NCBI RefSeq assembly: GCF_900659865.1 | Contig: NZ_LR213791.1 | Coordinates: 1 to 42,281 of the forward strand | DNA length: 42,281 nt | Direction: 5' to 3' | Origin: Hyella patelloides LEGE 07179 | GTDB taxonomy: Bacteria > Cyanobacteriota > Cyanobacteriia > Cyanobacteriales > Xenococcaceae | Part shown: piece by piece, positions 1 through 42,281 of the stretch | How the letters are laid out: every line of letters begins with the position of its first letter | Numbering within the stretch: position 1 is the first letter of the stretch | Made by a program: the position numbers and the translations under genes | Notes under the pieces: model-generated | Told to the model about the DNA's origin: nothing | The model's database searches: none | The model's input: only the letters and a program-made list of their open reading frames with translations

Positions 1-404
1 AGAACCCCAAGAGCCACAACTATAGTGAAGGATTGCTCAAGACAGAATTGGTCAGAAATAAAATTGATCTGTTGAAACTCATGATCTGGATAATTGAGTC
101 GTGCTAAATCCAGAAACTCCCCAACTAAATCGAGTCCCAGATAGCGTTCCATTTTGGTTTCAAAATAGCTATTTTTGAGAAAAGATAATAGCTCTGCTTT
201 GCCACATCCAACATCTAAAATTGAAACTGCTCCGTTTAGAGAAACATCTTCAAACAGAAGAGAGTGAAACCTCAAGTCTTTTTTCGGGGTTCGCTCACCG
301 AGACTCTTAGCAGAATTTAGTCCGTCTTCTGCGATTTTTTTTTGATATCTCGAAGCGATCGTTAACCCATCTTGTAACCACGCTTTAATCAAGTTAGATT
401 TCAT
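1..404 (-). CDS. Class I SAM-dependent methyltransferase, 3' end cut by window edge
   Basis: Reading the minus strand from an ATG at 404 gives 134 open codons to the window edge, so the C-terminus is missing. Around residue 62 is the glycine-rich SAM-binding motif I (ILDVGCGKAELLSFL), followed by YLGLDLVGEF, whose acidic residue should bind the ribose (motif II). The line FTIVVALGVL near the edge fits motif IV. This is the Rossmann-fold Methyltransf_11/25 type. The substrate cannot be told from the N-terminal half. It is divergent from the DUF2288 gene with about 140 bases between them. Confidence 0.8.
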   Translation of the reverse strand, partial: MKSNLIKAWLQDGLTIASRYQKKIAEDGLNSAKSLGERTPKKDLRFHSLLFEDVSLNGAVSILDVGCGKAELLSFLKNSYFETKMERYLGLDLVGEFLDLARLNYPDHEFQQINFISDQFCLEQSFTIVVALGV

Positions 405-544
405 TTTGATATAGCTATTCTTTAGTCAAGGGATACTGTTTTGGTATCCTCCATCTACCCAAATTTTAATCAAACTATTTGACTCCATTGCTAAGAAGTT
501 CGTTTCATTTTAAGATTGGCAGCATCTTTAAAATTTTTAACATA

Positions 545-835
545 ATGTCTGATATCAAAAAAAAATTACAGGAAGATATTGCTAGTATTAGTTGGCAAGA
601 GATTTTACCCCACGCTAAAAGAGATGCGGTAGTAGTAATTAATGAGCAATTGGATTTATTGGAAGTTGCAGAAGCGATCGCTTTAGACGAGACTTCTCTT
701 GTCAGTAACTGGATCGCTGAAAAATTAATTGCTAAACCTTCTAATGCACAACTGACAGAGTGGAATAGTAATCCTCAAGCAGAATTCACCGCAGCGATTG
801 TGCAACCATTTGTTATTATTCAACCTATTAATTAA
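545..835 (+). CDS. DUF2288 domain-containing protein
   Basis: A 96-residue soluble protein beginning MSDIKKKLQEDIASISW. The pattern WQEILPHAKRDAVVVI, then LDLLEVAEAIALDE, then NWIAEKLIAKPS and a C-terminal FTAAIVQPFVIIQP matches the small DUF2288 family of cyanobacteria and proteobacteria, whose function is unknown. An in-frame ATG at 479 would add 22 basic/hydrophobic residues that are not part of the family, so I chose the ATG at 545. It stands alone between a divergent methyltransferase and the permease operon. Confidence 0.8.
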   Translation: MSDIKKKLQEDIASISWQEILPHAKRDAVVVINEQLDLLEVAEAIALDETSLVSNWIAEKLIAKPSNAQLTEWNSNPQAEFTAAIVQPFVIIQPIN

Positions 836-1075
836 AACTTTTAAAACTTTGATAAAGAAAAGATAGAAAACTTCATCAACACAAATTGATAAGGTATATT
901 AAGCTCATTGTCTTAGCAATCTAATTAAGTATCTTAATCCAGCTATGGATAGATGCCAAACGCTCTATTGAGTGTAACAACTAATTACTATTTGCCTTTA
1001 AAAAATTAACTTACCTCAAGCTTTAACTATCTGTGGTTAAAATCTCACAATAGAGATCGCCTTAAGCTACTGAAT

Positions 1076-2107
1076 ATGAGTCAATTACACAATGCCTTCA
1101 CTTTATTCATCAGTTTACTGGTAGAGGCTATTCCCTTTTTACTATTGGGAGTATTGCTTTCTAGCTCTCTATTACTGTTGGTTGATGAAAGAAAGTTAAT
1201 TACTAAGTTACCAAAAAATCCTTTATTAGGTGCGATCGCGGGTAGTTGTATTGGCTTTTTGTTTCCTGTGTGTGAATGTGGTAACGTCCCTGTAGCTCGT
1301 AGATTGTTGTTAAAAGGGGTTTCGCCTGCTGTTGCCGTAGCTTTTTTATTGGCAGCACCGACGATCAATCCTGTGGTAATTTGGTCTACTTGGGTTGCTT
1401 TTGGTGGACAACCTCAAATTGTGTTTTTAAGAATAGTTTTTTCTTTAATTATTGCGATTGCTATTGGTTGTTTATTTAGCGTACAAAAAGATGTCAAGGG
1501 TTTATTACAACCAAGGTTGATTAAAAGACTTAATTTTTTAGAAAATCAACAACAAAATTTACAATCATCTCCTCAAGAAAAAGTAGAAGTTCCTGCTCTA
1601 TTACAATCGGGGAGTTTTTTATTGGGAGAGTCGGCACAGCCTTTAGTAATGAATGAAGCTTTGTTAGTTGAAAAGCCTCAGTTACAGTCAAGAAAAGTAT
1701 CAAAACAAAAGTGGCAACAGTTTATTGATAATGTGCTGCAAGAGCTACAAGAATTGGGAGGAATGTTAGTACTTGGTAGTGCGATCGCAGCTACGATTCA
1801 AGTTTTTGTTCCCAGAGAAGTAGTTTTTAGTTTAGGACAAGATAACATTACTTCGATTTTGGCGATGATGTTACTGGCTGCAATTGTTTCTATTTGTTCG
1901 ACGGTTGATTCTTTTTTTGCGTTATCTTTTGTTTCTACTTTTACGAGCGGTTCGATTTTAGCCTTTTTGGTTTTTGGCCCTACTATTGATATTAAAGCTT
2001 TGGGTTTAATGCTTTCTATATTCAAGCCGAAAATAATTATTTATCTATTTGCCATTATTGCTCAACTGGTCTTTTTAATGACCTTTGTTTATAGTTATTT
2101 CTTTTAG
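1076..2107 (+). CDS. DUF318/YraQ (ArsP-like) family permease
   Basis: A 343-residue integral membrane protein with about eight hydrophobic segments in two halves separated by a soluble loop (about residues 140-215). The first half has the family signature: cysteine pair C66-E-C68-G69, then GVSPAVAVAFLLAAPTINP (APTINP at 94-99). The second half repeats the idea with a short CSTVDSFFAL segment. The superfamily includes ArsP, an efflux permease for trivalent organoarsenicals, and Bacillus YcgR. The substrate here is unknown, and the cysteine pair suggests a thiophilic metal or metalloid. The TIGR03943 gene begins 8 bases after the stop, so the two are almost certainly co-transcribed and work together. 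Confidence 0.85.
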   Translation: MSQLHNAFTLFISLLVEAIPFLLLGVLLSSSLLLLVDERKLITKLPKNPLLGAIAGSCIGFLFPVCECGNVPVARRLLLKGVSPAVAVAFLLAAPTINPVVIWSTWVAFGGQPQIVFLRIVFSLIIAIAIGCLFSVQKDVKGLLQPRLIKRLNFLENQQQNLQSSPQEKVEVPALLQSGSFLLGESAQPLVMNEALLVEKPQLQSRKVSKQKWQQFIDNVLQELQELGGMLVLGSAIAATIQVFVPREVVFSLGQDNITSILAMMLLAAIVSICSTVDSFFALSFVSTFTSGSILAFLVFGPTIDIKALGLMLSIFKPKIIIYLFAIIAQLVFLMTFVYSYFF

Positions 2108-2115
2108 ATTATTCT

Positions 2116-2919
2116 ATGAGTAACCTTTCTTCTTCTGTTAAGAAAAGCGGTAATTATCGTTTGACTCAGTTACTAAGTGTTTTAGCTGTTTTAGCTTGGG
2201 GAATTCTTTTATTAAAATATGCTATCACTGGACAATATCAACTGTTGATTCACCCCAACTATTTTTACTTGATGCTTTTTACCAGCATTTTGTTATTAAT
2301 TATTGGGATTATGAAAACACGAAAGTTATTAAAGACATCGATTAGTGTTGTAGATGATGAACAACATTTAACAATCTTTCCTCCTGGTATTGGGAGTAGC
2401 TTACTTTTGTTATCCGCGATCGCTGGTTTAATTATTCCTCCCACTGTTTTAGCTTCTCAAACCGCACTACAAAGGGGAGTTACCGAAACTCTTCCTTTAA
2501 CCAGCTATCAACCCCAAGCCTTTGTTACCCAAACCCGACCAGAAGAGCGATCGCTTATTGAATGGATACGTACCCTCAACGCCTATCCCGAACCCGATGC
2601 TTATAAAGGGCAACCAGCAAAAATTACAGGTTTTGTGATTCATGTACCCGAACTTCCAGAAAATTACCTATTATTATCCCGTTTTATCCTCACCTGCTGT
2701 GCCGTAGATGCTTATCCTGTGTTTATCCCTGTCGAACTATCCACAAATCGTCAACAATACCCCCCCGATACTTGGTTAGAAATTGAAGGTGCAATGACAA
2801 CCCATACTCTCAAAATACGCGATCGTTCCGATACTCCTAAAGAAAAACGCCGACTGGTATTAAAAGCCAACAACATCAAACAAATTCCTACTCCTTCTAA
2901 TCCTTACAGTTATCAGTGA
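2116..2919 (+). CDS. TIGR03943 family protein, partner of the permease
   Basis: A 267-residue protein with hydrophobic segments at about 20-36, 48-66 and 93-113, then a mostly hydrophilic C-terminal domain (115-267). The C-terminal domain holds the conserved SRFILTCCAVDAYPV segment (C194, C195, D198) and GQPAKITGFV, typical of TIGR03943 (Bacillus YcgQ type). In many bacteria this gene sits directly after a DUF318 permease, as here. The proposed role, a permease subunit or associated metal-binding component, comes from that pairing and has not been proven for the family. The cysteine pair is a likely metal ligand. Confidence 0.82.
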   Translation: MSNLSSSVKKSGNYRLTQLLSVLAVLAWGILLLKYAITGQYQLLIHPNYFYLMLFTSILLLIIGIMKTRKLLKTSISVVDDEQHLTIFPPGIGSSLLLLSAIAGLIIPPTVLASQTALQRGVTETLPLTSYQPQAFVTQTRPEERSLIEWIRTLNAYPEPDAYKGQPAKITGFVIHVPELPENYLLLSRFILTCCAVDAYPVFIPVELSTNRQQYPPDTWLEIEGAMTTHTLKIRDRSDTPKEKRRLVLKANNIKQIPTPSNPYSYQ

Positions 2920-2982
2920 ACAGTCATCAGTTATTGGACAATCAATATTTGTATTCTGTTCTCATTCCTCACTCGCTACTTA

Positions 2983-3040
2983 TCTACTTAAAAACTTCCT
3001 GATTCCTGATTCCTCATTCCTTAAAAAACTTCCTCATCCT
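2983..3040. repeat. Short degenerate tandem repeat (TGATTCC-like)
   Basis: The spacer between the TIGR03943 gene and the propeller gene contains repeated TTCCTGA/TTCCTCA heptamers (CTGATTCCTGATTCCTCATTCC and variants). This is the low-complexity heptanucleotide repeat type common in cyanobacterial spacers. There is no sign of a promoter or terminator in it. Confidence 0.45.
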
Positions 3041-3047
3041 TCAAATA

Positions 3048-4541
3048 ATGCAGACAATAGATAAAATTGCCGTTATAACTATTATTGTTTTAAGCTTTAC
3101 CATTAGTATCTTGGTTTGGGGGACAAATGCTTGTGGTACAGAATGTTTATTTCATGTCAAACCCCAAGTAACTAATTTTAGCTGGCAAAACAAAGCCATT
3201 GGTCGAGAGGATCGGGCTTTTTTACTTTATTTCAACCGCCCTATCGATCGCGATAGCATAGAAAATAATTTAGTTATAGAACCCCCTTTAGAAGGCAAAA
3301 TAAGCTGGTCTGGGAATAAGTTAGCCTACACGTTGGATGCTCCCGCACCTTATGGAGAAAAATATCGTCTTTTTTTAGAAGCGGGAAACCAGCAATTTGC
3401 AGGAGGAGAAGCAGCAGGAGAGGCGATTAAACCATTTTTCGGACAATTTAAGACTCGCGATCGCGCTTTTGCCTACATTGGAAGCGAAGGAAACAACCAA
3501 GGTAGATTAATTCTTTATAACTGGACAAAGCAAGAAAAAACAGTTTTAACCCCTGACAATCTCGTAGTTTTTGATTTTGAACCCTATCCCCAAGGCGATC
3601 GTATTTTATTTTCTGCGGTGGCAAAAAAACAGCAGCAAGACATTAGTCAACTAAAGCTTTACAGTGTGACTACTGGAGTTAATGATAATTCTTCGCCAGC
3701 ATTTAACCCCGAAATTCAATTAGTTTTAGACAGCAAAAAGTATCAAAACAATAAATTTGATTTGTCCCAAGATGGCAAAACTATTGTTGTGCAACGCATT
3801 AATCAGAATAATGCTAATGATTTTGGCTTGTGGAAAATTACCGAAGATCTAGTACCCCAACCCTTAGAGACAGAAGCAGTAGGCGACTTTTTACTCACTC
3901 CAGACAGTCAAACCTTAGCAGTAGCACAAGGAGAAGGGATTGCTTTGTTACCCCTAAATCCTGATGCTGTACCACTAGACTTTTTACCCCAGTTTGGTCG
4001 TGTTGTGACCTTCTCGACTGACGGAATGGCTGCTGCGATGGTTAATTACAACACAGAGAATGCCGACTTACGCTATACCAAATCTCTCTATTATGTTAAC
4101 AACCAAGGAGTTCAAAAAGAGTTACTTAACTTAGAGGGTTCGATTATCGACTGTCAATTTAATCCCACCGCTACCCATCTTTACTGTTTACTAACAGAAT
4201 TAAAATTTTCCAATAATCTTACCTTAGGACAAGCTGACGCAGAATACCGAGAACAGCCTTACCTTGCAGAAATAAACCTCAAAACAGGTAAAACTATTCC
4301 TTTACTAGCTCTACCTGAATATCATGACAGTGAGCTTAGTGTTGCTCCCGACGGCTTAGGAGTCCTATTCGATCAAGTACTGACTACAAATACCCCTGTT
4401 ACAGAAGCAAATCCCTCTGATAGTTCTTCAACCATCATTAAAAGTCGTTTGTGGCTACTTCTTCCCCCCACTAATGAATCAGAAGTTCATCAAGTAGAAC
4501 AACTACCCCTGATCGGCTTTCATCCCCAGTGGTTACCGTGA
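3048..4541 (+). CDS. Exported protein with Ig-like domain and beta-propeller-like repeats
   Basis: A 497-residue protein. Residues about 7-27 (IAVITIIVLSFTISILVWG) form a signal anchor or signal peptide. Residues about 40-120 resemble an SbsA-type Ig-like domain (FLLYFNRPIDRDSIENNL ... GEKYRLFLEAG). The remainder is a series of short strands with recurrent motifs such as LTPDSQTLAVAQ, FSTDGMAAAMV and VAPDGLGVLFDQ, which fit a TolB/WD40-like propeller. It lies 128 bases after the TIGR03943 gene in the same direction and may be part of that operon. It ends only 9 bases before the convergent citrate synthase gene. The specific function is unknown. Confidence 0.7.
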   Translation: MQTIDKIAVITIIVLSFTISILVWGTNACGTECLFHVKPQVTNFSWQNKAIGREDRAFLLYFNRPIDRDSIENNLVIEPPLEGKISWSGNKLAYTLDAPAPYGEKYRLFLEAGNQQFAGGEAAGEAIKPFFGQFKTRDRAFAYIGSEGNNQGRLILYNWTKQEKTVLTPDNLVVFDFEPYPQGDRILFSAVAKKQQQDISQLKLYSVTTGVNDNSSPAFNPEIQLVLDSKKYQNNKFDLSQDGKTIVVQRINQNNANDFGLWKITEDLVPQPLETEAVGDFLLTPDSQTLAVAQGEGIALLPLNPDAVPLDFLPQFGRVVTFSTDGMAAAMVNYNTENADLRYTKSLYYVNNQGVQKELLNLEGSIIDCQFNPTATHLYCLLTELKFSNNLTLGQADAEYREQPYLAEINLKTGKTIPLLALPEYHDSELSVAPDGLGVLFDQVLTTNTPVTEANPSDSSSTIIKSRLWLLLPPTNESEVHQVEQLPLIGFHPQWLP

Positions 4542-4550
4542 GGAACAAAG

Positions 4551-5708
4551 TTACCTTTCTTTCATCGGAATGTAGGGTACTTTGTGCTTTCCTGTATAGA
4601 TTTGAGTAGGACGGAAAATACGATTAACAGCTAATTGTTCCTTCCAGTGAGCGAGCCATCCCGCAACACGGGCGATCGCAAAAATCGGGGTAAATAAATC
4701 ACTGGGAATACCTAATTTGTTGTAAACTAATCCAGAGTAAAAATCCACATTAGGATAAATTCCTTTCGCTCCTAATTTTCCTTCGATTACCTTTTCTAGC
4801 TCTAAAGCAATTTCGTAATAAGTATCGTATCCTGTCTCTTCAAATAGTTGCTCTGCTAAACTTTGCAAAATACTAGCTCTAGGATCTTTTACTTTATAGA
4901 CTCTGTGTCCAAAACCCATAATTTTTTGCTTATTAGCAATTTTTGCTTCCACATAGGGTAAAACATTCTCCACTGAGCCAATTTCCTCTAGCATTAAGAG
5001 TACTTCTTCGTTGGCTCCTCCATGAAGAGGCCCTGCTAAAGTACCGACAGCAGAAGCAATTACGCCATAGGGATCGGTTAGGGTTGAAGCTGTTACCATC
5101 GCGGAAAATGTCGAAGCATTGATGGTGTGTTCTGCATGAAGAGTTAAACAAACATCAAAAACTTTTGCAGCTATGGGGTGAGGCTTGCGCTCGGTTAGCA
5201 TATAGAGAAAGTTGGTAGCATAGTCCAAATCATCATTGGGCTGAATAGCATCATTTCCTCTCCGCATCTGGTGAAAAGCTGCTACCATGGTCGGAATTTT
5301 GGCTAACAAACGCACTACTGCTTTTCTGATATATTCTGGATTATCTAGAGCGCGACGAGAATAGAACAGTCCTAAAGCTGCTGCGGAAGTTTGCAGTGCA
5401 TCCATTGGATGACCAGTTTCAGGAAAACACTTCATCATATCTCGAATGCGATACTTAATACGACGGTGATACAAGATATCTGTCTGAAATTGTTTGAGTT
5501 CTGCTTTATTAGGCAGTTTTCCCCAAATCAACAAATATGCCGTTTCCACAAAACTACTTTGAGCTGCTAATTCCTCAATTCTGATTCCGCGATATTCTAA
5601 AACACCGTTAATTCCGTCTACACAAGAAATACTAGATTGAGTGGCTGGAATATTTTCTAAACCTGGTTGATATTCACAAAATGTAGATATAGTTGTAGTA
5701 GATGTCAT
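4551..5708 (-). CDS. gltA: Citrate synthase
   Basis: A 385-residue cytosolic enzyme that condenses acetyl-CoA and oxaloacetate to citrate, the entry to the (branched) cyanobacterial TCA pathway and so to 2-oxoglutarate for nitrogen assimilation. All active-site blocks are visible: LHAEHTINAST (first His), GPLHGGANEEV (second His), GFGHRVYKVKDPRA (oxaloacetate-binding His/Arg and catalytic Asp) and the N-terminal GVLEYRGIRIEELA. The length matches the short bacterial type. The start ATG at 5708 gives the normal N-terminus. The upstream leader contains a cluster of hairpins (5806-5927). Confidence 0.97.
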   Translation of the reverse strand: MTSTTTISTFCEYQPGLENIPATQSSISCVDGINGVLEYRGIRIEELAAQSSFVETAYLLIWGKLPNKAELKQFQTDILYHRRIKYRIRDMMKCFPETGHPMDALQTSAAALGLFYSRRALDNPEYIRKAVVRLLAKIPTMVAAFHQMRRGNDAIQPNDDLDYATNFLYMLTERKPHPIAAKVFDVCLTLHAEHTINASTFSAMVTASTLTDPYGVIASAVGTLAGPLHGGANEEVLLMLEEIGSVENVLPYVEAKIANKQKIMGFGHRVYKVKDPRASILQSLAEQLFEETGYDTYYEIALELEKVIEGKLGAKGIYPNVDFYSGLVYNKLGIPSDLFTPIFAIARVAGWLAHWKEQLAVNRIFRPTQIYTGKHKVPYIPMKER

Positions 5709-6073
5709 ATTAATCTTTAATTTTTCCTATAAAGTATTGTTTTAGGAAGATAGTCATAAACCACCAATGTAACCTAAGTAGTACTATCAGTATCATAAAT
5801 AAACCGCATCCAGCTTGAAACCCATAGTTTTTCTAAATAGTGGTGAGAACCTGTGGATGCTCCATCCGCCAAGGAAGGCTGACCAAAACCGTTCGAGGTT
5901 TTAAGAGTATAGGTGCTTATTGCCTATGACCTCCGTCAAAATTCGATTTTTCTAACTGGACAAGGTTTATTTTATGTTCTTAAGAATACAATTATTGTGG
6001 CTTATTCTACTTTTTCAGTATTAATACGTAGAATAAACTGCATTATGAGTTGTTTTTTGTTTGTTGCTAGTTG
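5709..6073. other. Noncoding spacer upstream of gltA
   Basis: No convincing ORF. The middle third holds five short perfect or near-perfect stems (see the ncRNA candidate). The rest is AT-rich. The right end has a degenerate TTGCTAGTTGCTAA-type run just after the DUF4335 stop. Confidence 0.6.
5801..5930 (+). ncRNA. Candidate structured RNA or mobile-element end (multi-hairpin)
   Basis: Stems seen: 5806-5812 with 5854-5860 (GCATCCA/TGGATGC); nested GGT-GAGA-ACC at 5842-5851, a GNRA-type loop on this strand; 5855-5859 with 5863-5867 (GGATG/CATCC), which competes with the first stem; 5868-5870 with 5877-5879; AAAACC-GTTCGA-GGTTTT at 5885-5902; ATAGG/CCTAT at 5909-5927. I do not recognise a known family. 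The tetraloop-like loops favour the plus strand. On the minus strand it would lie in the gltA leader, about 100-220 bases before the ATG. It could also be the relic end of an IS200/IS605-type element. Confidence 0.3.
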
Positions 6074-6781
6074 CTAATTTTCATCTCCTGCTTCCTCTGC
6101 TTCCTCTATTGGTTCAGAACTATTTGTATCTTCAGAAGGTATAGGTGTGGTAGGAACGGGTGCTGTAGGAACAGATTCTAAAGCGGGTTCTGGCTCGCGT
6201 ACTTCTGGAATGGGTAAAACAAAGAAAAGTCCTGCTGCGATCGCTAAACTAATTGTACCTGTTATTAGAGGAATTACTCTTTGAGCCATTGGCTCATCTG
6301 GCTGACGAAAATGCTTAGTAACTAACTTTAATTCTGAAGAGACATCGGGTAAAGCTTTAGTATCTGCGTAAAATTGGTCGATAACTTCTACTAAATCAAA
6401 CAATTCCAAAGTTTTAAGCACTATTTCCTGCTTAGATTGTCCTTCTTTGGGGTCAGGCTCTAAAGTAAGATTATGTACTCCTGGCTTATCTGTGGGCAAA
6501 ACTTGTATCTTGGGGTACTTTTTTGGATTATCTTGAGAATGAGACAAACCGCTTAAAAATTCTTGAGCATAACTACTAACCGCACTAGCTAGGTTTTCGA
6601 GAAAAGCCCGTCCTCCACTCAGACGCTGATTGGAAGTAGCAAAATAACATTCTGCACTGGTCAAAATGGAAATAGAAGATTCCTGAGCTTGAGAACTATC
6701 TTCTACGAACTCTGAATTTTCATCAAAGCCATCTAAAACTAAAGTGCAGTGGGGTTTGGTATATTGTTTTCTAGTATTCAT
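6074..6781 (-). CDS. DUF4335 domain-containing protein
   Basis: A 235-residue cyanobacterial protein. The N-terminal half starts RKQYTKPHCTLVLDGF (the family's RxYxxPxCxL opening) and contains LTSAECYFATSNQRLSGG. A single transmembrane segment lies at about 172-189 (LITGTISLAIAAGLFFVL), followed by a Pro/Glu-rich tail ending in acidic residues. DUF4335 has no known function. It lies 190 bases downstream of DUF3038 on the same strand, and the two are commonly neighbours in cyanobacterial genomes, which supports both calls. Confidence 0.82.
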   Translation of the reverse strand: MNTRKQYTKPHCTLVLDGFDENSEFVEDSSQAQESSISILTSAECYFATSNQRLSGGRAFLENLASAVSSYAQEFLSGLSHSQDNPKKYPKIQVLPTDKPGVHNLTLEPDPKEGQSKQEIVLKTLELFDLVEVIDQFYADTKALPDVSSELKLVTKHFRQPDEPMAQRVIPLITGTISLAIAAGLFFVLPIPEVREPEPALESVPTAPVPTTPIPSEDTNSSEPIEEAEEAGDEN

Positions 6782-6800
6782 CTCTCTTCACGTATTTCAA

Positions 6801-6905
6801 TACAGTCGGTGGTTGGTGGTTAGTGTTTAGTTGGTGGTTGGTGGTTGCTCGTTGTTACTTAATTACTTACTTGTTACTTACTTATTACTTATTACCTTTT
6901 ACTTT
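6801..6905. repeat. Heptanucleotide-type low-complexity repeats (GGTGGTT and TTACTTA)
   Basis: The spacer between the DUF3038 and DUF4335 genes is made of degenerate 7-base units: GGTGGTT/GGTTGGT copies first, then TTACTTA copies. This is the short tandemly repeated repetitive sequence class typical of filamentous and pleurocapsalean cyanobacteria. It contains no ORF. Confidence 0.6.
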
Positions 6906-6971
6906 CCCATCTCCCTTGTCTTCCCTTGCTAACATTACGCTTCCTCATTCGGAGTTCCTCGTTCTTTAACT

Positions 6972-7598
6972 TTAGATTTCTCCATCAAAAAGACTAAACC
7001 AAATTCTTTCTAAGCCTTTAGTTCCCGTACAGAAAAGTAGTTTGCGTAGTAAAGACAAAGCTAATTCGTTCAGTTCAGACTGGGATTGTAAATACGAAGC
7101 CACTTTAGTTCTGCGAGAATTCATTCGACTGCGGAAGTGAGCGCGGAAACGTTCCAAATACTCAGAAAGGCGAAAATGATTTTCCATTGGTAGCTGCTTC
7201 TCTCGCATTTGCTGTTCTGCATCTATCAAATGTCTTGTTAAAGGTTCTAAATCTTTAGCACGAAAAGCAGCAAGAATCACTAAGGTTTTGGCTTCTTTCA
7301 AGCTTAAGATATTTCTTGTATAAGAACGTCTCCAAGGATTACTACAGCGTAAACGCCATAAAGCAACTCTGCTAGGGATAATATTGGTTAATTCTAGCTG
7401 CTTGACTGTCGCTAGCATTCTTTCTGATGCACCCAATTCCAAAGCTTCTACTGCTAATAAAAGTAAATCTATTTGTTGTTGAATATGAGGGGAACATCCC
7501 TTTCCAGAAAGATCTATATTTGGCAGACGGTCTAAAATTATAGGGTTATTTTGAGTGGATGGAGAAGAATCTGACACTATGCTTATGGATTGACTCAT
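6972..7598 (-). CDS. DUF3038 domain-containing protein
   Basis: A 208-residue soluble, helix-rich, cyanobacteria-specific protein. Recognisable parts are LDRLPNIDLSGKGCSPHIQQQIDLLL... near the N-terminus, ALWRLRCSNPWRR, LVILAAFRAKDLEPLTRHLI and the C-terminal LALSLLRKLLFCTGTKGLERIWFSLFDGEI. Its function is unknown. It precedes the DUF4335 gene in the same orientation, likely one transcription unit, and diverges from apt with about 134 bases between. Confidence 0.85.
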   Translation of the reverse strand: MSQSISIVSDSSPSTQNNPIILDRLPNIDLSGKGCSPHIQQQIDLLLLAVEALELGASERMLATVKQLELTNIIPSRVALWRLRCSNPWRRSYTRNILSLKEAKTLVILAAFRAKDLEPLTRHLIDAEQQMREKQLPMENHFRLSEYLERFRAHFRSRMNSRRTKVASYLQSQSELNELALSLLRKLLFCTGTKGLERIWFSLFDGEI

Positions 7599-7732
7599 TC
7601 TAAAATTAAGTCTAGATTTTAATTATTTTTAGTTTTCTATAGAGAGACAATAATAACGTACTCTCTCTGCTGCCATGATGCCACAGGTATTTAGTTTAAT
7701 AGCAACCCCAATCAATAAATCGGTTTTTTTGT

Positions 7733-8251
7733 ATGAAACTTAAGTCTTTAGTCCGTGATATCCCTGATTTTCCTCAACCTGGAATTGTTTTTCGTGATAT
7801 CACTACCTTATTAAATAATCCTCAAGGATTGCGTCACACCATTGATACTTTAGCCGAACAATGCCAAAAACAGGATTTGGTTCCTGATTACATTGTAGGC
7901 ATGGAATCTCGTGGTTTTATTTTTGGTACTCCGTTGGCGTACAAGCTAAATGTGGGTTTTGTTCCTGTAAGGAAGCCTGGTAAGTTGCCTGGTGCAGTAC
8001 ATGCAGTAGAGTACGAGTTAGAGTACGGTACTGATACATTGGAAATTCATCAAGATGCTTTAGAAACTGGAGCAAAGGTTTTAATAGTTGACGATCTGAT
8101 TGCTACTGGGGGTACGGCTAAAGCAACGGCGGATTTATTAGCTAAAATTGGTTCCCAGTTATTGGGTTTTGCTTTTGTGATCGAATTAACAGGTTTAGCT
8201 GGTAGAAAAGTTTTACCTGATGTACCGATTATTAGCTTAATGGAGTATTAA
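7733..8251 (+). CDS. apt: Adenine phosphoribosyltransferase
   Basis: A 172-residue cytosolic purine-salvage enzyme that makes AMP and PPi from adenine and PRPP. The PRPP-binding motif [17 protein letters not shown] is at about 120-136. The adenine-pocket sequence [16 protein letters not shown] is near the N-terminus, and [17 protein letters not shown] with RKPGKLPG completes the family pattern. The length is standard. No clear ribosome-binding site precedes the ATG. A 38-base dispersed repeat begins 7 bases after the stop. Confidence 0.97.
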
Positions 8252-8257
8252 ATTTTA

Positions 8258-8295
8258 TTCGTGGTTAGTCCCGTCAAGCGGGATAATATGGGTAG
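8258..8295 (+). repeat. 38-base dispersed repeat, copy 1
   Basis: This stretch matches 39403-39440 on the opposite strand at 35 of 38 positions. Its core is TTAGTCCCGTCAAGCGGG, containing a small hairpin (CCCG-TCAAG-CGGG), followed by ATAATATGG. Both copies lie just downstream of a gene (apt, and the CheY-like gene), so it could act as a 3'-end element or be a small nonautonomous repeat. Confidence 0.6.
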
Positions 8296-8363
8296 AAACG
8301 TTCCAGGTCACGTCCATAAAGTGCTTGGTTGCTGGTTGCTAGCTATTACCTCTTTACTTGCTA

Positions 8364-9344
8364 CTAATTTAAGTGCGGTCTGGCTACAACAATCCCAATC
8401 GCATTTCTGACATTTTGTACGTAATCTTGTAAGTCGGAGGCAATAACTACTTGACCAGCAGGAGAGGCATGAATTAAGCCTATATTTCCTCTCTCATCTT
8501 GATAAACTAATCCTGTATGAGTAAAATCTAAGCCTTTGATGTTTGTGGCAATGCCTATAATGTCTCCTGGTTGTAATCGCTCATAAATACTTCTAACATT
8601 CTGAGTTGGAATGTAGTTAAAATTTAATTGCTCGAGACTTTTTTCTACATTAGTAATACATTGATAGTTATGTTCGTTTTTCAACTGAGCATAGCTATTA
8701 CGATTAGTAGTCATGAAATCCAGCTTTTTCTGAATTGTAGTTCCACCTAAATCTGCCGTAATATTAGTAACTAAATTGCGCTTTTGGTTATCAGCAATCC
8801 AATGAGAAAAATAATGTAGGCGACTACAGTAATCAATCATTTTTCCTTGGCTATATCTTTGCTCTACGACATTCTTGGTAAAGTTGTCATAGTTATAATC
8901 TTGACTAGCAATACTACGTGCGATCGCTATTACGGATTCCACGAATAATACACAATCAAATTTTTGTAAAGAAATAACTAAAGTTTCTTGAGGGGATCGA
9001 TCTAATAATCCTGCTTGATATTGTGAACCCAAGAAATCGGTGGCAACTGTTTGAATAATTTCTCCAAATCCAGTTTGTTTTAAATTAGTTTCAATTGCTT
9101 TATTGATTAAAGATTGAAATATTTTTTCGTCTTTAGTATCGGGTAAATAGATAATTTCTTGGCTAATTTCTCGCTCTTGTTGCTGTTTTTCTTTCTCTAT
9201 CAAAGAAGCAATTTCTCTATTAATAATTCTGCGATTTTCAAGCTCATTAGGATAAGAATTAACAGGCATTTTTGTATTTAAAAATACAGAAAAAATAAGA
9301 ATTTCCAGACTTAATTTTAAATAAGTGGCAAATTGATGACTCAT
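8364..9344 (-). CDS. DUF1460 domain-containing protein (amidase/NlpC-P60-like)
   Basis: A 326-residue protein with a hydrophobic N-terminus (about residues 10-22), so probably exported. The region from about 85 onward has GSQYQAGLLDRSPQETLVISLQKFDCVLFVES, where the FDC cysteine is the expected nucleophile. Later GDIIGIATNIKGLDFTHTGLVYQD provides the His, and LIHASPAGQVV follows. This order matches DUF1460, an NlpC/P60-fold family related to N-acetylmuramoyl-L-alanine amidase-like enzymes. Cleavage of peptidoglycan peptides is the family-level expectation and is not shown here. It is transcribed alone. Confidence 0.82.
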   Translation of the reverse strand: MSHQFATYLKLSLEILIFSVFLNTKMPVNSYPNELENRRIINREIASLIEKEKQQQEREISQEIIYLPDTKDEKIFQSLINKAIETNLKQTGFGEIIQTVATDFLGSQYQAGLLDRSPQETLVISLQKFDCVLFVESVIAIARSIASQDYNYDNFTKNVVEQRYSQGKMIDYCSRLHYFSHWIADNQKRNLVTNITADLGGTTIQKKLDFMTTNRNSYAQLKNEHNYQCITNVEKSLEQLNFNYIPTQNVRSIYERLQPGDIIGIATNIKGLDFTHTGLVYQDERGNIGLIHASPAGQVVIASDLQDYVQNVRNAIGIVVARPHLN

Positions 9345-9663
9345 ATAAGTAGTTGTAAGTAGGTATGTAAATTAAATTATTTGGTGGAGAAGGTAGGTAA
9401 TAGGGAAAAAATGTGTAAATAATTTTACCTGAGTAATTAAAATAAAAATAAGATGTTACTAACTTTGTTTTATGAAGTAAATAATAATACTTTTTGTAGT
9501 GATTATTTTGCTCCAGATTCAGAGACTAACCACAAAAAGGACATAAAGTATACTTTGAGAATCGGATTCAGTACTAACAAAAAAAGCGATCGCTTGTAGA
9601 TGTCGATCGGGATGTTTTATAATCAAAGCTAAAAACTCAACTTATATCAGGAGGTTAATCAGC
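9345..9663. other. Divergent promoter region, noncoding
   Basis: About 320 AT-rich bases between the divergent DUF1460 gene and the next plus-strand gene. There is no ORF. It contains a HIP1 site at about 9587 and, close to the right end, a promoter-like pair and a strong ribosome-binding site. Confidence 0.6.
9594..9623 (+). promoter_or_regulatory. Putative sigma-70-type promoter
   Basis: TATAAT at 9618-9623 is a perfect -10 box. TTGTAG at 9594-9599, 18 bases upstream, is a fair -35. It lies about 40 bases before the start of the 139-residue gene, whose AGGAGG follows at 9649-9654. Confidence 0.5.
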
Positions 9664-10083
9664 TTGAACGCATCAGAAAGAGCTAAGGGATTAAATATTA
9701 CCACCAAAATAGCTTCAGTAGTCAACCTTTTTAAAGCTCAATTTCCTGATGTCAAAGCAGACTTAAAACCTTGGAAAAACGATCCTGATACCCGTGAATT
9801 AGTAGACCCAGACTCAATCGATATTGGTTTTCATTTTCCTGGTTGGAGTCCTCGCCTTCAATGTAACAGTATCTTGGTGCAAATTCGTTTTTATAAAGAT
9901 CCTTTAGAAGAAACCGAAAAATTTATTGGTTTAGAAACGGCGGGTTTTAGTCATGTAGGACAAGCATGGCGATTTTCTACTGTGGAAAACTGGCAGCTCT
10001 TAGGAGAGCATCAACCAGCAACCCAAGTAGAGGATAAGTTGAAGATTTTTTCTCGTCAAGTTTTTGAACTATTTTCTAAGTAG
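9664..10083 (+). CDS. Conserved-looking hypothetical protein, TTG start
   Basis: A 139-residue soluble protein of unknown function. The start is TTG at 9664, chosen because a perfect AGGAGG (9649-9654) lies 9 bases upstream and no in-frame ATG gives the same N-terminus. It contains DIGFHFPGWSPRLQCNSILVQIRF and AGFSHVGQAWRFSTV, suggesting a compact alpha/beta domain with exposed aromatics. There is no signal peptide, membrane segment or metal motif. A symmetric hairpin separates its 3' end from the convergent gene. I do not recognise a family name. Confidence 0.7.
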   Translation: MNASERAKGLNITTKIASVVNLFKAQFPDVKADLKPWKNDPDTRELVDPDSIDIGFHFPGWSPRLQCNSILVQIRFYKDPLEETEKFIGLETAGFSHVGQAWRFSTVENWQLLGEHQPATQVEDKLKIFSRQVFELFSK

Positions 10084-10093
10084 ATTTAAACAA

Positions 10094-10125
10094 TTGAACT
10101 CCATGCTTGCGATGGAGTATCAAGT
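10094..10125. terminator. Hairpin between convergent genes
   Basis: ACTCCAT (10098-10104) pairs perfectly with ATGGAGT (10112-10118) around a 7-base loop. TTGA/TCAA outside extends it with a 1-base bulge. It lies in the 36-base gap between convergent stops and slightly overlaps the minus-strand gene's stop. There is no T-run, so it could be a weak bidirectional terminator or a transcript-end stabiliser. Confidence 0.45.
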
Positions 10126-10419
10126 TGACATTGTGAGTAAATTTTCAATCGCTGAGGTTAGTTTTTGAACTCTAATTGTGGATTCTGTATTAATTTCGAC
10201 TAAAGTTTGCAGAGATTCACTCAAAGCGAGAATTTGATATCCTTGCTGAGAAGTTTTTTCTTGTTCTTGCTCCATCTGTTCTACTAAAGCATTAATTTTA
10301 GATGATAAATGCTCTACTGTTTCAGAAGCCGAAATTACAGCTTCCCCTATATGTTCGCAAATGATTTCCAGCCGTTCAACTCTCAACTCTAAAGATGAAT
10401 CGGTGCGCTGCGGAATCAT
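10120..10419 (-). CDS. Small coiled-coil hypothetical protein
   Basis: A 99-residue protein that is nearly all amphipathic helix. Heptad-like spacing of Leu/Ile/Val runs from about residue 8 to 95 (SLELRVERLEIICEH, TVEHLSSKINALVEQM, LALSESLQTLVEIN). It has no membrane segment. It probably forms a dimeric or oligomeric coiled coil. No family is recognised. It sits 49 bases downstream of galE in the same direction and may be co-transcribed with it. Confidence 0.6.
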   Translation of the reverse strand: MIPQRTDSSLELRVERLEIICEHIGEAVISASETVEHLSSKINALVEQMEQEQEKTSQQGYQILALSESLQTLVEINTESTIRVQKLTSAIENLLTMST

Positions 10420-10468
10420 AATTTTTCATCATCTTTTAAAGGCTAACTATACGGCTATTGGTTACGAA

Positions 10469-11476
10469 TTAACTGTTCGATCCATGTCTTTGTTGATGCC
10501 ATTTCCAAGCATCACTAATTATTTTGTGTAAGTCAGCATATTGAGGATTCCAACCCAAAATTTTACGGGCTTTTTCACTACTACCAACCAGAATGGGTGC
10601 GTCTCCCGCACGGCGATCGCTTTCTAGAGCAGGGATTTCCACTCCCGTGACTTTTCTAGCCGTTTCAATCACTTCTTTGACAGAAAAACCGTTACCATTG
10701 CCCAGATTAAAGACTTCAGAATCTCCTCCGTCTAACAGATATTCTAAGCCTAAAACATGAGCAGAAGCTAAATCATTGACATGAATATAGTCTCTAACTG
10801 CTGTCCCGTCAGGAGTATCGTAATCCGTACCAAAGATATAAAGCTGTTTGCGCTTACCTAAAGCAGTGAGCAAAGCTAAAGGAATGAGGTGAGTTTCAGG
10901 AGCGTGATCTTCTCCTAAGTTACCATTAGGTTCTGCTCCAGACGCATTAAAGTAACGGAAAGCAACAGATTTTAAATCAAAAGCAGTATCAAAGTCGGCG
11001 AGTATGCGCTCTACCATATCCTTACTAGCAGCATAAGGGCTAAGAGGATTGTGGGGATGATTTTCTTTCATCGGAATTTCTTTCGGCATTCCATATACCG
11101 CACAGGTAGAAGAAAAGACGAATTTGTTAATTCCTGCTGCTAACATTACCTCTAGTAAATTGAGGGTGCTAGAAACATTATTTCTGTAGTACTTTCCTGG
11201 TTCATTAACCGATTCTCCCACCGCGATGTAGGCTGCAAAATGCATTACCGCAGCTATGTCATGGGTAACAAATAATTGCTCTAACAATTCGCGATCGCTA
11301 GTGTCACCAATTACTAACTCTACTTTAACTACATCTTCAATAATCTCTCGGTGTCCATAAGCTAAGTTATCGAGAACAACTACTCCGTAACCTGCTTTTT
11401 TTAGTGCTAATGCTGCATGAGAGCCAATATAGCCAGCACCGCCAGTAACCAAAATAGTGGGTTTTGAGGACAACAC
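10469..11476 (-). CDS. galE: UDP-glucose 4-epimerase
   Basis: A 335-residue NAD-dependent SDR-fold enzyme interconverting UDP-glucose and UDP-galactose for polysaccharide and glycolipid synthesis. The Rossmann motif TGGAGYIGSH is at about 11-20, the catalytic Ser is in FSSTCAVYG and the YxxxK pair is in YAASKDMVE. NLGNGNGFSV and AGDAPILVGS near the C-terminus are UDP-sugar-binding elements of the family. Length and all key residues are normal. It lies 55 bases downstream of the prenyl synthase stop, on the same strand. Confidence 0.95.
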   Translation of the reverse strand: MLSSKPTILVTGGAGYIGSHAALALKKAGYGVVVLDNLAYGHREIIEDVVKVELVIGDTSDRELLEQLFVTHDIAAVMHFAAYIAVGESVNEPGKYYRNNVSSTLNLLEVMLAAGINKFVFSSTCAVYGMPKEIPMKENHPHNPLSPYAASKDMVERILADFDTAFDLKSVAFRYFNASGAEPNGNLGEDHAPETHLIPLALLTALGKRKQLYIFGTDYDTPDGTAVRDYIHVNDLASAHVLGLEYLLDGGDSEVFNLGNGNGFSVKEVIETARKVTGVEIPALESDRRAGDAPILVGSSEKARKILGWNPQYADLHKIISDAWKWHQQRHGSNS

Positions 11477-11531
11477 CGATACTCCTTAATTGAATTTTTA
11501 CCGAGAATCAATTATATAGTCTCAGTTTAGT

Positions 11532-12527
11532 TTAGTATAGTCGGCTGAGATTATAATCCGTAAGTTCTTTGAGAGCTTTAGCAGAATCAGAAGCAGCAAG
11601 ACAAGTTAGATTATCTTTGGCTTTTTCTGTATATGTAGCAGCAAGTTTTCTGGCGCGATTTATAGCTTCTCCTTTTTTGACAATGGCAACTGCTTCTTCT
11701 AAATCTCCTTCTTCACTAAATTCTCTCTCGATGAGAACTTGTAAATAGGGCTTCTCCTCCATAGCATAGATAACGGGTATCGTTAAAATTCCACTGGCTA
11801 AGTCTGAACCTGCGGGTTTACCCAATACTTCTGTTGAGCCAGTAAAATCAAGAATATCATCGACAATTTGAAATGCTAAACCCAAATTACGACCATATTG
11901 ATACAAGTTATTGGCAATTTCTGGGCTGACATCACTTAAAATTCCTGAAGCTTTGGCACTATTGGCAATTAAAGAAGCAGTTTTGTAATAGTTTTTGTCC
12001 AGATAATCATCAACAGAAATATTAGTATCAAAGCTACTAAGACTCTGTAAGATTTCTCCTTCTGCGAAGTCTCGAATGACCTCAGACAGCAACTTGACAA
12101 CTTCTAAATTATCAAGATCGGCTAAATACCAAGAAGATTGAGCAAATAGAAAATCACCCGCTAACACAGCAACTCTATTATCAAACAGACTATGAACTGT
12201 GGGGACATTGCGACGAACATTAGATTCATCCACTACATCATCATGTACCAGACTCGCAGTATGAATCATTTCCGTAATTTCTGCTAATTTACGATGGCGG
12301 GGAGAGATATCTTGTTGAGCGGAACTGGTATTTTTGTCGTTGCTGATAATTGCTCTGGCAACTAATAATACAATAGCAGGTCGGATTCGTTTGCCTCCAG
12401 CATCAAATAAATGTTCTGCTGCTGCTCTGAGAATGGGGTGACGCGCCCCTACCAGTTGTTTGAGGTTTTCTGTCAGAATATGCAAATCGCCATCGACAGG
12501 AGCTAATAAAGAGCTAGTAGTTATCAT
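11532..12527 (-). CDS. sds: Long-chain polyprenyl (solanesyl-type) diphosphate synthase
   Basis: A 331-residue trans-prenyltransferase of the isoprenoid pathway that extends allylic diphosphates with IPP. In cyanobacteria this supplies the plastoquinone side chain. The first aspartate-rich motif is in HDDVVDES and the second in QIVDDILDF. GGKRIRPAIVLLVARA and GKPAGSDLASGILTIPVIYAM are also typical. Placement next to murI supports the solanesyl synthase assignment (inferred from known cyanobacterial gene order). Product chain length cannot be read from sequence alone. Confidence 0.9.
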   Translation of the reverse strand: MITTSSLLAPVDGDLHILTENLKQLVGARHPILRAAAEHLFDAGGKRIRPAIVLLVARAIISNDKNTSSAQQDISPRHRKLAEITEMIHTASLVHDDVVDESNVRRNVPTVHSLFDNRVAVLAGDFLFAQSSWYLADLDNLEVVKLLSEVIRDFAEGEILQSLSSFDTNISVDDYLDKNYYKTASLIANSAKASGILSDVSPEIANNLYQYGRNLGLAFQIVDDILDFTGSTEVLGKPAGSDLASGILTIPVIYAMEEKPYLQVLIEREFSEEGDLEEAVAIVKKGEAINRARKLAATYTEKAKDNLTCLAASDSAKALKELTDYNLSRLY

Positions 12528-13000
12528 TGTTAAGCCAAATTTGGCACTTATATTAGTTAAGAAAGTTTACATATTATTGTACTTATTTTAAGCTAACCTA
12601 ACCCAAGCACAAAATTTTACTTAAAAAAAAAGATTTTTTAAGAGGTGCTGAAACTCTCTTCTACTATAGACATGACGGAGTTTTTCTGCTATGATATTCA
12701 TAGATATTTCCAAAAATTGAATACTCAATCCAAGAGTACTACTTCCTAAATACGGGAGCATTAGATAGCTATTAGCAGTGTGTTTAATATAGCAAAGTAG
12801 TTTCTGGATTTTGCAGACGATTGAATGGTATAGCAGCATCTCAAGAACTTTTTGGTGTAGCTAGAAATAGTGTAGATTAAAGCGTTTAATTTACCTTGTT
12901 TTGGGTTACAAACCGAACAGTTTCTTTGCTAATTTTTGGTGTGAGGATAGATACATTTTTTGATGATTATCTCATCCCCCTATTTTATAGTGGGCTGTTG
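12528..13000. other. Spacer without a convincing gene
   Basis: AT-rich. A 72-codon minus-strand ORF at 12621-12839 and short plus-strand ORFs are present but lack start signals and any recognisable composition. There may be relic coding sequence here. I cannot identify it. Confidence 0.5.
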
Positions 13001-13115
13001 ATGGCTTTTGAAGCATTGGAGAACTTTTTTGGTCTCATTCATCAAAGCCTGAGAGAGCATCCACAACAACCCTTACTTCAACTCAAAAAGCTCACCTAAC
13101 CTTACTATTCAAGCT

Positions 13116-13259
13116 ATGGAATACGGATCGATTACCTTACTCATTCCCCTGTCAGCTGCTGTTTATTTAATGACAATATACGCAGTGTTAAAAATAGCAG
13201 AAAACCTGCAAAAAAAGAGGGCCACATCCTCTAGTGATATAGGAAACATAAGTAACTAA
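13116..13259 (+). CDS. Small single-span membrane protein (47 aa), unknown
   Basis: ATG at 13116 opens 47 codons ending TAA at 13257-13259. Residues about 5-27 (SITLLIPLSAAVYLMTIYAV) make one good transmembrane helix. It is followed by a basic KIAENLQKKR stretch and a polar Ser-rich tail, so the C-terminus is expected in the cytoplasm. It does not match the small photosystem or cytochrome b6f subunits I know. There is no strong ribosome-binding site. It is convergent with murI, whose stop is 16 bases further on. The call rests on length, composition and topology only. Confidence 0.4.
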   Translation: MEYGSITLLIPLSAAVYLMTIYAVLKIAENLQKKRATSSSDIGNISN

Positions 13260-13275
13260 CAGTTTAATTCGGTGG

Positions 13276-14109
13276 TTATAGTTCATTGATGGCGATTAAT
13301 TGCTCATCGATTTGAACTTGTTCTACTGAAGGCAGAAAACCCAGCCATTGCTCGGAAAGAAAGGCAAATTGTTGGGTCAAGCCACTAACGCAAAAACGAG
13401 TTGGTGCAGGAGCTTGATTACTTTTTAGCCCCATCAACTCCAGTTCTTTCTCTGCTGCTACTACTATATATTCTGCTGGATCGATAATACTAATCGATGG
13501 CGGTAATATAGATTGAAAAACTTTTTCCAAGTGGCGGTAATGAGTGCAACCATAAATTAAAGTATCAATCTTTTGCTCGATCAATGGCTGAAGATATTTA
13601 TCAGCTACTTCTTTTGTGGAGGCAGAATCAATTTGATTTTGTTCAATTAACATCACAAATTCAGGACAGCCTACTTGCCAAACTTTAACGGTAGGATTGA
13701 CTTCTTCAATGGCTCGACCATAGGCATTACTAGAAGCCGTAGCAGGAGTTGCAATCACGCCAATTCTTTTGCCTTGTTGTACCGCAGCCCTCGCTCCAGG
13801 AAGAATCAAACCTAAAATGGGGATGTCATATTCATCTTGTACTGTTTCTAAAGCCAAGGCAGAGCTGGTATTACAAGCCATAATCACCATTTTGACACCT
13901 TGGGCGATCATCCAGTCAATAATTTCACGGACATATTGTAAAATTTCTTCTGGTGATTTTGTACCGTAGGGAAGTCTAGCAGTATCACCAAAGTAGAGAA
14001 TCGACTCTTGTGGCATTTGCCGATAAATTTGTCGTAAAACAGTTAAGCCACCCACACCACTATCAAAAAGACCAATGCGTAAATTTGAGTTTTTTGTCAT
14101 TGATGTCAT
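13276..14109 (-). CDS. murI: Glutamate racemase
   Basis: A 277-residue cytosolic cofactor-independent racemase providing D-glutamate for peptidoglycan. The catalytic cysteines are in VIMACNTSSA and LIYGCTHYRHL. The N-terminal IGLFDSGVGGLTVL supplies the Asp/Ser active-site pair, and YFGDTARLPYG is the standard next block. Length and motifs are normal. It lies 83 bases downstream of the amidase gene on the same strand, so two peptidoglycan genes sit together, and upstream of the prenyl synthase. Confidence 0.97.
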   Translation of the reverse strand: MTSMTKNSNLRIGLFDSGVGGLTVLRQIYRQMPQESILYFGDTARLPYGTKSPEEILQYVREIIDWMIAQGVKMVIMACNTSSALALETVQDEYDIPILGLILPGARAAVQQGKRIGVIATPATASSNAYGRAIEEVNPTVKVWQVGCPEFVMLIEQNQIDSASTKEVADKYLQPLIEQKIDTLIYGCTHYRHLEKVFQSILPPSISIIDPAEYIVVAAEKELELMGLKSNQAPAPTRFCVSGLTQQFAFLSEQWLGFLPSVEQVQIDEQLIAINEL

Positions 14110-14192
14110 AATGAAAGATCTTTTATCTTAGCTATCTTACTCAAAAATAATCGTTAAAGGGTAGGTTAAAAGCAAAATCTCCGTATATGTAC

Positions 14193-16064
14193 TTATATCC
14201 TGTTTTCCTTAATGTATTGTACTATCCCTCTAGCGATCGCTTGTGCCATTTGACGACGGTGACTGGGATCTTTGAGACGAGAAGAATCCTCTGCTCCAGT
14301 TAAGAAACCCACTTCTAATAATACTGCTGGCATTTCAGAATGTCTGAGGACGAAAAATCTGGCTCGACGAATATTGCGATCTCGAATATTAACCGTATTG
14401 AGAATATTCCAGTGAATGACTTCTGCTAAACGACGACCACTCTTGTAATAATAAGTTTCCAAACCGTTAACATCAGGACGAGAAAGGTTAATCGCATTGG
14501 CGTGAATGCTCACAAACAAATCCGCATCAATATCATTAGCAAGATCGGTTCTGCCTTCTAAACTAATAAAGTAATCTCGATCTCTAGTGATACGAACTTC
14601 AATTCCCTGTTTTCTTAATTCTTCCGCGACATCTAAAGAAATCGGCAAAATCACATTCTTTTCTTGTACACCACCAATACCAATAGTTCCTGGATCTTGT
14701 CCTCCGTGTCCAGGATCGATGACAACTAAAGGCTTACTACGAGCAGCTACAGGAGGTTCGGGGCTGGGTACATTAATGGCTCTGGCAGGAATAATTACTG
14801 GTAAAGCAACGAGATTTGTGCCACTTTGAACATTACCCAAACGAATGCCTAACTTAGTGGTAACAGTTAAAATTACAGAAGAAGCTTCTTCCCGTACTTT
14901 GAGTTGAGTGATGGGGCTTCCCGCTCCCAATTTAGGTCCTGCAAAAGGTTTTCCAAGTTTGGCATTTTCAATAGTAACCTCATAAGTACCATTTCCCACC
15001 AATCTACTATTAGCACTCAGATTACCATTACTGCGAACAGACAATCGAGAATTGTTATCTGTCAGGTCGATCGCGTTAATAGTTATTGATTCAATTGGTT
15101 TTGGACTGGGTTGTTTTTCTGTAAGTTGTGGAGAGTTGTTTTGGACTACGGTTCTTGTGCCACCAGGAACCAAAATTAACCCTTTGATGCGACTAAAAAT
15201 CGCTCGCCACTCCGAACTATCTGCTGCAACTTTGAGGCTGATTCTGGCAGTGGAAGGATCTTGTTGACTAAAATTGATTTCTTCAACCCCGTATTGATTA
15301 ACGGCTACAGATTGAGATACTAAGTCCGATGGGAGGGTGACACCTTGAAGATCGAAATCGATAATATCACCGTTGCGAGTTGAAGTTACTTGATTAGTGC
15401 GATCGCCCTTAATGTCTAAGAAAAAACCATGACTAGTAATCTTAACATAGGGTGATTTGCTGAGTTGTGGGGAATTATTATCGGTAGCTGCTGGCTCGAT
15501 ATTACGGCTGGGGGGATTATTGTCAGTAGCTGCTGGCTCAAGATTAAAACCAGGGAGATTACTGTTAGTAACTGCTGACTCGACATCACGACTAGGAGGA
15601 TTGGGATCATTTCTCGGAGGAACAAGATCGCGCGTGCGCTGAGTCGATCTTTCTCGTTCTGCTGAAGGGAAATCGGCGACGCGAGGACTAGGAAGTTCTA
15701 CAGCCCATTCAGTAGGGGATGCACCACGAAACTCAACTCGATCGGGGTCAATGGTATAGCCAGGAGCTAGTTCAATTACTAAGCTGACAACATTGTCAGT
15801 GGACTGACCAATACGAAAACCTCTGATTGCTCCAGAATAGGTTTCTTTGACTGTGGTACGACCCAAAGTAGTCCCTGGTAGCTCAATAACTAAGCGATTT
15901 GGATTCCTGATTAGTTTTGCTCTGGGTTGTACTCCTTCATCGGTAATAAAAACCAAGCGATTTTTATTTTCTTCAAATTCCCAAGATAACAGCTGACCTG
16001 CATCAGCAGGAGAGCCCAAGATAAGAACCCCGAAAATACTTAATAATAGCCAGCGTAGTTTCAC
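14193..16064 (-). CDS. amiC: AMIN-domain N-acetylmuramoyl-L-alanine amidase
   Basis: A 623-residue secreted cell-wall hydrolase. It has a signal peptide at about 1-22 (LLLSIFGVLILGSPADAG), one AMIN domain at about 25-130 and a low-complexity linker with three 14-residue repeats. A second AMIN-like region lies at about 205-300 and a third strand-rich segment before 420. The C-terminal Amidase_3 domain starts VVIDPGHGGQDPGTIG (zinc His), with the downstream SIHANA and LLEVGFLTG (catalytic Glu). It cleaves the amide between MurNAc and L-Ala in septal peptidoglycan. The name amiC is transferred from cyanobacterial proteins of this architecture. Confidence 0.92.
   Translation of the reverse strand: MKLRWLLLSIFGVLILGSPADAGQLLSWEFEENKNRLVFITDEGVQPRAKLIRNPNRLVIELPGTTLGRTTVKETYSGAIRGFRIGQSTDNVVSLVIELAPGYTIDPDRVEFRGASPTEWAVELPSPRVADFPSAERERSTQRTRDLVPPRNDPNPPSRDVESAVTNSNLPGFNLEPAATDNNPPSRNIEPAATDNNSPQLSKSPYVKITSHGFFLDIKGDRTNQVTSTRNGDIIDFDLQGVTLPSDLVSQSVAVNQYGVEEINFSQQDPSTARISLKVAADSSEWRAIFSRIKGLILVPGGTRTVVQNNSPQLTEKQPSPKPIESITINAIDLTDNNSRLSVRSNGNLSANSRLVGNGTYEVTIENAKLGKPFAGPKLGAGSPITQLKVREEASSVILTVTTKLGIRLGNVQSGTNLVALPVIIPARAINVPSPEPPVAARSKPLVVIDPGHGGQDPGTIGIGGVQEKNVILPISLDVAEELRKQGIEVRITRDRDYFISLEGRTDLANDIDADLFVSIHANAINLSRPDVNGLETYYYKSGRRLAEVIHWNILNTVNIRDRNIRRARFFVLRHSEMPAVLLEVGFLTGAEDSSRLKDPSHRRQMAQAIARGIVQYIKENRI
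15460..15600 (-). repeat. Three 42-base tandem repeats inside the amidase linker
   Basis: Units begin near 15484, 15526 and 15568, each 42 bases apart, encoding 14-residue units of the type NLEPAATDNNPPSR. They are in frame and imperfect. The array lengthens the Pro/Asn/Ser-rich linker between the AMIN domains and is likely variable in copy number between strains. Confidence 0.75.
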
Positions 16065-16543
16065 AATTGATAGCTCCTCACAGATACTTACTTGGAAAAT
16101 AACTTCGAGAGATATGTAGTCTCAATATACTTAAAGATAAATCATGTTGGTCTTAATATACTTAACTAATAAGGACGTATACTGTCTTCATGAAGTTTCA
16201 CCTCAGATAAGTTTTCTTTAAGCAGAAAGATTACAGTTACACAACTTAATGATTTTGATATTCTCTAAGTTTGCTTAAATTATGTTCTCACTGCTGAAGT
16301 TTTGTCCACTCTAGTTTTTTTGCTTTCAACGCCATCTATACTAACGTTTTTATTTTTTTTTTTAGAGAAGATTTCGATTATTGCGAAAAAACTGAGATAT
16401 TAAGACAAAAAGCCAAAGAGAGATTGTTTACTTCTTTAGCTTTCTGCGCTTTAAGTGGCTATTTCATTGAACTAGGAATATTTTGTGAGGGGCTGACACC
16501 GCCCGAAGAAGGGCGGTGCTTGTATACCCCGTGATAACTCTAT
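16065..16543. other. Spacer between amidase and ferrochelatase-like genes
   Basis: About 480 AT-rich bases with no plausible ORF. The left part should hold the amidase promoter (minus strand). The right end (16485-16518) holds a 13-base motif followed by a GC-rich hairpin, described separately. Confidence 0.55.
16485..16518. repeat. Repeat motif plus 8-bp hairpin, possible IS200/IS605-type end
   Basis: GTGAGGGGCTGAC (16485-16497) recurs exactly at 18539-18551 in the same orientation. Directly after it, CACCGCCC (16497-16504) pairs with GGGCGGTG (16511-16518) across GAAGAA, followed by CTTGTATACCCC. Such hairpin ends are typical of IS200/IS605 elements. The position also allows it to act downstream of the minus-strand ferrochelatase-like gene, but there is no T-run. 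Confidence 0.5.
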
Positions 16544-17665
16544 CTAATGATGGTGATGGTGATGGGCTGCTTGGATAGCAGCTAATTGAGGATTAACAGT
16601 AATACTTTCTTCTGAGAGTAAAGCTTCGATATGTTGATTTGCCCAAGCTGCTGTCATTTGTAAAAATTCTGGGCGATCGTTGACACAGGGCATTCTGATA
16701 AAGTTAACATCAGAATAACGATGTTGTAGATGATGAATAATGTGATCTACATCCAGAATTGTTTCATGATTTTCTGTAGCAAAGCCAATAGGCATCATGA
16801 CAATAGCATCAGCACCTAAGTCAATCAGATTTTTCGCAGCTAACTTTACATTAGGTTGTGTCCATTCAATCAATGGGGTGTCATGATTGAGCCAGCCAAC
16901 AGAAATTAAAGGGTATTTAGTAATTAATTCTTCTCTGACTAATTCATAAAGAGCTTGGCTTTCATCAATACCAGAAGTAAATCCTTTGGCTTTATGAGGA
17001 CAGCCGTGATTCATCAAAATGATACCAGTTCTAGAGGGTAAATGAGCTTGAGCTAGGTCGGCTGTAATTTTTTGTTCGACCATGTTTGCTAGCAGTTTAA
17101 TGTAAGCTGGCTGATTATAAAAAGAAGGAATATAACGAGTATTTTTCAACCAATGATTGTTATCTTCTCCTAGTTGAGCTAAGGCTTTATTGACTTGTTC
17201 TACAGCAATACCACTGGTAAAGATAGAGTCAACTACTAGTAGAGGATAAATTAATAATTTGGTAAAACCTTCAGCTTTAACTTGACTTAAAACTTGTTCT
17301 GGAAGAAATGGTTTACAGAAATTAAAAGCTTTAAAAACTTTAACGCGATCGCCCCAAGTTTGCTGTAATTCTTTTTCAATACCTGCTCTTTGTTGCTCAA
17401 AAATTTGATTATGGGGTGAAATAAAATTACCATGTTGATGACCCCATTCATGAAGATCGAACATGGCTAATAATTTGGCTAAAGGAGGATATATCCAGTG
17501 AGGAACAGGAGCAAATTTTGCTGTTAATAAGTTTAAAGCTTGCTCATTATAATTGGCAAAATCTTCATAACTTTCTACTTCTCCATAGCCCATTAGCAAA
17601 ACGGCAACTTTTTCCGTTGCAGAATGATGAGTATGTTCATGGTGATGTTTTTGCGTAGTGACCAC
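16544..17665 (-). CDS. Ferrochelatase-family protein with His-rich ends
   Basis: A 373-residue class II chelatase-fold protein. The N-terminal VAVLLMGYGEVESYEDF, the central LMNHGCPHKAKGF (catalytic-type His) and the C-terminal MPIGFATENHETILDVDH (catalytic-type Glu) match the ferrochelatase plan. The start is GTG at 17665, supported by AAGGAAG just upstream. Residues 7-14 read HHHEHTHH and the protein ends in six histidines. It lacks the C-terminal chlorophyll-binding-like (CAB) segment of standard cyanobacterial HemH, and its N-terminus differs from that enzyme. It may be a second chelatase, perhaps for another metal, or a metal-delivery variant. It is divergent from the hydrolase-like gene. 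Confidence 0.78.
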   Translation of the reverse strand: MVTTQKHHHEHTHHSATEKVAVLLMGYGEVESYEDFANYNEQALNLLTAKFAPVPHWIYPPLAKLLAMFDLHEWGHQHGNFISPHNQIFEQQRAGIEKELQQTWGDRVKVFKAFNFCKPFLPEQVLSQVKAEGFTKLLIYPLLVVDSIFTSGIAVEQVNKALAQLGEDNNHWLKNTRYIPSFYNQPAYIKLLANMVEQKITADLAQAHLPSRTGIILMNHGCPHKAKGFTSGIDESQALYELVREELITKYPLISVGWLNHDTPLIEWTQPNVKLAAKNLIDLGADAIVMMPIGFATENHETILDVDHIIHHLQHRYSDVNFIRMPCVNDRPEFLQMTAAWANQHIEALLSEESITVNPQLAAIQAAHHHHHH

Positions 17666-17846
17666 GTTGCTTCCTTTATAATAAACAGTGAATTTTTAGT
17701 GAGGCGTATTTTCTCGTTTTAAATAACAAGACTAAAGTGTTGTTGTAACTGATTAACGACTAAGGTTAAGCTAACGTGACTCTTTTAAAAAAAACTTTTT
17801 GTAAAGAAATAATTTACATTCTCGATCATTAATTAACTATTGTTTA

Positions 17847-18434
17847 ATGAAAGTAATAATTTGCCCTGGTATTCATGAGACTCAATTAACCGATCGCTTT
17901 CTTCAGAGTTTATTGAGAATTGAGTCAGAGAAAGTCATGAACTCTGTAAATTCCGTAAATGAGAAATTTTTAGTTTTTGCCACAGACAAATATCCTGCAT
18001 ATTCTCCTCTTCATGTTTATCAGTGGTTGAATAAACCAGAAATTTTAACCGATGAATTATTGTTTATCTGTTTTAGCGCAGGGGTTGTTGGTGGGATTGG
18101 TGCAGCGATCGCATTACAATTAAAAAGAGTAAAAATTAAAGCCTTTATCGCCATAGATGGCTGGGGTGTGCCGTTATTCACCAATTTTCCCCTTTACCGC
18201 TTTAGTCATGATTATTTCACCCACTGGAGTTCTGCTATTTTAGGAACAGGAGAATCAAATTTTTATAGCGATCCTCCTGTCCCTCATTTAACCTTGTGGG
18301 AAACCCCTGAAACTTGTCAAGGATGGATAGTGAACTCAGGAAATAATCACCAAAAAATTTCTAAAATAAAAAGCTCTGCTAAAGATTATCTACAGGAAAT
18401 TATTGGTATTACAGATTCTCCAGGGAATACTTGA
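17847..18434 (+). CDS. Alpha/beta-hydrolase-like hypothetical protein
   Basis: A 195-residue soluble protein. It opens MKVIICPGIHETQLT, a beta strand and oxyanion-type turn. It has LLFICFSAGVVGGIGAAIAL at about 73-92, which fits the nucleophile elbow with Ser in F-S-A-G, although the classical GxSxG is not complete. AFIAIDGWGVPL and a late His-containing stretch could supply acid and base. The catalytic assignment is inference. It diverges from the ferrochelatase-like gene with about 180 bases of shared promoter region. Confidence 0.6.
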   Translation: MKVIICPGIHETQLTDRFLQSLLRIESEKVMNSVNSVNEKFLVFATDKYPAYSPLHVYQWLNKPEILTDELLFICFSAGVVGGIGAAIALQLKRVKIKAFIAIDGWGVPLFTNFPLYRFSHDYFTHWSSAILGTGESNFYSDPPVPHLTLWETPETCQGWIVNSGNNHQKISKIKSSAKDYLQEIIGITDSPGNT

Positions 18435-18538
18435 GTGGGGAATCTGCTCAATTTGCGATCGCTATGTATTATAAGTTTAATACTAAAGACGCGTAATGCT
18501 TAATATTTACTATAAAATTTGGGATATTAGCTAATTAG

Positions 18539-18551
18539 GTGAGGGGCTGAC
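18539..18551. repeat. Second copy of GTGAGGGGCTGAC
   Basis: Exact 13-base match to 16485-16497, same orientation, here just before the lipoprotein start. It lacks the GC-rich hairpin seen at the first copy. The two copies bracket the ferrochelatase-like and hydrolase-like genes. Confidence 0.55.
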
Positions 18552-18560
18552 TTGATTTTA

Positions 18561-19013
18561 ATGAATATTTTAGTTAGGAATCAGAAAAAAAAATATGTAA
18601 TTATTGTTAGTTTTTTCGCTTGGTTGATAGTAGGTTGTGAAAATCAAAAATATACTCAATGTCAAGAAATAATTGCGATCGCCAATAGCGCAAACAATCA
18701 AGCACAAAAAATTACCGATAGTTCACAAGAAAAACTAGCAGAGATGAAAACATGGCTACAAGCAGCAGACGTAATGACTATAGCAGCCAAGGAAATTGAA
18801 TCTTTACCCATTAAAGATCCCAAACTAATCAATTATCAGGGAAATTTAGCTGGTATCTTTCGTATTTATTCTCAAGCAACTTATGATGCTGTCAAAGCAA
18901 GAGAAAAGAAAAACTTATCAGCTTTAAAAATAGCTCACGATCATGCTCAAGAAGCGGGAAAACTAAATCAAGCTTTAGTCACAAAAATTAATAATTATTG
19001 TGTTGCAAAATAG
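18561..19013 (+). CDS. Small lipoprotein, unknown function
   Basis: A 150-residue protein. The basic N-terminus and hydrophobic run KKYVIIVSFFAWLIVGC end in a lipobox with Cys near residue 26, so it is probably a membrane-anchored lipoprotein. The mature part is helical and rich in Gln/Lys/Ala with two further cysteines (TQCQEIIAIA near the start, NNYCVAK at the end) that could form a disulfide. I chose ATG at 18561 over the in-frame TTG at 18552. No family name is recognised. It stands alone between a hydrolase-like gene and a convergent membrane protein gene. Confidence 0.65.
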   Translation: MNILVRNQKKKYVIIVSFFAWLIVGCENQKYTQCQEIIAIANSANNQAQKITDSSQEKLAEMKTWLQAADVMTIAAKEIESLPIKDPKLINYQGNLAGIFRIYSQATYDAVKAREKKNLSALKIAHDHAQEAGKLNQALVTKINNYCVAK

Positions 19014-19082
19014 TTGATTGTTGTTGGATATAGACAAAGCAATGCCTTGCCCATACATTTTTTTTACTAAACACAAAAATGC

Positions 19083-20666
19083 CTAGGAATTGGGATTCTG
19101 AAGCACGACGACTAAAAGATTGTTATTCTCGAAATATATTCTATATAAAGGACGGATTAAGACTGCTTCAGTTTTAGGAATAAATTGATTATCTACTCCC
19201 GTAAAAATATCTTTTTGGTAGTCGGGAGAAGCAAATTTAAAACCCAAAGTTTCTAGTTTTGTATAAAACTGAATTTGATTACTGTTCAGATAATACCAGG
19301 TAATACGATTCAAGATTGGGTATTTCTTGTAAGCTTGAATATTGCCGTAGGTATAATTTAAGGCATTAACAATGGCTAAGGTGGGGTGTTGCTGTGAAAT
19401 AGGTAATTTGGGAACGATTTCCCCTAAATCAGAAATAAGTATAGTCACAATTATTTCATCTTGAACATTTTGAGAATAAAGTACATTTCCTAAAGTAAAA
19501 CTAACATTAGAAAAAGCAAGAGATAATATAAAAAGAAAAGAAATTAAACAATATTTGAGATATTTTTGGGTTCTTTGTAAAACTTTATTAGATAGAAACA
19601 GGCAACAAATAGCAACTAAAGTACTAAAACCCATCATAGTACGAGGTGCAAAAATTGGATTTTCTAAGACAAGCATTACACCCGAAACACCAATAATTAA
19701 AAGTAGTATATAAAATACTGGAAAAGTTAAAAATAGTAAGTATTGTAATAAAGATTTTGAATTAGAGTTCTTGTTTTTTTGTGAGATAACTGTGTTGATA
19801 ATTATAGTCAAAATTGTAGTAACAAATAAGATATAAAATAAATTAATTAGAGTGCCATTACCTAATGATTGCTGAATATTATCCCAAGAAGATAGTACAT
19901 TTTTGATAACTTTTTGAGGAAAGTCTGAAAAAGAAATAAGCTGGGAATGATGCAAGTTATATTCATTAGTAATATAAAAGTTTTTAATAGGACTATAAGC
20001 AATAAAAGAAAATAATAAAATAATTATGGAAGTAATAAAAACATTAAAAGATTTTTTATTTTGTCTTCTGAGTAGCTTAACTAAAGCATCAAAAAAGCAA
20101 GTTACTAAATAAACAGATGTTGAAGCTTGATACAAACAAAGAGAACAAACTAGTAATAGCAGGCTTAAGCTAAAATTAATGATTTTCTCTTTCCTATTGA
20201 ATTGGTCGTTAACACTAACACTAATACTCAAAGCTGCTAAAGTTGATGTTAAAATAGCAACTGCCATTGTAAAAGAATCAAAAACAAAAGCAAAATTTTG
20301 TAGATTAAAAGGATTAATAACAAAAATAACTCCACTTAAAGTCAACAACAGTAAATCATGTACTTTAAATAATTTTCCTAGATATACTGCACTAAGCGAA
20401 TAAATAGCAAAAGCTAAGACTTGAGGTAGTGGAGAAATATCTGTGAGTGGTTTACCTAATTGAAGTACAAGACTAATTAAACTGGAAAGAGGTCTTCCAT
20501 TATCATTCCAAAAAGTTTCTCCCGTGGTTACTCTTGTTAGATCGTCTGAATACAAAATATTTGCTAATAAGAGAGAACTCATTGCAAATAAAGAAATTAA
20601 AAATATATTTATAAATGCTTTTTTCTCTACTTTGGACAATAAAAAATAAGGAAAAATGTTTTTCAT
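19083..20666 (-). CDS. GtrII-like glucosyltransferase domain membrane protein
   Basis: A 527-residue polytopic membrane protein with about ten to twelve hydrophobic segments. The first periplasmic loop contains YSDDLTRVTTGETFWNDNGRPLSSLI followed by LGKPLTDISPLPQVLA. This matches the GtrII/glucosyl transferase family, which adds glucose from an undecaprenyl carrier to surface glycan. The GtrB-like gene at 23043 could make the lipid-linked sugar, a plausible partner. The C-terminal soluble part (about 410-527) includes LNYTYGNIQAYKKYP. It is the only intact glycan membrane gene in a region full of relics. Confidence 0.75.
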   Translation of the reverse strand: MKNIFPYFLLSKVEKKAFINIFLISLFAMSSLLLANILYSDDLTRVTTGETFWNDNGRPLSSLISLVLQLGKPLTDISPLPQVLAFAIYSLSAVYLGKLFKVHDLLLLTLSGVIFVINPFNLQNFAFVFDSFTMAVAILTSTLAALSISVSVNDQFNRKEKIINFSLSLLLLVCSLCLYQASTSVYLVTCFFDALVKLLRRQNKKSFNVFITSIIILLFSFIAYSPIKNFYITNEYNLHHSQLISFSDFPQKVIKNVLSSWDNIQQSLGNGTLINLFYILFVTTILTIIINTVISQKNKNSNSKSLLQYLLFLTFPVFYILLLIIGVSGVMLVLENPIFAPRTMMGFSTLVAICCLFLSNKVLQRTQKYLKYCLISFLFILSLAFSNVSFTLGNVLYSQNVQDEIIVTILISDLGEIVPKLPISQQHPTLAIVNALNYTYGNIQAYKKYPILNRITWYYLNSNQIQFYTKLETLGFKFASPDYQKDIFTGVDNQFIPKTEAVLIRPLYRIYFENNNLLVVVLQNPNS

Positions 20667-20691
20667 GTATATTTTATTTAGTTCTATTTTT

Positions 20692-21042
20692 TCACTGAGG
20701 AATAACTTTAATGATAGCCATTGTAACTTGAGAGTAATCTTGTAAACCCATCTCCAAACTTAAGATAGTCTGGGGTGGAACTCCCATCACATTAAAATCG
20801 AGTTTAAACCCTTTATTTTCATCCCTAGGAAGATGATAAGCTTTGGTTACATCAGGACGAGATAAATTAACAGGAGTTTCGCTAATTAAGAAATCATCAC
20901 GCTTGATTCTGACTTTAGTTGCAGGTGATTTTTTGCCCATTACCCACCTTTGTAAGTATATAAACGGATCGACTCCTCTACAACCATATTCTTCTTCTGC
21001 TTCTGTGGGTAAGCGATATTCTCTTTTAGTTTTCTTACTCAA
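20692..21042 (-). pseudogene. Chimeric remnant: FGE-sulfatase fragment joined to a glycan-protein tail
   Basis: A 116-codon frame starting only with TTG. Residues 2-20 (SKKTKREYRLPTEAEEEYG) are a clear piece of the formylglycine-generating-enzyme/sulfatase-modifying domain, whose usual wording is RLPTEAEWEYACR. From about residue 30 the sequence changes to WVMGKKSPATKVRI ... PVNLSRPDVTKAYHLP ... GFKLDFNVMGVPP, a beta-sandwich tail found at the end of cyanobacterial glycosyltransferase and methyltransferase proteins. The two pieces do not belong together in any protein I know. I read it as a deletion fusion of two dead genes, though translation cannot be excluded. Confidence 0.65.
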
Positions 21043-21227
21043 TTGGATAGAATTAATTGTATATTGTTAGAGTATTTAGTATCTATTCAATAGATTAATT
21101 TTCTTTTCTCGCGCTTTGGGAAAAGCTTGATACCAACTTCGGACTTGGTTATTGTCGAATCTCATTAACTTAAATAAAGTATAATTTAGTGGCAAATGCC
21201 AAGTAGCTCTTCCAATATTTGTCATTA

Positions 21228-22844
21228 ATGAATAAAAAAAATATTAATAATTTTATTGTTCTTTTAGTAGGTTTGTGTTTAGGGTTTTTATATACAACTT
21301 ATTTATTAGGCGATCAAATCTTACCCTTCAATAGTGAATGGTTATTTACTCTTAATAGAGAGCTTACACAATCTTATTTAGGTTGGCTATTTTTCAGGTT
21401 TGATTATTGGCATTGGCCCTTAACTTTACTGATAATATTATATATCCTTTTAAAGCTTCAATAGGCTATACAGACTCTATACCTTTGTTAGCAATTTTTT
21501 TAAATTAATTTCTAATTTTCTTCCAACTAATTTTCAATACACTGGAATATTTCTTTTATTAAGTTTTAGCTTGCAATTTTTTTGGGGAGCTAAATTAGCA
21601 GTTCTATTTTTAGAAAATAATTATTTTACTGCGATCGCATCAGGTATTTTGTTTATGATCGCTCCTCTTTTAACCAATAGAATAGTTCATGTGGCTCTTA
21701 CCAGTCATTGGTTAATATTGGCATCAATCTGGAGTTATTTTAGTCTAATAGCTGCCCATAAAATAAAAAAAATATTAATACTACAATATTTTTTGATTTT
21801 TATTACCTCTGGAATTCATCCCTATTTAGCTGTCATGGTATTTTTTATTATTATTACCAGTTATATACAGCTTTATTTTGACAAAAAAATCAAATGACAA
21901 CCAGGATTCTTAGCTTTTATAATCGCTTTATTTTTATTGATTATTGGTTGGTATTTGTTTGGTTATCTGACTAACGATAATTCTGTAGGTAATCAAGGTT
22001 TTGGTGAATATTCTCTTAATCTCAATAGCCTGATTAATCCCATGTCTGCCTCACTATTCATCAAAAGTTTACCCTATCCAATCGAGCAGTCTGAAGGTTA
22101 TAATTATCTCGGAATAGGAATATTACTACTATGTACTTAGCCAGGTACGATAGTGAAGCTTATGATTTTAATTGTTATAAATTACCTCAATCAATTGCTT
22201 ACAGTAAACTCGAAGAAGATGCTGCTTATGTATTAGATAAGAAAAAATACTTTAATTTAGCTACTCAGATAAATTTTGATGATACTAATTCTCATTATTG
22301 TAGCGAGATTGATAGTTTTACTGTTTGTAGAAAACGTTCTTCTTCTTCAGAGATTAAAGAGATAGATATTAAAGTCAAACCTTACTCAATCAATACACTT
22401 TTGGATTTTCAAGCTAATTCTAATAATTCATTAGATTATCAATGGGGTGATTGGTCATTGTCAGAGAGGGAAGGAACGTGGACAGATGGTAAAGAGGCTC
22501 ATCTTTTCATGATGCTTCAAGAACCAGTTAAACACGATTTGATACTTAGTATGGAGGCTGTACCCTTTATTCATGAAAATCATCCCCAACAAATAGTTGA
22601 TGTTCTCGTGAATGAAGAATTAGTTACTCAATTAATCTTTAAACTAGGTCAGCCCTTGCTCAATCAATATAAAATCCCTCTTCTTGCAAAACTGATTAAT
22701 TCTATTTCTCCTCTACAAATTACCTTTCGTTTTTCCAATCTTGTTTCACCTCACAGTGTAGGTTTAGGAGAAGATAAACGTTTACTCGGTTTGTGGTTTA
22801 AAAAATTTAAACTTGTTGAAGATAAGACAGGTAGCAGACATTAG
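21228..22844 (+). pseudogene. DUF6311 membrane protein, multiply disrupted
   Basis: The start (ATG 21228) reads as a DUF6311 N-terminus: GFLYTTYLLGDQILPFNSEWLF ... QSYLGWLFFRFDYWHWP. The frame breaks at about 21440, where YPFKASIGYTDSIPLLAIF continues in another frame. A second shift falls in a T-run at about 21497. An in-frame TGA is at 21895-21897. The frame changes again at about 22135, with a likely internal deletion of some 100-200 codons. The C-terminal soluble domain (22140-22841: DYQWGDWSLSEREGTWTDG ... PHSVGLGEDKRLLGLWF) is intact. The original role was probably surface-glycan related. Confidence 0.85.
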
Positions 22845-22908
22845 GTTAATTTGGTGTAAGCAAGTATAAAATGCAGAGAATAGAATGCAAATATTTAACC
22901 TTTTTGAT

Positions 22909-22963
22909 GTTGACGAAGTCAGAGGAAGCCTCGTCTTTTCAAGGCGGGGTCTCTCTGACCAGC
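22909..22963. repeat. Palindromic repeat element
   Basis: GTCAGAG (about 22917-22923) and CTCTGAC (about 22952-22958) form a 7-bp outer stem around a GC-rich centre containing GGCGGGGTCTC. The reverse complement of the centre shares GAGACCCCGC and CGCCTT-AAAAG-ACGAG wording with 28361-28385, so both belong to one small repeat family. Confidence 0.45.
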
Positions 22964-23042
22964 TTACTCCAGCATCTTTACAAAACTACCCAATCATAGT
23001 GGCTTTTGAAATTTAAAATGACAGTGGAGAAAATATGTAGAT

Positions 23043-24080
23043 ATGATCGATCGAGAAAGATATGTGATTATGCCAGTTGATCGAGCCAAAAGTGTGGAAT
23101 TATCTGTGGTAATTCCTTTATACAACGAGGAAGATAATCTCGATTGTTTATTTACCAGATTGATTGGTGCATTAGATTGTTTGAATACCACTTATGAAAT
23201 TGTCTGTATTAATGACGGGAGTACCGATAATACTCCCAAGCATTTAATTGATTTTCATGACCGCAATCCAGCTATTAAAGTTCTCAACCTTTCACGTAAC
23301 TTTGGCAAAGAAATTGCCTTGACTGCGGGGATAGACCACGCGATTGGGGCAGCAGTTATTCCCATTGATGCTGATTTGCAAGACCCTCCTGAATTAATTG
23401 AACAATTAGTTGCCAAGTGGCGTGAAGGTTATGATGTAGTATATGCTACCAGGAGATCGCGACAAGGAGAAACCTGGCTGAAAAAATTCACTGCTAATGT
23501 TTTTTATAGTACCATTGGAAAAATGAGCCAGGTACCAATTCCCTCTCACACGGGTGATTTTCGCTTATTAGATCGCAGAGTAGTTGAGGCGATTAGGAAA
23601 ATGCCCGAACGAACTCGTTTTATGAAAGGCTTATTTGCTTGGGTAGGCTACAAGCAAACATCGGTAATGTTTGATCGCAAACCACGACATCGAGGTAATA
23701 CAACTTGGAGTTATTGGAAACTGTGGAACTTTGCCCTGGATGGCATTATCTCTTTTAGTTTTTTACCTTTAAAAGTCTGGAGTTATGTTGGTGCGTCTAT
23801 CTCCTTTGTATCTATACTGTATGCTTCTTTTTTGGTCATTCGTACCTTGATTTTTGGTGTTGACGTTCCGGGGTATGCTTCGTTGATGGTGGCGATCTTG
23901 TTCTTGGGCGGGATTCAATTAATTACCCTGGGGATTTTAGGAGAATATTTAGGTCGCGTTTATGAAGAAGTTAAAGGCAGACCTTTATATTTTGTCAGAG
24001 AAAGCTATGGTTTTGATTTAAACTCAGAACAATTAAGAGTAAAATCGAACCAATCTATCAGCACAAGATCGGCTGAATGA
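23043..24080 (+). CDS. GtrB/DPM1-like family 2 glycosyltransferase
   Basis: A 345-residue enzyme. The GT2 domain (about 20-250) has ELSVVIPLYNEEDNLDCL, INDGSTDNTPKHLI and the metal-binding DADLQDPPEL. The family sequence PERTRFMKGLFAWVGYKQ follows, and the C-terminus has two transmembrane helices (about 245-270 and 280-305). It should transfer a sugar from UDP- or GDP-sugar to polyprenyl phosphate on the cytoplasmic face. A GtrII- or ArnT-like protein would then use the lipid-linked sugar outside. An alternative start is the ATG at 23070. It is intact although flanked by relics. Confidence 0.88.
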   Translation: MIDRERYVIMPVDRAKSVELSVVIPLYNEEDNLDCLFTRLIGALDCLNTTYEIVCINDGSTDNTPKHLIDFHDRNPAIKVLNLSRNFGKEIALTAGIDHAIGAAVIPIDADLQDPPELIEQLVAKWREGYDVVYATRRSRQGETWLKKFTANVFYSTIGKMSQVPIPSHTGDFRLLDRRVVEAIRKMPERTRFMKGLFAWVGYKQTSVMFDRKPRHRGNTTWSYWKLWNFALDGIISFSFLPLKVWSYVGASISFVSILYASFLVIRTLIFGVDVPGYASLMVAILFLGGIQLITLGILGEYLGRVYEEVKGRPLYFVRESYGFDLNSEQLRVKSNQSISTRSAE

Positions 24081-24091
24081 TAAAAATTTAA

Positions 24092-24270
24092 AATAGTATT
24101 TTTATACTCACCATTATCTGCATCGTCGCTACAGGATTAGGAATGTTATTTCTTGGGGAATCGACAGAGATCGGCTACAGATTTGGCTGGAGCAAATGGG
24201 TATTTTAGTTCCTATTCTTTATATCCTGTTGTCAACCCCTGCATATTTCTCGACCCACGTTAGTATTTAA
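24092..24270 (+). pseudogene. Membrane-protein relic downstream of the GtrB-like gene
   Basis: From 24092 the frame reads FILTIICIVATGLGMLFLG then ESTEIGYRFGWSKWVF and meets a TAG at 24206. Shifting by one base continues LVPILYILLSTPAYFSTHV to a TAA at 24268. Two hydrophobic helices joined across a one-base shift look like a decayed piece of a polytopic membrane protein, perhaps once the partner of the GtrB-like enzyme. The family is not identified. Confidence 0.5.
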
Positions 24271-24295
24271 ATATTCAATCAATTTTTGGAGATGT

Positions 24296-24766
24296 CTATT
24301 GTTTCGCTTCAATAATTTCAGCAAATTTTTGTCTTTGTTGAGGCGTTAAAATTTCTCTAGTTGCTAGCATACTTTCAAAATGTAATTTTCCCAATTGTTG
24401 ACGAAATTGCACTATTTCCTCATGCTTGACTCGAATATTTGTTGCAGAATCCGTTCCTGCCATCATAATTGATAATTGTTGTTGAGAAATTCGTAACTCT
24501 TCTTTAAGTCGTGTAATTTGTGCTTGATAGCGACGGCGAATCTGTCTAATTTGAGATCTTTGCTGAGGAGTAAGATTTAATTGTTCAAATAAACTGCTGG
24601 GGGTTTTTTTTTCAGTTGTTTGTTGAAAATTATCCGCAATAATTATTTGAGAATAGCTATGTTTTTTGACTAAATAATAATGCCTTGGAGTATTGGCGAT
24701 CGCTTGATAAGGCTGGCAGATAACTACGGTAAAACTTAACAATAGCTGAGAATAACACCGTTGCAT
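24296..24766 (-). CDS. Spy/CpxP-like periplasmic stress protein
   Basis: A 156-residue protein with a hydrophobic N-terminus (about 5-25), probably exported. It carries two LTxxQ motifs, LTPQQR at 65-70 and LTPQQR at 140-145, the hallmark of the Spy/CpxP/CnrX fold. Between them is a long charged amphipathic helix (IRRRYQAQITRLKEELRISQQQ). Relatives act as periplasmic chaperones or as sensors that hold back an anti-sigma factor. Being third in an operon after an ECF sigma gene and a one-span membrane protein, it could be the signal-sensing or feedback component. Confidence 0.75.
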   Translation of the reverse strand: MQRCYSQLLLSFTVVICQPYQAIANTPRHYYLVKKHSYSQIIIADNFQQTTEKKTPSSLFEQLNLTPQQRSQIRQIRRRYQAQITRLKEELRISQQQLSIMMAGTDSATNIRVKHEEIVQFRQQLGKLHFESMLATREILTPQQRQKFAEIIEAKQ

Positions 24767-24798
24767 ATTAATCTTTTTTTTGAGAAATCAAAACTAAT

Positions 24799-25194
24799 TT
24801 ATTTAAAAGTAGTTGAAGTCATAACTTGAGGCGATTCAGCCGTTGATAACAACTGATAAATTTCTGCTTCGGGGGTTGCAGAAAAATAAGAATCTTCTAT
24901 AGTTTCTTCCCAGCTATCAACCACAAACAATTCTAGGTTGATTCTATCTTGAGCAAATTGGGGTGTTTGTTGTAAAAAGCGTTGATTATTCCAGGTAAAC
25001 ACCATGCCCATTGCGATCGCCCCAGGAAGAAACCAAAACAAACCCGAAGCGTTTTTAGTAGATTTTCGTGGTTGTCGCTCAATTAGTTCCATTAGCTGAG
25101 CTTCTACATGGGGATTGGCTGGTGGTGGCGTAGGGTGATGTTGCTGCAAAAAATTAACTAGATCGCGATCGTCGTCTGGTAGAAAATTCTTCAT
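24799..25194 (-). CDS. Putative membrane anti-sigma factor
   Basis: A 131-residue protein with a cytoplasmic N-terminal part (1-49: DRDLVNFLQQHHPTPPPANPHVEAQLMELI), one transmembrane helix at about 50-68 (SGLFWFLPGAIAMGMVF) and a short outer domain. It begins 43 bases after the ECF sigma gene. That order and topology are those of an anti-sigma factor. There is no zinc HxxxCxxC motif, so it would be of the non-ZAS type. The assignment is by context. Confidence 0.6.
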   Translation of the reverse strand: MKNFLPDDDRDLVNFLQQHHPTPPPANPHVEAQLMELIERQPRKSTKNASGLFWFLPGAIAMGMVFTWNNQRFLQQTPQFAQDRINLELFVVDSWEETIEDSYFSATPEAEIYQLLSTAESPQVMTSTTFK

Positions 25195-25237
25195 TGGTGG
25201 CTCATTAAATTCAAGGGAACAAAAGTCAGAATCAACT

Positions 25238-25843
25238 TTAAAAAGTTATTCCTTGCTGTTGTAAAAACTTTTTTAAAGTATTGCGGGCGTGATATAAACG
25301 AGATTTTACTGTACCTACAGGTATATCAAGAATTTGAGCAATTTTCTTTTGGGGAATATCCTCCAAATCGTGCAGTACAATTACTACACGGTGCGATAAA
25401 TTAAGATGCTCTAAACCTCTTTTCACCAAATCTTGATAGTGTAACTGCATTAAATCAGTTTCTTGGGAATTATAGCTACTATTTTCCCACATCATAGATT
25501 CTAAGTCAGGAACAGCACCTACTTTGTGATTATTTTTCGCTAGTTTTCGTCGATAGTCTGTGGCGACATTCCAACAGATACGATAAATCCAGGTGGAAAA
25601 ATATTCCGCTTGTTTTAGTTTAGGTAATCCTTTCCAAGCTCGCAAAAATACTTCCTGTAGTAAATCATCAAGCATTGCACTACCACATAATTGGTAGAGA
25701 GTAGAGCGTACTTTTGCCTGATAATTTTGATAGAGCAAGCGAAAACTCTCGCTGTCTCCATTACAGGAAAGAGCAACTAATTCTGATTCTGTCAATAAAG
25801 TATATTTATTTTCTGTAACAGCAATCCTGTCACTGGCTAACAC
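25238..25843 (-). CDS. ECF-type RNA polymerase sigma factor
   Basis: A 201-residue sigma-70 family protein with only regions 2 and 4. Region 2 includes FRLLYQNYQAKVRSTLY, DDLLQEVFLRAWKGLPKL and STWIYRICWNVATDYRRK. Region 4 includes LSHRVVIVLHDLEDIPQKKIA and a helix-turn-helix in ILDIPVGTVKSRLYHARNTLKKFL. It should direct transcription in response to envelope or metal stress and probably autoregulates this three-gene operon. The upstream GGAAACAATTAACG-like sequence on the minus strand could be part of its own promoter. Confidence 0.92.
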   Translation of the reverse strand: MLASDRIAVTENKYTLLTESELVALSCNGDSESFRLLYQNYQAKVRSTLYQLCGSAMLDDLLQEVFLRAWKGLPKLKQAEYFSTWIYRICWNVATDYRRKLAKNNHKVGAVPDLESMMWENSSYNSQETDLMQLHYQDLVKRGLEHLNLSHRVVIVLHDLEDIPQKKIAQILDIPVGTVKSRLYHARNTLKKFLQQQGITF

Positions 25844-25931
25844 GTTAATTGTTTCCTACGAAGTATTGGCTTTTTTTATTTAGACTAAGGGTAGTTACTA
25901 ACGGTTCAATTTAATTTCAAATTTCTCCCCG

Positions 25932-26210
25932 ATGCAATGTCAACTATGCGAACGAGAGATGGCGCAGCTAACAGTTCATCATCTGATTCCTCGTCAAACA
26001 GTAAAAAGAAAAAAGGCTGATGCAGGCTCGACTATAGATATTTGTTCTGCTTGTCATCGTCAGGTTCATTCTTTTTATAGCAATTTACAATTGGCTCGCG
26101 AATTAAACACTATCGACAAGCTACAAAGCGAACCCAAAATGCGTAAATTTCTAAGCTGGATTAGCAAACAAAACCCTGATAAAAAAATTAAGGTTAATCG
26201 TCGTCGATGA
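25932..26210 (+). CDS. Small HNH endonuclease-like protein
   Basis: A 92-residue protein. A CQLC pair (C3, C6), HH at 16-17, CSACH (C38, C41, H42) and H46 give the compact HNH/zinc-ribbon arrangement with catalytic-type HH-LIPRQ. The C-terminal half is basic (IKVNRRR). Such stand-alone HNH proteins are common in cyanobacteria and mostly uncharacterised. Nuclease activity is family-level expectation. It is divergent from the sigma operon, 88 bases apart. Confidence 0.75.
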   Translation: MQCQLCEREMAQLTVHHLIPRQTVKRKKADAGSTIDICSACHRQVHSFYSNLQLARELNTIDKLQSEPKMRKFLSWISKQNPDKKIKVNRRR

Positions 26211-26443
26211 AGTGAAGGAGATACTTTTTTAACTTCTTCTTATCTTCCAAGAATTATTTAGTTGTTTACATTAATAAAAATAGCGATCGCTATCTGACAA
26301 CTTCTATTTTTGTTAACGCTACCCAATATGCTTAGTATTCACTAAATCAAATATTTCTTTTGACTTGTAAAATTCCAACGGTTCATCTACATTACGACAA
26401 ATAAAAGTAAAATTTCGCAAGTTGGTTAAACTAAGTTTCAATT

Positions 26444-27820
26444 CTAATTTTTAAGGGCTTTAACTCTCATTTTTACGCCCCCAGCAGGAGTAAAAGTAAT
26501 ACCACGACGAGTAGATTTTAAAGGACGGTTATCCAATAGTTCTAGTTCTACATGAGATAAAATAGTAGCCAAAACTAATTTCATTTCAAACAGGGCAAAA
26601 GCATAACCCAAACAGCGACGATTTCCTCCACCAAAAGGCAAAAATTCATAGGGAGTAAATTGTTTTTCTAAAAATCTTTCTGGTTTAAATTTTTTCGGTT
26701 CGGGATAGATATCTTCCCGTTGATGTGTAAGATAAATAGAAGGAAATAATGATGTTCCAGGTTTAAACTGGTATCCCATAAGCTCAAAAGGTTCTTTTAA
26801 CTGACGACCAACAAAAACCACTACGGGATTTAATCTTAGAGTTTCCGATACTACTGCACTGAGATAGGGAAGTTTCACAAGATCGGTAAATTCGGCATTT
26901 TCGGCAAGGGAATTTAATTCTGCTTGACATTTTTGACCAACTTCAGGAAGCCGATGTAGCCAATAAAAAGACCAAGCTAAAGAACTTGCTGTGGTTTCAT
27001 GTCCTGCAAATAACATGGTCATCAATTCATCCCGTATTTCCCCATCACTCATTGGTTGACCGTCTTCATATCGTGCCTCAATAAGTAAACTAAGAATATC
27101 TTCTCCCAAAGTATCGGGATTTGAGCGACGACGATCGCCTTCTGACTGTAAAATTTCTCTAATCTGGCGTTTTTGTCTCAAAAACTTACCCCAAGGAGTT
27201 AAAACACCCAAGTCTTTTTGTAGCGCGGGAAAAAACAGAAAAAATGAAGTTAATGGAGAGTTAAATATCTCCAACCAATCAACCAAAATTGCTTTAAGGC
27301 GATCGTATCTTTGTCCCTCATCCAAGCCAAATATAGTTTTGAGAATAACTTGTAGAGAAATTTCTTGAGTATAATCGCGAATACAGATAGTCTGACCGAC
27401 TTGCCATTGAGCAATAACTTCTTTAGTTACCTTTACCATAGTTTGACCGTAGCTTTTCATCCTTTCTCCATGAAAAGGAGGCATTAGCAACTTACGCTGT
27501 CTCTTGTGTTCGATGCCATCGAGTAGTACTAGAGAGCGATCGCCCAATAAGACTCTTACAGGTGCAGTGGATTGTTGATCTATTTCAAATAAACTCGGAT
27601 CGGCGGTAAATACTTGTTCTATGGCTTTGGGATTGCTAAAAATTACATTGGGAGGGTACAGAGAAGATTTAGGAGAATAAAAAATCTCCCCATACTTTTT
27701 CTGGTATCTTTCCAACGTGCCAAATTGATCTAATAATGCTTGAATCATTGTAGCGATCGCAGGAGTTTTTACCGTTGGGGGTAGTTTGGCTTTTTCAGAA
27801 GGTGAAGTTACTGTAGTCAT
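26444..27820 (-). CDS. Cytochrome P450 (CYP110-like)
   Basis: A 458-residue soluble P450. The I-helix is AGHETTASSLAWSFYWL, the ExxR motif is in SETLRLNP and the heme-binding loop is FGGGNRRCLGYAFALFEMKL with the axial Cys at about residue 405. Overall length and the N-terminal LPPTVKTPAIATMIQALLDQFG resemble CYP110, the widespread cyanobacterial family that oxidises fatty acids, alkanes and sesquiterpenes. The substrate is unknown. A dead transposase ends 9 bases before its ATG, so the native promoter may have been replaced. Confidence 0.93.
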   Translation of the reverse strand: MTTVTSPSEKAKLPPTVKTPAIATMIQALLDQFGTLERYQKKYGEIFYSPKSSLYPPNVIFSNPKAIEQVFTADPSLFEIDQQSTAPVRVLLGDRSLVLLDGIEHKRQRKLLMPPFHGERMKSYGQTMVKVTKEVIAQWQVGQTICIRDYTQEISLQVILKTIFGLDEGQRYDRLKAILVDWLEIFNSPLTSFFLFFPALQKDLGVLTPWGKFLRQKRQIREILQSEGDRRRSNPDTLGEDILSLLIEARYEDGQPMSDGEIRDELMTMLFAGHETTASSLAWSFYWLHRLPEVGQKCQAELNSLAENAEFTDLVKLPYLSAVVSETLRLNPVVVFVGRQLKEPFELMGYQFKPGTSLFPSIYLTHQREDIYPEPKKFKPERFLEKQFTPYEFLPFGGGNRRCLGYAFALFEMKLVLATILSHVELELLDNRPLKSTRRGITFTPAGGVKMRVKALKN

Positions 27821-28021
27821 GAGGGAGAATTATGTTGTAAAAAAGAATTGAACACGATTATATTTCTTCTGAGTTTTGGTTAACTTTTTCCCCCTAGGTT
27901 TCTTAATTGGGGTTTGACTCAAATCATGAAGTTTAGCAATTCCTTGATATCCTTTGTCAGCTATTACTTTCAGGAATTTATGAAATTTTGTCTGACTATT
28001 TTTAAATAATTTGAAATCATG

Positions 28022-28069
28022 CTTGCTCCGTCGATAAAGCTGGGGTTTCCCCAGCATCGGCGGTGCGCT
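28022..28069. repeat. 48-base palindromic insertion within the transposase relic
   Basis: Exactly 48 bases interrupt the coding sequence between the codons for Gly-Lys and His-Asp-Phe, adding 16 codons in frame. It holds a perfect 7-bp hairpin, GCTGGGG-TTT-CCCCAGC at 28039-28055, and a GC-rich arm (GGCGGTGCGC). Its base composition is much richer in GC than the host ORF. Confidence 0.7.
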
Positions 28070-28180
28070 TTTACCTTTAGAATACGCTAAACATATTATT
28101 TTATGAGTTTTTTGTCCAAATAATACTTGAGTTTTTAAGGTATGTCTTCTTTGTTTTCCACTATACAATTTTTTAGTCAA

Positions 28181-28218
28181 TAGCGATCGCGTAGTGCTGC
28201 TGTCAGCAGACCGCGTTA
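28181..28218. repeat. HIP1-containing palindromic insertion in the relic
   Basis: The stretch TAGCGATCGCGTAGTGCTGC and the bases after it interrupt the expected transposase sequence before KKLYSGKQ. It contains a HIP1 octamer and an odd palindrome TGCTG-T-CAGCA. The inserted codons read SADSSTTRS-like low-complexity sequence foreign to the family. Exact borders are uncertain. Confidence 0.5.
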
Positions 28219-28360
28219 TCAAACTTTTTACACCATCTATTCTTTGCAGGGAGGCATGGCTGCGGGAGTGGTTTCTTTCATGATGAAGATCGCTATTAAT
28301 GATAATGCTCAAGTCAATCAGTAAAAACATTCTATCTTATTTTGATAGTCACCGTTACTC

Positions 28361-28440
28361 CGCCTTAAAAGCGACGAGACCCCGCGTCGCGCAAGGGAAT
28401 GCTCGTCAAGACACGACGGAGACGGCACGTGACCGTTGGT
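28361..28440. repeat. GC-rich palindromic repeats at the 5' flank of the transposase relic
   Basis: GCGACG (28371-28376) pairs with CGTCGC (28385-28390) around AGACCCCG. The adjoining GACGGAGACGGCACGTGACC partly mirrors GTCACCGTTACTCCG upstream. It shares GAGACCCCGC with the palindromic element at 22909-22963. It is either the decayed left end of the insertion sequence or another inserted small repeat. Confidence 0.5.
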
Positions 28441-28781
28441 CAAAATTGTTTAAGTACCGTTAATACTAATCAAAGCTCAATACGTTTAATCTGAACAAAA
28501 TTAATTCATATTTGACAGATCGAGTTCTTAACTTTCTTCTCACAATTGATTTAAAAAGAGCTAATTTTCTCATAATTGCTCATGAGATTAATAGACTACT
28601 ATACAGACGCAAAAGTATTTAGAGCAAGCATTTAAACTATCAACAACTATGCTCGTTCAATACTAATCAAATCTGAGTTTATTGTTATGTTTTATAACAA
28701 TGTCCAGGGATCGTTAATTTTTGCTAATTTGTCTTGACACTTCTGTTAGGTTGTAAGAGAAATCAAAAAAGAGGTTGAATT
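28441..28781. other. AT-rich spacer before the 35-residue gene
   Basis: No ORF of note. A perfect TTGACA is at 28734-28739, but the -10 region that should follow is poor (AGAAAT-like at 28758), so a promoter for the small gene is possible but unproven. Confidence 0.45.
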
Positions 28782-28889
28782 ATGACTTTATCTCCAAGTG
28801 TGATTGTTTTAATTGCTGTTATAACAACAGGTTATCTAGCAGCAATAAGTATAGGTACAGTAGCTTATTTTGCCAATGAAAAAGAATAG
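28782..28889 (+). CDS. 35-residue single-span membrane peptide, unknown
   Basis: ATG at 28782 is preceded by GAGG 7 bases upstream, and the frame ends TAG at 28887-28889. The peptide starts MTLSPSVIVLIAVITTGYLA, continues through a Gly/Ser-containing helix to about residue 31 and ends ANEKE. It is one transmembrane helix with a short acidic C-terminal end, the size and style of small subunits of photosynthetic or respiratory complexes. It does not match PsbM, PsbT, PsbX, PetL, PetM, PetN, PsaI, PsaJ, PsaM or CydX as I know them. The next gene (SDR) is 125 bases on in the same direction. Confidence 0.6.
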   Translation: MTLSPSVIVLIAVITTGYLAAISIGTVAYFANEKE

Positions 28890-29014
28890 CGATCGGAGAA
28901 GTTACTTCACTATTTTCTGATTGTATGCACCAAATCAATTTGTAATTCTATTAACTGCAAAATATTTCAGATATTGATTGAAGTTATAGAAAGTTTTTAG
29001 TGAGGGTTAAACCC

Positions 29015-29782
29015 ATGGATATAAAAGGAAAAACAGCTTTAGTTACAGGTGCTTCTCGTGGGATTGGTAAAGCAATCTCAATTGAATTAGCAAGAGCAGG
29101 AATTAAACATTTAATATTACTCGCTAGAGATCGTCAGAAACTAGCCGAGGTCGCCACGAAAATCGAAATAATAGGAGTTAAGGTTACTACTTTGTCTTTA
29201 GATCTGAGACAATTATCTTCCATGAATATTGCGATCGCTCAAATGTGGACTGTTCATAAACCAATTCATTTACTAATTAACTGTGCAGGAGTTGCTCATC
29301 AATCAACATTCTTAGATAGCCAAGCTCACAAATTTGAAGAAGAAATTTCCCTCAATTTATTAGGAATGATGAACATCACTCGCGCCATGGCGAAACGGAT
29401 GGCAAATCAAAAAGAAGGAACAATTGTCAATGTTTCTAGCCTGATGGGTAAGGTAGCTGCTCCTACTATGTCTACTTATTCGGCAACTAAATTCGCAATC
29501 ATCGGTTTCACTCAAGCTTTGCGGAGCGAGTTAGCAGAACATAATATTGAAGTCATTGCTCTACTGCCGACCCTAACTGATACTGAGATGGCACGTAATC
29601 TTAAATTATTTCGTTGGGTAATGCCGATGACTGCTGAAAAAGTTGCTCAAACTTTGGTTTCAGGATTATACAAAAACAGGAGTGAAATTTTAGTAGGATG
29701 GCAGAGTTATTTGGCAGTGTGGTGTCAACGTATCTTTCCTCGGTTATTCCAGAAGATTATGTTGTTGTCTGCACCAACATAA
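29015..29782 (+). CDS. SDR-family oxidoreductase
   Basis: A 255-residue classical short-chain dehydrogenase. It has TGASRGIGKAI (cofactor binding), the NCAGVA structural motif, catalytic Ser in VNVSSLMGK and YSATK (Tyr/Lys). I chose ATG 29015 with GAGGG 8 bases upstream over an in-frame GTG at 29000. The C-terminal KNRSEILVGWQSYLAVWCQRIFPRLFQKIM is hydrophobic and basic, as in SDRs that associate with membranes and act on lipids or retinoid-like substrates. It lies among a P450, a Rieske oxygenase and a regulator, suggesting a shared oxidation pathway. The substrate is unknown. Confidence 0.88.
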   Translation: MDIKGKTALVTGASRGIGKAISIELARAGIKHLILLARDRQKLAEVATKIEIIGVKVTTLSLDLRQLSSMNIAIAQMWTVHKPIHLLINCAGVAHQSTFLDSQAHKFEEEISLNLLGMMNITRAMAKRMANQKEGTIVNVSSLMGKVAAPTMSTYSATKFAIIGFTQALRSELAEHNIEVIALLPTLTDTEMARNLKLFRWVMPMTAEKVAQTLVSGLYKNRSEILVGWQSYLAVWCQRIFPRLFQKIMLLSAPT

Positions 29783-29814
29783 TCTTCTCTAGCTCTAGTC
29801 CCACAAAATACGTC

Positions 29815-29850
29815 GCGTCATGAAGTCAGAGTACTTTGGCTTCATTACGC
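29815..29850. repeat. 36-base imperfect palindrome
   Basis: GCGTCATGAAG at the left pairs with CTTCATTACGC at the right with one mismatch, and CAGAG with CTTTG inside, leaving a 2-base loop. It lies 33 bases after the SDR stop. It could be part of a terminator, but there is no T-run, so a palindromic repeat is equally likely. Confidence 0.5.
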
Positions 29851-29922
29851 CGACTGTGAGATGGTAGTTAATATTCTCCTTTGCTCCAGGAAGCGAAAAA
29901 AACGTTCCATGTATTCAACAAA

Positions 29923-29957
29923 GTGAGAGAGGGCGAGGCAACCTCACCCTCTCTCAC
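29923..29957 (+). terminator. Strong hairpin, 15 bp, possible terminator or leader element
   Basis: GTGAGAGAGGG (29923-29933) pairs perfectly with CCCTCTCTCAC (29947-29957). The inner GAGG-CAA-CCTC adds four pairs after one C/A mismatch. No T-run follows; instead AGGAGG comes 9 bases later, in front of a mini-ORF. So it may be a 5' leader hairpin left from a lost gene. Confidence 0.5.
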
Positions 29958-29977
29958 CTTCAATATAGGAGGTAATA

Positions 29978-30025
29978 ATGTCAGAACTGAAAAAAGGAAA
30001 AGATCGTATAGTTTCCATAGATTGA
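29978..30025 (+). other. 15-codon mini-ORF behind a perfect ribosome-binding site
   Basis: AGGAGG at 29967-29972, a 5-base gap, then ATG and MSELKKGKDRIVSID, TGA. This initiation signal is the best in the neighbourhood yet the frame is only 15 codons. It may be a leader peptide or, more likely, the surviving start of a deleted gene. Confidence 0.35.
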
Positions 30026-30078
30026 CTCAAAGATAATTATCAGCAGCACTGCGCGATCGCTCTTCTGAATTTTTCAGA

Positions 30079-31068
30079 TTATTCAGCTATAGTCGCTGCT
30101 GATTTTTGCCAATTAGTAAAATTATGCTGCACCCAATCCATACCTACCTCATTATTTAACTTAATTTTTTGTGGTGCATTAGCATAAATTTTATTTAAAA
30201 TATCTGTATCTTGTTCGACAACAACTTTACTAAGAGCGAGAAATTGATTTTGTAATAATTTTGCCAAGGGATTGCTAGCTTCAGCAAATAACAAGATATA
30301 GGTTCTGGTTTTAGTTAAAGTTTCGGGAACAAAAAGATGGCATTGAGCAATTTTGCCAAAAGGGCTATTACCGTGAAAAATAACCAAAGAAGGAAAATAG
30401 TTTTCTAAATGAGCTTGAATAACATCGGGAAGTAAAAATTGATTAGGTTGTTTGAGCTTTTCCCAAAAGGTTTTAGGTTTGGTAGGAGTATTAAAAAAAG
30501 CCTCGGAATGATAGCCATTATCGATAAATTTTTCAAATCTGACTTCGGTAATTTCAAATAAGTCTCGATGCGTACCATTTTGATGATTATAATCGTGCAT
30601 GATTAATAGCATCGATCGCAAGTCTGTCTTGACACTGGTATTTGCGGTATAGCCAATAAATTCATAGTCTCGATTAATCTTCTCTAAAATATCGGGAATA
30701 GGTATTTTAGGTTCATAACCGCCATAAGACCAAATAAAATCATCTTTAATTATCAATTCTAAAGGCTGCATTTGAGATAAGATTTTTTTCTCTGTTCCTG
30801 GTAAAATAGTGCAACCATCGCTATCAAATTCCAAAGCATGAAACGGACAAACAACTTTACTCTTGCCATCTGGTTGAGTTTCGCACCATCCTTCTGATAG
30901 CATTGCACCCATGTGAGGACAAGTATTTGGTAAAGCTTGAACTTTTTCTGTGCAATCTTTCCACATTACATAGTCTTTGCCATAAAGAGCAATTTTGTGT
31001 GGTTTATTTGTTGTGAGCATCGATTTATGCGCTAATAGCCAAGGCGCACCTTCTAACATAGACATCAC
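30079..31068 (-). CDS. Rieske non-heme iron oxygenase (alpha-subunit type)
   Basis: A 329-residue soluble protein. The Rieske [2Fe-2S] ligands are C50-P-H52 and C74-P-F-H77. The mononuclear iron site is visible as D159-Y-N-H162 with H167 (DYNHQNGTHRDLF), the usual DxxHx4H pattern. The C-terminal domain is about 150 residues, short compared with aromatic dioxygenases and nearer to Rieske monooxygenase/demethylase types. It should hydroxylate or demethylate an organic substrate using electrons from a ferredoxin or reductase, neither of which is encoded nearby. It is divergent from the TetR-like regulator with 200 bases between. Confidence 0.88.
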   Translation of the reverse strand: MMSMLEGAPWLLAHKSMLTTNKPHKIALYGKDYVMWKDCTEKVQALPNTCPHMGAMLSEGWCETQPDGKSKVVCPFHALEFDSDGCTILPGTEKKILSQMQPLELIIKDDFIWSYGGYEPKIPIPDILEKINRDYEFIGYTANTSVKTDLRSMLLIMHDYNHQNGTHRDLFEITEVRFEKFIDNGYHSEAFFNTPTKPKTFWEKLKQPNQFLLPDVIQAHLENYFPSLVIFHGNSPFGKIAQCHLFVPETLTKTRTYILLFAEASNPLAKLLQNQFLALSKVVVEQDTDILNKIYANAPQKIKLNNEVGMDWVQHNFTNWQKSAATIAE

Positions 31069-31243
31069 TAATTCCCTCAGTGGTAAATTTTGGACAAATA
31101 GCTCTATGGCGACAAATAGAAGATAAAATGTCGCCAGTCATATTATTTAGTACCGATATCAAATAAGATCGGAGAAACTTCCTGTTTCTCCATTTAAGTC
31201 ACCAAAGATCGGTTAGAAAAAACTTTTTTCTAACATGAATATA

Positions 31244-31266
31244 TGACATATTGTTCACTTTTGTCA
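31244..31266. promoter_or_regulatory. Possible operator (TGACA...TGTCA) in the Rieske/TetR spacer
   Basis: TGACA at 31244-31248 and TGTCA at 31262-31266 form an inverted repeat with a 13-base spacer just before the regulator's start codon. TetR regulators usually repress from a palindrome between divergent genes, so this is a candidate site. The half-sites are short and the assignment is weak. Confidence 0.25.
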
Positions 31267-31268
31267 AG

Positions 31269-32153
31269 ATGAAGCCCCAAAATAATTTACTCCGTCGTCA
31301 ACCCCAACAAAAACGCTCTCAAGAGCGTGTCGAGAACATTTTAGATGCAGCAGCCATAGTATTTGATGAGGTGGGTTTTGAAGCTGCGACCACTCATGCG
31401 ATCGCTGCTCGTGCCAATACCGCAGTAGGCTCACTCTATCAATTCTTTCCTGATAAATTAGCGATTTTTAATGCTTTGGAGTTACGTCACGTCGAGCGCG
31501 TTTATGTTGTCTGGGACAAACTATTACGCCCTGAAGTCATACAGCTACCATTTGCTGAGTTTATTCACACTATGACAACGCAGTTTCAAAAACTGTTTGA
31601 GCAACCCACTTCACGCATTATCTTTGTACAGTTTTTTACCTCACCAACCATATTCAAAAACATTGACCATAGCTTTACCCAAGAAGCAATTCAATTTACA
31701 GCCAAACTATTACAAAGTCGCAATCCAGCTTTAGAAGATAAGCGCAGTTTGCTCCTAGCAGAAATTTGCGTTCATGGCATTAACACTCTAATATTGCTAG
31801 CATTACGCAGCGATCAAGCACACAGTCAAGAAATTTTTATAGAAATAGAAATTTTACTCAAAGCTTATCTAAAAGATAATATTGGGGATGAAGTGATTAA
31901 TAATAATTCTTTTCCGCCATTAGAAAAAATAGCAAAGCAATACAAACTTAACTCTCGTCAAAGCTTAATTTTAAAATACGCCAGCAACAATTCAGAAATA
32001 ACGATCAAAAACTGCGAAGCGATGTTTCCCGATATATCTCGGCGCACTATACAAAGAGATTTGAAAACTATGATCGAGCAAAAATTACTGCTTCCTCAAG
32101 GTAATACAGATCGGCGTTGTTATAGTATCAATCAAGAGTTATTAAACTTATGA
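31269..32153 (+). CDS. TetR-like regulator with C-terminal winged helix
   Basis: A 294-residue protein. The N-terminal TetR helix-turn-helix (about 8-58) reads RSQERVENILDAAAIVFDEVGFEAATTHAIAARANTAVGSLYQFFPDK (given here as family wording over 31320-31460). A helical ligand domain extends to about 195. Beyond it, residues about 215-294 form a second DNA-binding module: LNSRQSLILKYASNN, then ISRRTIQRDLKTMIEQKLL and NTDRRCYSI, a DeoR/Fic-type winged helix. I chose the ATG at 31269; an in-frame TTG at 31251 is less likely. It is divergent from the Rieske gene and probably controls it. Confidence 0.85.
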   Translation: MKPQNNLLRRQPQQKRSQERVENILDAAAIVFDEVGFEAATTHAIAARANTAVGSLYQFFPDKLAIFNALELRHVERVYVVWDKLLRPEVIQLPFAEFIHTMTTQFQKLFEQPTSRIIFVQFFTSPTIFKNIDHSFTQEAIQFTAKLLQSRNPALEDKRSLLLAEICVHGINTLILLALRSDQAHSQEIFIEIEILLKAYLKDNIGDEVINNNSFPPLEKIAKQYKLNSRQSLILKYASNNSEITIKNCEAMFPDISRRTIQRDLKTMIEQKLLLPQGNTDRRCYSINQELLNL

Positions 32154-32241
32154 CAACTTACGACAAAAATGAATCTTGAGAATAATATCATAATCTTATA
32201 GCCACATAAACTAGATTACCTTTCTGGCAATTTAGAACATA

Positions 32242-33711
32242 TTAGTTCAGTGATATCTCTCTTAATCGATCGTAAATGAGGTTTGCATCCTTCAAAAGAG
32301 AAGCAGATAAAGCATTTGTACCAATTTCTCGTGGTCTAGGTTGACGTATCCCAGATGCCGATGAAACCAATGCGTCAGGATCGCAACTTTCCACTACCTC
32401 TGCCAAGCTTCTGAGTCCGCCTATGGGATTTTCACACAACGCCTCGTAGTCCAAAAAGTTAAGAAAATCAGCGTTTTCTTGCAGAAGATACTTGTAACTA
32501 GCAACCCAATACTCCAACCAGAAAGCTAGAGATCGAGCATCTCTGGACTCACGTCGGTCAAACCAACCATCGAAATCTATTGGGCGTAAATTTTGTCCGA
32601 AATCGTAATGACCTATTGCTTTCATGTAATCTGAAGCAAACGAATCCGCCTCGTGAATCTGCAAGAAATTAAGGTGCTGCTGTAGTAAAGAGCTTGCATG
32701 GTGTAGGGGATGTCGAAATGGAATGATAATCACTGAATCTGGGAAGAGTCTTTTCAATATCCTGGTGCGTGCAATATTGGCGTTGTTCTTCGATACATAA
32801 CGTACAGAAGGTGCTGAATTTCCACGACGCAGTAAAATAATCTTACGCAGATGAGAATCGAAAAACTCATTAAATTCTAAATTCTCTTCATTGTCCCAAG
32901 GAATAATCCGATCTTTTTGGTAGTGACGTTTCCAGAAAGTTTTCCAGACCACTTCTTCTAATGCTTCGTAGCTGTCTGGGCTGATTTTCATGCCATCACC
33001 ATGAGCGCGCTCCGTTGACTCGACGGTTTGCTGAAAACTTTGAGCAAAACGATTCCATAAACAGGGAATTAGCACAAACGGCATATCGCGGTAGCAGTGA
33101 GAGGCAAACTCAGGTAAGTCTGCACAGCATTCGAGAAGTAATGTTGTTCCAGCGCGAGGAAGTGCAGTAATGAAAACAGGTCGTTCTGTTTGACAATTGG
33201 CAAGCTGCTTAGAAAACATTGTATCTTCCACATCGGCAATTGCTATCTGTGCAGTGTAAGTATTAAACGCCAACTGATGCAAAGTTCGATCCAGATTTGA
33301 GTAACTACTTGCTTGAGTCTCACTATTGGGGTGTTGCTTACGAGGTTTGATACCAAGTACCACAAAAACCAGTACACTACTGAAGATGAGAAATGCTGGT
33401 GAAAAAGTTGTGTCCAAAGTAAAAGCCAGAGAAAGCCAGCCAAAGCGATCGCCAAACCACAAAACTCCCAAGGGAATCAAAACAGCGAACGCTCCTCCCA
33501 AAGCTAGAGTAAAGAAAGATCCAAACAATTTCTGGGAATTCTTTTGAAGCTTCACCTCTTTCTCTTCATCACTCAGTTGGGGAGAACGAATAATATTTAA
33601 AGATTGATTAGCTACACGTACAACGCCCCTGCTTTTGTTAACCAGTCCCAAAAGCTGAAAGAGAAAAACAAAGCCCGCAACCAGAATTATTGCGCCGATC
33701 CACTGGCTCAT
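32242..33711 (-). CDS. Membrane-anchored sulfotransferase
   Basis: A 489-residue protein. It has hydrophobic segments at about 4-24, 66-86 and 104-121, then a cytoplasmic-type sulfotransferase domain. The PAPS 5'-phosphosulfate loop is FITALPRAGTTLLLE (PRAGTT at 185-190). The 3'-phosphate-binding element is VIIPFRHPLHHASSLL. It should transfer sulfate from PAPS to a hydroxyl of a lipid, glycan or protein. Its ATG overlaps the stop of the 78-residue gene by four bases (ATGA, 33708-33711), so translation is coupled. It is last in a three-gene operon with an arylsulfotransferase-like protein. Confidence 0.88.
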   Translation of the reverse strand: MSQWIGAIILVAGFVFLFQLLGLVNKSRGVVRVANQSLNIIRSPQLSDEEKEVKLQKNSQKLFGSFFTLALGGAFAVLIPLGVLWFGDRFGWLSLAFTLDTTFSPAFLIFSSVLVFVVLGIKPRKQHPNSETQASSYSNLDRTLHQLAFNTYTAQIAIADVEDTMFSKQLANCQTERPVFITALPRAGTTLLLECCADLPEFASHCYRDMPFVLIPCLWNRFAQSFQQTVESTERAHGDGMKISPDSYEALEEVVWKTFWKRHYQKDRIIPWDNEENLEFNEFFDSHLRKIILLRRGNSAPSVRYVSKNNANIARTRILKRLFPDSVIIIPFRHPLHHASSLLQQHLNFLQIHEADSFASDYMKAIGHYDFGQNLRPIDFDGWFDRRESRDARSLAFWLEYWVASYKYLLQENADFLNFLDYEALCENPIGGLRSLAEVVESCDPDALVSSASGIRQPRPREIGTNALSASLLKDANLIYDRLREISLN

Positions 33712-33944
33712 TCTTCTTCTCCTTGTTGATCCTTTTTCGACTGCTTACGCTTCTGCAAAAGCCTTTTGATGGGATACCACAGAAAGCCAAAAATAGCAGC
33801 AATTACACCAGCGATAATAGCAAGCAACGCCCCCAGAGCAGCTATTCCCGCACCCGGCCCTACATATGCCATAGCAGGTTGGGGTACCAAGATGACCAAA
33901 AAGAGAGCAAACATAAAAATGCCGACAAATGATGATTTCTTCAT
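33708..33944 (-). CDS. Small membrane protein (78 aa) of the sulfotransferase operon
   Basis: Residues 1-26 look like a signal peptide ending PAMA. Then YVGPGAGIAALGALLAIIAG begins a Gly/Ala-rich transmembrane helix (about 32-57), and the tail is highly charged (KRLLQKRKQSKKDQQGEEE). The start lies 53 bases downstream of the arylsulfotransferase-like stop, and the stop overlaps the sulfotransferase start. Similar VGPGAG-type small proteins accompany polysaccharide or sulfotransferase genes. The molecular role is unknown; a membrane adaptor is a guess. Confidence 0.8.
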   Translation of the reverse strand: MKKSSFVGIFMFALFLVILVPQPAMAYVGPGAGIAALGALLAIIAGVIAAIFGFLWYPIKRLLQKRKQSKKDQQGEEE

Positions 33945-33997
33945 TTTTTGAGCCTCACAAAACTAATTATTGATAAATTTTTGCTTATGTTATGGTT

Positions 33998-35326
33998 CTA
34001 TTTTTCACTATTAAAATTATTAAATAGATAAGTGTACTCAGAGGGTAAACGTTGCACCTCTCCCACAATGCCGACAACTCCTTCGTCAACATAATTGATG
34101 TATTGCCAGACAACTTCACCCTGGCGATCGATTTCAAAACCTCTCCCAGCCTTAGATTCTGTAATCAGCAAATTACCATTTGGTTGCCACTGGTGTTTCC
34201 CCATGACGTTAGTGAAAAAAGGTTTTTCTACAGTTCCTTCAAAAAACACATCGGTTGTATTTTCTTTTGCTGACATGATTAAAATACGACTTTGGCGAAG
34301 ATTTGCTTCAACAGCACTAATATTATTGTTGTCAAAAACAGAAAAACTATTTCCATCTATAAAGTCAGGGTCATGCTGCCGTACAACTTGACCTATGGAA
34401 ATAAACTTAATTTTCTCGCTCTCTATATTAAAGACAAAAACTGTATTAATATTACGAAGTGAAACTAGAACATCGCCTTGCTTAAAGAATCCTTCCTCTA
34501 ATTTGCTGGAGAAAGGTTCGACATCATTTAAGTGCAGTATGTCACTATTACCAAGTATTAGACCATCACCTTTTATTTGTGTAGACTCATTGTTAAGAGT
34601 ACCTTGATAGAGAAGACCCGTATAGCCATTTTTTTGCAGGATATCCGCAACAGACCACTCTCTTAAAATTTCACCTTCTGGTGACACTTCCAAAATTGTT
34701 TCTTCGTAGAATGGCGGTATCAGATGAGGAAAACGAGAATTTCTTCTGGTGTGATATCTACTACCAGATACCCACAAGTTACCATCATCATGCTTGTGAA
34801 TTGAATGGTGTGTTTGATAAGGTAAACGCCAGACAACTTCTCCTTTGCGGTCTATACGAACCAAGCCTAGATATTCAAAATTAAACACTAAGTCGCCGTT
34901 TTCCATAACGACCGCTCCGTGAATATTAGTACCTGGTTTTTCCTTCGGAATATCATTTTCAGGCAAATGTTGCGCATCAGGCCAGATCTCGAACCAGTCG
35001 ATATCCCATTTGTGAACTATATTACCTTCTATATCAATGATTTCAACAACTATTTGGCGATCTGCTGCCATTTTTGTCACTAAGGTCAAACCTTCGGATG
35101 TTTTAGCACTATTACTGTCCACCTCAAAAGGCAGTTTATTCAAACGGATATAATACCAAGGAAGTTTTTCAGAATTACGCTCGCGAATTTTTTCCCACCC
35201 TTTTGCTGCTTCATTGTAAAACTGATGGGGGAAAAACTGAAATTCTCTGACGAGATAACCAACATTAAAACTGATAAACACGCTTGAAATAAGGAAAAAG
35301 ATTAAACTGAATCGTTGCGAAGTCAT
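33998..35326 (-). CDS. Arylsulfotransferase-like beta-propeller protein
   Basis: A 442-residue protein anchored or exported by a hydrophobic N-terminus (about 8-25). The rest is a beta-propeller with the family's hallmarks: GNIVHKWDID, NIHGAVVMENGDLVFNFEYLG, THHSIHKHDDGNLWVSG, LHLNDVEPFSS ... FFKQGDVLVSLRNINTVFV and VVRQHDPDF. This is the Arylsulfotran_2/ASST-like family. Classical ASST moves sulfate between phenols in the periplasm through a His. Several family members probably lack that activity. It is first in an operon with a small membrane protein and a PAPS-type sulfotransferase, linking it to sulfation by context. Confidence 0.85.
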   Translation of the reverse strand: MTSQRFSLIFFLISSVFISFNVGYLVREFQFFPHQFYNEAAKGWEKIRERNSEKLPWYYIRLNKLPFEVDSNSAKTSEGLTLVTKMAADRQIVVEIIDIEGNIVHKWDIDWFEIWPDAQHLPENDIPKEKPGTNIHGAVVMENGDLVFNFEYLGLVRIDRKGEVVWRLPYQTHHSIHKHDDGNLWVSGSRYHTRRNSRFPHLIPPFYEETILEVSPEGEILREWSVADILQKNGYTGLLYQGTLNNESTQIKGDGLILGNSDILHLNDVEPFSSKLEEGFFKQGDVLVSLRNINTVFVFNIESEKIKFISIGQVVRQHDPDFIDGNSFSVFDNNNISAVEANLRQSRILIMSAKENTTDVFFEGTVEKPFFTNVMGKHQWQPNGNLLITESKAGRGFEIDRQGEVVWQYINYVDEGVVGIVGEVQRLPSEYTYLFNNFNSEK

Positions 35327-35612
35327 TTTAATTAAACCGTGAGGTTTTTTGGTGTTTATTGCTTAGACTTTTACTTTGTCGATGTTTCGCAGTGTAGTTT
35401 TTTTATAGTATGATATTTCAAGTTGTAGACATTATATATACAGCGTTTTGGTGAGTATATATTGATTCGGCACTTCAGTAAAGTCCTAATCATTGATTAA
35501 AATTAACCAGACAAAGAAAAGCAGAAAGATTTACTTTTCAGGCTTATAGTCTGATTCTGTAAAGCGAGAGGATTACAGAATAGCTTTTTGTTTTTGTTCA
35601 GCTACTATTTTT

Positions 35613-36260
35613 TTATCTTTTAGGATGAACTGTTACGTTATGAGATTTCAGCCAGGAAAAATTCAGACTCCAATCATGACAACTTCTCTCATGCCAGATA
35701 TCCCAAACATTTTTGAGGTAGGCATCGGTTTGTGATTGTGACCAGCCATTGATCAGTGCCAGATGAGCGGAAGCTTTTTCACCATAGCCTTGTAAACCAG
35801 CCAGCCCAATATGCTTGACTTGATGGCAACTGGGACATAAAGCAGTTAACCCTTTCAAGGTCTGAATATATTTAAGATCGTCGTAGTGCCAGATTTCATG
35901 ACATTCTACAGGATGCTTACTACCACGACCACCACAAATTTCACATTTATAATTACTCTGCTTGTAGGTTGCTCTCCTCAACTTGTCCCAGATACTTTTA
36001 GAAACATGGTCGCGAACATTAGAAAACCAACAGCTAGAGGGAACTAATTCAACGGTGAGTTGTTTAACGGGAAGCGAATGACATTCAATTTTATAAACAG
36101 ATAATCTTCCCACTAAAAAATCTGCTTGTTGGCGAAGAAAAACACCATTGAGTTTGAAACTATTAGCATATTCGGCAATGGCTTTTCTCTGATTAATATC
36201 TTTTCGATATAATTCTCGCAGTGGGCTGAGAATCTGTTCTTGTTTGGTTATTTTATTCAT
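35613..36260 (-). CDS. HNH endonuclease-like protein
   Basis: About 215 residues from the ATG at 36260. An in-frame ATG at 36329 would add 23 residues encoded by a repeat-rich stretch, so I prefer the shorter form. The first half is charged and helical. Near residue 107 a zinc-ribbon HNH begins: YKCEICGGRG, VECHEIWHYDD, LTALCPSCHQVKH. The C-terminal part (SQSQTDAYLKNVWDIW, DWSLNFSWLKSH) matches other cyanobacterial HNH-type proteins of unknown role. It is monocistronic. Nuclease activity is likely from the motif but unproven. Confidence 0.75.
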   Translation of the reverse strand: MNKITKQEQILSPLRELYRKDINQRKAIAEYANSFKLNGVFLRQQADFLVGRLSVYKIECHSLPVKQLTVELVPSSCWFSNVRDHVSKSIWDKLRRATYKQSNYKCEICGGRGSKHPVECHEIWHYDDLKYIQTLKGLTALCPSCHQVKHIGLAGLQGYGEKASAHLALINGWSQSQTDAYLKNVWDIWHERSCHDWSLNFSWLKSHNVTVHPKR

Positions 36261-36304
36261 AATGCCAAGAAAAAAGTTAATGCTTGAAGGCAGATCGCTG
36301 TCAA

Positions 36305-36385
36305 TAAAAGCGATCGTGCAACGCCTCACTTCGTGAGATCGTGTTCTTAGCCCTCTCTGCTGTTCTCGCAGTGCCAGGCTACGCC
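36305..36385. repeat. Cluster of small palindromes upstream of the HNH gene
   Basis: A cluster of GC-rich short palindromes: a GCGATCGT HIP1 variant, the hairpin CTCAC-TTC-GTGAG (36325-36337), then GCTGTTCTCGCAGTGCCAGG and GGCTACGCC. This composition resembles the insertions inside the transposase relic and is unlike the AT-rich surroundings. Confidence 0.5.
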
Positions 36386-36404
36386 CAATCTCTATTCTGA
36401 ATAA

Positions 36405-36692
36405 TTAACGGATGGTTACAGAAATTAATCGATTATCTTCCCGCTCCCAAGAGATAAAAATAGACGTAGGGTATTGAATCATTGGGGCGCGAGGAGTTAA
36501 GCGATCGCAATAAGCCAACTCACTAACTTATAATTGTAAAGGATGGTGTTTCAGATATGAACCACAACCATTATCACCAATTACCAAAAAAGAGAATTCA
36601 GGATTATCGTTATTACCATCATCAATTACAAGTTTAGTTTGTGCGCTCTTTTTTTTGAGTATTGGCTCTTTCCAGCGTACTCTAGGCTTCAT
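36405..36692 (-). pseudogene. Metallophosphoesterase-like gene reduced to its ends
   Basis: ATG at 36692 opens a frame starting MKPRVRWKEPILKKKS, with EFSFLVIGDNGCGSYLKHHP at residues 32-51. This is the first metal-binding strand of a calcineurin-like phosphoesterase (GDxG-type). A TAA at 36528-36530 stops it after 54 residues. The same frame continues with APMIQYPTSIFISWEREDNR to a second TAA at 36405, which looks like a protein C-terminus. The central catalytic part is missing. I infer an internal deletion plus stop. The identity of the C-terminal piece is less certain than that of the N-terminal piece. Confidence 0.6.
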
Positions 36693-37663
36693 TTTGTCTA
36701 TCTTGACCGCAATTTTAGGATCGGAAACAAAGTTTATTTTATAATTATTAACGATCGATTTAATTAAGCTTAATTAAGCGGTTATTAACAACTGAACGAC
36801 TGATTACTGACCAATATATAGATTAAAATATGTTTACAAGAATCACTTTAACTTGTAAATTAATACTCTTACTAGTTTTGGGAAAAATTAGCTCCCCAAC
36901 ATAGTCTATGTTTTTAATTGAGATTAATCAATTAGAATAGCAACACAACCAGTACCAACTCTCAATTACGACTCAGGATAAATACATAAAGAAAAATTTA
37001 TCTCTATACATTTTAGATAAAAAATCTTTATATAAAATTGGTATTTCAGAGTTGGCAGTTATGAGAAAATAATTACCAAACATAGATAAATTCTAAGTTT
37101 AAACGACTTAATTAAGTCTCAATTTAAACAAAAATCAATTTGGCTAGTCAGATTATAGAGGCAGTAGCCTAAGTTTTTACTTTTTTTAGAAGAAGCTTCT
37201 CTTTTGACTAGAATAATTGCTTAGTGGTAAAGTGTATTACTTAAGTCTCGTAATATACAGTAACTTAGTTTATAAAGCGTCTAATGTGAATCATACATAG
37301 AGATTCAAATACTAGCTTAAAAAGCCGTTATCTGTTATTCACTAAATACTATTTTAAATTATTTTTATTGAGAAAACTGTTTTATTCAATTAACTAATCC
37401 AATCAACAATCACCATAATGAAGCAGTGTGACGAGGTAAGATTTTTTGATCCCAGAGAATGCGAACCAGAAGAGCCGAGAGAGCACCTCAAAGAGTAGAA
37501 AATCCCCAAGTTGAGATCGATCGACAAAGCTAATTTGCATCAAGCCTATAAAGTTCAAGGAGTAAGGCTTATTAGAGCTAAAACTACCGAGTAAATTTAT
37601 CTCGCAGATGAACTGTACTGGCTTTCATCTTCTCGTTCTTTTTGTAATTTGATTTTTATAATC
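36693..37663. other. 970-base AT-rich spacer before the chemotaxis operon
   Basis: No recognisable gene. It contains a TTAATTAAGCTTAATTAA palindrome near 36760-36778 and several short open stretches between about 37418 and 37590 that could be relic coding sequence (for example 37418-37498, acidic, 26 codons). It must also carry the pil operon promoter, but no clear -35/-10 pair was found. Confidence 0.5.
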
Positions 37664-38875
37664 ATGACACCAACCGTAAAGATTAATCCCACGGGGTTAT
37701 TATCACGAATAGCCAGTTCCAAAAGTTATGGTTGTCTTGAATTAGATGAGGGATTGGTTTCTTGGAAAATTTATTTACAGCATGGCAAATTAAAGTATGT
37801 TTACTGTTCTGCACAATTGTTAGACCAGTTTAAGTACTACTTACATTATCTTGGGTGGAAACAAGCCCTAGAAGCCTTAAAATCACCATATTTTACGAAG
37901 ATACAATCCTTTATACAAGACCAGCCTTCTCACCAAAGTCTCTACAGTAGCGTTATTTCTTGGCTACTAGCAGAACAATATCTCACTTCATTCCAAGGTT
38001 CTAAACTGATTGAGCAGATGACTAAAGATGCTTTACAGTCTTGCCTTTGGCTCAATAGAGGTACTTTTTCTTGGCACAATCAAGAACCAATTCCTCCTTG
38101 GATTCAAGAACACTTTGGAAATCCTTTATCCTTAAACATATCGGAACATTTGGATCTGGAGCAAAAAAGGCTTCAACAATGGCAAAAATGCTCTACTGAA
38201 CTGCTTTCTGTTCATCAACGCCCTTATTTTGCTTCTGGTTGGAGTCAAAAATCACTTCCAAGCCCTGGTTCACTGAGTAATAAAACACTCAACAGGCTGG
38301 CACAGATAGTACAGGGAAGAATTAGCATTCGTCAACTATCGCTATTGTTACAAAAAAACGAGCTTCATGTAGCACAAATTTTATCTCCGTATATTGACAA
38401 TAAAATAATTTATTTACGTGATGCTCAATCACCTTTAGATTTGTTGCCTAGCATTCCTCGACCTGAAAAAACAATTCAAAAACCTTCTCAAGTTACATCA
38501 TTGACTAAGAGAAAAAGAAATATAGTATGCATCGATGATAGTCCGACGATCTTAAAAGAAATTCAACGTTTTTTAGGTCAAGAAAAATTTCAAGTTACAA
38601 CTATAAACGATCCTGTAAAGGCAGTTCCTATTATTTTTCATGTCAAACCAGATTTGATCTTAATGGATATTAGTATGCCTAGAATCAATGGTTATAAGCT
38701 ATGTTCATTATTGAGAGGGAGTGAGCATTGTAATGAAACCACTATAATTATGGTGACAGGGAATACTGGTTTAATTGACAAAGCTAGAGCCAAAATAGCT
38801 GGCGCAACAGATTATTTAACTAAACCTTTTTCTAAAAAAGGTTTGATGCAAATTGTTGAAAAATATTTAAAGTAA
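37664..38875 (+). CDS. pilG: PatA/PilG-type response regulator
   Basis: A 403-residue protein from the ATG at 37664 (an in-frame TTG at 37649 is less likely). The N-terminal part (about 1-100) has the PatA-type DUF4388 layout: GLLSRIASSKSYGCLELDE, ISWKIYLQHGKLKYVYC-like. A helical linker follows. The C-terminal CheY-like receiver (about 285-403) has CIDDSPT, the phospho-acceptor in LILMDISMPRINGYKL (D about 333), MVTGNTG and TKPF. It heads a CheY-CheW-MCP series, the order of pilGHIJ (Synechocystis) and hmpABCD (Nostoc), which control type IV pilus motility. The pil name is by synteny; pixG is the alternative. Confidence 0.85.
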   Translation: MTPTVKINPTGLLSRIASSKSYGCLELDEGLVSWKIYLQHGKLKYVYCSAQLLDQFKYYLHYLGWKQALEALKSPYFTKIQSFIQDQPSHQSLYSSVISWLLAEQYLTSFQGSKLIEQMTKDALQSCLWLNRGTFSWHNQEPIPPWIQEHFGNPLSLNISEHLDLEQKRLQQWQKCSTELLSVHQRPYFASGWSQKSLPSPGSLSNKTLNRLAQIVQGRISIRQLSLLLQKNELHVAQILSPYIDNKIIYLRDAQSPLDLLPSIPRPEKTIQKPSQVTSLTKRKRNIVCIDDSPTILKEIQRFLGQEKFQVTTINDPVKAVPIIFHVKPDLILMDISMPRINGYKLCSLLRGSEHCNETTIIMVTGNTGLIDKARAKIAGATDYLTKPFSKKGLMQIVEKYLK

Positions 38876-38975
38876 GACAGGATTAAAAGTATCTTTATTA
38901 AGCTCAACTGATTAACTTTATCTGGTTCAATAACATTGTTAGAGATTCCTCAAAACAACCAATAAATGAAAAAAC

Positions 38976-39338
38976 ATGAAAACTATCTTAATTGTTGATG
39001 ATTTGCAATCTGAATTAGATTTAATGGCTAAATATTTGACCAATGCTGGTTATAAAATTATTATGGCAACGAATGGCGAAGAAGCGATCGCTAAAATTCA
39101 AGAAGTTCATCCTGATGCCATTGTGACTGATTGGATGATGCCCAAAATGGGGGGATTGGACATTTGTCGTAAACTGAAAAAAAACCCTCAAACAGCAGAA
39201 ATTCCTGTCGTTGCTTGTACCGTTAAAAACAGAGATGTCGATCGGATGTGGGCAAAAAAACAAGGAATCAAGGCGTACGTCACTAAGCCCTGTACCCAAA
39301 AAGACTTGGTTAGTGCGCTACGAGAGGCGATGGCTTAA
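38976..39338 (+). CDS. pilH: CheY-like response regulator (PilH type)
   Basis: A 120-residue stand-alone receiver domain. ILIVDDLQSE carries the acidic pair, DAIVTDWMMPKMGGLD the phospho-acceptor Asp (about 54), VACTVKN the Thr region and AYVTKPCTQKDL the Lys. There is no output domain. In the pil/hmp pathway this protein is the second receiver, thought to tune motor-protein activity or drain phosphate from the kinase. It begins 100 bases after the PatA-type gene. A 38-base dispersed repeat follows its stop. Confidence 0.88.
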   Translation: MKTILIVDDLQSELDLMAKYLTNAGYKIIMATNGEEAIAKIQEVHPDAIVTDWMMPKMGGLDICRKLKKNPQTAEIPVVACTVKNRDVDRMWAKKQGIKAYVTKPCTQKDLVSALREAMA

Positions 39339-39402
39339 TCGTAGAAAGTCATGCCTGTCGTGATGTTTTGAGACATGGGAAATGAGAAGGTTGGAGAGGC
39401 AA

Positions 39403-39440
39403 CTAGCCATATTATCCCGCTTGATGGGACTAACGACGAA
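39403..39440 (-). repeat. 38-base dispersed repeat, copy 2
   Basis: The reverse complement of this stretch matches 8258-8295 at 35 of 38 positions (TTCGTCGTTAGTCCC... core). One mismatch weakens the internal hairpin from 4 to 3 pairs. It sits between the CheY-like and CheW-like genes of one operon, so if it affects transcript ends it would alter their relative expression. Confidence 0.6.
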
Positions 39441-39480
39441 CTATTGAATGACGAACCACAACAACCAGTAATCAGTAATA

Positions 39481-40014
39481 ATGACAACATCTAGCGCAGC
39501 TTCCAAAATTCAAGCCAATTTACAGGAGTTATTTAAGGCAAATTTATCTCCTGGTGATGCTTATATCCGATTTCAACTGACATCAAAGATGACAGCTTTA
39601 CTGTCAATGGAACAGGTGCAAGAGTCATTGATAGTTGAAGCCGAGAAAATAACTCCTTTGCCTGGTATGCCAGAATCCCTCATTGGTATTATGAGTTCGC
39701 GCGATCGCGTGTTTTGTGTGTTCGATCTAACTCAGTTGTTAAATTTACCTTCTAAGTTGGTTTCCCCTCGGCAATATCAAATTATCGTGTTGCAAACCAC
39801 TGACGAAAAATCATTTTATATTGGGTTTGTTGTTAGTCGCCTCCAGGGCATTATGCGTTTAACCGCAGAAAACATTTTGTCATCAGCAGCTCTACCTTCG
39901 GACATTGTTCCTTATCTCTGTGGTGCAGTGCAAGACGATGGAAGCATAATTCCTGTCTTAGATTTTAACCGCATCTTAGATAAACTAACCACAATCGCCG
40001 ATTATGCGGTTTGA
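39481..40014 (+). CDS. pilI: CheW-like adaptor (PilI type)
   Basis: A 177-residue CheW-domain protein. Recognisable parts are IRFQLTSKMTALLSMEQVQESLIVE, ITPLPGMPESLIGIMSSRDRVFCVFDLTQLL (the PGxPxxxxGxxxxRGxxxPVxDL-like signature in modified form) and IGFVVSRLQGIMRL. It couples the MCP to the CheA-type kinase (presumably PilL/HmpE beyond the window). The MCP gene starts 81 bases after its stop. Confidence 0.88.
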   Translation: MTTSSAASKIQANLQELFKANLSPGDAYIRFQLTSKMTALLSMEQVQESLIVEAEKITPLPGMPESLIGIMSSRDRVFCVFDLTQLLNLPSKLVSPRQYQIIVLQTTDEKSFYIGFVVSRLQGIMRLTAENILSSAALPSDIVPYLCGAVQDDGSIIPVLDFNRILDKLTTIADYAV

Positions 40015-40095
40015 GTGCTGCTTACCGATAATTTCGCCAGATTTAGCCCTGTTGAATCGCTATCAAACAAATCAAAAGTATAATTTTCCTCAACT

Positions 40096-42281
40096 ATGGT
40101 TACTCAACAAAAATCAAAGCCTACGAATACGCCACAAACACTCACCAGTCCTCATCAAATCCCAGTCAATCCTCCCATCAAACCTGTAGCGAAGAAATTT
40201 AAACGAGTCAGTACTCTGCGTCGTCGCTTACTGGTTAGTCTGCTACCAACCGTATTGGTTCCTTTGGCAATAGCTAGTTTTATTGGGAATGTCATTATCG
40301 AACGCAAAGCTAAAGCTCAAATAATTGAGACACTTGAGATTGATAACTTTTTAGCCAGTAAATTCGTTGCCAATTTTCTGCAAGATTCTTTTCAAACTAT
40401 TGATATAGTAGCTGCTAATTCTGAAGTAATGGCAGCCATGAAAGCAGCTAGTGAATTAGCAGAGGAGCAACAGCTTACTCAAAAACCGATTGAAGAATTA
40501 GAGAAACAGTTTAGTGAGACTAAACTATTAACCACAGATGAAAAGCTCAATAATTATCTCAAAAAAATAGTTCAATATACTTCAGTGGCAGAAATCTTCT
40601 TCACCGAGCGTAATGGCTTGAATATTGCCCATAGTGGTGGTACTAATGCTGATTTTGTTCAGAGAGACGACGATTGGTGGCAAAACAGTTTGGAAGGGCG
40701 ACGAGAGATCTCAGGATTGGTTTATGATGATTTAGTGCAAGCTAATGTAATTGAGTTATCTGTAGCAGTCAAAGACCCTCGTACTGGGGAATTTCTAGGA
40801 GTAATTAAATCTAGTGTTTCTGTAAATAGTTTTAACGCTGAATTTAATAACTTGTACGGAGAAATAGCACAAAATTTTCAATTTCAAATTATTAACTCCA
40901 GCGATGGTTTTCTCCTCACTAACGTTGACCCCACAGCAAATGCTGAGGACGGCAGTCCAGGAAGTCAATTGATGACTATAGAAGGTATTGAAATTGTTGG
41001 TGGTGAACCCATAAAGCAGGCAGCCAATATCCTAACACAAGTTGTTGATAATTCTTTAAGCTTAGAAGAAGCACAGCAGTCGCTCGCTCAGCAATCAGGC
41101 TTTTCTGAAATAAGTCTTAATGTGATTCAAGATCAAATTTTTTCGGAAACAGTTATTACTGCCCTATTCGGATATCAAGACAGACTTTACAGTTTATCCA
41201 CTGTTCCCAAGACTAATTTGGTATCTATTGGTTCAATAGATTACGGGATAATCGAAAGTGCGGGAAACGAGGTATCTGCAATTTTTCTCTCAACAGCTAT
41301 TGTCTTAGGTATTTTTTCCTTGTTGATTATCATTCTTCTAGCACGTCAAATCACTAAGCCTTTGACCAATTTATCTGTTACAACCCAAAAAGTAACATCA
41401 GGTGATTTAGACATTCAAGTCGATCTAGAGGGTACGTTAGAAACTCGAATTTTGGCGGATAACTTTAACGATCTGGTGAAACAAGTTAAAGAATCTTTGC
41501 AAACGCAAACAGTCTTAGCCAATGAACAACAAGCTTTGGCTGATGAAAAACGAAAAGAAAAAGAAGAGCTAGAAACAGCAATTTACATACTCATTGATGA
41601 AATCTCCGATGCCACAGAAGGGGATTTAACAGTGAGAGCTAGCTTGGAATCGTTGGAACTAAGTACGGTTGCTGACTTATTTAATGCGATTGTCAGTAGC
41701 TTACGGGACATTGCCGTTGAAACCAAACAGTCGGCTAGACAAGTAGGTTCTTCTTTAAGGAAAAATGAAGCAGCTATTCGTCTTTTGGCAGACCAAGCTG
41801 CTGGTGAGTCCAGAGAAACTCATAAAACCCTCGTTTGCGTAGAAAAGATGTCTCAATCAATTCAGGTAGTAGCAGAAAATGCCAGTCAAGCAGAAAAGAT
41901 TGCGGATGATACTTATGATACTGTTTTGTATAGTACCAGTGATATGGATTTAACTGTAGACAGTATTTTAACTCTGCGGGCTACAGTAGGTGAAACGGCT
42001 AAAAAAATGAAGCGTTTAGCAGAATCTTCGCAGAAAATCTCCCAAGCAGTTTCTTTTATTGAAGAAATAGCCCTAAAAACTAATATCTTAGCCATTAACG
42101 CTACCGTTGAAGCGGGGCGAGCAGGAGAATACGGGGAAGGTTTCACCATTGTTGCAGAACAAGTCGGTGCATTGGCAGAACAATCGGCAGCAGCAACTAA
42201 AGAAATTGCCAACATTGTCTCCACAATCCAATCAGCAACCCTAGAAGTCTCTCAAGCAATGGAATCAGGTACAGCCCAAGT
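40096..42281 (+). CDS. pilJ: Methyl-accepting chemotaxis protein (PilJ type), 3' end cut by window edge
   Basis: From ATG 40096 the frame is open for 728 codons to the edge. The N-terminus is cytosolic and Pro/Lys-rich. TM1 is at about 47-70 (LLVSLLPTVLVPLAIASFIG). A large periplasmic sensor follows (about 75-390) with dCache-like wording (GFLLTNVDP, YSLSTVPKTNLVSIGSIDYG). TM2 is at about 395-416, HAMP at about 417-470, a second HAMP-like unit at about 494-560, then the signalling domain with tip EEIALKTNILAINATVEAGR at about 655-675. There are no GAF domains before the signalling domain, unlike PixJ, so it is PilJ/HmpD-like rather than the phototaxis photoreceptor. Confidence 0.88.
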   Translation, partial: MVTQQKSKPTNTPQTLTSPHQIPVNPPIKPVAKKFKRVSTLRRRLLVSLLPTVLVPLAIASFIGNVIIERKAKAQIIETLEIDNFLASKFVANFLQDSFQTIDIVAANSEVMAAMKAASELAEEQQLTQKPIEELEKQFSETKLLTTDEKLNNYLKKIVQYTSVAEIFFTERNGLNIAHSGGTNADFVQRDDDWWQNSLEGRREISGLVYDDLVQANVIELSVAVKDPRTGEFLGVIKSSVSVNSFNAEFNNLYGEIAQNFQFQIINSSDGFLLTNVDPTANAEDGSPGSQLMTIEGIEIVGGEPIKQAANILTQVVDNSLSLEEAQQSLAQQSGFSEISLNVIQDQIFSETVITALFGYQDRLYSLSTVPKTNLVSIGSIDYGIIESAGNEVSAIFLSTAIVLGIFSLLIIILLARQITKPLTNLSVTTQKVTSGDLDIQVDLEGTLETRILADNFNDLVKQVKESLQTQTVLANEQQALADEKRKEKEELETAIYILIDEISDATEGDLTVRASLESLELSTVADLFNAIVSSLRDIAVETKQSARQVGSSLRKNEAAIRLLADQAAGESRETHKTLVCVEKMSQSIQVVAENASQAEKIADDTYDTVLYSTSDMDLTVDSILTLRATVGETAKKMKRLAESSQKISQAVSFIEEIALKTNILAINATVEAGRAGEYGEGFTIVAEQVGALAEQSAAATKEIANIVSTIQSATLEVSQAMESGTAQ

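Follow-up and report, generated by a model that had tools for sequence, protein, structure and literature searches.

A membrane-anchored arylsulfotransferase, a small membrane protein and a PAPS-type sulfotransferase encoded together in Hyella patelloides and in distant bacteria: a candidate two-step sulfation relay

The window analysed is a stretch of 42,281 nucleotides from Hyella patelloides LEGE 07179 (contig NZ_LR213791.1, positions 1 to 42,281). Its open reading frames include an operon of three genes, all on the minus strand, for an arylsulfotransferase-type propeller (ASST), a small membrane protein (SMP) and a membrane-anchored PAPS-type sulfotransferase (ST), and the set is referred to below as the module (Table 1). 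The genes and their coordinates agree with the first-pass annotation, made from the sequence alone, as does the overlap of the SMP stop with the ST start in an ATGA. At 12 of the 28 loci examined, an ATGA or GTGA junction joins SMP to ST or to a separate gene for the ST membrane domain. The four-base overlap suggests translational coupling; the fixed stoichiometry between SMP and the enzyme that had been proposed does not follow from it.

Table 1. Positions in the window of the operon genes and of the features within them.
Feature	Position	Strand	Description
ASST	33998..35326	-	442 aa; gene 1 of the operon; arylsulfotransferase-type beta-propeller with N-terminal membrane anchor
SMP	33708..33944	-	78-aa membrane protein; YVGPGAG motif, hydrophobic segment, basic C-terminal tail
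ST	32242..33711	-	489 aa; membrane-anchored PAPS-type sulfotransferase
ATGA shared by SMP stop codon and ST start codon	33708..33711	-	four bases in common
Codon of ASST His318	34373..34375	-	corresponds to His436, the sulfohistidine of E. coli AssT
ST N-terminal membrane domain	33340..33711	-	residues 1-124: TM, charged helical hairpin, TM, TM; from hydrophobicity and model

ASST matches the Pfam families PF14269 (E 8.4e-35, 121 bits against a cut-off of 27) and PF05935 (E 5.6e-20, 72.1 bits against a cut-off of 24.2). Hydrophobicity indicates a single N-terminal anchor at residues 5-27, from which we infer that the catalytic part lies outside the cytosol. Taken together, hydrophobicity and charge support the earlier view that one enzyme is exported and the other is membrane-anchored and faces the cytosol. 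The structure model of ASST (pLDDT 84.5) has Cpz4 as its best match in the PDB (9kf6; Z 28.5, rmsd 3.2, 312 aligned residues, 20% identity), followed by AssT with a Z of about 25, 3no2, of unknown function, with 22.5, and other propellers at 21 or below. Between the module ASST profile and a canonical AssT, the alignment was weak and local, covering only 86 columns.

Residues His252, His356, Asn358, Arg374 and His436 of the AssT active site correspond to H173/H174, H265, N267, R291 and H318 of ASST in a mapping based on printed alignments and motifs, not on superposed coordinates. The wild-type (3elq) and H436N mutant (4p04) AssT structures differ at the QHT motif, which places the counterpart of His436 at H318; the motif corresponds to QHD in Cpz4 and in the module ASST family. 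Over all 34 loci of the module, including L095 and six plasmid loci, the counterparts of His252, His356, Asn358 and His436 are kept in 34/34 ASSTs and that of Arg374 in 33/34, the exception being L101, which has Leu at this position. Thr501 of AssT is without a conserved counterpart: the nearest ASST position, 375, whose placement in the hand alignment is uncertain, varies over 29 rows (L093, L095 and L096, with fewer than 300 aligned residues, were dropped).

ST matches PF13469 (E 5.7e-12, 46.8 bits against a cut-off of 27) and has three hydrophobic segments, at residues 1-27, 61-88 and 99-124. The best Foldseek matches of its model (pLDDT 80.2) are STF9, STF1 and tyrosylprotein sulfotransferases. 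The PAPS-site residues R186, G188, R333 and S341, which make up the 5'-phosphosulfate loop and the 3'-phosphate Arg and Ser, are kept in 32/32 STs, those of L018 and L101 being too short to be counted among the 34 loci. The spacing of 8 from Arg to Ser is as in human SULTs. E252 is Asp in L136. Conservation of the active-site residues, which the first-pass annotation had left to be checked by alignment, thus holds for the propeller and the sulfotransferase alike.

The membrane domain of ST is encoded by a separate gene of 123-131 aa at L029, L032 and L089 and on plasmids L135, L136 and L137. Its place is taken at L081-L083, L086 and L088 by a membrane protein of 238-272 aa, aligned only among these loci. 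The domain matched no Pfam family above cut-off, and a likeness in helix order to the Oxa1/YidC layout was dropped. SMP likewise matched no Pfam family above its cut-off. By hydrophobicity it has two overlapping hydrophobic segments and then a basic tail, and inspection by eye suggests a signal peptide followed by a single membrane helix. Residues Y27, G29, P30, G31, A42, G53, F54, W56, P58 and R61 are invariant in the 14 aligned members, and SMP is single-copy per genome in 14/14 module genomes searched. Since the same membrane segment is also part of phosphodiesterase-family proteins in Planctomycetota, the SMP sequence is not specific to sulfation.

ASST, SMP and ST are found together at 34 loci, in Cyanobacteria, Planctomycetota, Desulfobacterota, Omnitrophota and the Alpha- and Gammaproteobacteria. 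The set therefore extends beyond one genome, and chance neighbours are ruled out by co-location in several phyla. Of the proposal that the three families co-occur in order, the co-occurrence stands, in distant genomes, and the order is kept in most loci and not in all; ASST is the first gene in 26/34. In searches seeded with ST on genome contigs, all three genes were present at 11/11 uncut loci, the remaining 4/15 being cut by contig ends. The set was also recovered in three relatives of the window's family (with ST broken by contig ends in one, G024), in 8/8 further gammaproteobacterial and 3/6 further Desulfobacterota genomes by ASST-seeded searches, and beside 2/2 further stand-alone SMPs, from Planctomycetota, by SMP-seeded searches. 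It was present at 6/7 plasmid matches, where independent annotation reads 'arylsulfotransferase family protein', 'hypothetical protein' and 'sulfotransferase'. Cultured carriers include Rhodobacter sp. CZR27 and Novosphingobium capsulatum.

Other members of these enzyme families were inspected as well. In the wider family, some ASSTs have neither SMP nor ST beside them: those at L084, L090 and L091, and also those at L085, L092 and L094, whose contigs are short or end nearby. Three of the seven PF05935 control loci are the module itself (L077-L079), and the other four (L073-L076, with flanks of about 1.5 kb) carry no SMP and no module ST. The genome of the window has one match to the window ASST, and the best 8 of its 30 PF00685 matches (L001-L008) have no ASST, SMP or module ST alongside. 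Carriage of the module by phage was rejected, as the phage collection held no ASST match. When 292 genomes of the window's phylum were sampled, four matched the ASST profile (E <= 1e-10), namely the genome of the window and three with partial, distant matches; in an equal-sized sample of the same phylum the SMP profile (E <= 1e-6) gave two matches, one of them the SMP of the window and the other fused to a different enzyme. The set is rare in cyanobacteria and present in other phyla, and it is not a cyanobacterial pathway. No description of the three-gene set was found in the open-licence literature searched.

ASST and ST distances are correlated with r 0.918 over 25 loci, and 0 of 10,000 permutations gave a value as high. 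Plasmids were left out of this comparison, and L095 (ASST set) and L018 and L101 (ST set) were dropped as too short. The correlation is partly shared ancestry. The ASST and ST trees (27 and 26 rows, without plasmids) have the deepest split in common, and phyla are mixed in both. The three genes of the module both occur and diverge together.

The closest precedent is caprazamycin biosynthesis in Streptomyces, in which a PAPS-type ST and an ASST also act in one pathway: according to PMC4257720, Cpz8 uses PAPS to make phenolic sulfate esters, and these are the donors for the PAPS-independent Cpz4. Cpz4 prefers sugar hydroxyls of glycosides (PMC13426309). It is the solved structure nearest to ASST, and the RN, QHD and FDN motifs of the two match in alignment. 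Unlike the Cpz pair, the module has an ST with a membrane domain, either fused or encoded separately alongside, an anchored ASST, and SMP. The Cpz carrier comes from a type III polyketide synthase, whereas such an enzyme (PF00195) is above cut-off in only 7/26 module genomes, in some weakly, and was rejected as a common source of the carrier; no carrier gene common to the module genomes was found. The setting of the Cpz enzymes is an antibiotic, while that of the module at several loci is envelope glycans. AssT of E. coli has the propeller fold and the active-site residues in common with ASST, but it is larger, has an N-terminal beta-sandwich domain and goes with DsbL and DsbI, no PAPS-type ST partner being named in the part of PMC13426309 available. 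No Dsb gene was recognised beside the window operon. A DsbB-like gene lies near the module at L081 and L082. For bins of Hydrogenedentota and Sumerlaeota, arylsulfotransferase and sulfotransferase genes in one organism have been taken as a sign that sulfated polysaccharide is produced; gene adjacency, a small membrane protein and a relay go unmentioned in the accessible portion of that paper (PMC10866078).

The neighbours of the module suggest glycan acceptors at some loci. MdoH and MdoG are encoded at L080, L083 and L087, in three gammaproteobacterial genomes; at L080 opgG and opgH, which serve to make osmoregulated periplasmic glucans, have the same orientation as ASST, SMP and ST, and at L083 and L087 they lie near the module. 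The known substituents of these glucans are phosphoglycerol, succinyl and similar groups, and among the literature matches listed no sulfated periplasmic glucan of this kind was found by title. Periplasmic glucan was rejected as the general acceptor because MdoG is present in just 5/27 module genomes. At L029 the module adjoins PhyH and flippase genes, and L032 has homologues of these together with a glycosyltransferase; glycosyltransferases are near it at L025 and L134, and L135 carries genes for sugar transferase and epimerase. In the window, at L016 and at L017 (the latter two from translated starts only), none of the genes beside the module was recognised as one for glycan assembly, nor was any in the annotation adjoining it on plasmids L133, L136, L138 and L139, L139 having a polysaccharide deacetylase about 4 kb off. 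An APS kinase gene adjoins ST at L095.

Co-occurrence in distant genomes and conserved active sites support the earlier reading of the set as an envelope sulfation system. On balance, the operon is probably a membrane-bound two-step sulfation relay of the Cpz8/Cpz4 kind. In the first step, assigned to ST because of its fold and conserved PAPS site, the sulfuryl group would be moved in the cytosol from PAPS to an aryl or phenolic carrier soluble in the membrane, for which a quinol is one possibility. The transmembrane domain of ST and SMP may hold this carrier or pass it across the membrane. In the second step, assigned to ASST because of the conserved AssT active site, the anchored enzyme would take the sulfuryl group outside the membrane from the carrier onto His318 and hand it on to an acceptor in the envelope or outside the cell; the likeliest are the sugar hydroxyls of a glycan, in cyanobacteria perhaps as well.

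Alternatively, the two enzymes could work in parallel with no relay, ST using PAPS in the cytosol to sulfate a glycolipid or the lipid-linked repeat unit of one glycan pathway, and ASST moving or adding sulfate outside with an unrelated aryl sulfate as donor. Glycan genes adjoin several loci, and cyanobacterial PAPS-type sulfotransferases are mostly in exopolysaccharide gene clusters. Synechan (xss) of Synechocystis is such a case of surface sulfation with PAPS-type enzymes; unlike the module, it has two sulfotransferases in a Wzx/Wzy cluster and works with no ASST named in the text available, the string 'arylsulf' being absent from the main text (PMC8205485). However, parallel action leaves unexplained both the tight co-inheritance of ASST with ST and the source of the aryl sulfate donor, and ST is accompanied by a membrane domain and SMP even where no glycan cluster is recognised. 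A donor-acceptor relay is likelier because the closest precedent is Cpz8 with Cpz4, and parallel action is considered rather unlikely.

A sulfated membrane lipid, quinone or small phenol could also be the end product, in detoxification or as a signal lipid, with ASST reversing or redistributing the modification. The fusion of ST to a membrane domain and the mycobacterial STF9 and STF1 among its closest solved folds are in line with this, as is the precedent of sulfomenaquinone, a known sulfated quinone linked to Stf3 (PMC7081687). The nearest structure to ASST, Cpz4, nevertheless sulfates a sugar (PMC13426309), and the position of opgG and opgH at L080, L083 and L087 speaks for a glycan. A lipid or phenol as end product is thus quite improbable. 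That the propeller is a binding or scaffold protein and ST alone acts is highly improbable: many beta-propellers are non-enzymes and Thr501 is not kept, but even ASSTs with as little as 24% identity to that of the window retain the nucleophilic His and the rest of the mapped sulfuryl-site residues.

PAPS is cytosolic, and sulfation outside the bacterial membrane is therefore an open question. The set of ASST, PAPS-type ST and membrane protein is a concrete candidate answer to it, and one amenable to work in cultured carriers. The wider proposal, more tentative than the relay at this operon, is that the module may represent a widespread new transmembrane sulfuryl relay, leading from the PAPS enzyme through an aryl lipid such as a quinol, SMP and the membrane domain to the anchored ASST and glycans. 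If true, this would name the natural donor of one ASST branch and would be for sulfate what lipid-linked donors are for sugars and phosphate. The product in some gammaproteobacteria would be a sulfated osmoregulated periplasmic glucan. The module might also be put to use for sulfating polysaccharides enzymatically, and the relay, if it exists, would explain surface sulfation in some bacteria.

The first-pass annotation had read three genes of the window as one operon, encoding an arylsulfotransferase-type propeller (ASST), a 78-residue membrane protein (SMP) and a membrane-anchored PAPS-type sulfotransferase (ST). This observation was confirmed, and comparison with other genomes lends good support to its reading as a putative envelope sulfation set. 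The SMP and ST genes overlap in an ATGA. The SMP has a signal-peptide-like start up to Y-V/I-G-P-G, followed by one hydrophobic segment and a basic tail. Nothing visible ties the operon to the scanned neighbours, which encode a TetR-type regulator, a Rieske protein, a short-chain dehydrogenase and an HNH-like protein whose score falls short of the Pfam cut-off. The organism's own genome (G000) has 30 PF00685 sulfotransferase matches vs one match to the window ASST; C603 and C604, both among the 30, seem to represent a single region assembled twice.

Features of the window operon and two neighbouring genes
Feature	Coordinates	Strand	Remarks
ASST	33998-35326	minus	first in transcription order
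SMP, 78 aa membrane protein	33708-33944	minus	second in transcription order
ST, PAPS-type sulfotransferase with N-terminal membrane domain	32242-33711	minus	third in transcription order
TetR-type regulator	31251-32153	plus	extra C-terminal stretch; weak HTH similarity below cut-off
Rieske-domain gene	30079-31068	opposite to TetR-type gene	adjoins TetR-type gene

The full set was found at 34 loci, the window counted in. ST matches occur in 5 of 60 genomes comprising the window's own and its relatives. Besides the own genome, three relatives carry the full set, with contig ends interrupting the ST in one of them (G024), and the fifth match is only a 61-residue fragment, whose stop codon lies at the contig edge. 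When genome_contigs (84,980 species) was scanned with the ST alignment, 15 loci were obtained, and all 11 that are uncut by a contig end have ASST, SMP and ST. They belong to the cyanobacteria Okeania (three) and Leptothoe, two Planctomycetota, Desulfocapsa, Colwellia, and a Desulfobacteraceae, an Omnitrophota and an Alteromonadaceae bacterium. ASST-seeded searches (E <= 1e-30) matched 9/274 sample genomes of Gammaproteobacteria, the class of the Colwellia genome, and 7/297 of Desulfobacterota; with the two seed genomes left out, SMP and ST lie near the ASST in 8/8 and 3/6, respectively. An SMP-seeded search (E <= 1e-6) matched 25 of 294 Planctomycetota. Apart from the seed genome, two of these have a stand-alone SMP, which in each case adjoins ASST and ST, and in 22 the segment lies inside a larger protein. 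Seven plasmid records match the ST, six with the full set; the seventh, L137, carries ST, a membrane-domain gene and two ASST-like genes, SMP not being detected. Among 292 genomes of the cyanobacterial phylum sample, a stand-alone SMP occurs only in the window's own, plus one fusion. The module is rare in cyanobacteria.

At 26 of the 34 loci the order is ASST-SMP-ST in one direction. The ASST follows the ST at L024 and plasmids L133 and L134, ASSTs flank both sides at L020 and L022, the ST is divergent from ASST and SMP at L026, and the ASST converges on SMP and ST at L081 and L082. Where the ST is without its membrane domain, this is a separate 123-131-aa gene (L029, L032, L089, plasmids L135, L136, L137), set apart from the ST by two other genes at L032, or is replaced by a 238-272-aa membrane protein (L081-L083, L086, L088); at L027 the ST begins without it. 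A relative of the window carries two ASST copies in tandem next to a single ST (L016:10486-13313), and three ASSTs surround one ST in an Okeania (L020:8194-14706).

Active-site residues of E. coli AssT were taken from PMC13426309. The QHT histidine is the difference between the 3elq (wild type) and 4p04 (H436N) chains and therefore locates His436 in the alignment; His356, Asn358 and Arg374 were placed by counting along the printed 3elq/4p04 alignment, and His252 from another comparison. Cpz4, of the caprazamycin sulfation pair Cpz8/Cpz4, served as the bridge from the later AssT motifs to the module ASSTs. ASST H173/H174, H265, N267 and H318 are present at 34/34 loci and R291 at 33. Among the 32 loci of sufficient length, ST R186, G188, R235, H237, D239, K308, R333 and S341 are present in all, and E252 in 31.

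The ASST and ST trees have their deepest split in common, cyanobacterial rows cluster in each (support 84/86 and 100/98), and phyla are mixed in both, many module genomes being metagenome bins in which single contigs could be misassigned. The module is thus read as having probably been transferred as a unit. Within the cyanobacterial group the trees disagree, for example on the position of L024 and L021.

In the 22 Planctomycetota fusions (L100, L102-L106, L108-L123) a YIGPGAG SMP-like membrane segment lies inside the larger protein, which in all four scanned matches PF01663 (phosphodiesterase). A weak ASST-like gene adjoins this protein at L100 and L108. At L124 (418-1707), in a genome of 1.9 Mb belonging to the window's phylum, such a segment starts a PF04464 glycerophosphotransferase-matching protein. 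The SMP segment might serve, in general, as a membrane part of enzymes whose substrates are envelope molecules.

Three loci, L080, L083 and L087, have MdoH and MdoG close to the module. At L080 (6394-13356) MdoG (opgG), MdoH (opgH), ASST, SMP and ST all run in one direction, and an osmoregulated periplasmic glucan may be sulfated there; at L083 and L087 the ST is followed by MdoH, with MdoG further on, on the opposite strand. PhyH and flippase genes neighbour L029, their homologues and a glycosyltransferase L032, glycosyltransferases L025 and L134, and sugar transferase and epimerase genes L135; an APS kinase gene (PAPS synthesis) adjoins the ST at L095. At other loci, including the window, no glycan or PAPS-synthesis neighbour was recognised among neighbours looked at non-systematically. 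Since glycan neighbours occur at some loci and none was recognised at others, the acceptor is likely a glycan, though not uniformly. A DsbB-like gene near the module at L082 (4636-5139) and L081 (4890-5387), its L082 copy scanned at 145 bits and thus below the NCBIfam cut-off of 168, recalls the E. coli AssT-DsbL-DsbI operon.

Among solved structures, Cpz4 is the best match of the ASST model and E. coli AssT the second. As summarised in PMC4257720, PAPS-dependent Cpz8 makes the phenolic sulfate esters that are the donors for Cpz4. A like division of labour would fit ST and ASST, except that in the module the membrane would separate the two steps. No description of the ASST-SMP-ST set was found in the open-licence literature searched. 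The ST domain would have to be cytosolic, because it needs access to PAPS, and the membrane-anchored ASST is predicted to hold its propeller outside. ASSTs require an aryl sulfate, and besides the ST no module member would seem to supply one there. The module is best explained, with somewhat better than even confidence, by a two-step relay, in which ST would charge a membrane aryl carrier from PAPS and ASST would pass the sulfuryl group to an outside acceptor; the SMP, at a guess, might pass or hold the carrier.
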